Below are positions 1-64,000 of a stretch of 64,000 nucleotides of DNA, in pieces. The translations under genes and the position numbers were made by a program. The stretch covers positions 62,001 to 126,000 of the forward strand of contig NW_004085884.1 of assembly GCF_000220395.1 (NCBI RefSeq), written 5' to 3'. Positions within the stretch are counted from its first letter, which is position 1; every line of letters begins with the position of its first letter. Under the pieces are notes generated by a model. That model saw only the letters and a list, made by a program, of their open reading frames with translations, was not told the DNA's origin and made no database searches. The DNA comes from Ichthyophthirius multifiliis. Its lineage: Eukaryota; Ciliophora; Oligohymenophorea; Hymenostomatida.

Positions 1-90
1 TAAAAATACATATTTATATGCAAAAATATATATATAAAAAATATAAAACAAAACTACATATATAAATATTAAATAAAAATTATAAAAAAA

Positions 91-1164
91 ATGTCCAGCT
101 AATAATTATAAAATGAAGTTTTTGATAAGCTCACTGCAATTCCTGAAAACAGATAATGTTTCGAATGCAGAAGCCCATCTTTTTAATGGGCATCAGTAAA
201 TAATGGAATATTTTTATGTTTAGCATGCTCTGGAGTACATAGGGGATTCGGAGTAAATGTTTCATTCATAAGATCTATAGATATGGATCATTTTACTCAA
301 AAGTAACTAAATTTAATGCTTTAAGGAGGAAATAAAAAGCTTTGGGACTTTTTCGAAAGCTATAATATCCCAAAGGATAGTCCTATAGATTTCAAATATA
401 AAACCAAAGCAGGAATTTATTATAGAGAATTGGTAATTTCTTTAACAAAATATTAAATAATAATAAATAAAAATAATAGTTAAAAAGTATTGTAGAAGGC
501 GAATAATCACCTGATAAACCTTCATTAGAAGAAGGATTGGAAATTATTTCATTTTAAAATCCAAATTTTTTGAGTAATATATATTTTTTATTTTTTTAAA
601 AAAAATGTAAAATTAAATAAAATTAGATGACATGTCTTAAAACAAAGGAATCACATCTTAAAATCATTAAAGTAATAATAATAAAAATGATGATACTCTT
701 GATTAAGTAAAAAGCGTCTTAACAGGTGCTTTGACAAAAGTTACAGAAGTTGGAAAAACTGTTTATGAAAAAACTGCTGAAATTTCAAAAAATGTTTATT
801 AAAAAGGAAATGAAAAATTAAAAGATGAATAATTTTAATAGGATGTCAATAATTTTAAAGAAAAAAGTAAAGAAACAATTATAAAAAATTACAAAACTAT
901 TAAATAAGTAAACAGAATTTTATTATTTTTTTTTACGATTTTTAGAAATAATTTTTTTTTTTTTTTTTTTTTAATTAATTAAAATAGGGATTTTTTTAAG
1001 TTTTGGGATTTTTTTAAAATTAAATTGATAATTTAGATTAAGGAAAACAATAAAATAAAAATAAATAAGAATAAGAATAAGAATAGAAAGAATTTGGATA
1101 ATAAAAGGAATAATAAAAATGGTAATTATAATAAGAATGGATATAATAAGATTATAAAAATTGA
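91..1164 (+). CDS. ArfGAP-domain protein (ArfGAP1-like)
   Basis: GTPase-activating protein for Arf small GTPases, acting on Golgi/endosomal coat membranes. The N-terminal zinc finger is plain: CFEC, sixteen residues, then CLAC, followed by SGVHRGFG with the family arginine of the catalytic loop, and WASVNNGIF just before the second Cys pair. Exons I can phase: 91-432, 480-573, 627-907 and 988-1164, giving 297 aa with TAA/TAG as Gln and TGA stop. Introns of 47, 53 and 80 nt are GT..AG. The C-terminal half is Lys/Gln-rich with alternating hydrophobics ([19 protein letters not shown]), as in the lipid-packing tails of ArfGAP1 proteins. The family is certain; the ArfGAP1 subtype is inferred from the tail. 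Confidence 0.9.
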
Positions 1165-1671
1165 TTTTTATTCATTTTTTAATATTAAATTTTATAAAAA
1201 ATATCAATTATTATATATTAAAATTCGTAATATGTTTAATAAATGTTATAATACTAATGTTTTAAACATTTTTATTAAAAATTTATATAATATTTATAAA
1301 ATAAAATATACTAATTAATCATAATTAAAAAAACTAATTATTAATATTATATTATATTTATTTAATTATAATTTAATTAATTTCCTAATTTTTTATTATA
1401 AAAATTGTGAAAAACAATTATTTTAATTTATATTCAAAAAATAAAAAAACTTAATATTATTTATTATTAATATTTTTCTATTTAAAAAAAAAAAAAAAAA
1501 AAAAAAATTAATATTAAAAATCATATTTCTAAATATTGAAAAAAATTGTTTTAATTTAAAATAATTATCTTAATAAAAATAAGTTTTTTTTTTTTTTTTC
1601 TTTTTACAATAAATATAAAATTTAGTTTAATATATAATTTTTAATTAAATATCTTTTCTTTTTTTCTTTTT
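1165..1671. other. AT-rich intergenic spacer
   Basis: Convergent 3' ends of the ArfGAP gene and the following minus-strand gene. It holds A and T homopolymer runs; I see no motif, RNA or gene. Confidence 0.6.
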
Positions 1672-3498
1672 TCATTTCTCTTTGTTATATGATTATTCTT
1701 TTTTATTTTTAAACTCTTTTTAAAATAAAAAAACAAAATTAGAAAAAATATTTTTAATTATAAAAAATACTACATGCATATGAATCATTATATTTATCAC
1801 TATTAAAGCTTTTATTATTAGATTAATTATAATTAGTAATTGAATTTTATAAAGGTTTAACTTATTAATGAAAAGAGTCTAATATTATTAATTTATATAA
1901 ATAAAAATAAAATTAAAAATACTAATAGATTTATATTTTTCATAAGAATTGTTTAATATTTCTTATGAATTATTTTCTTTTTCAATAAAAGATTTTAAAT
2001 GAGCATTTTCTTTTGTTTCGCCGCTATTTTAACCATCATATTATAAATTTTATACTTGATTTTTATTAGTTTTATTTTAAATAATCCTTAAAGTAATTTC
2101 TTTCATTTAAATAAACTTATCATAAATTTAATTAAAATTAATAACTTAATTTTACATAAAATAAGAACTCATCTTAATGACATTATTTACATTTAATTCT
2201 TATTTATTTTATTAAATATTATTTAATTATTTTTCTATATCTATTTAGAATTTCTAAATTTCATTAAAAATATTAGACTTACATTTACTTAATTCATTAA
2301 TAATTTATCCTAAAGCTTAAGTCGAACCTTCTAAATAAATCAATTTATCACATTCGGCTGTTTCTTGTTACATTTATTTAATTTTCTCCTATAAAGAGGC
2401 TATTTTTCCTTTCTAAATTCTTATTTCGCTTTCATATTCTTAAAATAATTTAACTGCATCATTAAAATATATTATTTTTTCTTTTTAATTATTTTAACTA
2501 TTTCCTCTTGTACCACTTTTTTTTATTTTATTTTTTTGTTTATAACAAAAAAACTTCCTTTTTTGTTTTTGTTACAAAATTTGCTTTGAAATATTAAATT
2601 CTTATTCTTTTTTAGTTTTACTGAGTTTTGTTTTTAATTTTAAAATTTTATTTTTAGCTTAAATTTAATCAAAATTAATATTCTTATTCATTTATATTTT
2701 CAAATCTTTTATTTCTTATTAAGTTTATTTTTTTATTTTTTCCACAATTCTATTATATTTACTTTACCAAATTTAATTTAAACCAAAAAGAAGTTATTCG
2801 ATATGATCTTCACTTAAAATATTATTATATTTATTAAATACATACTAAATACAATCTTAAGGAGCCCAAAGTAGTTTTTCAGGAATTAAATTTTATTAAC
2901 AGCAACGTTTAATTGTTTAAGTTTAAGTTTTTTATTCCAACATACAATTTTTTAAAAAATTTTAATTATTTTTTAAGTAGCTTATTTATGTAACTTGTTC
3001 GGCAAATTATGATAAATCTTTAAACTTTATTTTGTAATAATATATTTTTATTTTTTTTTAATTAAAATAAAATTATATATAACTTCTTATGTTTATTTTA
3101 ATAAGTGTAGAAGTCTTTCAATATCAGATTTTAAATATTTAATTTCTATTGAAAAATTTTCTTTTTCTTATTTATCAATATTTATTTCATTCACGAATTT
3201 TTCACCCTTTTATTTTTATTAGGAAAAAAAAAAAACGAAAAAATTACTTATGAAATTTTATTTTTTAATCTTTCATTTTCTAAAGTTTATTATTATAATT
3301 AATTAATAATTTTTTAATTTTCATTCATAATTAATTTATTTGTTTCCAATAAATGTTTAATTTGATTTCTAGCATCATCTAAGGACATTTTTTATTCATT
3401 TTATACAATTTATTTTTATTCTAGATTTTATTATATGAAATTACTATTATATTTCGATTAATCTAATAACTAAAATTATATATTTAATTTTATTAATT

Positions 3499-3531
<33 letters not shown>

Positions 3532-4069
3532 ATATATATATTTTACTTCTTTTTAGTTTTATGAATATTGCTAAATTTTATATTATTTTTCTTTTAGTTA
3601 TTATTAAAATTTTTAATTTTAACATATTAATTATGATATCTTTTTATTATATTAATCTAATTTTTAATCTTGGTATTTTATTTTATTTTAGTAGATTTAT
3701 ATGTCATCATTATTTTTTTACAATTAAGATTCATTTTAGTTTATTTAACTCGTTATACTATTTTTTCTATATATTTAAGTTTAATATTTAACGTTATTTT
3801 AAATAAAATCAAAAGACATATTTTTATAATCGTCTTTTTTTTAATATTAAGAAAGGTTTAATTTACCTTTTCTTTAATTTCTTTTATTCTTTTAATTTTT
3901 TTTTATTGTTATATATAAATATTTAATTGTACTATTATTTTACGTCTTTCATTATTTTCCATTAATTTGTTAGTTTTTCAACGTCTTTTCGACTTAAAAG
4001 ATCATCGTCGTCATCTTCATTTTTAAAATTTAAAGAATTTTTTATTGTATTTTAGTTTAATGTTAACAT
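1672..4069 (-). CDS. Gln/Lys-rich coiled-coil protein, multi-exon
   Basis: I do not recognise the family. Reading right to left from the Met codon at 4069 gives an acidic start (MLTLNQNTIKN, then KNEDDDDLLSRKDVEKL) and several exons that are almost entirely heptad-like helix, for example DDARNQIKHLLETNK and QLQQQTLENERLKNKI. A globular stretch near 2800-2930 reads IPEKLLWAPQDCIQYVFNKY, which should be the best handle for a homology search. The last exon ends KNKKEQSYNKEK before TGA at 1672-1674. At least five AT-rich introns with GT..AG ends are needed; a (TA)n tract near 3501-3541 lies in one. Coiled-coil scaffolds of this kind are common in ciliate cortex and basal bodies, but that role is only a guess. 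Confidence 0.65.
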
Positions 4070-4308
4070 TTTTTGTATTTTTATTATAAAAAAATTCGTT
4101 ATATAAGTAAAAATTAATTTAAATTAAATATACTTCTTTTCATCAACAAAAAACATAATAATATTTAATTTTTCTCAAATTTTAATACTTTTTATTTTAT
4201 AAATAACTTATTCTCTAAAAAAAAAAAAATCTAATTAAAAAAAAAATATTAATATTAAATTAAAAAAAAAACTTAAAAAATATAAAAAAATTAAAAACCA
4301 AAAAAAAA

Positions 4309-5008
4309 ATGAATAAATAAATGGATATACAATAATTTGAAGAATAAAATAATATAAATAATGATGAAAGCATCTATATATGGGATGAATAGGAACAAGA
4401 CGATATTTTAGAAAAGCAAGAATGGAAAAAAGATCCTAATTATTTTAAAAAATGCAAAATATCACTATTAGCAGTATTAAAGATGTTAACTCATGCCCGA
4501 ATGGGAGGACATAACGAAGTAATGGGATTATTTTAAGGAAAAATTAAAAATGATACGATAATAGTAATGGATTCATTCGCCCTTCCAGTCGAAGCAACAG
4601 AAACAAGAGTAAACGCATCATCTGATTGTAATGAATTTATAATATAATAAGTTGAACTTTTAGAAAAAGCAGGAAAAATGGAAAATGTGAGAGGTTTTAT
4701 AAAATAAAAAATATAATAATATATATTATATAATATAAAATTATAATTTAAAAAATAATATTTATTTATGATTTTTAATAAACTAAAATAAAATAAAAAT
4801 GAATAAAATAATCAAAAATATTATTATTTATATATAAATATATATAAATAATAACATTAAAATAAAAATATGAGTATATACAAAAAAATAATATTTAAAA
4901 TTTCATATAAATATGATAATTATTTATATAAATTAATTATAAATACTATTTTTATATAAAAATATAAATATAATACATATATTATAACATAATTATATAA
5001 TAATATAT

Positions 5009-5048
<40 letters not shown>

Positions 5049-5721
5049 TATATATATATAACATAATAGAATATATAATTTATAATATGTAATATATTAT
5101 ATATGATATTATTTATATAATTTATATTATTTTTTTATAGGTTGGTATCATTCTCACCCTTCTTATGGTTGCTGGCTTTCAGGTATAGATGTTTAGACAT
5201 AAACTTTATAATAAAAAGCAGATCCTATGTTAGCCATAGTAATTGATCCTATAAGAACTATGGCGTCAGGTAAAATTGAAATTGGTGCTTTTAGAACTTA
5301 TCCAGAAAATTTCAATAAATAAGTAGATTAAGGATAAAATTAATAGGTTATTCCTCTAGATAAAATAGAAGATTGGGGTGTTCATTATAAGAAATATTAT
5401 GCTTTAGAGGTGAGTTTTTTTAAGACTAATTTAGATTCTGAAATTATTGAGGTTTTATGGAATAAATATTGGATTAATACTATTACTTAAAGTGCTATAT
5501 TTATTAATAAAGAATATTTTGTTAATAGTTTAAATGATTTGAGCAATAAAATGAAGAATGCTAAAAACAAAGGAAGAAAAGGTGACACTGTTATAACCGT
5601 TAATGATCTATTAGGGAAAAATAGTTTAGGTGAAAAAGAACCAATTAAATATGCATTGGAAAAAAATTAAGCTTTGGTTAATGAATCTATTAAAAATTTA
5701 TTATTTTAATATTAATTTTGA
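4309..5721 (+). CDS. CSN5: COP9 signalosome subunit 5 (JAB1/MPN+ deneddylase)
   Basis: Catalytic isopeptidase of the COP9 signalosome, which removes NEDD8 from cullins. The JAMM metalloprotease motif is complete: the Glu in [10 protein letters not shown], then [16 protein letters not shown] with both His and the Asp that bind zinc. The following [22 protein letters not shown] matches CSN5 rather than the proteasome paralogue Rpn11. Exons 4309-4693 and 5141-5721 give 321 aa, close to the usual length. The single intron splits the codon before WYHSHP and is 447 nt, unusually long for this window, with extended TA repeats. The C-terminal region ([15 protein letters not shown] onward) is ordinary for the family. 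Function is firmly assigned; all catalytic residues are present. Confidence 0.95.
4694..5140 (+). other. Long TA-rich intron of CSN5
   Basis: GT..AG intron of 447 nt in CSN5, ending in TTTTTTATAG. It is almost pure A/T, with (TA)n near 5014-5042 and 5049-5060. Every other well-phased intron here is far shorter. Confidence 0.85.
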
Positions 5722-5923
5722 TTAATAAAATTATATAATATATATTTTTTATTTTAGTTAAAAAAAATAAAATTTCAATATTATCTATACTTTTTATTAT
5801 TTAAAAAAAAAAAAATTTAAAATTATATATTTAATTGTTCTTTTATTTTATATTTTAGTTAGTATTATTATTATTATTTTTATTTTATTTTTTTAAAAAA
5901 AAATAATTAAAAAAATAAAAAAA

Positions 5924-7208
5924 ATGTAAAATTAAATAATACTTTTTGATTTAATTAATAAATTTATGTAAATAGGAGAAGATGATTACTAAAATAAATC
6001 CCAAATAAACGACTAATGGTAAAATTTCAAACAACTAATAACTACTTAACCAATAGATTATCATTAAGTATTTATGTTTATATCAAAAATAAACGAAGAA
6101 CAAGAAAAAATAGTATAGCAATAAACATCAAATAACACAGGACCAACAAATAATACCCGAACAAATAATTTTTTTTAAGGGAAAAATAATAATAATAAAT
6201 TCGAAATAAATATGTTTAAAACATGCCAAGGATCAACAACAAATAAAAATATAAAAAAAACATCAGAAAACAGATCACATACACGTGAAATATTAGGTTT
6301 AAAAAATGAAAATAATCGTCAAAGTTTTAACTCTTCTTAATCTAATTTAAAGAATTAAATATTATCAAATAATTACTAAAGTGTTGAAAATACAAGAAAA
6401 ATATAATTGTAAAATAATTATTTTTAACTAAAAAATTTCGAGAAATTCATTGGGAAAAAAATGATGCCCTTTTTCTCCAAAAGTAACAACCTTTTTTTTT
6501 CAAATTTTCTTCTTTTAGAAATCCCTTTAAATTTAAATATTTTAAATATTATTTCAATTGCTTATTTTCTCATTCTAATCAAAGATTTAAATGAAAAAAA
6601 TTACTCTCCCTTTTTTTTTGAAATCTTTGAAAAAGTTTATTATAAAAAAATACTTTTAAACGACATTATGTACACCTCTTTTCTCAAAATTATGTCCAAT
6701 ATAATACATTAATACCTAAATAATAACAATAGTTTTATTAAAATTTAAAAAGCATTTATTTCTGCAGTTTAAAATGAACCGATATTTTTAGAAAGTCTTG
6801 TTTTTTTAATAAAAGAATTGACGTGTGAATATATAGAAAATAATGAAGGTGAAATTATTTAACAAATACTAGGCAATACACTATAAGAAAAAAATAAAAT
6901 TTGTTAAAAAATAAGATCATGGAAGGAGTTAAAACCAGAATTTCTATTTTTAATAGCCGTAAGTATATAAAAGCCAATCGAAATTTATACTTTTAAAGAA
7001 AATAAATTAGAATAAAGACTTTTTAAAAGTAAAAAAATGTGCGAAAATCTACAAAAAATAAATATTTTCGAAAAAAATAATAGCTTTTTTTTACTATTAC
7101 TCTCATAAAAAGAAACAACAGATGTTTTTACTAATTTATAAGATGTTTCTTTCCATGAAGATATAAATGTAAGTAAAATAGCCAATAAGATAAGAGCATT
7201 ATTAGATG

Positions 7209-7248
<40 letters not shown>

Positions 7249-7732
7249 TTAATAATCATAATAAATATAATAAATATAATAAATATAATAAATATAAAAT
7301 ATTTAAGTTAGGTCTCATTCTATAAAAAGTAATAATGTTTAAAGTCCGAAAATGCTTATTAAATAATAATAGCTTAATTTAAATAACATTCAAAATAATA
7401 TGAAATTTAATTTGGTTTTTTTACAATAAAAAAGTAAAGAACTTAACCTTATTTTGAAAAATAATTCAGATAAAATTAATTCGATTGCTAAATTGGCACA
7501 TTTTTAAGAATAAAACTTTTTTGTTGAAAAAAGTCCTTTGAAATGTAAAAATATGGTCTATCCAGTTAAATAAAATAATAATAATAAATCTCCTCCTTCT
7601 TATAATTTCGGAAGAAATAATCATTTTAATTGTCAAAATTTCGCCGATTATAAAAAAAACGAAAACAATAATTATATTAATTTTAATAATAGAAATTCAC
7701 CTAAAAAAAAAAGCATAAATACTTATTATTGA
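5924..7732 (+). CDS. Gln/Asn-rich protein with internal helical region, single exon
   Basis: An uninterrupted 602-codon frame (TAA/TAG as Gln) from ATG 5924 to TGA 7730-7732. The N-terminus and C-terminus are Asn/Gln/Ser-rich and probably disordered. Residues about 180 to 425 are richer in hydrophobics (SNFLLLEIPLNLNILNIISI, then KPEFLFLIAV) and look like a helical repeat fold. From 7210 the gene carries eleven consecutive TAA codons, then TAT and TAA codons and repeated ATA TAA TAA, encoding a poly-Gln tract followed by Ile-Gln-Gln repeats. No family was recognised. ARM/HEAT-type folds are possible for the middle part, but that is only an impression from the helix pattern. Confidence 0.75.
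7210..7300 (+). repeat. (TAA)n and (ATATAATAA)n coding microsatellite
   Basis: Trinucleotide TAA run followed by ATA-TAA-TAA units, inside the Gln-rich gene and in frame. In this code it encodes poly-Gln and Ile-Gln-Gln repeats, although it would be a stop array in the standard code. Confidence 0.85.
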
Positions 7733-7902
7733 AAAAAAATAAAAAAAAAAAATATATTATATTTATTTATTTTATATATATATATATATATATATATTTT
7801 ATTTTATTAATAAAAAATAAAATTTTATAAAAAAATTCATGATTTTTATATTCATATTTATCAAAAAAAAAAAAAAAAAATTATAAAATATAAAAATATT
7901 TT

Positions 7903-9598
7903 ATGTCTTTATAAAAAAATAGTCTTTCCAATTCTTCATTTGAAAGTAATTTCTTTTCAGTAAAAGTAAAATCATAAAACAGTTTTGATTAATTGTAAAA
8001 AAGATCTTAAAGCAAGTCGCCTTTTCATATAAATATATCAAAAAAATTAAATTTTAATGATAAAACAATAAAAAAATCAAATATCGATTTATTAAAATTA
8101 TTCCAAAAAACTAAATCGGTGTAATTTTATATAAGCAACTTTTTTATAAAAAAAAAGAATAATATATATATTGATATATATATATATATATATATATAGA
8201 TCATTCGAAAAAAATATTTTCTGACTAAAAAATTCTCCTCTTTTATTAAAATTTAAAAGCGATACTATAAATAATAAATAAACAATCAAATAATATTCCA
8301 ATCAAACTAAATTAGCTAGAACAAGTGAATCTATAGAAGGTATTTATTATTTTTTATTAAAATAAAATATAAATAATAAACAAAAACAACATATTTTTAG
8401 AAAAAAGAATTAAATAAAAATAATTACCATTTTATTCGAGTAAAAAATATGTAAAAAAAAAAAAAAACTTTTTTTTATTTTAAAAAAAAAAAAAAAAAAG
8501 TTTCAATTTAATATAAAAAAACATTCTTTTCTTCCAAACACAAACGAATTAAAATTTCTTCGCGAAAACCTAATAAGTAAAATTTTCTAAACATTCAAAT
8601 AAAAAGGAAAAGCGCCTTAAACAAATCTTTAATTCTATAAAATAATCAAATAAATAGGTGAAGGAGCCTTTTCGAAAGTCTTTTTAGCCCTCTAAATAAT
8701 AACTGGGCTCCCAGTAGCCTTAAAATAAATATCTAAAAACACCTTAACATCAAAAGTAGCCTAAAATAGGGTATTATAGGAAGTTGAGATATTAAAAAAA
8801 CTACAAAATCATCCCAATATATTATAAATATTAGAGGTTTTTGAGAATAAATCACATATATTTATTGTTTGTGAGTATTTCGAAGGCCAGGATTTAATGA
8901 AAATGCTCAGAAATTAAAAAAATAAATAATTTTTTTAAGAAAATTTTGTCAAGAATATATTTCTGTAAATAATTTAAGGAATAAAATTTATGCATTAAAA
9001 TAATATAGTTCATAGAGATATAAAACTTGATAATATACTCATAGACGAAAAAAACAACATCAAAATAATTGATTTTGGGATTTCTTTAATTTTAAGAAAT
9101 TTTAATGAAATCATATATGAAAAATGTGGTACTCCGGCCTTTTTGGCACCCGAAATCATCATAAATAAAGGATATTTACCACCTAAGAGTGATATTTGGA
9201 GCTTAGGGGTGGTTTTGTATACATTATTAGTCGGAAAAATACCATTTTAGGGAGATGAGTTATTGATTTTGGAAAACAGTATAATAAATAAGGATATAGA
9301 TGATAGTTAAATTGCTCACTTAAGTGAAAAATGCTAATAATTGATTAAGGGGATACTTATGAAAAACGAAAATTAGAGATTTACATTAGATTAGATTTTA
9401 GAATAGGGATGGATTGATAATAATGCTTTTTTTTCTAATGAATAGTGTAAAAATTTAAATGAGTTTGATTAAAATGTATTGGGGTTTTTGGGAGAATTCG
9501 GATATTCAAAAGAGTATATTTGGCACTAGTTTTAGAAAAAAGATGGGGTATCGCATATTAATGCTATTTATAAATTAATATAAATGTATAAATATTGA
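7903..9598 (+). CDS. Serine/threonine protein kinase (CAMK/SNF1-like)
   Basis: The catalytic domain is in the last exon (8501-9598): glycine loop IGEGAFSKVF, VALKQI with the ATP-binding Lys, VHRDIKLDN catalytic loop, DFGIS, LAPEI and SDIWSLGVVLYTLL. All catalytic residues are present. After the kinase core a short segment (NVLGFLGEFGYSKEYI) resembles the UBA-like autoinhibitory region of SNF1/MARK kinases. The N-terminus (7903-8118) is Ser/Lys-rich. Exons 7903-8118, 8200-8339 and 8501-9598 join in phase only if one A is added to the A7 run at 8208-8214. The middle exon contains an IQ-like basic helix in the uncorrected frame, so its true frame is open. Kinase function is secure; the subfamily is inferred. 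Confidence 0.88.
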
Positions 9599-9726
9599 CA
9601 TAAAAAAAAAAATATTAATATATATGTATATATATATATATATTATATATCTATATATTTAAAAAAATAAGTTTTTTTTTTTTCTTTAAGATATTTTATA
9701 TTTATATTATATTTTTTTTTATTTCA

Positions 9727-10260
9727 ATGTAAAATTTAAATTTAAATACAGTTTAAGAAAAAATAGAATATGCTTAATAATTAAAAGAAGAAGGAAATAA
9801 ATATTTTAAAGAAAAAGACTATAAAAAAGCTCTTTAGGCCTATAATAAAATAATATTATATGTAAACGGTTTAGTAGATGAAAATAGTGAACTTTATCAA
9901 TATGGAAATGCAGAAACTCGCATAAATTAATAATAAACTGTTTAAGTGATAGATTTGAAATGTTCAGCTTTTTTAAATATGTCTTAAATAGATTTATTTA
10001 ATAAAAATTGGGATAAATGTATATATAGGACAAGTAAGGCTTTGGAAGTTAAAGCTTCTTCCGAAAAAGCTTATTTTAGGAGGGGTTTAGCATATGTAGA
10101 ATTGAACGAATATTAAAAAGCGAGAAACGATTTTAATAAGTGTTTAAGTTTAAATCCTAATTTAAAGGATTAAATAGAAAAATAAATAAAGATTTTGAAT
10201 ATAAAAGAAAAAAATGAAGACTTAAAAAACATTAAAGTTTATTAAAAAATGTTTTCTTGA
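9727..10260 (+). CDS. TPR protein, immunophilin-type TPR domain
   Basis: Single-exon gene of 177 aa. It begins with a charged helix, then a TPR opening EEGNKYFKEKDYKKALQAY, a linker with the LKCSAFLNMSQIDLFNKNW repeat, and a third repeat ASSEKAYFRRGLAYVELNEY followed by KARNDFNKCLSLNP. This arrangement, with the Lys/Arg clamp positions (K in GNKYF, N in FLNMS, K and R in EKAYFRRG), matches the Hsp90-binding TPR module at the C-terminus of FKBP4/5 and AIP-like immunophilins. No FKBP isomerase domain precedes it here. Likely an Hsp90/Hsp70 co-chaperone adaptor; the partner is inferred. Confidence 0.85.
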
Positions 10261-10361
10261 AAATATAAAAAAATTATGAAATTAAAAAAAAAGCAAAAAT
10301 CTATTTTATTTATAAGTATAAAATATATAAATAGAAAATATAATTTTTTTATTTTTTTTTC

Positions 10362-11906
10362 TCAAATACATAATTTTTTATATGGCGAATTATTAATTAA
10401 ATCTTAGTCTTAATTTTTTTTAATATAATTACCTATTTCTTTTTTTTTCTCAATCTTAACATATTTACAAAAAGCTTCTCTTATATCTTAAATAAATCCC
10501 ACATCCTTATTATTAACAACATAAATCCTAACAATTTTTTCACCGAAACTCTTTGGAGTTAACAATGAAACAGTATCCGGATCTAAAAATCCACATTTTT
10601 AAATCTTTGAAGGCGCAAAAAACATCACTTTTCTAACTGGATCTAGATTATTCATACAATAAGACACACGAGAAATACTTACTCTAATAAATTTCTCTAA
10701 TTAACTATCTTTTTAATTTAAATATTTTTATAAGCCTTCAAAAACTTCCTCTTTTGTGATTTTTTCATCTATCCCGCAAACAAATTCACAGACGAATTTA
10801 TATAAATTTCTCTTAAAAATCCTTTCTAGGATTTCCCGACTTTCCTTCAACTCTTAATTTTCTGAAAAAACTATATCTTCTAAAATTCTATCAGTTAATT
10901 TCTAATACTACTTCATATCTTTAACTATATTCCTAAAATTATAAACCGAATTTGCTTTTTCCAATGCATCACAAAGCATATACTCTATTCCCTAAGCAAC
11001 TCTATGTAAATATGCATTTTTGAACATTTTATACCTTGTTTGGAATAATTCATATATTTCGCAGTGAATTTTCGAGTTATAGCATATATTATCATCAATA
11101 ATACGACTTTCTTTAAATAAAAAATCGCACTGAAATTAATGTCTTATTCCCAAACATAAAGGATCTCTTGATAAATAATCAAACTTATCCACATCTATAG
11201 TAGTATTTTTATTATTAACAATATCGAAAATCCACATAGGATATTTCCCTTTATATTTCTGTAATCTCTATTCATTATTTATCCCTATTATCATATCTAA
11301 AATAACATCCAAATCCCCTTTATTCGGATCAAAATTAACTCCTTTAAAGTAAATAAGGTTCTCCTATTAATTAAATCCATTTTCTTCTAACAAAAATTTC
11401 AACATATCGCAACTTCCCTATTCATGACTCCAATGCTTTTCCCCTAAAAGAGGCATTAATAAATTATCAAACATATGAGAAAATGGACCATGTCCTAAAT
11501 CATGGCATAAACCAGCAATAGTGACTAATAATTGGGCTTTATAAAATCCTTTTTCATCTTCAAAGTTCAACTCTTTATAATTATTGTGGTGATTTAGTAA
11601 TATTTGTGTCATATATTGTTAGGCTAAATACGCTACTCCCAAGCTATGCTCAAATCGGGTGTGGTTTGCACCGTTAAATACGAAAGATGTTATCCCTAAT
11701 TACTTAATATTACGTAAACGTTAGAATTATGGAGTATCTATTATTCGCCATATTTATGCTGGGAGTTCTATTAGTTAATGTACGGGGTCGGATATTTTTC
11801 TATATTCGTCTTAGCCTTGCTATTTGAATGGAATTGAATTGGAATTTGAATTTACGTAATATAAATGACTTTAGTTTTAAGATAAAATAGAACATTTATT
11901 AGACAT
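10362..11906 (-). CDS. SAMHD1-type HD-domain dNTP phosphohydrolase
   Basis: Intronless 514-aa protein. HD superfamily metal ligands are all visible: RFEHSLG (first His), [14 protein letters not shown] (the HD pair plus a second His) and [11 protein letters not shown] (final Asp). Order and spacing match SAMHD1, which hydrolyses dNTPs to deoxynucleosides and triphosphate. The N-terminal segment before ISDPVHQLIELP is short, so the SAM domain of the animal protein is absent. The C-terminal half ([28 protein letters not shown]) also resembles SAMHD1. In eukaryotes such enzymes limit dNTP pools; that role here is inference. Adjacent to the TPR gene with convergent 3' ends about 100 bp apart. Confidence 0.92.
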
Positions 11907-12851
11907 TTTTTTTTTTTTTTTTAATAAATTTATAGTTTGTTTGTTTTTTTGTTTTTTTTTTAAATATACATATTTTTTTAAAATTAATGTTATGTATTTT
12001 CATTAATAAAATGCTTTTTTAATAATTATATTTTAAAAAAATTAAATTTTTAAGTAGAAATGATTAAATATATTATATAAATATATACTTTTTTATTTTT
12101 ATATTTAATTAATTTTATTTTTAATTACACAAATAAACTAATTAACTATATAGTATTATATGATTTTTTTATATATATATTTTATTATTTAAAAGCAATT
12201 TTTTTTTTGAAATATGGAACTTATTTTTTTTGTCAAAATAAAAAAATATTTATTCTTAAAATAAATAACTTATTCATAAAAATTAAAAAAATATATATAA
12301 TTTAAATTTTATTTATAAATAATTTATTAAAAAATATATATTGATTAAACTCACTTTGCTTATAAGCTATAATATTATATAAAAAAAAAATTACATAAAT
12401 TTATAATAAAAAACAATATATATAATATATTATTTTATTATTTATTTAATGAATTTAAAGATTATTAAATAATACAAAATCATTATATTTTTCAAATACA
12501 TATTATTTTGTAAAATTTATACTAATTTATTAAGAAAATAAAAAAAATTGTTAATTTATACAATAAAATATATTTATAAAAAAATTTGAATAATATATAT
12601 ATTTTATAATATTTAATTTATAAATTTAAAAAAAAAAAATTATAAAAAATATTTTTAAAATTATGAATTTATACTTTAAAACATATGTATATTGATATAT
12701 ATAAAATAAAAAAAATATTAGCATCATTATATGTATAATTTTATAATCCGAAAAATCTATTAAAATTATTATCTTAGATTTTTAGTGTAAAAGAAATATA
12801 CAATAATAATAAATTTAATTCGAAAATTCAATTATTAAAATATAAACTAAA
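11907..12851. other. AT-rich intergenic region
   Basis: About 0.95 kb of A/T runs between the divergently oriented HD-hydrolase gene and the next plus-strand coding stretch. It should contain both promoters, but I cannot identify elements. Confidence 0.5.
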
Positions 12852-13900
12852 ATGTCATTTGATATAACAAAGATATTTCAATGTAATTAATTGAAATTTT
12901 TAAACACTATATATATTTATTAGATATATGCTCTTTAGTCATTTTTAATATATGTTTCATAATTAAAAAAGATTAAAATATATATTAATTTTCATTTAAT
13001 ATATATAATTATATTTTTATTATAAAAATAAACAAAACATAAACGTCAATTAAATTAAAAATATAAATATTATAATCGGAAAACTAAACAGTCTAAAAAA
13101 TATAAATATAAATTAAGATTATAATTTTAATAAAATATAAAAAAAAATTAAGAAGCATAAGGCGATTAAATAAAATTAAAAAATATATACCAGTAAATAA
13201 ACTAGAATGAAAATTAAGTTCAATATATAAATAAAATTGTTAAAAAAGTGTTTTAAATAAAATCTTTAAGAAAATCTTGATAAATCAATTCAACCAAACT
13301 TTTTTTCTTTAAATAGTTCAGTTTTATTAAAAGGGGCGATTCCCCCGAATAAAAAACATGGTTATAATAGTAAATAATAGCCTCTATTATTATATTATAT
13401 TTCAAAAGCATAATAATTCTATGAAGATTAATAAAGGCAAATAAAACGATTATTTAAGCCAAGATTAATTAATAATGTAAATTAATTTATATATAGACTA
13501 TATTTTTAATTAAAATATGATGCTAAACTATACGTGATAATTTTTAAATGAAAATAAAAGCCTATTAAATTATTTTAATCAAATAAAAAGATATTAATAA
13601 TAATATAGTATTACTGGAGCATACTTTTATTTCGTATTTATTTGGGTTCGTTGATATAAATTTAGATAATATAATGATAAATAATAAAAAAAAAAATTTT
13701 TAGTTGAAATTGAATTGCTTGGAAAATAAAAAATTAAAATAAAAATTTCTATTTATATCGAATAATTTTTTGGAGGCAGGAAAACACAAAAATATAGTTA
13801 TTGTCCTTAATTATTCAAATAAATATATAATTGTTGAACTTTATGATTTTTGTTATAGATTTTATATTTTGTAAAAATAAAATAAATATCTTTACTTTAA
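12852..13900 (+). CDS. Lys/Gln-rich protein of unresolved exon structure
   Basis: Strongest coding signal is about 13090-13551: KKHKAIKQNQKIYTSKQTRM, then SIQPNFFSLNSSVLLKGAIP and KAQQFYEDQQRQIKRLFKPR, ending YDAKLYVIIFK before TGA 13549-13551. A Met at 12852 (MSFDITKIFQ) could be the start, joined by an intron that I could not phase. Downstream a second good frame reads VLLEHTFISYLFGFVDINLD and later FLEAGKHKNIVIVLNYSN; it would join the first if one base were added near 13541-13548. The protein has no motif I know. It ends close to the convergent adrenodoxin reductase gene. Coding is likely; boundaries are not reliable. Confidence 0.4.
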
Positions 13901-14030
13901 ATAAAATAATTAACAACAGATTAAATTTTACTATAATTAAATATTTATTTTTATTTTAAGAAAAGTTTTGTAATATTTTTTTTTACCTTTTCCATTAAAT
14001 ATTTTTTATTTTATAAATAATAAGTATATA

Positions 14031-14924
14031 TCATTCTAATACTTTTAGTATTTCCTACATAGTACATATTTTTTCTCTTATTTTATTTTTAGATTAACCT
14101 TTTTATAATTCATATTAATCAATTTTTAACCAATCTTAAAAGCTAACTACCCTAATCTTTTTCTCTTATAATATCTAATTAATATAATGTTCACATTTAT
14201 TATCTTTTCTTTCCAAAACTTCATTTCTGAAATGATTATATATATTATTTGTTGTTTCCTTAATAATATTAAATAAAAAAAATTAAAATAAAAATTACGA
14301 TACAACCAATCATAGTTTAATCTAGAATACCAATTGGACCAGTTTTTACCCATCCACTAGTATAGACTCCAAGTTAAACTTTTTATTTATCTTCCATAGA
14401 AAGTACACATCCATTACTATTTTCGATGGTATTATTTTAATTATTCCAAGGAGTATATTTAGGATCTATATTATAACTTTCATATCCAATACACCTTAAA
14501 AGTAAATCACATTGAATATTTACACTTTAAGATTTATCTTAAATGCATATTTATTAAAAAGGTTCACCTTAGAGCGTATTCTTATAAAAATCAACAGATT
14601 TAATTTACCCATTTTATTAATTTACACGATATGGGCTTAATAAAACTCTCAAAAAGATGTTTATTTAATTCTCATTTAACTTCTTTATATCCTTGATTGT
14701 ATCAATTACAGGTATATTATTCAATATTTTTTATTTACGATAATTTGTACGAGCTATTATTGTTTTAGAAAACATTTAGTCGTTAAATTCTGTTTAGGAT
14801 GTTTTATTAAAACTTTTTTCATATTCGTCTTTTAAAATATAAAAATTTGCACTTTTATTTTGAATAAAATCCCTATTTTTATAAAACATATAATGATTTA
14901 AAATATATATATATAATAAAGTAA

Positions 14925-14962
<38 letters not shown>

Positions 14963-15891
14963 TTATATTTATATATATATCTGTTTAGTTTATTTAATAT
15001 ACCTAAATTCTTTTGCAGAAAATTATGATTATATTAAACCTCTTCTTCCAACTATATGTATCTTTTTTATTTATAATTAAAAAATATATTATTATTTATT
15101 TATTGTTACATTTTCTATATTATTTCCCTTTATATTTTTAAGAGCTGGTGTATATATATCTGTTTCATCCAATGTGTTGTTTTTTGCTTTTATTAAAGTT
15201 CTTGAAACATCTAAAGCCACATTTCCATTGCTTTTTTTTTTATTATTATTATTATTTTATTTTTTTGTTTAAATACCCTATAATTACAACATTCTTTATT
15301 TTACTAAAATCAATATTTAAATCTATATAATCAGGATGTCCATTATACCAATTAACCAATTATCTTCCCGAAAAAACATTTTTCAAATCTTCACCTGGAA
15401 TTCCTAATTTTTTATCATCTATTTTTTTTTTTATTATTAAATTTAAAAATAAAAAGTTATTTTATTAACCCAAAAATTTAAATAAATACTTTAAGCACCA
15501 TATGAATATATTATTGCAGAATAATGTTTTTTTAAATCCTATATTAATAAATCTTTACCCTATTAAAAAAAAAAAGTTATTTTTCATAAAAAATAATTCT
15601 CATTACAATTTCTACGTTTCCAAAAAAACGAAAATTAGCATATGTACCTACTTCGCTAAGTTATTTTGTAACTTTTTTTATTGATTAATGGTCTGGGGCT
15701 ACTCCGTATCTTACTAATCCATAAGGAAAAGGAGTTTTCTCGAATATATGGATATGGGCTAAAGGATTATCTTAAAATATTTTTTTTGCAGTATAAAAGC
15801 CAGCAGGACCTCCTCCTATAATCTATATTTTAATTAAATTAAAGTTTTATATGTTTTTTATTTTTACAGCATAAATGATACTTTTTGACAT
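14031..15891 (-). CDS. FDXR: NADPH:adrenodoxin oxidoreductase (ferredoxin reductase)
   Basis: Mitochondrial FAD enzyme passing electrons from NADPH to adrenodoxin for Fe-S cluster, haem A or steroid chemistry. The FAD-binding motif IIGGGPAGFYTA follows a 22-residue leader. Then come PFPYGLVRYGVAPDHQSIKK, GNVEI, YGAQS, the IPGEDLKNVFSGRQLVNWYN segment, the NADPH loop GNVALDVSRTL and HIVGRRG. Near the C-terminus is the diagnostic SGWVKTGPIGILDQTM, and the tail VVSFQDWLKID before TGA at 14031 also fits FDXR. About five short introns (48-60 nt where clear) interrupt it; one carries a long (TA)n tract near 14930-14957. Order and motifs match the family over its full length, so the call is firm although not every splice site was phased. 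Confidence 0.93.
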
Positions 15892-16359
15892 ATTATTTTT
15901 TATTTTAATTATTAAAAATAGATTTAATTTTAAATATAATTGAAATAAAAGCTGTTTTATATTAAAATATTATAATAAAAAACAAATTTTTAATTCATTT
16001 AAAGAATCAAATAATCATATTAAGTAAAAAAAAATATTTATTAAAATTCTAATTTAATTTTCTTAATTTTAAAACAAATAGCATTTTTATTTAAAATAAA
16101 CTATTTTTAATCATATTAAATAAACAGACTTAGTTATAATTAAGAAAAATAAACTAAAAATTTAATTACAAATTATTTCTTGAGAAAAAAAAAGTAAAAA
16201 AAAGTAAAAAAATTGTTTTTTGTATGTATTTTTTATCAAGATAAATAAAAAAAAAATATTATTAAAATATATATACAAAATAAAGAAAAAAAATTATTAA
16301 AATAATCATTAAAAAAAAAAAAAAATAGCCATTAAAATATTTAAAAAATCGAAATAAAA
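15892..16359. other. AT-rich intergenic region
   Basis: Divergent promoter region between the adrenodoxin reductase and a membrane-protein gene. A/T homopolymers only; no identifiable element. Confidence 0.5.
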
Positions 16360-17308
16360 ATGTATTAATAATATGAAGAATAGCAAAGTTAAGATTATTA
16401 GTAAAGAGATTCGATTTAAAATTCAGAAAAGCAATCATTATCAGTTTTATCATAATCAACAGGTGGAATAATATTAAATCCTGATGGGACATATTAATTA
16501 AGTACAAAAAAATTGGAATTATTATAAATAAATAATAATTAAAATAGTAAAGAAAATAGATCAAAATGATTATAAATAAAAGCAAATATATGTACCATAA
16601 GATAATTAAAATGAAAATATGATTTTATCATCATCATCAAGTTTATTAACAATACCCGCAAATTAAGTTCTTTTACCTTTATTTTCGGGTCCAAACTAAC
16701 CTTTTTTTATAAATTACATTGCTTTACCAATTTTTGTAGATGAAATAATTGATATGTATTAAAAACACAACGTTTCTTTTAGTATTTTTTTAACTATTTA
16801 GTTTATTATTGAAATCGTTTTCGAAATGTTGACTTTTAGATATAAAGATAAAACGATTTAAGATGTTTATTTTATTATTAATAATATATTTATAATTAAA
16901 AAAAAAAAAAAAAATTAAAAAAAAAAAAAAGCTAGAAAATATTTATGGAAACTTAGATAAAAATATACTTTATAATATTTTTCTTGGATTATATATTTTA
17001 AATATGATTTACATTTTTGTTTATTATATATTTGGTTTTCTTACGGTTTTAAAAAAATCTATAAATATAATTAGATTTTTTTCAGTTGCGGCTATGTTTG
17101 GATTAGCTTTAGAGATTATTTTAAGTTATATTGATGAGTAAATAATATATATTATTATTTTTAAATAAAATACAAAATAATAATAATAATTTTTAATATA
17201 AACTACTATAGATTTAATGTTATGATATTTTTTTTTCGAATTATTGCTTATGTATATTCTAAGTTCATATCTCATTTACTTCTTTAGTTGTTATTACTTC
17301 CTCGTTGA
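16360..17308 (+). CDS. Multi-pass membrane protein with Gln-rich N-terminus
   Basis: The N-terminal about 100 residues are hydrophilic and Gln/Ser-rich (MYQQYEEQQSQDYQQRDS). A 46-nt intron at 16502-16547 keeps the frame. The rest is strongly hydrophobic: LPLFSGPNQPFFINYIALP, SIFLTIQFIIEIVFEMLTF, IFLGLYILNMIYIFVYYIFG, FFSVAAMFGLALEIILSYI and a last helix VMIFFFRIIAYVYSKFISH ending LLLPR at TGA 17306. That suggests about five membrane spans. A further intron lies near 16880-16940 and another after 17138. The layout, hydrophilic N-terminus plus a five-helix C-terminal domain, recalls Yip1/YIF1 Golgi proteins, but I see no diagnostic motif, so the family stays open. Confidence 0.7.
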
Positions 17309-17506
17309 AAAAATAAATAAATAATAATTTATAATTTCATTTAGGTTTTATTTTATTTTTTGAATTTATATAAATGTTTTCTACTTTATAATATATAATA
17401 TTTATGAAACTAAAAAAAGAAAAAATATAATATTAAATAAATTATTAAGTTAGTTATTTTAAAGTTTTTATAAAACAAAATTAAAAATACCAAAAATAAA
17501 ATAAAA

Positions 17507-20440
17507 ATGACAACTAATGATGATGATTTTTTATGGCTTTTAAATGTTTTAAAAGAAGTAAAAATAAAATAAAATAAAAAATTAAATTAAATAAAAACAA
17601 AAATAGTCTCCAATCGATTTTCATACAATCCATAAAATAAAGTTTACAATAAACAATGTAATAATAATGAAATAAGGAGAGCCTAAAAACTGGTTTTTTA
17701 CAAATGAAAAAGTATGCAATTAAAAGTATATTTAAAAAAATAGATAAATAATAAAATCTAAAAAAAAAAAAAAACCTCAAAAAAAAAGGGAATTATAGAA
17801 ACAAAAGATGAAGAATGGCTTAAATTGAATGTAATAAAAGAATATTTCAAAAATCCAAAAATAAGAAAGTAAGATTTGGCTGAAATCGAAAATTAAAGTG
17901 ATACGGTTTATCTTAATTTTTCGGAAAAAACACCTTCTTTAAAAATCGATTTGCAAGATAAATTTCTATTTTATTTTTATTAAAAGGTCAGAGATTCAGT
18001 TGTAAATATTAAAATATATTTAAAAAACAAAGAAACCAATTTAATAATTATATCAATATATGTTTTTATAAAAAAGGTTATTAGACCTGCTTCATAATCA
18101 GTTATAGAAGAACTTTTATCAAAGCCCTAAGATTATTAAGAGTTTTTAAACTATTTAACGAAAATAATAGGATATTATCCAATAAATTCATATAAAGGAT
18201 GTTCTCTATATTAAGTACAATATAATGGTAAGAAAAAAAGTACAACTATATATAGAAAAACAGTCTAGCATATATAATTGGAGTAAAATAAAAAAGAGAG
18301 AAATTATTTTTATTTAAAAATAAAAAAGATATGACGAATTTATAAAAAAAGAAGGCCAATAAAAAAAACGTATTAATTTTAACAAAAAATGTTCCGGTCA
18401 TTAGCCTCTAAAATAAATGAAAGATGTAACAATTTTATAATGAGTATTGTCCATTTTTTAGAATCGAAATTTCATAAAACAATTGCCGAAATTTCATTAG
18501 AATTTTTCCTTAATGATAGTGATTAAATATATTTTTCAGGGGCAGAAAGAATCTGTTTTAATAATTAGGAAGGAGAAGCTGATTTTAATTATGATAAAAA
18601 TAATATGGAAGCTTTTAAAGTACTTCTTTTTTTATTTTATTTTGAAATTAAAAAAACAATATAAACCTTTAATTTAATATATATTAAATAAAAAAATATA
18701 AAAAGCCTGGTTTAAAAGACTTTACCAAATGCGAAGGTATTTATTGTAATTGTGATTCTTAGTCTAATAATACGTTTTATGATGAAAATGATGAGGCTTT
18801 TTCTTTATATGTAATATTTTTTTTTTTTTCTATATTAGATATAAAATTAATATTATTTTTTATTTAAAAAGGTTATGAAAAATAAAAATAAATAATATTA
18901 ATCCAGATATATTTAATACAAATCAATATATTTAGATATAATAGAAAGATTTAAAACAAAATAAATAATTTAAAGGCTAAATCCTCAAGTTAAGATTACT
19001 GAATAATTATTATTTAAAACAAGAAAATGTATCAAATAAAAATAATTAAATAAGTTTTTTTTTTATTTTTTTAGTTTATTCTATTAGTTAATTAGCAAAC
19101 AGTAAATAATTTAAACATTTTAGATTTGATAATTTCTATAAAAGGGTTAGAGTTTGTTAATATTGTGAATGTATGTATAATAAAATAGATAATATAAGAG
19201 CAAATTATTTATAATAACCTAATCTTTAATAAATAACAACAGAACAAATATAAGCAGAAATCGAAAAACTTTCTAATTCTTAAGGATTTATACGTAATAA
19301 TAAATATATTTAAAAAAAATATATATATATATTTGAATTAAAATAAAAATAGTTGGTGGTACTTAACTAAAAGAAAGATAATTATTTACAGATAAGTTCT
19401 TTAAAAAGCTTGAAAATTTTGATAATGAAAAAGAAGATTTTGAAAGAAATTATATTTTATAATACCAAACAGATCCAAAATACTTTGAAACCAAAAATAA
19501 AAATCCCAATAAAATATTCAACTTAACATAAAGTTAAAATGTAATAAAAAAAAAATCAAAAAAAAAAAAATCAAATAAATAAAATAAAATAAAAGGAATA
19601 AAAATAATTCGCATTACCAAAAATAACCTAAATAATTCTAAAAGATAAATAAGGTTTCCTAACATAAAAAAAGGGAATCGTAAATAAATAAGAGGCAGAA
19701 GCTTTAGGTCTAAAACATTATTTAGGACATACTAAAAACCTTCCTTATAGTGATTGTGGATTAGCAATAAGTAAAAGTAGTTTGGCATTAAATCAATTAT
19801 AGGATAAAATAAAAGAAGTAGAAACTTTGAAATATAAAATGGAAAACTAAAAAATAAAAAAAGTTGTGGAAGAAATAGAACTGATTATGTGTCCTTATTA
19901 TGGAAAAGGTTAAGTAGATACTAGCCGATTAGAATAATTTATTAATGTTTTAAAAGTAAAATTTAAATAAAAATATATACAATAGTTTATAAAAAAAAAA
20001 AAAAGGAAAGGGAATAAATATATGGTATAGATTATGAAGATATCTAATATTCAAAAAATATATAAATAGTAACTGATAAAAATGAATTTTTGACTGAAAA
20101 TTAAAGATTAAATAAATAACATAAAGAAAAATAAGCATAAGAAGTATAAGAAAATAAGAAAAACTTTTTAAAGGAAAATAGTTAATTGGCAACTTCTATT
20201 ATTAATAGGAAAACTGAAATTAGAAAAATTAAATAAGACAAAAAGAAGACTAAGTTCTAATAAAATAATAATTAATAATATAGTTGTACAAATATTAATA
20301 TCGAAAATGAAAAGAAAAATAATGAACATATTGGAGATAAAATAAATAATATTTATTCTAATAATTATATTATCAAAAATACTCCAAAAATAAATGATTA
20401 ATAAGAAAACAATACTTTGAAAAGACATATTTCAGATTGA
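17507..20440 (+). CDS. Large multi-exon protein with conserved Cys-pair motif
   Basis: Family not recognised. The Met at 17507 begins MTTNDDDFLWLLNVLKE, spliced to SPIDFHTIHKIKF and GEPKNWFFTNEKVCNQK. Later exons read DTVYLNFSEKTPSLKIDLQD, KFHKTIAEISLEFFLNDSDQ and GLKDFTKCEGIYCNCD. The most distinctive piece is about 19075-19290: HFRFDNFYKRVRVCQYCECM, an aromatic/basic helix followed by CxxCxC, which looks like a conserved core. The C-terminus is Lys/Gln/Glu coiled coil, with a HYLGHTKNLPYSDCG block upstream of it, ending KRHISD at TGA 20438. Eight or more short introns are implied; the junction near 17700-17800 is unresolved. The length and Cys core should suffice for a profile search; I assign no function. 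Confidence 0.65.
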
Positions 20441-20445
20441 AAAAA

Positions 20446-20521
<76 letters not shown>

Positions 20522-20645
20522 TATATTTATTTTTTTTAAAAAAAAGATTTTTTATTTTTTTTCAATAATAAATTTAAATTAATATAGAAATAATATATAT
20601 AAATATATAAATATATTTATATAGAATAAAAAAAAAAAAAAAAAA
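20441..20645. repeat. (TA)n-rich spacer
   Basis: Spacer of about 205 bp between two plus-strand genes, dominated by a (TA)n array from 20449 to 20516 and further TA/A runs. Confidence 0.8.
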
Positions 20646-23163
20646 ATGAATATATGCGAATTTTGTCCAAATAACCTATATAAATAATATAAAATGATTC
20701 CATATAAAAAGCAAAAATATTCAAAACAAGAATTTCATGTTCATTTTATATGCGCCCTTTTCCATTTTGATAATTTGAAGATTTACAAATAAAAAAACTA
20801 ATATATAAAATCAAAATAATTATATTATAATACATCAGAATAAGACATTTTAGAATGTTAAATTTGTGAAAAATCTTAATAAATAATATAAATGATTAAA
20901 TGCGCTTAAAAGTAATATTTTTTATTTAAATATTTATATATGTATATAAATATATATATTTATTTATATATATATTATATCAATTATTATATTCTTTTTT
21001 TTATATATAAAGGACATGTTACAAATATTTTCATTTCAATTGTATCTATTAATAAAAGCTTACAATTTTAAAAATGAGAAATCGAAAAAGTGAAATGAAT
21101 ATGTTTAAAATATTATGTCACGAACATAAAAATGAAGAAAAATGTAAAATAATTATTTATAAAAAAAAAAAAAAAAAAAGTATAAAAATATATTATTACA
21201 TGGGAAAAATTTGAACATTATTAAGTAAAAATGGGCTGTATTTAAAAAAGAAAAATTAAAATAGAAAGCGAAGATGAGCAAACAGAAAATTTATAAGAAA
21301 CATAAAACTCAAATATATAAAAAAAATAACCCACAAATTAAAAAATACCCCAATTTCCAACCACAAATGATTCAAATAGAGTCTCCTAAATTAAAAATTG
21401 GTGGAAAATTATCAACGAATAATTTTTCAAGTTTCCAGATTCAAAAGATCTATATATTTTGAACAATCCACCCATATAAACTTTTAAATAATAACAATTT
21501 TCTCCCATATAACCGTCTTCTCCAATATAATCATCTTCATCTTTTTAAAATGACAAAGATACATTAAATGTCATTTATTTATGTCCATAATAGAATTCAT
21601 ATTTTATAAAATATGAATATTTCCCAAAAGAAATCGTTTCAGAATAAAATAATATTAACCAATAATAATTAAATATAGAAACAAATACATTTTAATATTT
21701 AAAATATTGCCAAATATCATTATTGGAAAGAAATAATATAATAATTGAAAAAAATAACCATTAAAAAATCTAATAATTAATAAAAAATTCTATAAATTTA
21801 AATATAAATGAAATATAAGAATAAAACACACAAGAAATTCTAGATAACATTCAAAAAATAAAAAAAAGGGGAATTTTAGATGAAATTAAATTTTTAGAAG
21901 AACACCAAAAAAATCTTAGAGAAAAAAACGATAAAATAAAATCGAAAATTGTCTAAAAAATTCAACTTGAAAATTCCAAAAATAAAACTGATTTAAATAA
22001 AGAATCTATAAAAATTTACGATATTATTAAATGGAATACTATTCTTAAATATATCCAAAAAGGATTTTCCGAAAAAAAAAAATATATAATTGATAATAAT
22101 AATATTTAAATCAAATAATCACCTTTTTTTTTCGAAATAGATTGTAAAATATGCTTCAATAACTCCATTTCTGATTCTAATCCTGTTGTTTATTGCTCTA
22201 AATGTTCCAATTCTTTTCATTAATACTGCTATGGGATTAAAAATATACCAGAAGGAGATTTTTATTGTGTTTTATGTAATTTAAAGTCACAAAAAGAGTT
22301 TTCTTTTTCCAAAAAAAAATGCATATATTGTTCTAAAAGTGGCTTTCCAATGGTTTGCTTAAATAATGAATTTGCCCATGTTTCTTGTTTGATTTTAAAT
22401 AAAAAAATAATGTTAAAAAATGGAAAAATAGTATTAAAAAATAACGAAGAATAATAATAAAAAAGAGATTAAGATGAAAATATTTGCTGTGTATGTAATA
22501 AGAATGAAGGAAATAAAATTAAATGTGAAAATTGTTAGACTTTTTTTCACCTACATTGTGCATATTTTTTCGGTATACAATTTAAGGTGTAAATAAATAA
22601 TTTTAATGCTCAAAATGAAGCTACTTTTTAAATTTTTTGCTATAAACATTCTTGTTGGGATGTAATTTTTTATATTTATTTTATGTTTTTCTTTTCACTA
22701 ATTTTCTATTTTTTTACTTTTATTTATTTATTTTTTATTCTTATTTTAGATTTTTTTTATTTATTTTTATTTTTTATTATTAGAAAAATGAAATTTTCCA
22801 GTAAGTTTATTCGAGGAGATATGCTATTAATTTATATGATATAGTTAATAATTATAAAAATTTCGAAAGTTTTAAAGAAGCTTTTTAAAAAGAGTTTAAT
22901 TTGGTAAATTAATAAATATGTATTTCTTCAAAATAAACAAAATATTTAAGTTTACTATGTGAAGTTGCAGATGTCTTTGATGTATTTTTTTTTTATATTA
23001 AAAAATTTAAAAATGTATTTAAAAAGATTATATAATAATTTAAAAGGGAGAAAGTGATGAAAATGATTAAAATTTTAATAATTTCATTAAAAAAAACTCA
23101 CCTTTATAAAATAATTAATTATCTGAATTTTAAAAAGAAATTAATAGTTTATTCTCAGATTGA
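20646..23163 (+). CDS. Multi-PHD chromatin reader (ePHD + PHD-Zn knuckle-PHD)
   Basis: Nuclear histone-reading protein by domain content. Residues 1 to about 130 form an extended PHD: CEFC, then FHVHFICALF, ECQICEKS and CYKYFHFNC, LCHEH. After a coiled, Gln-rich middle region (about 21270-22130), a PHD finger begins CKICFNN and continues YCSKCSNSFHQYCYG and FYCVLC. Next come the zinc knuckle CIYCSKSGFPMVC with AHVSCL, and a further PHD CCVCNKNEGNKIKCENC, FFHLHCAYFFG, FCYKHSC. The latter trio is the PZP module of JADE, BRPF and AF10-type proteins, usually subunits of MYST acetyltransferase or methyltransferase complexes. The introns seen are AT-rich GT..AG. The C-terminal exon ends EFQKEINSLFSD at TGA 23161. 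No bromodomain or catalytic domain is seen. Confidence 0.88.
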
Positions 23164-23363
23164 AATTTTAAATAAATATATACATAATTTTATATATATA
23201 TATATATAAAATAATTTTCTTTAATAAAGATTAGTTTTCTTGAAAAATGTTAAATAAAAATATAAAAATATAGAAAAAAATATATATAAATATATAGATA
23301 TATAAATATATATATATATATATATTTATTTATATATATATATTTTTATTTTTAATTAAATAA

Positions 23364-25274
23364 TCATTTTTACTTTTTAATACTTTATTATAAATTAAAA
23401 TCTAATTCTTATAATACTTTTTTTATTTTAATAATTTTTAATTTTATTTTATTTACTTTAATTAAATTATTGTAATTTTTCATCATTTCCATCTCCTTAT
23501 TTTTCAAAAACATTTACATTTTTTATTTATTCTTCTGATGTAAGCGTTCTCTCGCTTTTTAATCTGTATAAGCCTCTGTTTATTTAAAATAAATTATTTT
23601 ATATTTGTGCATATTGATCATTTTTTTATTATTTTTTTTATTGAATAATATAATTCCAATTTATCTAAAATCAAAATGTATTAATAAAATTAATTTTTAT
23701 TATTTTTTTACTCTTGCTTTTCCTAAATTTTAATTATAACTATTTTTATTAAAAATTACTACTGTTTAACACTAAGTTTTATATTTTAAATTTATTTGTA
23801 TTAAAATTTAACCATATTCTTATAGTTTCTCTTTTTTTTATTTTTTTATAAATTTAACATAATATACTATTATAATTATATTTTTTTATAAAATAAATAC
23901 ATTAATTATTTAAATAATAAAATTTAACTAAAATGGGTTTTTAAATAAATTTTTCAACTTATTTTTCTGTATTAAACTATAAAGTATGTTAAAAATAAAA
24001 GCAATTTTTCATCTCTTTTCTGAAAGTAAACATTTATTTTTCATAATAAAATATAATTTCAGCAATTAAAAAAAAATCTTTTTAATTTTATTTTATGATT
24101 TAAAATTCGAATTAATTAATATTTTCTAATTCAAACATAATTTGATAATCTCCTTGATATTTTAATTATTAATCTTTTTTTTAAATCTAATCTTCATCTT
24201 GTTCTTTTTAACAAAATAATATATACTATTCAAAGAATTAATTTATATTCATTCTATTTTTAAGTTAAATTTACAAAGTATTTATTAAAATTTATTATTT
24301 AAATAAATTATCTGTTTATTCTAAACTTTATCTAATTATTTCTTATATTTAAATTGTTTAAGTTTCTTTATTTTACTTTAAAATATTAATCATATCTTCG
24401 AAAATTGGTCTATTAGAATTTATAAAAAGCTCATAAAATAAACATCCTAAACTCCAAATATCTTATTTAAATTCCCTTTTTATATTTTAATGTAAAATGT
24501 ATTTATTACTTTTTTTATTTATTTACAGTTAAGTTGAATTGAATTAATGTTTTCGGGTCCTATATAGGATACTTATTAGTTTTTATTAATTATTTTATTA
24601 AAAATATTATTTTTATTTAATTTTAAAGGTTTCAAAATTAATTATTACTAAATATTACTTATTAATATACTATCTTTATTAATATTTAAATATCCTTCAC
24701 CTTTTTTTATAAAAAAATAATAATTACATATACTATATTATATAATAACCTAAAGAATGAATTTTTTAAATTGAAAGTAGAAGTTATTCAAATATATTCA
24801 TTTTCATTTGTAAGTTAAAATTAGGATTATTTAATAGATATATTAATTTTTAAAAATCATTATTTTAATAATTTTTAATATAATAAATATATGTTTCTTT
24901 ATTAATTTTTTATTTTAATTGAAATAATAAAAATAAAAACCTTCATTTTCAATAAAAAGGAAGACATCCTCAAGTAATAATATATTCATTTAAAATAAAT
25001 CGTATAAAACTTTATATCTTTTAATTAATTAATAATCGAAAATATCAAATAATTGTTTTTTTATTTTATATTTTTATCCATTTTTATTAGCAAAAAAAAC
25101 AATCTTCTCATTATTTAATTATTCTTTTTATTTTTTATTAATTATTATTTAAAAAGTTAAAATAAAAAAATAAAAACATTAGGATGTTATTTAATATCCC
25201 TATAATCTTTCTTTTAAATCTTTAAAATGAGAATTTAAATTAAAATTAATAATTTAATTAAATAAAGAAGTCAT
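23364..25274 (-). CDS. Protein kinase-like gene, probable pseudokinase, with C-terminal extension
   Basis: Starts at Met 25274 (MTSLFNQIINFNLNSHFKDL). A kinase N-lobe follows: IVFFANKNGQKYKIKKQ with a candidate beta3 Lys, then MNILLLEDVFLFIENE. The C-lobe has KMNIFEQLLLSIQKIHSLG, YIGPENINS in the APE position and DIWSLGCLFYELF. The HRD loop is replaced by GYLNINKDSILI (Tyr-Leu-Asn) and the DFG aspartate region by ISNIQQQ, so catalytic residues are missing. The remainder to about 23364 is helical and Gln-rich (FLIAEIIFYYEKQMFTFRKE) and then polar (SERTLTSEEQIKNVNVFEKQ). Several introns are needed, and the frame of the last 200 codons is ambiguous between two good readings. The kinase fold is likely; inactivity is inferred. 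Confidence 0.6.
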
Positions 25275-25426
25275 AAATATATTTTATTTTATTTATTAAT
25301 AAATATCAAAGTAAATAAATCGTTTAAATTTAATATAAAATTTTATAAAAAAATAAATAAAAATAAATAAATATTATTTATATACATCAAAATATTCAAA
25401 TAATTTTTTTTAAATTTTTTTTTTTT

Positions 25427-25967
25427 TCATTTTTATTTCTTATTTCTATAAAAAGCATCGAATTCTTACATATATTAAAATTTTCCAGTTTAAAATTAAA
25501 CCTATTATTCTTATTAATCCTAAGAATTATCATAAACATTTAAAAGACTCTATTAAAAGTAATTATTTTATACTTTATTAGGTTAAAAATTAGATTTTTA
25601 ATAACTCTAATTATTCAATGAAGATAATTATTTATAATTATAAAAATATTGCTTTGTTATTTAACCTTACATATCATTTAAAAATTATTTTTAAGGATAA
25701 AACTTTTACTTTGTAGGATGATTTTTAATATTATTTTAGTTATCTTATTAAGATTAAAGTTTATGTGCAAGAGGAGAAGACAAGAAAGTATTTGCAATTT
25801 CAAGAATATTAATTGAATTATTTTTTTTGTATTAATTTCTTACTATTTATCATTTTTTTCATAGTACTTCTCTCTTTGTTCTTTTAAGTATATAACTCCG
25901 TTTTCATTAACAATTTCTTTAGAATTAGTATTAGTAAAAGTATTAGTATTAGTATAATTATTATTAA

Positions 25968-26009
<42 letters not shown>

Positions 26010-26825
26010 CATTATTTTCATTAATTTCATTATTATCATTATTATCATTATTATTATTTTTATTAAATTATTCTTTTTTTTTTTTTGTTTCTTTTTCTAT
26101 TAATTCTTTTTTTCCTCCAAATTACTACCTATCATTTTAAATTTTACTTTTAATTTTGCTTTGTACATTTTTTAAATATGCTGGAACCTACTACTAATTT
26201 TAAGAAGATTCTTTTTTACTTTTTTTTTTTTAACTTTTTTTATTTTTAGTTGTCATTGGGGATTAATTTCTTAATGTTGAAAACATTTCTTTTGATTAAA
26301 AAGATGCTTATGAATGAAACAGATGTTTTTCTTTCAAGTTTTGATTATTTTAAAATTAATTAAAACATTCTTTTATTTTTGAATCATTTAAATGATGATT
26401 ACTTGTAGGAGAAAAATAACTGTTTTTTAATTAAGGAGGAGGACTTTAAGTTATCTTATTTATTTTATTTTTTTATAAAAATCATAAAATAAATTAATTA
26501 CTTTAGGAGTTATTTCTTATCTATTTTTATTTTTGTCTATTTAATTATTTGAGTATTTTGGAAAGCTTTCAATTCAAAGTTTAGTTAATTTTAGATATTT
26601 TCTTATTTTATTATATTTTTAAATTTAAAAATTTATTGTTTAATATTTTTTACATGCTTTTTTTTATAGACTTTCAATCGGATTTTCTACATAATTTAAA
26701 ATCGTTTCTTTAAAAAGTCCGATTCCTAAAAGAAGTAGATTTTATGTAAACTACTGATTATTTCTGAAATAATTTTAAATAAAAAAACTAATCCCAGGAT
26801 TATTTTTGAAATCTAAAATATTCAT
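25427..26825 (-). CDS. Asn/Gln-rich protein with Asn run, possibly enkurin-like
   Basis: Begins MNILDFKNNPGISFFIQNYF, followed by two short introns and a Pro/Ser segment QSPPPQLKNSYFSPTSNHH. Further on are QQVPAYLKNVQSKIKSKIQ, a poly-Asn run near 25970-26010 encoded by AAT repeats, NGVIYLKEQREKYYEKND, and a Gln-rich tail ending FDAFYRNKKQK at TGA 25427-25429. The frame breaks at the T8 run 25821-25828 (A8 on the coding strand); one extra base joins NTKK to SINILEIANTFLSSPLAHK. The VPAYL segment plus a C-terminal basic helix faintly recalls enkurin-family flagellar proteins, but I would not name it on that. Family unknown; coding strongly supported. Confidence 0.65.
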
Positions 26826-28505
26826 TTTTATTTATAAAATTATTTAACTTTAATAAAAAAACTTTTTTAAAAAAAATATTAATTTGAAAAAAAAAAATAT
26901 AAAAATAAATACATATATACATAAACATTATATAAATAAATTTAAATTAATCATGTATCTTAAAATTGTTAATATAATAAAATTTAACTTATATCTTAAA
27001 ACATAACATATTAGAATAAATAGCACAAATCAGAATCAAAATAATTTCAAAAATATTCCAAAAAATATATAAAAATCATAACTTGAATTTCTTCAAAAAT
27101 TTTATAATTAGTAATTATAGTTAAAATTAATAAAAATAAAGCTAAAACTAAACTATATAAAAATAATAATATAAAACTTAACACTTTAAATTTAAATATA
27201 TTTCCTATTAAATTTTATCATAAAATTTCAATTTTATATAAAATGTAATATAATTATTCCGTACAAAAGTTTTTATATAATTAACAGATCTACATATTAT
27301 AATCCTTATTCCCAATCTTAATTTTTGTTTATTAAACAATATATATAAAAATAATAGATAAAGATATAGAAAATAATACTAAAATATTCAGATTTTTTAA
27401 GAAAAACGAAGATTTATAAATAATTTTATATTTTAATTTTTATTTTTAAAGTAAAATAAAAATTTATTTTCAATATAAGTATATATAAAATTAATTATAA
27501 TTAAATAATTTATTTTTAATATAAATATATTATTATACATTAAAATATTTATTACATTAAAATTTATTTTATAAAAATAAAATTTTTAAAATTCCTCAAT
27601 AAAAAAATTAAAAATAATAACAAATTCAAAAATAAATATAAAAATTAATTTAAAAATAAAAAATATATTTAAATACAAAAAAATATAAAAAAATAAAAAA
27701 AAATTATTAAAGAAACAAAAAAATTCATAAATTAAATAATTGTCATTAAATAAAATATTATTTTAAATAAAAATATTAAAATAAATATTAATTTATTAAA
27801 TAAAATAAACTAAAAATATTATAATATAAATAATATAAATATATTTTCATAAAATAGGATAAATTTTTATAATATGAAATGTGAAACTTAATAATAATTC
27901 AAAAACTAAGACTAAAAAGATTTAAAACTTTTAATCTTAATATTCTAGATAATATTTATTTATTACAGTTAAATATACTTAATATATAAAAACATATTAA
28001 AAAAAATTTCGGTATTATATTTACTTTGATTTGATATCATTTACATATTATCTTATTATATTAAAAAAATTAAATTAAATTCTTTATTATCATTAATTTT
28101 TTTTAACTTATAAAAATGTTTTAAAAATGAAATACTAATTATATTCATTGTTAATAAGATAGTATTAAATATTTAGATTATATTAGAAAAATATTTAAAA
28201 AAAAAAGTAAATTTGAATTATAAGTTATAATCTCTTAAAAAAATTGCAATAAATAACAATATATATATGAAATAAAAATAAAAAGAACATCATAAATAAA
28301 ATTAAAAATAAAAGAAAGAATAATTATTAATTTTTAAATATAAAAAAATAAATAAATATTGATTATTTGTTTTAGCATAAAAAATATAATATAATAAATA
28401 TCAATTATATATTAATTTTTATTAAAAATTTAATATTAAATATTATTCCAATATTAAAAAATAATAAGAATTAATTATAATTAATATCAATTATTATTAT
28501 TATTA

Positions 28506-28543
<38 letters not shown>

Positions 28544-28733
28544 TTCATTTATTTTTATTTTTTTTATTTTTTTTAATATATATTTTCACATTAAACATTT
28601 TTTTCATTAATTTTTTTTTATATATATAATTAATTTTTTTTGTTATTAATTAACTCATTATAATTGCTTTTTCTACTATAACCATTATTTTTTTATACTT
28701 TTTTTTTATTTCTATCATTTAAAATTAAATACG
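26826..28733. other. Long AT-rich gene-poor region
   Basis: Almost 2 kb of A/T with scattered homopolymers and an ATT/TTA microsatellite near 28490-28545. I found no frame with sensible residue composition and no RNA-like structure. Confidence 0.5.
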
Positions 28734-29132
28734 CGTTGACAATTTATTTTTTTACTATCTATTACTTTCTCGTTTTATCTCCTTAAATTTTATATTTATT
28801 AAATATGTCAAGTGTTAGAATTTAAGAATATTTTTTTTTACTAATCTATCGTTGACAATCTTCTTATTCACCTTATCTAAAACCTTCTGTTGTCATACTC
28901 TTAAATTTTACATGCATCTAATATGCTCAGTGTGATAATTTAAGATGATTTTTTGTTCACTGGTCTTACGTTGACAACCTACTTATTCACTTCTTCTAGC
29001 CCCTTCTGATGCCATCTTCTTAATTTTTATCACTATCTAATGTGTTCACTGTGATAATTTAAGAAGATTTTTTTTCACTGTTATGAAGTTGAAAATTTTC
29101 TTATTCACTACATCTAGCGCCTTCAAGTGTAG
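28734..29132. repeat. Imperfect 118-bp tandem repeat, about 3.4 copies, each with an inverted repeat
   Basis: Units begin with CGTTGACAA (or a variant) at 28734, 28850, 28969 and 29087, so the period is 116, 119 and 118 bp; the last copy is partial. Conserved blocks are CTTATTCAC, CTTAAATTT, TAATRTG, GTGATAATTTAAGA and TTTTTTCACTG. Within each unit CTTAAATT and AATTTAAG are inverted repeats. In the third copy the arms reach 16-18 bp (29016-29033 against 29051-29066) around a 17-nt loop. G+C is visibly higher than in the flanks. The period is not a multiple of three, and TGA occurs in the frames tried, so a protein is unlikely. A satellite or tandem element, function unknown. Confidence 0.85.
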
Positions 29133-31560
29133 AATAATAATAATAATATAATTAATTTAATAAATATTATTTTAAGAAAAATGATTATTTTAAAAATATT
29201 TTTAAAAAATATATAATATCATTAATAATAAAAATTATATAAAAAATAATAATATCAATTATTATTATATTATTAAGTTTATTATGATAAAAAATAATAA
29301 TTAATAATTTTAAATTATATTTAAATTAATAAAAAAATAAATTTTTAAGTATATTCAACACTTTTTAATAATATATTTATTTTATAATTTTTTATATAAA
29401 AGTAAAATTATATATATATTATATTATTTATCAGCCTTTATACCATATATATGTGTTATTTGTTAATTTTAATCTATTAATAATATTATTATATAATTGA
29501 ATTTATTTTTAAGAAATAACAGGTAATAAGCATTAAATTGTATCAATTTTTTTATATCTAAATAAATTTTACATTTTTAACATTTTTTTTAATCATTAAA
29601 TATTGTTTATCCATTTTTGTATAGCAGAGTCACTAATGAATGTAATTTTATTATTGTTAATATTATACAAATATGTATAGTTGTTTATTTTAACTTTAAA
29701 GCTAAATTATTAATAATTAGGAATATAAATATTTTTATTATAATTATATTAAAAGTTAAAATAAGAGATCTTAAGATACTCGTTATATACACGTTATTAA
29801 GTTTAGTAACTATATTTATAGCTATTGTTTTAAAATACTCTATTCTACTGTTCGTTTAAAAATCTAGTATAATTTTAATTTTATAATAATATTTAAAGAA
29901 GAGACGATACAATATATTAATTAATTTATTTTCATTTCTTAAATTGAATTATTTTTTATTCTTTTTCTAATTTTTTTTTTTTTTTTCATAAACTTTCCTT
30001 CTATTTCTTACTTAAACTCAAAGTCTTAAATAATCAATTGATTGAAAATTAGCTTATTTAATGAAATATATTTATTTTAAAAAGTAATTCGTAAATGTAT
30101 AAAAGTTAAACAATTAATTATTACGACTTTTTTCTTCTAAATAAATGGTAAATTAAATATATTATTATTTTAAGTTTAACACCAAATATAACTAGAATAT
30201 AAATCCTATTAAAATACTTGAAATATATTATTTTAATAAAAATAATTATTATACCGTAATTTATATATAAATATGTTTTTTTAATTGAGGAAATATTAAA
30301 TTAAATATATTACTACACTGCATTTATATATTGTATTTAAAGATTTGTTTAGAAAATCTAATAAATTTTATCATAATTATATTAAATATGTATTTTAATA
30401 ATAGATAGAACCAAAAATTAACCATTTTATATCATTAATATCTTAATTAAAGAACTTAATAAAATATTTTATTTATATATTTATTGTTTTTTATTTATAT
30501 ATTTAAATTAAATGTTTTATTCATAATAAATATTTATTATTTGGCTTAAAATAATATAAAAGATAATTAGCTTATTATTGAATTTAAATACATATGAAAT
30601 TATTATTGTTTGATTTTTTATATATATTATTATATTAAGAGTATTATTAGAAATAGCTTCTAATATAAATAAAACTTATTTAAAATAATTTAGAATCTTT
30701 ATTTTTAATCAAAACGTTTTTAAATTTTAATGACTAACTAATTGTAATTAATCTATACATTGAAGGAAATCCTACCTTTGTTTAAAACATTTTATTTGCT
30801 TATCGTTTCTATTTTATTTAAAACAGTCTCTTATTTCTAATGATTAATTTTTGCATATATTGCCAAGAACTATATTTTATATACATGTTCTTTTGTCTTA
30901 TATATCTTACTAAGAAAAACAATGCTTTATTTGTTTTATTTTTTAAATGAGAATAATTATAATAATGTTAATTTTTTATTTATTTTTTTATTACACCTAA
31001 CTTTAATACTAATTAGCGTGTTTTTCTATTATTTAACAAATAATATGCTTATTCTTCGTTTATTTAAATACAAGAATCTATTAATTTTGAAAAATATTCA
31101 AGTTATTGCTGATCCATTTTATTATTTTTATTTGATTATATGATATTAATATTTATTTTCAAATATATTATTTAATGATAAGATATTCAAAAAAATAAAA
31201 TAAAAAAAATATTCTTTTTATTAAATAAAGTTTGGAATATTATAAAGAATCAATTATTTAGATTATTTTTTATTTATTTTTAAAATTTTTTTTTTAATTA
31301 AAAAAATAAATATGAATCTTGCAATAAATATCAAAAAAAAAAAAAAAAAAATGAAATTTCTTTATTTAAAAATAAATAGAAATTATTCTAAACCCTTTCT
31401 ATTTAATTTTTTTTTTTAAACATAAAGTTAATAATAAATAATATTAGAAATAAAAAATAATTCATATATATTTTTTTATATAAAATAAGATATATTAATA
31501 TATATGTATTAATTATATAAGGATATGAAAAATTTTATTATAATAATTATTCATTTTAAA
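29133..31560 (+). other. Gene-poor region with two hydrophobic open frames
   Basis: Mostly A/T-rich DNA. Two plus-strand frames stand out. One at 29617-29859 starts MYSRVTNECNFIIVNIIQI and is nearly all Ile/Leu/Val with a central KVKIRDLK. The other ends at TGA 31141-31143 and contains LLHLTLILISVFFYYLTNN and KNLLILKNIQVIADPFYYF. Both look like membrane helices and use very little TAA/TAG, unlike neighbouring genes. Neither has convincing introns or a homologue that I know. They could be small genes, relics or chance frames; I leave them uncalled. Confidence 0.35.
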
Positions 31561-31585
31561 TATTGTAATCCTTAATTAAATTTTA

Positions 31586-31697
31586 TTTATCAGCGATATG
31601 AGTAGCCAGTTTTTCATAAAATAATCAATCCCAGTTAAGGGATATGGCCATCTCCATCATCATTGAAAATTTATAGGTAAGGATTACCTACTGATGT
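31586..31697 (-). ncRNA. U8-like box C/D snoRNA (SNORD118 family)
   Basis: Read on the minus strand, the 5' part is CATCAGTAGGTAATCCTTAC followed by CTATAA. This closely matches the conserved 5' end of vertebrate U8 (a CGTCAGGTGGGATAATCC-like start, then TTACCT). Next is a box C, ATGATGA, followed directly by TGGAGATGG, again as in U8. After a region able to fold (CTGGGATTGATTATTTTATG) a box D, CTGA, lies at 31590-31593 close to the 3' end. U8 is the snoRNA needed for 5.8S and 28S rRNA maturation. Length is about 110 nt. Local G+C is raised against the flanks. The upstream element and TATA-like sequence support an independent small-RNA gene. Ends are approximate. Confidence 0.8.
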
Positions 31698-31731
31698 TAA
31701 AAGTTTTTTTTGAAAAGCAAAACCTATATTT

Positions 31732-31768
31732 CTTTATATAATATTTTCAATTTTTAACAATTATGGGT
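31732..31768 (-). promoter_or_regulatory. PSE-like ACCCATAA element and TATA-like box upstream of U8
   Basis: On the minus strand ACCCATAA occupies 31768-31761, about 65 nt upstream of the U8 5' end, and TATATAAAG lies near 31740-31732. From memory, ACCCATAA is the proximal element upstream of Tetrahymena small nuclear and telomerase RNA genes; that link is recalled knowledge and was not checked. Confidence 0.55.
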
Positions 31769-31919
31769 TCCTTAAAAAAAAAAAAAAAAAATAATTTTAA
31801 CCTAAAAAAATAAATAATTAATTTATTTTTATTTAATTTAATTTAATAAAAAAAATTATTTATAAATATATATATATATATTTATATATTAAATAAAAAA
31901 GCGTTTCCTTTTTTTACAA

Positions 31920-32914
31920 ATGCCACCAAAAAATAAAAAAGAATTAGAATTAGAAGCATAACGTTTATTAGAAGAATAATAAAAGCGCGAAGAAGAAGAA
32001 CGCCTATAAAAAGAAGAAGATAGAAAAAAATATGGAATAAGGTAATTAGAAACAGGACTATAATGTATTTTTACAGATTATTACATCAAAGAATGTTCAT
32101 AAACATGTGAAGATATTCGAAAATTCACTAGAGAATATTTAGAAAATCATTATTTTAATGAAATTGGTATAAATTAGAATTTCCGAGAAATAGATTGGAA
32201 AAGTCTAATTGAATTTAACTTATATAATTTATTATTTGCAAAGCATACAGTAAATATGAGTGATTAATAGGCTAAAATATTCATTAATATTATGTTTTAA
32301 GTATATATATAAGATGATTTGAAATTCGAAAAAGTTTAAATAGATGAAAATTTAGAAGAAAAAGAAAAAGAAGTGTTTTTAGAAGATGTTTTAAGAAAAA
32401 AAATAACATAAAAAATAAGGAAAAAGATTTCATATTTTTCAAAAAATTACTCCAAATGCATTCTTAAGGGGAAAACTCGAAATTTTTTGATTTAAAATTA
32501 TTAAAAGAAATTGTATTATATGCAAATAATAGTTATTTTGCACATTTTAATCTAATTGATTTTATTAAAAGAAATAAACAATAAGTTAAAGATTCATTTC
32601 AAATTGTCTATATTGATTTTCCTTAAGATATTCAATCGCTTGAATAGGCGAATGAAATTCCTGCATTAAAAAATTTAGACGAAGATTAGGAAAATTTTAG
32701 TCGCTTGGATGATAATAAAATTATTGATGCAAATAATAATAGATAGGAAATAGAGGAAGATGAAGAGCCTCTTGATGAAGTTGCTTTATAAATTATTAAT
32801 TAGAAAATTTAAGAGACTGAGGCGCTTTTACTAAAGTAATTGGAAGATAGATAAAATGAATTAAATGAGAAATTATAAGAACTTGATAAACCTAAAAAAT
32901 CTGGGAAAAAATGA
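31920..32914 (+). CDS. Glu/Lys-rich helical protein, possible ciliary component
   Basis: 320 aa from ATG 31920 with one 32-nt intron at 32388-32419. The N-terminus is a basic/acidic helix (MPPKNKKELELEAQRLLEEQ). A central globular part reads LETGLQCIFTDYYIKECSQ, REIDWKSLIEFNLYNLLFAK, then, after the intron, KDFIFFKKLLQMHSQGENSK and EIVLYANNSYFAHFNLIDFI. The C-terminus is acidic and coiled (ETEALLLKQLEDRQNELNEK) and ends KPKKSGKK. The pattern of a charged N-terminal helix, globular middle and acidic coil is usual in axonemal proteins, but I recognise no named family. It lies head-to-head with the U8 gene, the two 5' ends about 220 bp apart. Confidence 0.8.
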
Positions 32915-34234
32915 AATATTTTTATTTATTTTATTACTATTTTTTATTATTATTATAAATTATTTTTAAAAATAATTATTTTTTATATATTTTTTTGTTA
33001 ATAAAAAAAATTATATATATATAAAAAATAATAGAAAATATAAATAGTTTATTTATAAATATTTAAAATAAGTATTTTATAAGAAAAAATATTTTCACAT
33101 AAAAAATTATTTTAAAAAGTTTATAATATTATATATTCATATATTTATATATTTTATTTTTCAAAAAAATTAATAAATCTAATATAATTAAATTATTTTT
33201 TCAATAAATATAAAATTATAAGGAGACAAATAAAATAATAATTAAATTGAGAGTATAATTTACTTTTATTATAATATAAGAAATATACAAAATAATATTA
33301 AAAAATTTAAAATGAATAATTTGATTTAAATTAAGAATTGTTTATTGGATAAATAAATGACAAATAAAAAAAATTAGAAATAAATTTGATAAAAAGTTTA
33401 TAATATATTTATGTAATTTTTATTTATAGGATTTTATATATATTATAAATAAATAAATATATAAAAATATAATAAATAAAAATAATAGAAGCTATTAATT
33501 TTAAAAGAAAAGATTATAAAATTAAAAATCATATAAATAATGAATAAATTTTAATTTAATAATTTTAAGTTTAAAGTTTAAAGAAAAAAATGTTTTTTTA
33601 AAATAAACTGTTAAAATATGAATAAAATTAAAAATATACATTATAAATAAAATTAAAAAAAATGATAAAAAAAAAATTATATTAAAATATATACTGTTGT
33701 TAAATATATATCAGAGAAAAAAATTAAGTTAGTAAATGAAAAAATTTATATATTTTATATTTAATTAAATAAATAAATAAATAAAAAAAAAAAAATATGT
33801 ATTGATTTTTTTAAATTAAAATAATATATTTAATTTAAATAATATAATATTTTTCAAAAAAAAAATCTAAATTTTATTTTAAAATAAATTTATATAAAAA
33901 ATATATGAAATTAAATCCATATGTTTAAATAATAATAAAAAAAAATTAATTAAAATTAAAAAAAAAAATGTAATATTAATTATTATTATGAATATAAAAA
34001 GATATTAAAAAAAAAAATAGAAAAATAATAAAGAAATTAAAATTTATAATATAAAATATAATATAAAAAGAATATATTATATAATATATAATATATAATA
34101 TATAATATATAATATTTAATATATATTTTTTTTTATTTTATATTGATTTTTTATTTTTAATTTATAGAAAATTAATATATATTATAATATTATTATTTTC
34201 ATTATTTAAATCTTTTTTATTAAATTATAAAAAT
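32915..34234. other. AT-rich intergenic region
   Basis: About 1.3 kb between converging genes. It holds A/T homopolymers and a TATATAA-type repeat near 34070-34115; no gene or RNA signal seen. Confidence 0.5.
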
Positions 34235-34778
34235 TCAACATATTTTATATTCTTTTTTTCCTACATAAGCTCCACAAGAAGGACATGTATGTATTTTATC
34301 TTAACAATCATCAACACAAAATGGAATACAGCAACAACCTACTGTAAGACATAATATTATACAACAAATCCATGTATGGTCTCCTACTTATGCGTTTGTT
34401 ATAGTAGTTACTTAATTATTACATCCTGGGCACACTATTAAAGCTGGGTATCCTACGTTGTCTGCTGTTCTTGGTAATTACTATTTTTTATATAATTTTT
34501 TTTTTTTTTTTTTTTAATACAATATTTGGATTTGCTACAAGATTTATTGGCATTCCTTATTATATTTACATTCCTTAATTTTATGGCATTACTTGCGCTA
34601 CTGGCATTCCTTATACTATTGGTAATCCTTAAGGTGGTTGCATATTTTAATTTTGCATCCCTAAATTTTGGGGCATTTAATAAGCACCTTGTTAATTTTA
34701 TTAATAATTAGTTGGATATTGTTAATTTGGTTGTTGTTATTAAAATGCAGGATAGTATTAGGGTTATTATTATTACAT
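34235..34778 (-). CDS. LITAF-domain (LPS-induced TNF factor-like) membrane zinc protein
   Basis: Small endosomal/lysosomal adaptor type. The C-terminal LITAF domain is complete: the first zinc knuckle VCPGCNNQ, a hydrophobic Cys-rich membrane-inserting stretch WICCIILCLTVGCCCIPFCV, then the second knuckle HTCPSCGAYVG before the terminal KKEYKIC. The N-terminus is Gln/Pro/Met-rich (MQQQQPQYYPAFQQQQPNQQ), comparable to the PPxY-bearing low-complexity tail of LITAF/CDIP1, but no PPxY is seen. Two exons, with a 40-nt intron at 34481-34520 in phase 0, give about 165 aa. Start chosen at the only upstream Met in frame. Confidence 0.92.
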
Positions 34779-35279
34779 ATTTTTATTTAATTTAGTTTTT
34801 TTCTTTTTTTTAATATATTTTTTTAAAATTTTTATTTATATATTTTTTATTTAATAATTTTCCTTTATATAATATAAAATTAAATTCAATTTTTGATTAT
34901 ATTTGCAATTTCTTTTTATATATTAATTTTTGGTAGTAATTTATGGTTTAACTATTAATCAATATAATAATTAAATAAAATTATATACGTTTTATTAACC
35001 ATAATCTTTTTTTATAATATATTTTAAAGTTTTTTTTTATTTATACATATTATTATAAATAAAATTTTGAATATTGTATTTTATTAGTTTAAAAAATATA
35101 TATATTAACAAAAAATAGAAAAATATTATTATAATAATTAATTGTCTATAAAATAGAAAAATTTTAATTTCCCTTATAAAGGAAAAGAATTTTATATTAA
35201 ATATATAAAATAAATTAATTATAAAACAAAAATATAAATTATCAAAATAATAATAGTATTAGCAATAAAATATTAAATT
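34779..35279. other. AT-rich intergenic region
   Basis: About 0.5 kb between two minus-strand genes; nothing identifiable. Confidence 0.5.
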
Positions 35280-37712
35280 TCATTTTATATGTTTTTGAAT
35301 TTTTTTATATAGTTATTGAAAATCAAATGGTTTCTATATAATTTCGTTAGCACCAGATTTAAAGGCTTATTCGAAAACTTCTTATCCTTCCTAAGTAGTT
35401 GTAATAATAATAATAGATTTTTTACATTAGTTTTTTTCTTCAAAATCTCTTATTAGTTTAGTACTTTCGAAACCGTTCATTTCCGGCATTTAATCATCCA
35501 TAAAAATAAGTTCAAATAAATTTTATTAATATAATTAAAAACCCTATTATCCATCATTTGCACATAAAACGTTTCCTTCAAATTATTAAAATATTTTCCT
35601 AAGTAAAATTTAATTAAAAATATTATCATCAATAATTAAAACTTTTTAAAATTTTTTAGACATAAGTTATTGTTCAATTTTTTAATTATCTTTTCTTAAA
35701 AATATATAGTATTTGATCTATTATAATACGCGCTTTTTACGCTATTTTTTCTTAAATTATTCATAGATAAGTTAGTTTTTAACTAGTGTAATTATATTGA
35801 ATGTGAAATACTTTCTATTTAAATCTCATCTTATTATAAGTTTTCTTCGTTTTTTTAATATTCTAAATTTTGGAATAAATAAAAAGAAAATTCAGTACCA
35901 GTTTATCCATCTGAATTTAACTAAATATTTATTTAAGGTCCTAATTAATGTATTAATTTTTAACTTAATGAAAGACCAAGTCCTGCACCTTTATATTATA
36001 ATTTAAAAAAAAAATATTTATATATTAATTTTTTTACTTAGTTTATTATTTTCAGTTCTATATTCTTAAAAAATTTAATTTTATAAGTTTTATGGAATAC
36101 CACATCCATTATCTTTAATTTAAAAGAAAAGCAGATTATTTTTAAAAACAGAAATCGTAAGATTAATTATCCCATTTTTTTATGTAAATTTAATCGAATT
36201 AGAAATCATATTTATTAAAATCTACTTAATTCTAATTTAATCAGAATATAAAATAATATTTTGAGGTATTATAATTTAAAAATCAATATTTTTTTCTTCT
36301 AAAGAAATCAAAAAAATGTTTTTTAAATCAAAAATTAAAGCATTAAGTTCAAAAAAGGCCAAAACTAGATTAAATTTATTTTATTTTATTTATTAAGAAT
36401 CCATAATATTATTTAAAATGTTCATTAAAAATATTGAATTTGTATATATATTTTTCAACAGGTTTTTTCGGAAAAATTACATGCAATTTTTCGATGCTTC
36501 GTAAATAAAATTTAATGGAGTTCGTATATCTTGGACTACTTTTTCAAATGTTTTTTCGATTTATATTTGGGTGTTATTGATTCTTTAGTTTACTATTCCT
36601 GTGCTTATATCATTCAGACATAATAGAATTGAACGCTTTTTTTTAAAGAAGATTTATGTGATCTTTATATCCAAATATTTTTAGCTTCTATCATCAAAGC
36701 ATTCCGTAAATTAAAAAGTTAGTGGATCTATTTAATATAATTGTAGATTTTCAGAAATTTCTAAAGGTGAATTTAGAAGCTTTAGAATAATTGTGTGGAG
36801 GTTAGAAACTTATTTAGGCATTTAGATGGTTTTTAAGGATGATATTACGTCAGTTTCTTTATGATTTTGGATATATTTTTTACTAATAAATAATATTTGG
36901 AGATTTTCGTCGTTTATCGGAGTATTTATTTCTTCTTTAAAAGTTGATGAAACTTTTGATTGTTAGAGTTTATTTTTGCATTAATTTATTTTTTTATTTT
37001 GGAATTCTTTGGAAATAATTAATTCATCTGAAAGAGAATATTCTTAAATAACTTTCTTAAAATCTTAAAGCTTTTAATTTTTGATATAACTTTTGTGAAA
37101 TAAAATTTTATCATTTTTTTCAATTACAAAAGAGAGTATTATTATAAAAAATAATTGAAAAAAATAGGAAATTTAAAAAAACCAATTAAAATCATTCACA
37201 AAATAACACATATATACTGTCAAAGGAGTTATAATTTTAATTGCTCTAAAATAATAGGAGTAAAATAAAGGAATTTGAAATATTTAGTATATATAAAACC
37301 AATACTAATATATTTAATTATTTTATTCTGATAAGTTTCTAATAATTAGGACAAAAATAATATCGTATATAGTAGTTTAGATAAACATTATTTACTAATA
37401 ATTATTATTTTTGAGAAAAAATAATATTATTGAGGTTAATATTTAGATTAAGAATAGTAGTATTAGAAACCAAAAGTGAAAATTAAAATAAAATATTACT
37501 GTTAATATAGAAGATATTTAGTAAAGTAATATAAATACTATCAATAATTTGTTTTGTTCGTATTTTAATATTTTATAAGACGTATCTTAGGCAAGTATTT
37601 TAAATTATATGTTTATTTTTCCTTTAAATATGTTTTTACTTTAAAAAAATATTTCTCTTGTCCGAAAATAAATTTCATAATAAAATTTACTCATACTATA
37701 ATTTTGTTTCAT
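35280..37712 (-). CDS. Membrane hybrid histidine kinase with receiver domain, phosphoacceptor His replaced by Gln
   Basis: Two-component-type signalling protein. The N-terminal 250 residues hold about six hydrophobic helices (LLIVFILLYQISSILTVIFY, WFLILLFLIQILTSIILFF, QLFFIIILSFVIE). A cytoplasmic linker leads to the dimerisation box EKVVQDIRTPLNFIYEASK, where the usual His of SHExRTPLN is Gln, codon at 36531-36533. The ATPase domain has an N-box LINMISNSIKFTQ, G1 IKDNGCGIP and, across a 47-nt intron, G2 AGLGLSLSQKLI. The receiver domain starts KVLIIDDN, keeps the phosphoacceptor Asp in FMDDQMPEMNGFE and the Lys in IIQKPFDF. Ends HIK at TGA 35280-35282. Hybrid kinases of this kind are numerous in ciliates; loss of the His suggests a pseudo-kinase partner or a sequencing error. 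Confidence 0.9.
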
Positions 37713-38683
37713 AATTATATTTTTTGTTATTTATTTTTTCAGATTTTTTTAATATTTTTTTGATGATTTTTTTGTTAATTTTATTATGAAAATTTAATAT
37801 AAAAAATTATATCATGTAAAATTATTTAAAAAATAAACAGATATTATTAAAAAATAAAAAAATTTATTTATGATGATTAAATTAAAGCAAATATTAAAAT
37901 ATTAAATTTAAATTATAAAGAAACAATATTTTTTAAAGAATTGAATAATTTTTATTATAATTCAAATAAAATCTATAATTCATCAATGTATTTTTTTGCA
38001 TAATTTAATTACTTATTTAATTAAACATCTATAATATATATTTTCTATATATTATAAATTTTAATACGATAAATATGCTTTCTTTTTTAAAAACAATTAA
38101 AATATATTAATATTTTTTGTATATTATTAACTAATATAGATATGGAAAGGTAATTTATTTTTTATTTAAATTTTTAAATTCTTGAGATAAAATTTTTGCA
38201 TTAAAATAAAATGTATTCTTTACTATATTTCTATTTTAATAAAATTAAATAAATTAATAAAATTAACTCATTATATTAAATGTAAAATAGAAATTTATAG
38301 AAATTTTTAGATAATTTAAAAATAAATAATTTAAATTAAGTATAGACAAATAGTAAAAATATTAAAATTTAAATTTAAATAATAAAACAAAGTTAATATT
38401 TTTATTTAAATAAAATTTCTTTTATTAATAAATATATAAAAAAAGAAAAAAATATTAATTTATTAAAAAAAAAAAATTAATTAATTTATATATAAAAAAT
38501 AAATATATTAATTTATTAAAATAAAAAAAAATTGAAAAAAATGATTATAAAAAAAGATTAATAATAATATTTAAAAAATAATAAAAATAAATATTTTATG
38601 TATTTAATTAAATTTATATAAAAATATATAGTAACAATAAAAAAATATAAAAATATTAAACAAATAAAAAATATAAAATTATT
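37713..38683. other. AT-rich intergenic region
   Basis: About 1 kb upstream of the histidine kinase gene and downstream of the next minus-strand gene. Only A/T runs seen. Confidence 0.5.
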
Positions 38684-41005
38684 TCATTTTAAAATAAGTT
38701 AAATATCTTATAAATATTTTTAAGCTATATTTCTTTATTCTTCTTTTTCAAAAGCATTTTATTCATCTGCCTATTTATCCACTAGAACAATAATTTTTTC
38801 TAGAAAATCAAACATATTTTACACCATTAAATCTTTTTCTTTACTAAACTTTACCCAAACCCCATTCAACTACGTATAATCAAACAATCCTTTAACCAGA
38901 AAATGCCTCGTGTTTTTTTCCGGTACAATAATATCCTTTTAGTCTCCAATAACATAAACTGAAGTTGCCTATTAAGTCACTGGTTTAATATTTTCTGAAA
39001 GTTTAGAAATATTATTTGGAATCGGTTTTAATGTAAATTTAATTTATTCAAAAAAAGATTAAAAATAATGGAAGCAATCAACTTTAATTTCTTATTTGCA
39101 ATTAAATCTTGATTAATTTTCTATTTTTCTTTCTAAAAGAAGATGGTGTGCATAAAACTACCAAAACGAGAATTTTTACAATAACAAAAATACCTACAAG
39201 CATCGATTTCTGAATTAAATTTAAATTCTAAATATACCCATAATTCTAATTAAAATTAAGCCTATCAACTTCGAATTAAGAAATGAAATTTTTAGGTAAA
39301 TAACTACCTTCAGAAAAATACAAAACAAGGAAATCGATTAATTATTATGGAATATTTTAAACATTTTATAATAAACATTAACCACTAATTATGTTAAGGC
39401 TATTATTCGTTCCATTCTTTAATTAAGTACAGATTCTTTGATTTTATCTTTTGTTAAAATATCTAAGTCTTCTTTGGGTTTAGCAATTATTATTTAGAAG
39501 GCTTTTTCGCAACTTTTTAATAACCATTAAACTGCTAAAGGAAGAACTTATTTAAAATTTTAAATTACATTATCATTTAAAGCGGATTTTTTGGAGAATT
39601 CTTTCTTTCTTTTGGGAAGGAGAATACAGAAATATGCGAAGTGGAATTTCATACATTTTTTTAGTTTTTTTAAGGCTATTTTTCTTACTTCTTGTTTACG
39701 TTTCTCTTCTTGAATTTTGTTTGCACCTTCGGCTTTATCTTTATCTTTATCTTTTTTTTCTTCCTCTTCCTCTTCTTCTTCTTCTTCTTATTCTTCTTAT
39801 TATTCTTATTCTTCTGAGTCTACTGAATCATAACTATCTGAAGAATCAGAGTCTGAATTATTTTTATTATTTGGGCTGTTTTGATTATTAGGAAGTTGCC
39901 CTCCTTTTAAAATTAATAATTATTTAATTGCTTCTTCTAATGATTATTCATTTTATCGAACTTTTTTTATTTCTAAAGGGTTTATTATTGTTTATATTTA
40001 TTATTACTATTATTATTGTTATTATTATTGAAGAAACTAAGTAAAGAAAAACATTAAAAATTATTATTAAGTCTATTATGTTTTGCTTTGATAACTTTAA
40101 AATGCTTATATATGTTATTCTTTTTGGAGTTCTAATTATTATTTAAATTCAGAAGTTAGTTAATCTATAGAATTTTCGAAAGTGGCTTTTAGTTAAATTA
40201 GTTAGTCTGGTTTGTATTTTTGAGAGGAAGATTTTTCGTTTTTTTATTGAAGTTTTTTGAAATTTTCTATTTCAATTTGCATTTAAATATTTTTTATTTT
40301 TTCTTTTTCGAGTTTTTTTTGCATTTTTTTTAGGCTTTTTTCTTATTATTATTCTTTTTCTAAAATTTATTTTTATATTATTTATTAATATTCCATGTTT
40401 TAATTATTTATATATTAGTTATCATAAAATTATTTGCTTTTATAATTATTTATATTATTGTTCGGAAGCGTAGGTATTCTATATGGAGGTGGATATAATT
40501 GGTTTTCTGATAAATTCCATCTATTTTAGGGAACTTGGCTATTATTTTCTTATATATTATTATTTTTATATTGATTAATGTTCAAATATTATCCTAAATT
40601 TTCTTATTAATGATTTTATGGCGGAAAAAATTAATAATTTTCGTCTCTGTTTTGTGGAAATTCTCTTTAATTTTCTTAATACTACGGAGTTTAAATTTAA
40701 GAATTATTTACAGAATAATGTTAGTTTTATTGATTTTATTACTAATTTAGTTAAGAAGATGAATATACTTTATTATTAATAATATTATTTTAATTAACTT
40801 TAAGGTTTAATTTATTTGCTTTATCTAAATTATTTAAATTTTATTATTTCTATTAAATTTCTTATGTTTTTTGTTAAATATTCTGATTATATTGATGCAA
40901 CTTTTAATTAAAAATCTCTTATTTTTATTATTTATTTTGGTAATTATCATTCCAAAAAAGGCTATCCAGACCAGCATTTTAAAAAACATTATATTATTAT
41001 GACAT
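38684..41005 (-). CDS. Large Gln-rich coiled-coil protein with acidic tract and C-terminal globular domain
   Basis: Starts MSQQYNVFQNAGLDSLFWND. The first 330 residues are Gln/Asn-rich and then coiled coil (KSLKKMQKKLEKEKIKNIQ), in one long exon. A Ser/Asp then Glu tract (SDSDSSDSYDSVDSEE plus about ten Glu) precedes a basic helix EEKRKQEVRKIALKKLKKC. The C-terminal domain reads NFKQVLPLAVQWLLKSCEKA and RMERIIALTQLVVNVYYKMF. After a GT..AG intron come ELWVYLEFKFNSEIDACRYF, CYCKNSRFGSFMHT and QATSVYVIGDQKDIIVPEKN, with GLFDYTQLNGVWVKFS near the end. The frame breaks at the A7 run 39050-39056 and is restored by one base. I recognise no family; the C-terminal domain looks conserved enough to search. 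Confidence 0.7.
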
Positions 41006-42499
41006 TTTTAATAATATTTTTTTTTTGAAAAAAAAAAAAAATAATTATTATTTTTAATTAAAAATAACTATAAAAATAAAAAAATAATTAAATAAAAGAT
41101 TTTTTATATGAAAATCTGTTTTTAAACATCAAGAAATCAATAAATAATACAACTGTTTTTTAAACTTTTTATTTAAAAAATAAATAACTAAGCTCATATT
41201 TTATTCAAAATTGCAATTATTTCACAAACGATCGTCCTTTAATAAAAAAAGACTCAAAAAACTTTCAAATAAAATATCGTGTTTTAAACCCTAAAAGATA
41301 AAATAATCATAATACAAATAAAAAAAATAACATTTGTATGAAAATAAGATAATCTAAAATAAAATAAATTAATTATATATTTTTAAATAATAAAATTGAA
41401 ATAAAAAATGTCTTTCTATATTTTAACCTTACATTAAATAATAATAAAGCCGTATTTTAAAAAAATAAATTATTCTGAAGAGAATAATATTTACGTAAAA
41501 AAAAATTTTTTTTTTTAAAAATGCATTTTTTTATCTAAAAATATAAAAATTACAAGAAAAACATTCAAAAGAATCTAAAGAAAATTTTGACAAAAAAAAT
41601 TATTTTTAAACAATCTTATTAGTTTAGTTAATAAAATCATAAAAATTTGTAAAAAATATTAAAAAAAAATAAATAAATATTTTTATTTTTTAAATTAAAT
41701 TTTAATTAAATTAAATAAAAAAAGAACAAAATTAATTTTTATGAAATAATCTAAATATAATATGATATAATAATAACTTTATAAAAATGTATTAAAAATA
41801 TAATAAATATAAATATAAATAAAAAATAAATAAAAAAAATGTTTTATATTTAAAAAATAAAATTTTACATCAAAGAAAATATATTTTATTTACGCTTTAA
41901 TAGAATAGCGATATTAATGCTTTAAACATTAAAAATTAAAAATAAAAAAAAAAATTTTATATAAAAAAAATAATTATAAATAAATTATTTATTAAATATA
42001 AATATATAAATATATAAATATATAAATATATAAATATATTATATATATTTATATTATTATTATTTTTATTTATTTTTAAAAAATATTTATTTATATTAAA
42101 TTAATTATAGTTTATTATTTATTACAAATATTTATTATCATATTTTTATTAATTATATATTTTTAGTATTATTTTTTTTATTAATTATTTTATCATAAAT
42201 ATATATTTTATTAAATTTCTTTAAATTTATTTATTTATTAAATAAAAAAAAAATATGTTTTTTTTTATTTAATTATTAACAAATAAAATATTATTAATAT
42301 ATTTATATTATATTTATTATTTTTATGAATTTTTAAACTAATATTATAGTTTTTAACTTAATCAATCTGATATACAAATTTATTTTTTTTATTTTTAATT
42401 ATTTAATATTTTCCATTTTTAGTTTTTTCTTAAAACTTATTTTTCAATATAAATTTTTTTTTGTTTTTTAAGAATTTTTTACTTAATAAAAATATTTTT
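41006..42499. other. AT-rich intergenic region
   Basis: About 1.5 kb of very AT-rich DNA with an (ATAAATAT)n-like repeat near 41998-42040. No supported gene. Confidence 0.5.
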
Positions 42500-43125
42500 A
42501 TAGAATGAAATGTAAAATAACATAAACAAATTATTAAATCTTTAAATATAAAAAAAATATTTAAAGTATAAAAAAAAACTCAACAAAATGTTTTTATATT
42601 AATAAAGTATATTATTTAAATTTGAAGAATTTTTCGTATTTTAGATGTAAAATAAAAAAAATCCGAAAGTTTATAAAAATATGTTTAAATAATGATTGAT
42701 ATTTAAAAAATTATTTTATAAGGCTTAATTGAATAATTTTTTTTATTTTTTCACCTATCATTACGGAATTTATATATTCAGCCCTTCTTTTAATTTGATT
42801 ATTTATTAATTTGGCAATGATCTTTCTAAAAATATTTGGTTTTCGAATAATACGAAACAGGCCTATTAAAAATAATTATTTTATATTTTCTTAACTTTGA
42901 ATACTCTTTTTCTCTATTTAACTTCTAAAGCAAAAATGAAAACTTATTTATGGATATAATTCTTATTTTATAATAATTATTATTAGTAATTCCTTCATTG
43001 TAATTAAATATTTTATATTCAATTCTTTGAAAATATAAGTTAAAAAATAGAATTATTTTAAATATGATGAAGACGCTTAATATTATATCAATAATTTTGA
43101 ATAATATAAAAAAGTAAAATAATTA
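42500..43125 (-). CDS. Possible small basic protein, structure unresolved
   Basis: Two minus-strand readings look coding. One is continuous and ends at a TGA near 42780: ISINKFSFLLQKLNREKEYS, then IIIFNRPVSYYSKTKYFQKD. The other starts after a plausible acceptor (TTTTTAATAG near 42861): FRIIRKPNIFRKIIAKLINN, then QIKRRAEYINSVMIGEKIKK. Local G+C is higher than in the flanks, which favours a gene. No upstream Met is evident, and both readings could be exons of one gene or relics. No family recognised. Confidence 0.3.
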
Positions 43126-43366
43126 TAAATGTATTGAAAAAAATTAAACTATATACATATTAAATATTAAATATTTATATATAAAAATATATATAATAAT
43201 TAATATTAAAGAAATTAAAATTTATAAATATTATTTAATAAATATATATAAATATTTATGTAATATTAATATATATTTTTTATTAAAATAATATTTTTTT
43301 ATATAAATATAAAATAATTTTAAAAAAATATATATGATAAATATATTTCAATATAATTTTTTCTCT

Positions 43367-44738
43367 TCAATAGTATCCCATAGGAGGAGGCATCATCATT
43401 TAACCATTAGGTTATCCATATCCTTTAGGAATAAATTCTGAAGTAGTGAGTAGGTTATAAATACCTTTTTCAATACCAGTAAGAAGATCCATAATTTCTT
43501 TGTCATTAAATGCATTTTAATCATTAAGATTTTACATATAATCTTCATCTTCTAGTGAATATTATTCGAAAACAAGATCATTTATCATCATATTTAAAAG
43601 AATAGGAACTAATTATGAAGATTCCATAGTTTTAGGCATCATTTTAAGAATGGGCATGAAATAATCTTATTTCTCATTTAACATTTTTATCTAGAATCTG
43701 ATAATTTCTTTAGTTTAATCAGCCGAAACATCTTTTTTTTTGGTAATTTTTCTTTAATTTTTTAACGGACGGAAGCTTACATCATAAAAATATGTTAACC
43801 TAACCCTCTTTCCATTAAACACATTTCTGATTTTTCCAAAATATCTTAACTAATACCTAATTTTATACAAATATCTTCCTAAGCTTTCATGAGTAAATTT
43901 TCTATATCATTCATTGATTCTTACATTAAACTCATGTATTTTTTTTATCTTAATGCATTATATTTCTTCTATCTATATATATTTTTATTTTATAAAAAAC
44001 AAATTAAAATAAATAATTATATATATAAATACCAGTTCTATTTTAAAATGTTAATCTAGTAAATTCTTCTTCGGCAATATCAGCAGAATTTTCAACTATT
44101 TATTAATAAGTTTAAATAGAGATATATTTTTTAGTATCAGGAATATAAGTAACTTGGATTTTTGAAACAACCTCATTCAACTTATCTTAAGGAAAATCAA
44201 AAGTTTTATTAGATTACATAAGAAAATTTGCCTATAATTGCTAATCTCCTTTTTATTCCTATTAACCTTATTATTAAATATTTGATTCTTTTGATACATT
44301 AAAACCTCTCAAAAAAGCTTCTATCCATTAAGCAGTTTCGAATAACTTAGCTTATACTTTTTGGTTTTGGTCTAAAAGAGTATTCTATTTATCGTTTACT
44401 ACCTTATTTAATTCTGGATAATTTATTTTTAAATCTTCGCCTTCATATATTGCATATTAGGAAAGGTTCTTAAGACCTTATTGATTAATTTTTTTATCTG
44501 TTACCTTTTAGATTTAGTCTTTTAAATCATAATCCTTTAATTCTTTTAGTGAACAGACGAAACTCTTTGATAAGTTATCTTTTAAAGCAAATACTTAACG
44601 AGCTAAAGCTTCAAAGGCCTTTGTAGTCTCGTTTTAGCTTTTTGTGATATTTTCCCAATTTATAGGTTAGTAAGTTTCGTCTATTTTCATATTTAATAAG
44701 AGTGATTCCAATTTTTCAACTTCTATGGTGGTAGTCAT
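43367..44738 (-). CDS. Helical protein of unknown family (one or two genes)
   Basis: First part, from Met 44738: MTTTIEVEKLESLLLNMKID, WENITKSQNETTKAFEALAR, LKELKDYDLKDQIQKVTDKK, ending EEEFTRLTF at an intron near 43977-44036. Second part: LMQESMNDIENLLMKAQEDI, CLMERGLGQHIFMMQASVRQ, IRFQIKMLNEKQDYFMPILK, finishing with a Gly/Met/Pro tail GQPNGQMMMPPPMGYY at TGA 43367. The spliced frame needs one extra base in the T8 run 43939-43946; otherwise the second part would be a separate gene starting at an internal Met. All-helical and polar; a trafficking or cytoskeletal helper is possible, but nothing diagnostic is seen. Confidence 0.65.
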
Positions 44739-45043
44739 TATAATTTAAAAAAATTTAATTTGTTTAATTTTATTTAATAATTATTTTATTGTTTTTTATA
44801 TTTAATATTTTTTATTTATTATTAATAAAAAAATATCTTTTATTAAATTCAGCTTTTTTTTGGTTTCAATATTATTTAATTGCTTTTTATACTATATATT
44901 ATTTAAAATAGCTATTTTTTATAATGAGAAAATAATATTAATTTAATATTTTTTTTTAAAAAAAATTATATTATAAAAATATATAATTAATTAATAAGAA
45001 ATATATTAAATATAAAAATTAAAAAAAATATATAATATAAGTG

Positions 45044-45074
<31 letters not shown>

Positions 45075-45576
45075 AATATTTTATAAATTATTTAATATAA
45101 TTTTTTTTTATTAAATAATTATAAACATATATTATTATATTTTAATTATATATTAATTTTTTTATTTATTAATTTAATATAATCTAATAACAATTACATA
45201 TTTTTTTATTAAAAATAAAATTAATCTAATAATATACTATTATAATTAATAATGTTAAATTTATTTTTTTATAATTATTTTAATATTTTATATATATTTT
45301 TTAAATTTATATAAAACATATATATATATTTATTTTTTTATTTTTTTGCATTATGTTCTAAATGTATATAATTTTCATTACTGTTATATTTTTATTTAAA
45401 TTTAAGTAGTAAAACTATCCTATTAATACTATTTTTTTTATATATTCATTCAAATTAAATAATAAATTATTATCATTTTTTATTTAATAATAATTAACAA
45501 AATTATATTTAATATTTTTATTAAAAAAATAAAATAAATAAATTTCCTAAAAAATATAAAATTAAAGTAAAAAATT
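44739..45576. other. AT-rich intergenic region (divergent promoters)
   Basis: About 0.84 kb between head-to-head genes, with (TA)n near 45044-45076. No element identified. Confidence 0.5.
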
Positions 45577-46960
45577 ATGGACAAATATTCTTATTTAAAA
45601 TTAAAATCCTTAAAAAATCATTAATATATAGGTTTTGATGTTGACCATTGTTTAATCCGTTATCATATCAAATCAATTACTCGTGCATGCTATGAATCAC
45701 TCATGAAAACATTAATAAACGAAAAAGGCTATCCCGAAACTTTGTTAAATTTAACCGAAAAAGAAATTGGAATAGGCTTAAATTATTCATTGATTGATAT
45801 AAATAAAGGCACAATTTTATAAATAGGTAAAAATAAGACTATACTAAAAGGTTACAGAGGATTTAAATAAATTAACATAGAAGAAGAATATGGAAAAGAT
45901 TATATCATAGAAGCCTTTGAACCTTTATTAATTAACAGAAATCCAGAATTTATGGTCTTGGCTACTTACTTTGAAAATTCTAAAGGTGTAATATTTGCCA
46001 AAATAGTAGATTTCAAAACAAAAGAAAAGGTCTTAAAAGAAAATGACTATAAAGATATAATTAATGACATAGATTTTGCTGTAAAATAAAATTATATGCA
46101 TTATAATGAATAAAGAGTATATAAAATATAGTAATATGGTACTTTTTTTAAAAGTATATGTGATAATCCATAAGGATTAATTCATAAATAAGCCAAGTTT
46201 AGAAAAATACTAGAAAATTTAAAATAATAAAATAACAAATTCCTCTTTATTGTAACTAATTCTCATTTTGAATTTATTAATTTTACAATGTCTTATTCAT
46301 ATGGAGATGTATAATAATTATATATTTATTTTTAATTTTAAAATAAATAAAATATTAATATATTTATATAGGATTGGTAAAATTTATTTGATTTAATATT
46401 CGTAAAAGCTTAAAAACCGGCATTTTTTACAAATTAAAATAATACTATGTACGAATATGATGAATAAAATCCTTTATTAATAGGTAAAGAAGTCATAGAT
46501 ATAGAAAAAAGTGGAAAGAAAATATTCGTAGAAGGTAATTATTAGATTTTAGAAAATTATATTAATAGTAAATTTGGTTTTTCTATTGATAAAAAAATAC
46601 TCTTTTTTGGTGACAATATACTCTCAGATTGTTATTATTCATAATAGTTAAGTTAATGGGATTCTATAGCTATTGTGGAAGAGTTATATGAAGAATTAAA
46701 TGATAATGGTTAATTTTTTAATATTTTTTAATTTTAATTTTAATTTATATGTTATTTTATTATATTTTTTGTTTAGATTAAGAAAAATAAAAGCAAATAA
46801 TGAAATTGTTAATTATAAAGACTATTGGGGAAACTTTATGGATAAAAATAATGAAAGTTTTAATAGTTTCTGGCTTAATGTGGCTAAATAAGATCTTTAA
46901 GGAGGTTTTATAAGACTAGTTGATAGTTAAGATGCACAAATTATATGGGAAAGTGTTTGA
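45577..46960 (+). CDS. HAD-family 5'-nucleotidase domain protein (NT5DC1-like)
   Basis: Member of the cytosolic IMP/GMP nucleotidase superfamily. Motif I is GFDVDHCLIRYH (DxD plus the downstream Tyr typical of NT5C2/NT5DC). Motif II is FLFIVTNSHFEF with the Thr. Motif IV is ILFFGDNILSDC with GDN and a further Asp, followed by WDSIAIVEEL, also usual in the family. Three exons, 45577-46308, 46372-46708 and 46794-46960, splice in phase to 411 aa. The length and the long cap region between motifs I and II match NT5DC1. Catalysis is plausible because the nucleophile and acid Asp are present; the substrate is not known even for well-studied NT5DC proteins. Confidence 0.88.
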
Positions 46961-47221
46961 AATGTATTTTTAAATAATTCATATTTTTAATTTTTTTTTA
47001 TTTAAATTTTTTTAATTTCGTAAATATAAAATTAAAAAATAAAAAAATATGTAATTTTATAATTTTGCCTTAAAATTTAGTTAATTTTACATAAAGTTAT
47101 TATTATCTTTAAATCAAATTAAATATTAAATTGTTTTATTAGAATATATATATTTGTTAAATCAAAAAAAATTAAATTGTTTTATTAGAATATATATATT
47201 TGTTTATATCAAAAAAATATA

Positions 47222-47252
<31 letters not shown>

Positions 47253-47333
47253 CATTTATTTTATTAATATTATTTATTCTAATATTATTTTTTAAACAAA
47301 TATTTAAAAATTAAAATCGATAAAAATATAAAA
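46961..47333. other. AT-rich spacer with a short direct duplication
   Basis: Between two plus-strand genes. Besides TA repeats near 47222-47252 it holds the 34-bp duplication listed separately. Confidence 0.6.
47125..47204. repeat. 34-bp direct repeat, two copies 46 bp apart
   Basis: ATTAAATTGTTTTATTAGAA followed by TATATATATTTGTT occurs at 47125-47158 and again, identical, at 47171-47204. A recent local duplication in the spacer. Confidence 0.85.
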
Positions 47334-48477
47334 ATGAACGTATAGAAAGAATAAATAAAAGAAGAAACAAATGTAAAAAATAATAAAAAATTATAAAAAA
47401 ATTTAATATATATACATATTTATTGATGTATAATGAAAATTACCTTTTAATAGAATACATTATAAAATATTTTTAAATAAAAAAAGTCATAAATATGCCA
47501 TTTAAAATAATATTGTGATAAAAAGAGGACATTTATTACAAAATATATAAATTTAAAGAATTAGAAATAAAAAATATAATAAAACACAATAAATGATTTT
47601 CATAAAATAATAAAATAATTTTAAATAATTAATAGTTAATAATAAAAAATGTACATTATAAAAATTAATATTTATAAATATTAAAATAAATAATTAATTA
47701 CAGACAAATAAAAGAAATAATAGAAAGTGAAATATAATTATTAAATATACAAATAACTAGTTTGTAAACAGAAAACGAATTAGAATTAGAAAAGATAATA
47801 TAAACTATATTTAATCCTTAATAAAAGCAATTAAATGATATTTAAATATATTCAAATTAATTATTAAATTCATTAAAAGAAATAGAAGAAGTAATAAAAA
47901 AAATTATAAATTTATATAAATATATATACAATATAAAAGAATAAAAATAATCCAAATATATATAATTTAATAAATAATTATTAAAAATGTTTCACAGATT
48001 ATAAATATTGTTTTGAAATATAATTAAATTAACAATTAAAAAAAGTAAGCGAAAACATAATTAATTTTCTTTTTGAAAAAACATTGAATCATTTTCTAGT
48101 ATAAAATAAATTTCAGTTAAACAACTAATTGAAATAGAAAAAAATGAAAGAAATTTAAAATATATTTATACTGATTATATAAAAAATCTATAAACTATAA
48201 ATACTAACATTAAATAAACATATTTAAAAATAAACAAAAAAATATAAATAAAAATAAAAAAAAGAGTTATATAGAAGATATATCTGAACAAATTACTTAT
48301 AAAAATGAAGAAAAAGAACTCAATAATAAATTAACATAATCAGAAATAAACTTTTTAGAATAAATAAATTCTGAATCAATTATATACTAATAAAATTAAA
48401 ATAGTGTTCTTTATAATACTTTTGATCTTAATAATTTTCAAAACGAAGATATATAATCTAAAATATATTTTTATTGA
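47334..48477 (+). CDS. Gln/Glu/Lys coiled-coil protein, multi-exon
   Basis: Met at 47334 (MNVQKEQIKEETN) begins a series of short exons joined by AT-rich introns. A clear exon near 47704-47890 reads QIKEIIESEIQLLNIQITSL and TENELELEKIIQTIFNPQ. The last exon has KNEEKELNNKLTQSEINFLE and SVLYNTFDLNNFQNEDIQSK, ending at TGA 48475-48477. Composition is nearly all heptad-compatible Gln, Glu, Lys, Ile and Leu with almost no Gly, Pro or Cys. Structural coiled coil; the intermediate splice sites are not fixed. Family unknown. Confidence 0.55.
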
Positions 48478-48585
48478 GAAATTTCTCATAGAAAAAAAAT
48501 AATAAAAATTCATATTAAATATATATGAATAAATTTTTCAAAAAAAAAAAAACAAAAAAAACAAAAAATTATAAAACCAAAATAA

Positions 48586-49242
48586 ATGTTCAAAAAAATA
48601 TTCCAAAAGCAATTAATTTAATTTACCCATATACCTAAATAGAACATATTTTTCAAAAGATCCTGCTATTAAAATCTTAATATATCCCCAGATGCTACTC
48701 TTGAGGAAATAGAAGAAGCTTATACCACACAAAAATAGAAAATAGAACAATCTAATCAATAATCTTTTTATAGTAAACTTGAATCCTATAAATTACAAAA
48801 GAACTACGAATAAGCATTGAAAAACTATCATTAAAAACATAATCCTTAAATGGGATTTATAAAAAGAATTATGTTCACTGCCAGTTTCGGTTAAACTCCT
48901 ACAAATGAACAAAAAAATTGGGGATTTCAGCTTTTTGCAGGAGGTATAATAGCAACTATTAGTTTAAGTGCATTTGCTGCTAGCTAGTTAAAAGATAAAT
49001 CTAAATTAGGTAATAATTAAGGCCCTCATATTATTCTGACAACAAAAGATTTAAATGAAGCAAAAATAAACTATTAAGAATATAAAGAAAATTTAGAATA
49101 AATGCAATAATAATAAAAAGATATATAATAATAATAATAATTTAATAAATAATAATAATAACAATAACCAAAATCTAAATCTGAATAAGAATATGAAGAA
49201 TATATGAATAAAAATAAATCATTTGCTGGAAAAGATGAATGA
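48586..49242 (+). CDS. J-like (degenerate DnaJ) protein with one membrane helix, probably mitochondrial
   Basis: Single-exon 218-aa protein. The N-terminus is basic and aromatic (MFKKIFQKQLIQFTHIPKQN), a plausible mitochondrial presequence. Residues about 36-75 follow a J-domain pattern: YQNLNISPDATLEEIEEAY (helices I-II) and YKLQKNYEQALKNYHQKH (helix III-IV), but the HPD tripeptide between them is absent. After GFIKRIMFTASFG comes a hydrophobic segment WGFQLFAGGIIATISLSAFA, one likely membrane span, then a Gln-rich coiled tail with two TAA-encoded poly-Gln runs. J-like proteins lacking HPD act as adaptors (for example in import motors); that role is inference. Met chosen because an upstream ATG is out of frame. 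Confidence 0.7.
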
Positions 49243-49419
49243 GTTAATATTTTTTTTTAAATAAATTAATAAATAAAAAGCAATATATATATAAAATATA
49301 TATATATATATATTTATTTATATATAGATATATATATATATATTTATTTATTTATATATATATATTAAAAAAATTTATAATAAAAATAAATAAAATAAAA
49401 TTTTTTAAAGAAAAAAAAT
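49243..49419. repeat. (TA)n-rich spacer
   Basis: Convergent 3' ends separated by TA and TTTA repeats at about 49283-49365. Confidence 0.75.
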
Positions 49420-50810
49420 TCAATCCATCTTCAAATCAGGCAATAAAGGTTTTGACTTTAAAGAAACCTTATAATAATCTCCATAATTAGAAGTAAACAT
49501 AATACTCATAATACCAATACATAGTGTTTACAAGAAAAAAATGTAATAGTGATAAATTTGTGTTAAACATAAGGTTCAATAAACTAAGAAATAAACAAGA
49601 CAATAGGAAAACTCAAAAAATAAATACTTCCGAAAAATCCAAATTATTTAATAAAAGGTTACGCTTACATTCTAGCTGATGAATAAGTATCTTTAAGACC
49701 ATAAAAGAAATAAAAAACAATCCAAATCTTAATAACACAATAACCCATCCTACCCATCCATCAAAATGATGAAATTTATGTGATGAATCATCATTAATTC
49801 TACTTAAACCAACAATAATCATATGAATAATTCCAATAAGAAACTATTTTAAAATAAAAATAAATATATAAATATATAAATATATAAATATATATATAAA
49901 TATATAAATATATAAATATATAAATATATAAATATATAAATTAATCATAATACTGCTAATGGGACATATATATCTAAACTTTCTAATTCCATATAATTAA
50001 TAGTCCATCCCCAAGAAATAAGTATAAAAATAATCGCCATTAAAAACTATGCTAAAATTCCTGAAATCTATCCCAATAATTATATCACGAATATTCCTTA
50101 TCCATCATATGAATAGCATATTAAATGAACACTTTCTAAAAAAGATTTCCTGTTTGTAAAAAAAGAACTATATTATTTAAAAAAAACGCCCAATCCAACT
50201 CTTCTTCTTTATTGTATAATTTTATTGCTTTTTTTAAATTTATTGATAATAAAACAACACAAATAATCCAAAATATAATTATATAAAACAAAATCCCGTT
50301 TTCTTCGCTTGAAAATTAAGTGTCGTCTGCATTTATAATTTCTATCTCAATTATAATCTTTAAACCGGCAGGACTTAATTTTTCTAATTCTCTTTAACAG
50401 TCTTATAAATTAAAATACCAAAATCTTCTCTTTACTGTAGAAGTTAAAGTCTCAGAGATATATTCACTCCAAACATTTCCTTATGTTGGTAAATTTAATA
50501 CACTATTAAATGACTTTAGCTATTTACTTTCACAAGTGTCATCTTTTTTTATAAGTTACCATTCTTTATCAATTATCATCGCTAAGTTTATTAAAAAATT
50601 TTCTTCTCCTGTTTTTAATAGAGGTTTGTTAAATTTAGCGCGAATTTTATAGGTTGCTGTACCTATATCAACTGCGAATTTGGTGATGTAAAAAAAATAC
50701 TAGCTATTTCTAACTTTGTTGATTGGGATTTAAAGACTTACGTATTTTTAGTTTGTTGTTTTTAAAAATATTATTATAAAAATTGTTAATATGAATAATT
50801 TTGAATTCAT
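49420..50810 (-). CDS. GPR180/TMEM145-like seven-helix membrane protein (GOST type)
   Basis: Starts MNSKLFILTIFIIIFLKTTN, a signal peptide, followed by a luminal domain with EWQLIKKDDTCESKQ and RFWYFNLQDCQRELEK. Hydrophobic helices follow from LFYIIIFWIICVVLLSINLK. LESVHLICYSYDGQGIFVIQ and LISWGWTINYMELE are characteristic of the GPR180/TMEM145 (intimal-thickness receptor) family. After a 110-nt TA-rich intron come FLIGIIHMIIVGLSRINDD, FHHFDGWVGWVIVLLR, later PIVLFISQFIEPYV and a tail SNYGDYYKVS, ending at TGA 49420-49422. The frame requires one extra base at A6 50138-50143, A6 49712-49717 and A7 49535-49541. Family members are linked to Golgi/surface signalling; no ligand can be inferred. 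Confidence 0.82.
49861..49941. repeat. (AAATATAT)n intronic repeat
   Basis: Octamer-type AAATATAT/AAATATAA array filling most of the intron of the receptor-like gene. Confidence 0.85.
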
Positions 50811-51341
50811 TTTTATTTAAGTTTAAATATTTTTATTTTTCTCCTTTTACTTTTTTATATATTTTTTAGATTTTTTTCCTATTTAATTTAAATTTATTTT
50901 ATTTCATATAGTTTATAAATATAAAAAATTAAATAATATTTATTATAAAATGTTATTGAAATTTCTAAAAATTAATTTTAAAATATTATTTATTTATAAA
51001 AATTTATGCATTAAACGTTATTATATTTAAATAGAATAAATGTATTTTATTTAAAATTAATAATAAATAATTAAAATAACTTACAAATATATTGTTTATT
51101 TTCTTGAAAAAAAAAAATTAATAAAAAATAAATTAAAAAATATTTAAAATAAAAATATAAACAGTATAATTTATATATTGTTAGTATCCAAAAATAAATA
51201 TAATTATATTTTTATAAAATCAAAAGGCAAAGTGAAAATAATTAAAAAATTATTATTATATATATTATATAAAATAAATCCTATATTTATTAAAAAAATA
51301 AAAATAAATAAATAAAAATTTTTATCTCAGTATTAATTTGT
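50811..51341. other. AT-rich intergenic region
   Basis: About 0.5 kb upstream of the receptor-like gene; no identifiable feature. Confidence 0.5.
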
Positions 51342-52004
51342 TCAAATAATTTATTAATTATTTAATTCTTATTATATTTTTTGCAAATTTTTTTTTAATT
51401 GATCTATATAATCAATTTTATTGATTATAATATTCTTGAATTTTTCTACTAAAAACATATTTTTGTTCATATTTTTTCTTTTTTCATTTATATAAAGTTA
51501 AAAAGGTACTTTTTTAAAAAATATACTTTTTAATCCATTTTTTAAAATATATTTATTTACCTTAATCAAAAGTAGAATGACGAATTATACATTAATCTTA
51601 TAATTTTTCAACTTTTAAAATATAATCTTTTTTTCATCAATATGAGGGTTTTAATACAAAGTGTTTTAGGTTGAAATTTCTTGCTTTTAATTTATTTCGA
51701 CATTAGAATTATTACTCAAAATTAAAGTTTCTTATGTTTTCTCTTCGTTTTGAATTTTATCATTTAATTTAATTTTTTTTTAATAATTGCTTTTATATTA
51801 TTTATATTTCTTTTTCATAGATTAGTCGTTTTCTTAAATTTGTAATACATCTTCTTCATTTTAAGCATTTTATTAATTCTATGTATATGTATATTTTAAT
51901 ATATGTTATTTGGAAAAAAAATTATTTATACTTTTTATTAAATTTCCATTGCTTATTAAAGAAACAAATCTAAAATACCCAATCCTTACTTTAAATATAA
52001 TATA

Positions 52005-52035
<31 letters not shown>

Positions 52036-52947
52036 GAATCATACATAAGGATCTTCATTTTTTTATTTAGGAATTTTTATTTATATTCTTTTTTTAAAAA
52101 TATTAATATTTAAGAAGATTATATATTTTTAAAAATATTAATACAAATAAATATATAATTACTTTATTTTTTTGTAATAATTTTAAATTGATTTCCATTG
52201 TCATCATTTAATTTAATTTTTTTATAAACACTATTAACTTTTATATTCTTTATTAATAATAATAATAAAATTTCTTTTTTAAATTTTTATTCAATTTTAC
52301 TTTATTTTTTTGCGTTTATTTTTTTTATCTTAAAAAAAAAAAAAAACAAATAAGTTTAATATATAAAAAAATATATATATAAATAAATAATATATATTTT
52401 AATAAATATTAAAAAAAAAATTAATAAAATAATTAATAATAATTATATTTTTAATAATATATATATTACTTTATTATGTTAAAACACTGCCTTTTCTAAT
52501 CGGTTAAAAATTTGGAATCTATATAATATTTTCTTCTGTTTCCATAGTTTATTATTATTACAAAGAAATTTCATTCTCAGATTTAGCCTTTGCTTTTTTT
52601 TCTTAGCTTTAGTATTTATTAATCCCTTAATTAATAATAATGTTTATTTAAATAAATTTCTTATTTTATATATAATTACTTCTCTCATATCAAACATTTC
52701 CTATTTGTAAAATTGATTAGGAGCTTTTCTTCTGCCACTTTTTCTCTTTTAATTGTCAACTATGATTAAATTTTATTTTTTATTTTTTATTAAAAAAATT
52801 ACAAATTATAAAATAGTTAAGTTATTTTTTATATAAATCAAATATATTTTATATTATTTTTATATATTAAGTATTAAAAATATATAATTTACAAGTTATA
52901 TGTATTTATTTTTTACTTAGTTCTTGTTTGCATTAGTTCTCTTGCAT
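51342..52947 (-). CDS. Basic Lys/Gln-rich multi-exon protein (possibly two genes)
   Basis: From Met 52947 (MQENQCKQEL) an intron leads to DNQKRKSGRRKAPNQFYKQE and MFDMRE, a basic patch that could bind nucleic acid. Next is AKAKSENEISLQQQQTMETE with NIIQIPNFQPIRKGSVLTQQ. Small exons then read VNSVYKKIKLNDDNGNQFKI, IPKQKNEDPY and DWVFQICFFNKQWKFNKK. A longer exon has EEDVLQIQENDQSMKKKYKQ and NVEINQKQEISTQNTLYQNP, and the last reads FLVEKFKNIIINKIDYIDQL before TGA 51342-51344. Each piece looks coding, but the splicing is not fully phased, so one gene versus two is open. No family recognised. Confidence 0.45.
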
Positions 52948-54624
52948 TTTTTTTTATATTTTTTTTTTTATTTTAATTTTTATTTAATTAATATTGTTTT
53001 GATTTTTTATTTATTTTTTTTGGCAACTAAAATATGATAAAAAAAATTATTTGTTTAAATTTTTTTTTTAAATATTAATTATAAATAAAAAGAAAAAAAA
53101 TTATGCTAAAATATAAAAAACATTAAATAATTTTAATTAATCAAATTTATGAATTCTAAAAGTTTTAATCAAATTAAAATTTAAAAAAACACAACAAAAA
53201 ATAAATTTAAAAAGTTTAACTAAAAATATTAATAAAGTATTCAGGTTAAATAATATTATAAAATATATATATTAATTATTAAATTTTATAAAAATTAAAA
53301 ATATATTAATTTACAAATAAATATATTTTATAATTATTCAAAATTTAATCATATTACATTATTATATAAATTATTTAAAAATAATAGATTTAATTAATAT
53401 CTTTAAGAAAAAATAAATAAATAATTAAAAATCATTCGAGAAAAAAAAAAAATATAAATAAACTAAACAATATATAAAATGTAGTGATTCAAAAAAAAAA
53501 AAAATATAATTATAATTATTCTAAAAAACGTAAAAAAATAAAAAAATTATTTTCAAAGAAAAAAATAAAATATCTTTTGTAAAAGTATTTTAAAAAGAAA
53601 AATAAAAAAATAATATAATAATATTAATAATGATATAAAAATATTTAAAATTTTAAGCTAATTGTAAAAATAAAATTAAAAAAAGATTTATACAAATAAT
53701 AAATAATAAAAAAATAAATATTATAAATATAATTATATATATAATATATATATATATATATTTAATATTTATTTTTTTATTTATATAAATATTTATATAA
53801 ATATATATATTAAATATAAAATTATTTTTTTAATTTATTTATTAATATAAACTTTTTTTTTTATCATATAATTTTATTTTTATTTTTTATTATATTTTAA
53901 TATTTTTAATCTTTTCTTATTAAAAAAAATAATATTATTTAATATACTAAATGTTTTTTTTCTTTAAATTTATATTTATTTTTTTAAATTACTTTAATTT
54001 TTTTTTTATTTTTTCATTATTTAATATATACTATCATAAAATATTTTTTTAATTTATATAATTATTTTTTTTAACGATGTTTTAAATATTTTATATAGTA
54101 TTTTTAATTTGATATATATTTTTTTTCATATAATTTTTTATTATATATTTCTTTAATAGTATAATTTAATATTTATTATTTTTATATTAACTTTTTTTTT
54201 ATAATTTATTTTATTTTTTGATTAATTTAAAAATGATTATCTATTTTTTTCTATATTAATATATTATCTGAGATGCTAAAAGTTTTCATAATTTGGTTTT
54301 ATTGTTCTTTGTTTTTTTAGGCTTTCTTTATTTAAAAATTCTGAATAAACTAATTTTTTTATTTAATTTAATTTTTACAATACAATTTGTAAACATAACT
54401 TTTTTACTAAAAATTTTTTTATGTCTACTAACACAAATTACATTTTTTATTTAATTTTACACTTAATATTTATTTTTTAACAATAACTACTACACAAACT
54501 CCTTATTTACCTTATATATATATTAATAATTCGTTAAATTCTTCTCTAATAATATTATCGTGCAAATTATGCATATACATACTTATAAATTAATTTTTAT
54601 ATCCGTTTTTACCAAATTTTAACT
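52948..54624. other. AT-rich region, no firm gene
   Basis: Low-complexity A/T for most of its length. A minus-strand frame about 54020-54760 stays open for roughly 240 codons and contains CNLCQQTQKN, but the composition is Lys/Gln/Ile only and could be chance. I see no RNA. Confidence 0.4.
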
Positions 54625-56110
54625 TCAAAAGCTTCTATTCAATATTTGTTCTTATTTTTTCTCTTAAAGTAAAATACTTAATATCTTATTGAGTTCCAAC
54701 TTAACATATACATCTGTCTATTTATGTTTATAGTTTTCTAAAGTCTATACATTTGAAAAAAGCGTGAAATATATAATATTGTTTGTATGTCAATCTAATT
54801 CAATGTAAAAATTTATTTCAAATATTTTTGATTTCATCTTTTTGATAAAATTTAAAAAGAAATTTTAACATATTTCAATTTACAAACCTTATCATGAGCA
54901 AAAAAAATATCTTCATAAATAAATGAATTTATACTTTAGAAATTTAAATTAAAAAATATATTAATATTAGAATACACAATACCCTTCCCCTCCCCTCCCC
55001 TCCCCTCCCCTCCCCTCCCCTATAACTTATAAATTATGTATAATAAGCGCTAAAACATTTAATTATATAATATATTAAATATTTTTTTTTTCAAAAATAA
55101 AGTATAAAAAATATGATTAAAACCTTTATTAATTTAAATTTCTGAAAAATTTATTTAATTAATTTAAGGAAAAGTTTTAAAATAAAAATGAAACAAAATT
55201 AAATCAAATTTTCGTTTAATTTCTTAAATTGAAAATAAATGACTTTTCCACATATTCTTTTGCTTTTGCTTTTTTTCAGCATAAAAATCCCAAAAGACTC
55301 GAATTATAAATATAAACACACATAATATTAAATAAAGTACAAAAAAATAAAAAATATTCATAAATCATTTAACTTAGACGTCTTATTTTTAATTGTAAGT
55401 CTTTAATAATATGCTCAAACAAATTGACAGCAAACATATTTTTTTTGAAAATGCTAAATGGTTTTAAATTTTAAGTTTGATTTATAAACATTTAATTGTA
55501 AAAATAATTAATTAATATAAAAATATTAGAATTTTTTTAAATATTAAGTGATTGCTTTAATTTCAGATTTAGTAATATTTAGAAAAGAAGTAGAAATAAG
55601 AATAACTTATCTAATAAAATATAATATAATATAAACTGCATTTGTATTTTTTTTTTAAAAAAAAAATCACTTAAAATAATATTTATTTGCTTAAATAATT
55701 TAAAATACTATTTAATAAAAAATTAAGTCTAATGCATTTAATTAAATAAAAATTTTGTTACTACTTAAATTTTTGATTATAATCTCTAATTTTTTTGACC
55801 TAAAAATATTCCTAATTTTCACTTTATTAAATAGTATGTAAAATAAATGCATTACATGCTTAAATCCTTTCTTTTTATAAATTAAAACATTCTAAAATCT
55901 CAAATTTTTTATTAAATCACTCAAACACTTTTAATTTGAAATAAACTTTAAAAAAATATACAAAAAGAATGCCTGAAATATATTTTTTTAAAAAATTATA
56001 AAAATCTGAATCTGATAAATAATAATTATATATATGCTTTAATTACAAATAAATCTTCTTTTAAAAAGAAGAATTATTATCTAATAATAATATTAAATTA
56101 GATAATTTGT
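54625..56110 (-). CDS. Multi-exon gene of uncertain structure, COMM-domain-like C-terminus
   Basis: Scattered exon-like segments on the minus strand: DSDFYNFLKKYISGILF, then (after a 63-nt GT..AG intron that removes an in-frame TGA) ILECFNLQKERIQACNAFIL and HTIQQSENQEYFQVKKIRDY. A middle piece reads NMFAVNLFEHIIKDLQLKIR and another EYVEKSFIFNLRNQ. A C-terminal piece reads TLENYKHKQTDVYVKLELNK and ILSILLQEKKQEQIL before TGA 54625-54627. The all-helical N-part and the short beta-plus-helix C-part are faintly like COMMD proteins, but the key tryptophan is not visible. The (CCCCT)7 tract would lie in an intron if these pieces are one gene. Exon borders are tentative. Confidence 0.35.
54987..55021 (-). 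repeat. (CCCCT)7 / (AGGGG)7 microsatellite, G-quadruplex-capable
   Basis: Seven perfect CCCCT units preceded by ACCCTT. The minus strand carries seven runs of four G separated by single A, enough for intramolecular G-quadruplexes. Conspicuous in DNA otherwise well over 80 percent A+T. It is not the CCCCAA telomeric repeat of Tetrahymena. Confidence 0.95.
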
Positions 56111-56364
56111 TATTTTTATTAAATTAAGCTTAAAAATTGCAAAATAAATATGAATATATTAAATAATTAATAATTTTTATATTATTTTTTGTATAGATTA
56201 TATTTATATATTAAAATTGTAATAATAATTTTTTATATACATAAATTTTACATATTGTTTATTTTTAATATTTCTTTATTAATTTTTTTTTTTAAAAAAA
56301 AAATATTTAATTTTTATGCATTCGTTTTTTTTTTTTTTTTTGAATAAAATTATAATTTAAAACT
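56111..56364. other. AT-rich spacer
   Basis: Short A/T-rich stretch between minus-strand genes with poly-T near 56283-56341. Confidence 0.5.
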
Positions 56365-57051
56365 TCAAACAAAGCAAGCAATACCAAAAATCACAAAAAG
56401 ACTACCTTATATCAACTTCAAAACCCATCCAGGAATAATTTATCCTAAATATCTACCTCCAATAACAGCTAGAAGCGCACAAAAAGCCTATCCTAATAAA
56501 GACCCTCCAAAAACAATAATAGGAGAATAAGAGCTACTCATAGCAATTGTAGCAAGTTAAGATTTATCTCCCCATTCTCCACAAATAACTTAAATAAAAG
56601 TTTAAATAAAAATTTAATAATTTGTAACTTTTTAGTTTTTATTTTTAATTTTTTTATCGAATTTTTTTGTTTCTATTTCTATTTCTTCAGAATCATCAGA
56701 TGAGTCTTTATCTGCATTTTTTTTAAGAAAGCATTTTATTCCGAAAAACAAAAAAAGTATTCCAGAGCAAATTCTAGTAATATATTAAGGAATTAAAAAT
56801 ACAAAAAAACCGCCTAAAAAGCAAGAAATAAAATTCATAATAATCATCGCTGCTAAATTTCCAAGAAAAACGTATTTTTGAGAATTTTTAGTTGCCAAAA
56901 TAGCAGCTAAAATAAATGTTTTATCACCAATTTCGGAAAATAATATACCAAAAAAAGAACTTAAAAATGCTCCTTAAGTTTATAAAAATTCATTATTATT
57001 TTTTGCATAAGAAAGCGAAGGAAAAATTAAAATTATTAAAATTATGAACAT
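56365..57051 (-). CDS. GDT1/TMEM165 family Ca2+/Mn2+ transporter (UPF0016), copy 1
   Basis: Intronless, 228 aa. Signal peptide MFIILIILIFPSLSYA. The two inverted repeats each carry the family signature: SEIGDKTFILAAILATKN in the first and GEWGDKSQLATIAMSSSY in the second, providing the acidic cation site. Six membrane helices are visible, with an acidic loop KNADKDSSDDSEEIE and Lys-rich stretch between repeats, and GGRYLGQIIP closing the last helices. Yeast Gdt1 and human TMEM165 exchange Ca2+ or Mn2+ for H+ in Golgi-type compartments, supporting glycosylation. A second, diverged copy lies 5.7 kb downstream on the other strand. Confidence 0.95.
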
Positions 57052-57214
57052 ATTTATATGTTTTTAAATATATTAAAATTTTTATTTGATTTTCTTATTA
57101 CTTTTGTTTTATCATATTGTAATATATATATTTTATTTTACTTTTTATTAAAATGAAATATATTTAATGTAAATTTTATTTTTAAAAAATTAATAAATTA
57201 AATAATTATTTACC
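57052..57214. other. AT-rich spacer
   Basis: Upstream of the GDT1 copy 1 gene; nothing identifiable. Confidence 0.45.
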
Positions 57215-57932
57215 ATTTTAAACAATCAAAGAAAGTATTTCTAAAACTAATGATATATGTTACTTTCACATCAACCGAAGTTTATTTTAGGTGAATTTCA
57301 ATACTTTTATTAAAATTTAATATTATTCCTATAATTTACTGTTTCAAAATTATTATATTTATACATAAAAATCTTATTTTATTTATTTGAACGAAATAAA
57401 AAAAAAACATTAATATGTATATTTAATTATGATTCTTTCTGATTAAAATTTAAACTTTTTAGAACTTTATTTTAATTTTGAATATTTATTTAATTAATTA
57501 TAATTTCCAAACATAAAATTTTAATGTATAAATTTAACATTATTTATTTATATTTTTAAAATTAAATTTAAATATATTTTATTACATCTTCTATATAATA
57601 ATTTCCTTTTACATCCTGTTGTTATAAAATTATTAATATAATCTAAAGGAATTTTTATTTAAATATATATTTTATTCATGTTTCTTTTTTAAGTTTCGAC
57701 TTATTTTTTTAATTATTATCTCATTCTTTATCTCGAATAAATTAAGAAAATTATTTTAATTTCTTTTTTTTTTCAATTTTTATTTCTTATTTTTTTTAGA
57801 TTTTTTTAATTTAAATTCTCCCAGTTTTTATTCTACTTATTCTTTTTATTATATTAATTTTTCTTAAATTTATTATTAAGGTTTATATTTTATTAGTTTT
57901 CTTATATGTTTTTTCTACTGTATTATAAACAT
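57215..57932 (-). CDS. Basic Gln/Lys-rich hypothetical protein
   Basis: From Met 57932: MFIIQQKKHIRKLIKYKPQQ, KLGEFKLKKSKKNKKQKLKK, RMRQQLKKQVETQKRNMNKI and IPLDYINNFITTGCKRKLLY, continuing HQNFMFGNYNQLNKYSKLKQ. A downstream exon-like piece near 57220-57300 reads SIEIHLKQTSVDVKVTYIIS and RNTFFDCLKW. Very basic. The intron between the two pieces and the true stop were not resolved. No family recognised; nucleic-acid binding or ribosomal association would fit the charge but is speculation. Confidence 0.4.
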
Positions 57933-58197
57933 AAAAAATTTTAGAACTAAAATAAAGCTAAAGTTTACATTTTTGTTTACTAAATATATAAATATTATTT
58001 TTGTTTTTATTATAATTATATAATAAAATAATAATTAAATAATTTTATATAAATATTATTTTTTTATTTTAAACTAAAGTATTCTTTAAAAAAAAAGATC
58101 TAACTATAATTTATATTTATTATTTTTATTTCTTAACAAAAAAAATAAAAAAAATAAAATGCTTCATTTTTTTTCTCCTTTTTCTTTTAATTTATAT

Positions 58198-58740
58198 TCA
58201 AAAAGGATATTTAATCTTTCCTCCTTCTAACCATTCATCAGCTAAAACAGTATTTTCTGTAAACCAATAAGCATAAGCAGTTCCTAAGAAAATCCATAAA
58301 GGAACTTAAGTTTTTAATACATGCCAACTTCTGCCTCCATCATAAGCTTATTTAGGAGCAAAAACATATTTAGGTCTATTATATATTTTAAAAATATTAA
58401 TTAATTATTTTAAAAAATAAAAAATCCTATATATAATTATAATTATATTCAAAATATACACAAAATAAAATGGAACGCCTGTTGACATTCTCTTAAATAT
58501 CAAACCATAAGGAATAACAAAAATTGGACCTGTAACAAGTAATCCAACGAAGAAATTCCTCCAAAAATGTAATCTGTTTTCGTTGAGTTTTTCTGCAAAT
58601 TCCATTTTAATTGTTCTATGTGCTTCGTTCATATAATATTTATAAAAAGGTTATTTTAAAAAATTTTCTTCTGTTTTTCTTATTATTTCAAGTTCTTATT
58701 CTCTTGTTGGTGGTGGTGGTATTTTTTTTTCGTAACCCAT
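58198..58740 (-). CDS. Small two-helix membrane protein, possibly a ciliate mitochondrial complex subunit
   Basis: Two exons joined across an intron at about 58379-58462. Begins MGYEKKIPPPPTREQELEII, then YYMNEAHRTIKMEFAEKLNE and WRNFFVGLLVTGPIFVIPYG (first membrane span). After the intron come VPKYVFAPKQAYDGGRSWHV, a second span VPLWIFLGTAYAYWFT and a tail ADEWLEGGKIKYPF. About 150 aa. Two short spans, a proline-rich start and no signal peptide are reminiscent of accessory subunits of mitochondrial respiratory complexes or ATP synthase in ciliates. The family itself was not recognised, so this is inference from architecture. Confidence 0.75.
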
Positions 58741-58934
58741 ATTTTTATTTTATTTTCTTCGCTAATTAATAATATGTATATATTTTTTTTGTATTATTAT
58801 TTTATTTCTCTAAATATAATAAATAATATATATAAAATTAATATTTTTTTCTTAATTTAATATAAAGGAAATTAGTTTAATTTAAAAATAAAAAAAGATA
58901 TAGAAAAAAATAAATACATAAAAATAAATAAAAA
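58741..58934. other. AT-rich spacer
   Basis: Short spacer between two minus-strand genes; no element identified. Confidence 0.5.
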
Positions 58935-60711
58935 TCATAAATTTTTTTTTAAATTTTCTAAAACAAAATCAAATTACTCACCAAACCCTTTATGAGAGAT
59001 TTCTCTAATAGAATAAACATCAAAAGTAATTAATTTATATCCCAAATCTTTTAAAATTTCAGTTTTATTAATATTTTGTTTCCTTCTTCTAAACGCATAC
59101 ACAAAATGTGAATACCCATCAATTTCTAAAATAACATCTTATTTTTTACAAACATAATCTTTCTTAAAATCAAACTGCTAAGCTTCATTTTATATATCTC
59201 CTTTTTAAATTTTTTACACAATAAAATCTTTTTAACCTTCTAATTTTTATATTTTCTCCTCGAAATCTTTCACTACAAAATCCACAAGTATAAATCCTTC
59301 AAGTAGACATTCAAACTTAACATTAAATCCCATAGCAAGGAACCACTTGACTACATCAAAGTATTTATCAGTCTAAAGATTCCTAAAATTTTAATTATAA
59401 TTATTAGTTTAAGCATTAATAGTGACTATTTTTTCTAAATTAGCTCTCTAAAATATCCTAAACTACTCTTCGTATAAATCTTAGTATTTTTTCCACAACT
59501 CATTTTATTTCACCTTCATAAAAAACATAATATATGTTACTTAATTTAGCATTCTTTCGTTCTAAAAAAAAATTAAATTCCTTCCTTAAAGCATTCCTAA
59601 AGCACTTAATGCGTAAAAACTTCTGAAAAAATCCCATATAGACTATAACTCCAAGAAATAAGTAATTTACCCTTTAAATTCAACGCCAAAAATTCTTTCT
59701 CATTTAAATTTTAAACTAAAAATTCAAATATATAATCTTTTTAAGAATGCACTGCGAAAGTTACTATTAAAGTCAATTTATTCGATACACTAAATTTGTT
59801 TATGTTTTCTTTTATAAAACTCCTTATTTAAGATTTATCATTTATGTAAAATCCACCCCTATTATTATAAAAAGCCTTTATACAGGTACAAAAATAGTCC
59901 TAATGAGCCCTTCTTTCACTTACTCGGATTAAAAAATCATCAAAAAGTTTCAAATAAAAATTATAATCACCCATTTAGCAAGATGAAAGGGCTCCAATGA
60001 ATCCTTTTAGAGTAAAATCGTTCATTTATTGGTAATTTTCTTATATATAAGTAATTATTAAGCCCCATAATTATATTAAAGTTTCAGAGTTTTTCTTTTA
60101 AACTTCAGAAGTTTGGTAGTAAGATAAAGATATGGCTACATTTAAATATAATAAATCATTTTTATTCTTAATTAAACTCTTAAATAAGAATTATAAGAAA
60201 TCTTTTTAATTGAAAATTTCATTAATGCGAGTTAGTATTATTTGACGATTTTCCTCTTTTTTTATTGACTTTTCCCTCCTCATAATTTGGATTAAATTTA
60301 ACATTATTTTAGATATATTTAAAGGCTTATAAAACAAATAATTATTCTAAAAATTATGCAAAAAACTCATATAAAAATCAACATCTTATTAAGGATAATG
60401 ATGTAAAATATAAGAAATAAATAAAATTTCATTTTAGTTTAAAATTTTATTCATTTTTAATTCCTATATACAATTTTAGACTATTTTTTTTACTAATTTT
60501 TTTATTCAAAGTTAAGAATATTTTCATTTTCTAAAAATTAATATACATTAAAGTATTTGATATTTTTATCACTTGCTTAATTAAATTTTTCGTAGTTTTA
60601 TTCTATCCAAGTTAACAATTTTCCTAATTTTTATTGCTTTTAAATTTAAAGTTAGCTTACAAATGTTTTTTTTGGAATGCTTTCGATAAATTTTGTATAT
60701 AGTTTTTTCAT
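58935..60711 (-). CDS. RAP-domain protein (organellar RNA-binding, FASTK-like)
   Basis: C-terminal RAP domain: KQDVILEIDGYSHFVYAFRR, then NKTEILKDLGYKLITFDVYS. This is the restriction-endonuclease-like fold with the IDGxSHF motif, found in FASTK proteins and many alveolate organellar RNA factors. The N-terminal 450 residues are alpha-helical repeats (YTKFIESIPKKTFVSQLQ, FLQFLFKSLIKNKNDLLYLN, FTLKGFIGALSSCQMGDYN), as expected for the family. Intronless apart from two frame breaks, each repaired by one added base: T5 60454-60458 and A6 59520-59525. A mitochondrial role in rRNA or mRNA processing is usual for RAP proteins; no presequence is obvious (MKKLYTKFIESIP is compatible). Confidence 0.88.
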
Positions 60712-60907
60712 TTTTTATATTTTTAATTTTGTTCTCTTATTTTTTTATGTTTTTATTTAAATTTATAAAAATTTTTTTACATAAAAAAACTATTTTATTA
60801 ATTATAAATTTTTTTTCAATTTTTTATTGTTATATTAATATATATATAAATATATAAATGTATATATATATATATATATCTTCTTTTCTATTTATTTTAA
60901 ATATTCA
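60712..60907. other. AT-rich spacer
   Basis: Spacer with TA repeat near 60836-60880; no gene. Confidence 0.55.
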
Positions 60908-61807
60908 TCATTATCCATATTGCATATTCTAAGGCATATAATATTACATAAGCATTGCCATTTACTTGAATATTTTTTTAAAAAAATATTAATTAAAAAT
61001 ATCAATTTATATTTACCTATTAAGAAATATTCTATACAGGCATAGCCATCATAAGATCATTATATTTGTTATTTCTGCTAATGAATAAAAATAAAAAAAT
61101 TATTTAATTAAAAAATAAAAATTTACTTATTATTATTGTTGTTATTCTAAACATTGTTATTGTGATTGTTATATCTTTTTTTGTTATTGTTATTATTATT
61201 ATTAAATCTAAAAAAAAGAGAGTTAAATATATTAATAAATAAAGTTTTTGAAAAAAAAAAGAAAAAAAAATATAATTAAAAATACCTAGATTTTAATTCT
61301 TCTTCATTATGTGCATATCTGCATTTGTCGCCATTTAAACATTTGCCTAAATTTATATAAATAATATAACTTTGTATATATATATATAAAAAAAAGATAA
61401 CCTTTACTGAAATTAAAGCATAAAGATGTTTTATAAAAATCATCAGTATGTCTTAATTCCCCAACTCCATGAGCATATTAGCAGGAATCTTAATTTGGGC
61501 AAAAGCCGTTTGTTTAATATGGTTAACATAATTTTGTTTTATTCAAATCAGGTTTTTACTTTAATTCACTTTCGCTATGTGCAAAATGGCATTTATCACC
61601 TTTAGTACATGTTCCATTCTTTTTTTTTTATAAAAAAATATTGATAGTTTTATTTTTGTTTATAACTTTCTTACCAAAAAATTTTGACAAAGTCTTGTTT
61701 TTTTCAAATTTACATAAGGTTTCATATTTTTATTATTGAATTTGTTTTAATTTTAGTTGTTTTTTTGGTTGAAATTATTGTAATTTTCTACGTAACCTGA
61801 GGAAGAC

Positions 61808-61809
<2 letters not shown>
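60908..61809 (-). CDS. Triple CCCH zinc finger RNA-binding protein
   Basis: Three tandem C-x8-C-x5-C-x3-H or C-x7-C-x5-C-x3-H fingers: CQNFLNGTCTKGDKCHFAH, CQPYQTNGFCPNQDSCQYAH and CFNFSKGKCLNGDKCRYAH. Each is preceded by the basic KTRLC/KTKLC/KTSLC-type lead-in seen in tristetraprolin fingers, and each is followed by a Glu-Leu pair. The Asn/Gln-rich flanks (MSSSGYVENYNNFNQKNN, then an Asn run) and a Met/Gln-rich C-terminus ending YYMPQNMQYGQ are low complexity. Five or so short introns; two split finger regions. Proteins of this type bind AU-rich mRNA elements and control decay. Confident domain call, target unknown. Confidence 0.92.
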
Positions 61810-61846
<37 letters not shown>

Positions 61847-62761
61847 CTAAAAAAATATTATTTTTTTTTTTTTTTTTTTTAATTTAATTAATAATATATT
61901 AAAAATATTATAATTATTTTATTATATATTTAGAGAGATATTTTTTCCGCTTTTTTTGTACGATAAAAAGTTATGGGCCGAAATTAAATTTCTTTGTTAT
62001 TTTTATTATATATATTTCTTATATAAAAAATTATTCAATAATTTTTTATTAACACAATATTAATATTATATCAAACCACAATTTTATTTACAAATAAAAA
62101 ATATTAAAAAAAATATTATTAATTATTGATATTACCTATTAAATTATTTATATGAATTAAAGCACAAATTTTTATTTTTTATAAAAATTAATAAACTTAT
62201 AATAAATTTATGATTATTAAAAAATAAAACAAATATATTCTTCCTTAAATATTTTAAAATTTATTGACAAAAATTAAATATAAATATATGTTACGATTTA
62301 AAAATTATTATAAATATGAAAAATACTTCTTATTTTTTATTATTAATATTATTTATTAATTTTTTAAAAAATTATTATAGAATATTTATAAAATAAATCT
62401 TTATTTAAAATTAAATTATTTATTTTTAAAATTATAAAAATATTTTATAATTTTGTATATAAATACATTTTTTAAAAAAAATTAAATAAATAAAAAATAA
62501 TAAAAAAAAACAAAAAAATATACCTTTTTAAAATTTTTAAAAAAATTCTGATAAATAATATATAATTTTCTTTTTTTTTCTAAAATTCAGTTTTTTTTCT
62601 TTCATTTTTTTTATAATCTCTTTTTTATTTTAATTCAATAAAATTTGTTTACATTTCATATTTAAATAATTCGTAAAAAAATTAAAAAAAGACGATTTAA
62701 ACGCATGTAAAATTTTATTTTTTATAAAATTATTTGATATTAAAAATAAATAAATTATAAA
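61810..62761. other. AT-rich intergenic region with long poly-T runs
   Basis: Divergent promoter region. Poly-T at 61819-61847 and 61861-61880. A locally less AT-rich patch at 61946-61985 contains TTATGGGCCGAAA; one strand of it resembles the ACCCATAA element (as GCCCATAA), but no RNA follows. Confidence 0.5.
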
Positions 62762-63531
62762 ATGTCTTTTTTTTGATATTCTTAATAATTAATATAATAT
62801 ATACCTAAAGCGAAACTCATTAAGAAGAAACTCTTTAAGAAGAACTATCTTTATTAATAACATATGGCCCATTTTTAGGTTCATTTTTAGCCACAATATT
62901 TTCTGAATTTGGAGACAAAACATTTATAATTGCGGCAATTTTAGCAATGAAATATAGCCGATATTGGGTATTTTTAGGAAGTTATGGTGCTATGTTTTTC
63001 ATGACTTTTGTTTCTTGTTTTTTGGGTTAATTTATATTATATATATTGCCTGAATAATATATGAAATTCGGGGCTGCAATACTTTTTTTCATTTTCGGAG
63101 GAAAATCATTATATGATGTTTTAATTAAAAAACAAGAAGAAGATGATAATGAAGAAATAGAGAAAGAAATGGAAGAACTAAACTAAAAATTGACGTAAAA
63201 AACAAAAGATATAGAAGAAATTTAAACTTCTAACTAAAAAGTAAAAAATTAAGTTTTCGTAGTTGAAGGATATATAGTCGCTTCTTAAACTTTTCTTTAA
63301 ATTTTTTTAGGGGAATGGGGAGATAAATCCTAAATTACTACAATTGCTATGAGTGCTTCTTATGATCCTATTAGAGTCTTCGTAGGTTCAGTAATTGCAC
63401 ATGCTTTATGTTCAGCAACAGCAGTAACTGGAGGTAGGTATATTTCTTCTTTTGTATCAGAAAAATTACTTACTATTTTTGGAGGAATTGTATTTATATT
63501 TTTTGGAATATTCACCTTATATAATTTATGA
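62762..63531 (+). CDS. GDT1/TMEM165 family Ca2+/Mn2+ transporter (UPF0016), copy 2
   Basis: Same fold as the minus-strand copy at 56365-57051. First signature SEFGDKTFIIAAILAMKY, second GEWGDKSQITTIAMSASY, with GGRYISSFVSEKL near the end; six membrane spans. The cytosolic loop between the repeats is longer and acidic-coiled (KKQEEDDNEEIEKEMEELNQ). The N-terminus is in frame only if the T8 run 62767-62774 has one more T; that gives a signal peptide MSFFLIFLIINIIYT after the ATG at 62762. Without it, the first in-frame Met lies inside the mature protein. Probably a Golgi or contractile-vacuole/cortical store transporter; location inferred. Confidence 0.92.
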
Positions 63532-64000
63532 TATTTTTCCTCTTTTTTAGAATATTTCTATTTTTAAAAAAAATATGTTTTTATTTTTATCTGAATAAAA
63601 AAACAACAAAATAATAAATTTAATTTTTTCCTTTTTTTTAATTGTTTGTTATTAAAAGAACTTAATGTATTATTTTATTGAATAAATAAAATATGTATGA
63701 TATGTTTATTTATTAAATTAATATCTTTATATATATCAAATAAAAATATATAGTTTTAAATTTTAATTTTTTTATATATAATATATACTAAATTTAAAGT
63801 TTAATTATATTTTTTTATTACTTAATATAATTTTTTATTTTATATATATATAAAAAAACTACATAAAATATTTATTATGAAAAAAAAATTAATATGTATT
63901 TAAAATTATAGCAATAATAAACTCATTTCTTAGTTATATTTTTTTATAAAGCTACTTATTTTTAATTAATGTTTTTATAACCTGTTCCTATTTTCTAAAC
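63532..64000. other. AT-rich sequence to window end
   Basis: 3' flank of the GDT1 copy 2 gene; TA-rich, no further gene evident before the window edge. Confidence 0.5.

Follow-up and report, generated by a model that had tools for sequence, protein, structure and literature searches.

A box C/D snoRNA gene of the TtnuCD26 family with an snRNA-type promoter in the ciliate Ichthyophthirius multifiliis

Introduction

Is the small-RNA gene on the minus strand of this contig a gene for U8? The locus lies within a 64-kb stretch of Ichthyophthirius multifiliis DNA (64,000 nucleotides of contig NW_004085884.1, hereafter the window), where the original prediction placed a free-standing U8 small nucleolar RNA (snoRNA) gene at 31586..31697, transcribed like a small nuclear RNA (snRNA). 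The abstract of Andersen and Nielsen (NAR, 2012) reportedly presents a U8 candidate from Tetrahymena as the first outside metazoans. The excerpt available of a study of Tetrahymena snoRNAs cites their paper for a first U8 candidate outside metazoans, from Tetrahymena (PMC6315972), and a literature search by title and opening of the abstract returned no paper on ciliate U8 beyond PMC6315972 itself. A 2022 review, in its excerpted part, describes U8 as limited or unique to vertebrates, raises the question of its lack of conservation in other organisms, and reports that variants of the U8 gene cause brain disease (PMC8993069).

Results

A full-length member of the TtnuCD26 family

When the window was scanned with Rfam models, a single family exceeded its gathering score. 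This was RF02302, the TtnuCD26 family of Tetrahymena, which matched along the whole model (132 bits, gathering 90, positions 1-108 of 108). The prediction of a gene at this place was confirmed, the ends of the modeled RNA falling 1-3 nt inside the predicted limits. The RNA and its parts are as follows.

31589..31696, minus strand: snoRNA gene, 108 nt, ortholog of Tetrahymena TtnuCD26 (RF02302; cmscan, full-length model match)
31673..31696, minus strand: U8-like 5' block CATCAGTAGGTAATCCTTACCTAT, aligned to the Rfam U8 consensus
31675-31692, minus strand: the 5' motif named in the original prediction, AGTAGGTAATCCTTACCT
31657..31663, minus strand: box C, ATGATGA
31649..31655, minus strand: GGAGATG directly after box C, comparable to GGAG of the U8 consensus
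31649-31663, minus strand: box C plus extension, ATGATGATGGAGATG
31590..31593, minus strand: box D, CTGA, RNA position 104, near the 3' end

Every element that had been named (5' block, box C, box D, and the upstream element and TATA-like box described below) is present on the minus strand. The snoRNA equals the TtnuCD26 consensus in 103 of 108 letters (95% identity), and its five substitutions fall at RNA positions 26, 32, 61, 94, and 102. None lies in the first 24 nt, yet 0 of 24 against 5 of 84 is little informative. Tetrahymena TtnuCD26 and the window RNA thus share full length, boxes, and size, and differ by five substitutions and in organism, the one protein searched being 48% identical to its best Tetrahymena relatives. 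Identity of 95% along the entire RNA in a second ciliate shows strong constraint.

The pattern AATCCTTACCT-N{5,35}-ATGATGAT-N{0,1}-GGAG occurred once in the window and in none of 100 shuffles, while the shorter pattern AATCCTTACCT-N{5,35}-ATGATGAT occurred once in the 45-Mb genome and not at all in the control. A genome search (44.96-Mb assembly, 937 contigs) found no second full copy of the snoRNA. Elsewhere, a stretch of 62 bp (L002, C501:36929-36990) is 80% identical to the region upstream of the snoRNA (TTGTTAAAAATTGAAAA...). It has neither ACCCATAA nor an Rfam match over the cut-off, and may be a chance product of low complexity.

The predicted fold of the snoRNA has a free energy of -26.8 kcal/mol, a value reached by 3 of 200 shuffles. 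Positions 6-24 of the 5' block can form a hairpin, which is part of the minimum-energy fold with a pair probability of about 1. Two of the five differences from the consensus are unpaired in this fold, and the three that are paired form a standard pair in both the window and the consensus versions, although three cases are few. When the consensus itself is folded, its best structure (-23.8 kcal/mol) retains the 5' hairpin as well as the inner stem that includes position 94, but lacks the outer helices with positions 32 and 102, where two of the three pair-keeping changes lie.

Similarity to U8 is concentrated at the 5' end

Identification of the RNA as U8 held in part. The Rfam U8 model (RF00096) scored it below threshold, at 16.3 bits against a cut-off of 41 (E 1.5), and the family is TtnuCD26, but the similarity of its 5' end to U8 is significant. 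Among the families listed at E <= 10, U8 was second on the minus strand after TtnuCD26, aligned end to end. When the U8 model was run against the genome, the snoRNA locus was not among the places listed (51 of 3,160 candidates scored, which gives no full ranking). The best place listed, C407:80798-80924 (L007), scored 24.2 bits. We rejected it as a better U8, since it too is below the cut-off, the 160 nt upstream of it contain no ACCCAT-like motif, and this search at E <= 10 also gave sub-threshold matches in 7 of 14 prokaryote controls. Viral contigs yielded no match to the U8-like pattern and none to the large-subunit (LSU) motif.

In the 5' block, 23 of 24 aligned letters are identical to the Rfam U8 consensus, with one mismatch, at the 5' end of both RNAs; two single letters of the consensus are missing (two one-base gaps). 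Anchored at the 5' end, this similarity scores 85, which none of 200,000 letter shuffles reached (largest 75; Gumbel estimate 2.4e-5), although such counts overstate certainty somewhat because U8 was picked after sight of the sequence. The six other small RNAs of the genome (U1-U6) score 2-25 against the U8 5' end. Without the anchor, 0 of 20,000 shuffles reached the score of the block. Over the whole length, the outcome depended on gap cost, with 1 or 99 of 20,000 shuffles reaching the score, or 20 or 10 when boxes C and D were masked. Beyond the 5' block, again with masked boxes, similarity was at chance level (8,906 or 15,713 of 20,000).

Box C was predicted to carry a U8-type extension, a fair description if an inexact one: the U8 consensus has AUGAUGAUUGGAG where the snoRNA has AUGAUGAUGGAG. 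Like U8 (RF00096, SNORD118), the window RNA has the 5' block, GGAG next to box C on its 3' side, a box D at its 3' end, and a promoter of its own. In contrast, it is 27 nt shorter (108 nt against 135 model positions), and the distance from 5' block to box C is 11 nt rather than 28, so that the U8 hairpin located there is missing. Its 3' part is unrelated to U8, and its 5' block folds into a strong hairpin, whereas that of the U8 consensus does not.

These comparisons bear on two other readings of the RNA. It could be a ciliate box C/D methylation guide with a 5' end that resembles U8 by convergence, in which case the guide before box D would be about ACTCATATCG, as judged by eye. A guide would fit the canonical boxes C and D, a resemblance to U8 that does not extend beyond the 5' block and the region of box C, and a U8 model score below the cut-off. 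Nevertheless, we think this unlikely: conservation extends over the entire 108 nt, beyond any guide, the difference at position 102 sits two letters before box D and so inside the would-be guide, and the in-register similarity of the 5' block exceeds all shuffles made. Alternatively, the RNA could be a processing snoRNA specific to ciliates that shares no ancestor with animal U8. That ciliates can have such RNAs is indicated by TtnuCD32 of Tetrahymena, whose knock-down disturbs 5.8S processing and for which the excerpt consulted gives no methylation role as found (PMC6315972); the 3' part without U8 similarity and the absence of a U8-type hairpin between 5' block and box C point the same way. 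Yet this origin would call for a separate explanation of the 23 of 24 letters that match in register and of the GGAG that follows box C, and we judge it improbable.

The promoter resembles those of snRNA genes

Two elements and a divergent neighbor lie upstream of the RNA.

31733..31740, minus strand: TATA-like box TATATAAA, with TATAAA starting at -42; spacing shared with snRNA genes
31761..31768, minus strand: upstream sequence element (USE) ACCCATAA at -72; same element at snRNA genes
31920..32914, plus strand: divergent protein-coding stretch, two ciliate-code ORFs in different frames, joined by eye

For comparison, Rfam models located genes for U1, U2 (two copies), U3, U4, U5, and U6 (two copies) in the same genome. 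All eight have the USE at -64 to -71, exact in seven and as ACCCATTA at U3, so that it precedes 9 of 9 small-RNA genes examined (eight exact, U3 with one change). From the start of the USE to TATAAA, the spacing is 28 bp in U1, U2, and U3 and 30 bp in U4, U5, and the snoRNA gene; in both U6 genes, TATATA at 33 takes the place of TATAAA. By this spacing, the snoRNA gene groups with the presumed RNA polymerase II (Pol II) genes and not with U6, which would make Pol II its likely polymerase. At 72 nt, the USE lies about as far upstream as in the snRNA genes (64-71), which suggests that the transcript may carry a trimethylguanosine cap.

As a signal on its own, a USE match had to be rejected, with 882 occurrences of ACCCATAA in the genome against 952 of the reversed control. 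An Rfam scan of 20 of the 30 loci taken from the genome-wide ACCCATAA matches gave no match over the cut-off. Since the USE alone occurs at chance frequency, a match has meaning only through where it lies and how it is spaced. The composite AACCCATWA-N{20,22}-TATAAA occurs at 13 places in the genome (control, 8). Seven of these are the genes for U1, U2 (both), U3, U4, and U5 and the snoRNA gene. The other six (L044, L045, L047, L049, L051, and L052) have no Rfam match over the cut-off, L049 having one weak match to mir-297 (31.1 bits, cut-off 90).

At L051 (C683:4438-4473, plus strand), a stretch about 100-220 nt downstream of the composite appears richer in G+C and contains ATGATGA and TTCGCCGTACGC; judged by eye, it is possibly an unannotated small RNA. 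At L047 (C446:8009-8044, minus strand), the composite stands in very AT-rich DNA with no recognizable RNA behind it. The two U2 genes (L005 and L006, C922:31435-33391) lie on the same strand with equal model scores and starts 1,766 bp apart, and over the part displayed, which runs from the USE through the 3' element, their flanks are the same.

The USE in the window agrees with the one described for small-RNA genes of Tetrahymena in the excerpt of PMC6315972, where the USE of TtnuCD32 lies 98 bp and that of TtnuCD33 118 bp upstream of the mature RNA. TtnuCD32 is, like the window RNA, a ciliate box C/D RNA with a USE, and primer kla23 from the work on it contains the complement of AACCCATAA (PMC6315972, in excerpt). 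According to the same excerpt, mature TtnuCD32, with its USE 98 bp upstream, arises by cleavage of a 144-nt precursor (PMC6315972); in the window gene the USE distance is 72 nt, close to that of the snRNAs.

The 3' side and the neighboring genes

The presumed Pol II genes have a second shared element. The pattern ACACCC-N(4-6)-TAATTAAAC starts 3-11 nt after U1, U2 (both), U3, U4, and U5, downstream of the RNA in each case (L008, L005/L006, L003, L043, and L009, respectively), the U3 version being ACACCC-N4-TAATTAAAC. It is probably a Pol II snRNA 3' box. Both U6 genes lack it, as do all six other USE and TATA places. It is also absent from the 400 nt after the snoRNA, where the best score was 3.7, whereas all five elements that were scored reached 27.5 (median of 300 random 400-nt stretches, 4.6), and no exact match to the pattern occurs in the entire 3.2-kb snoRNA locus (L001). 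In this genome, the gene for U3 (ACEA_U3, RF01848, 99.7 bits) resembles the snoRNA gene in its USE (one change) and TATA box, spaced at 28 rather than 30, but it has the 3' element that the window gene lacks. Transcription in the manner of an snRNA is accordingly borne out on the promoter side (USE, TATA box, and spacing), but not by the 3' element of U1, U2, U3, U4, and U5. Trimming back to the box C/D particle perhaps generates the 3' end of the snoRNA. The missing 3' element would also suit a silent copy or pseudogene, a reading that is hardly credible: the USE and TATA box are intact and correctly spaced, the RNA is 95% identical to the family consensus, and the genome search found no further full copy.

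The divergent protein-coding stretch begins 223 bp from the snoRNA 5' end, and its second ORF has a weak match to CLAMP (PF14769, 21.6 bits, cut-off 22.7). With its own USE and TATA box and a divergent neighbor at that distance, the snoRNA gene looks free-standing, and an intron-encoded origin appears less likely on the same grounds.

In the window, G+C content is 12.6-22.5% per 4 kb; for the organism it is about 15%, another difference from Tetrahymena. A 514-aa ORF (10362-11906, minus strand) encodes an HD-domain protein related to SAMHD1; 26 of its codons would be read otherwise by the standard bacterial table, and the window genes are read under the ciliate code. Its best named relatives are from Tetrahymena utriculariae and T. 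malaccensis (48% identity), followed by the ciliate Pseudocohnilembus (43%), which indicates a ciliate near, and not within, the Tetrahymena species found. A response-regulator receiver domain (PF00072, 81.5 bits) at 35280-35663 (minus strand) adjoins an ORF at 35892-37712 (minus strand), and the pair probably belongs to a single intron-containing gene for a hybrid histidine kinase, the kinase part being recognized by eye.

Pairing with rRNA

The assembly yielded no 5.8S rRNA, and pairing was modeled on a stand-in, the 5' end of an oomycete LSU rRNA (PMC10623814), in place of the ciliate's own rRNA. The snoRNA and the U8 consensus choose the same site in it, AAUCCUU:AAGGAUU with a neighboring short helix. 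The snoRNA duplex (-12.1 kcal/mol) was reached by 1,361 of 2,000 query shuffles and 1,630 of 2,000 target shuffles, and that of the U8 consensus (-15.5 kcal/mol) by 1,088 and 989 of 2,000, respectively, so that neither duplex was more stable than those of shuffled sequences. Pairing of the snoRNA with a piece of oomycete ITS2 was stronger, at -14.5 kcal/mol. For vertebrate U8, the excerpted review presents the partner as disputed between the 5' and the 3' part of 28S (PMC8993069; see also PMC8058046, likewise in excerpt).

Discussion

Our results support the identification of this locus as a ciliate box C/D snoRNA gene that belongs to a family already known and has an snRNA-type promoter. New here is a TtnuCD26 ortholog in a ciliate other than the Tetrahymena species found, together with the promoter of this gene and the absence of the 3' element present behind U1-U5 and U3. 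The name TtnuCD26 had no match in our literature search, and that the published Tetrahymena U8 candidate is this same RNA is our inference. As a label for the window RNA, U8 is plausible but unproven, given that the Rfam U8 cut-off was missed.

We favor the reading, at a probability of about 0.6, that this is a free-standing ortholog of TtnuCD26 with a Pol II snRNA-type promoter that acts as the ciliate counterpart of U8. The observations behind it are the sequence itself, family membership, conservation, the promoter, and the similarity of the 5' end to U8. From these we infer the polymerase, the cap, the proteins, the pre-rRNA target, and the function. Pol II would most likely transcribe the gene from the USE and TATA promoter, and the transcript would begin at or near the mature 5' end, because the USE distance is snRNA-like. 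The snoRNA would be bound by box C/D proteins, and its 5' end may pair transiently with large-subunit pre-rRNA. Such pairing could help folding and cleavage around 5.8S and 26S, as expected of a U8 counterpart in ciliates.

A further-reaching proposal is that TtnuCD26 and its window ortholog are true, shortened U8 RNAs, such that U8 was present in the common ancestor of animals and ciliates, near the root of the eukaryotes, and was lost or became unrecognizable in yeast. We regard the chances for and against this as evenly balanced. It contradicts the published statement, as given in the excerpted review, that U8 is confined to vertebrates (PMC8993069).

Whichever name the RNA deserves, the common promoter and 3' elements provide a usable signature for small-RNA genes in I. 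multifiliis. If the ciliate RNA is U8, the question raised by the review about non-conservation would be wrongly put. Tetrahymena, where a snoRNA gene knock-down has been done according to the excerpt of PMC6315972, would then offer a simple and medically relevant system for the function of U8.
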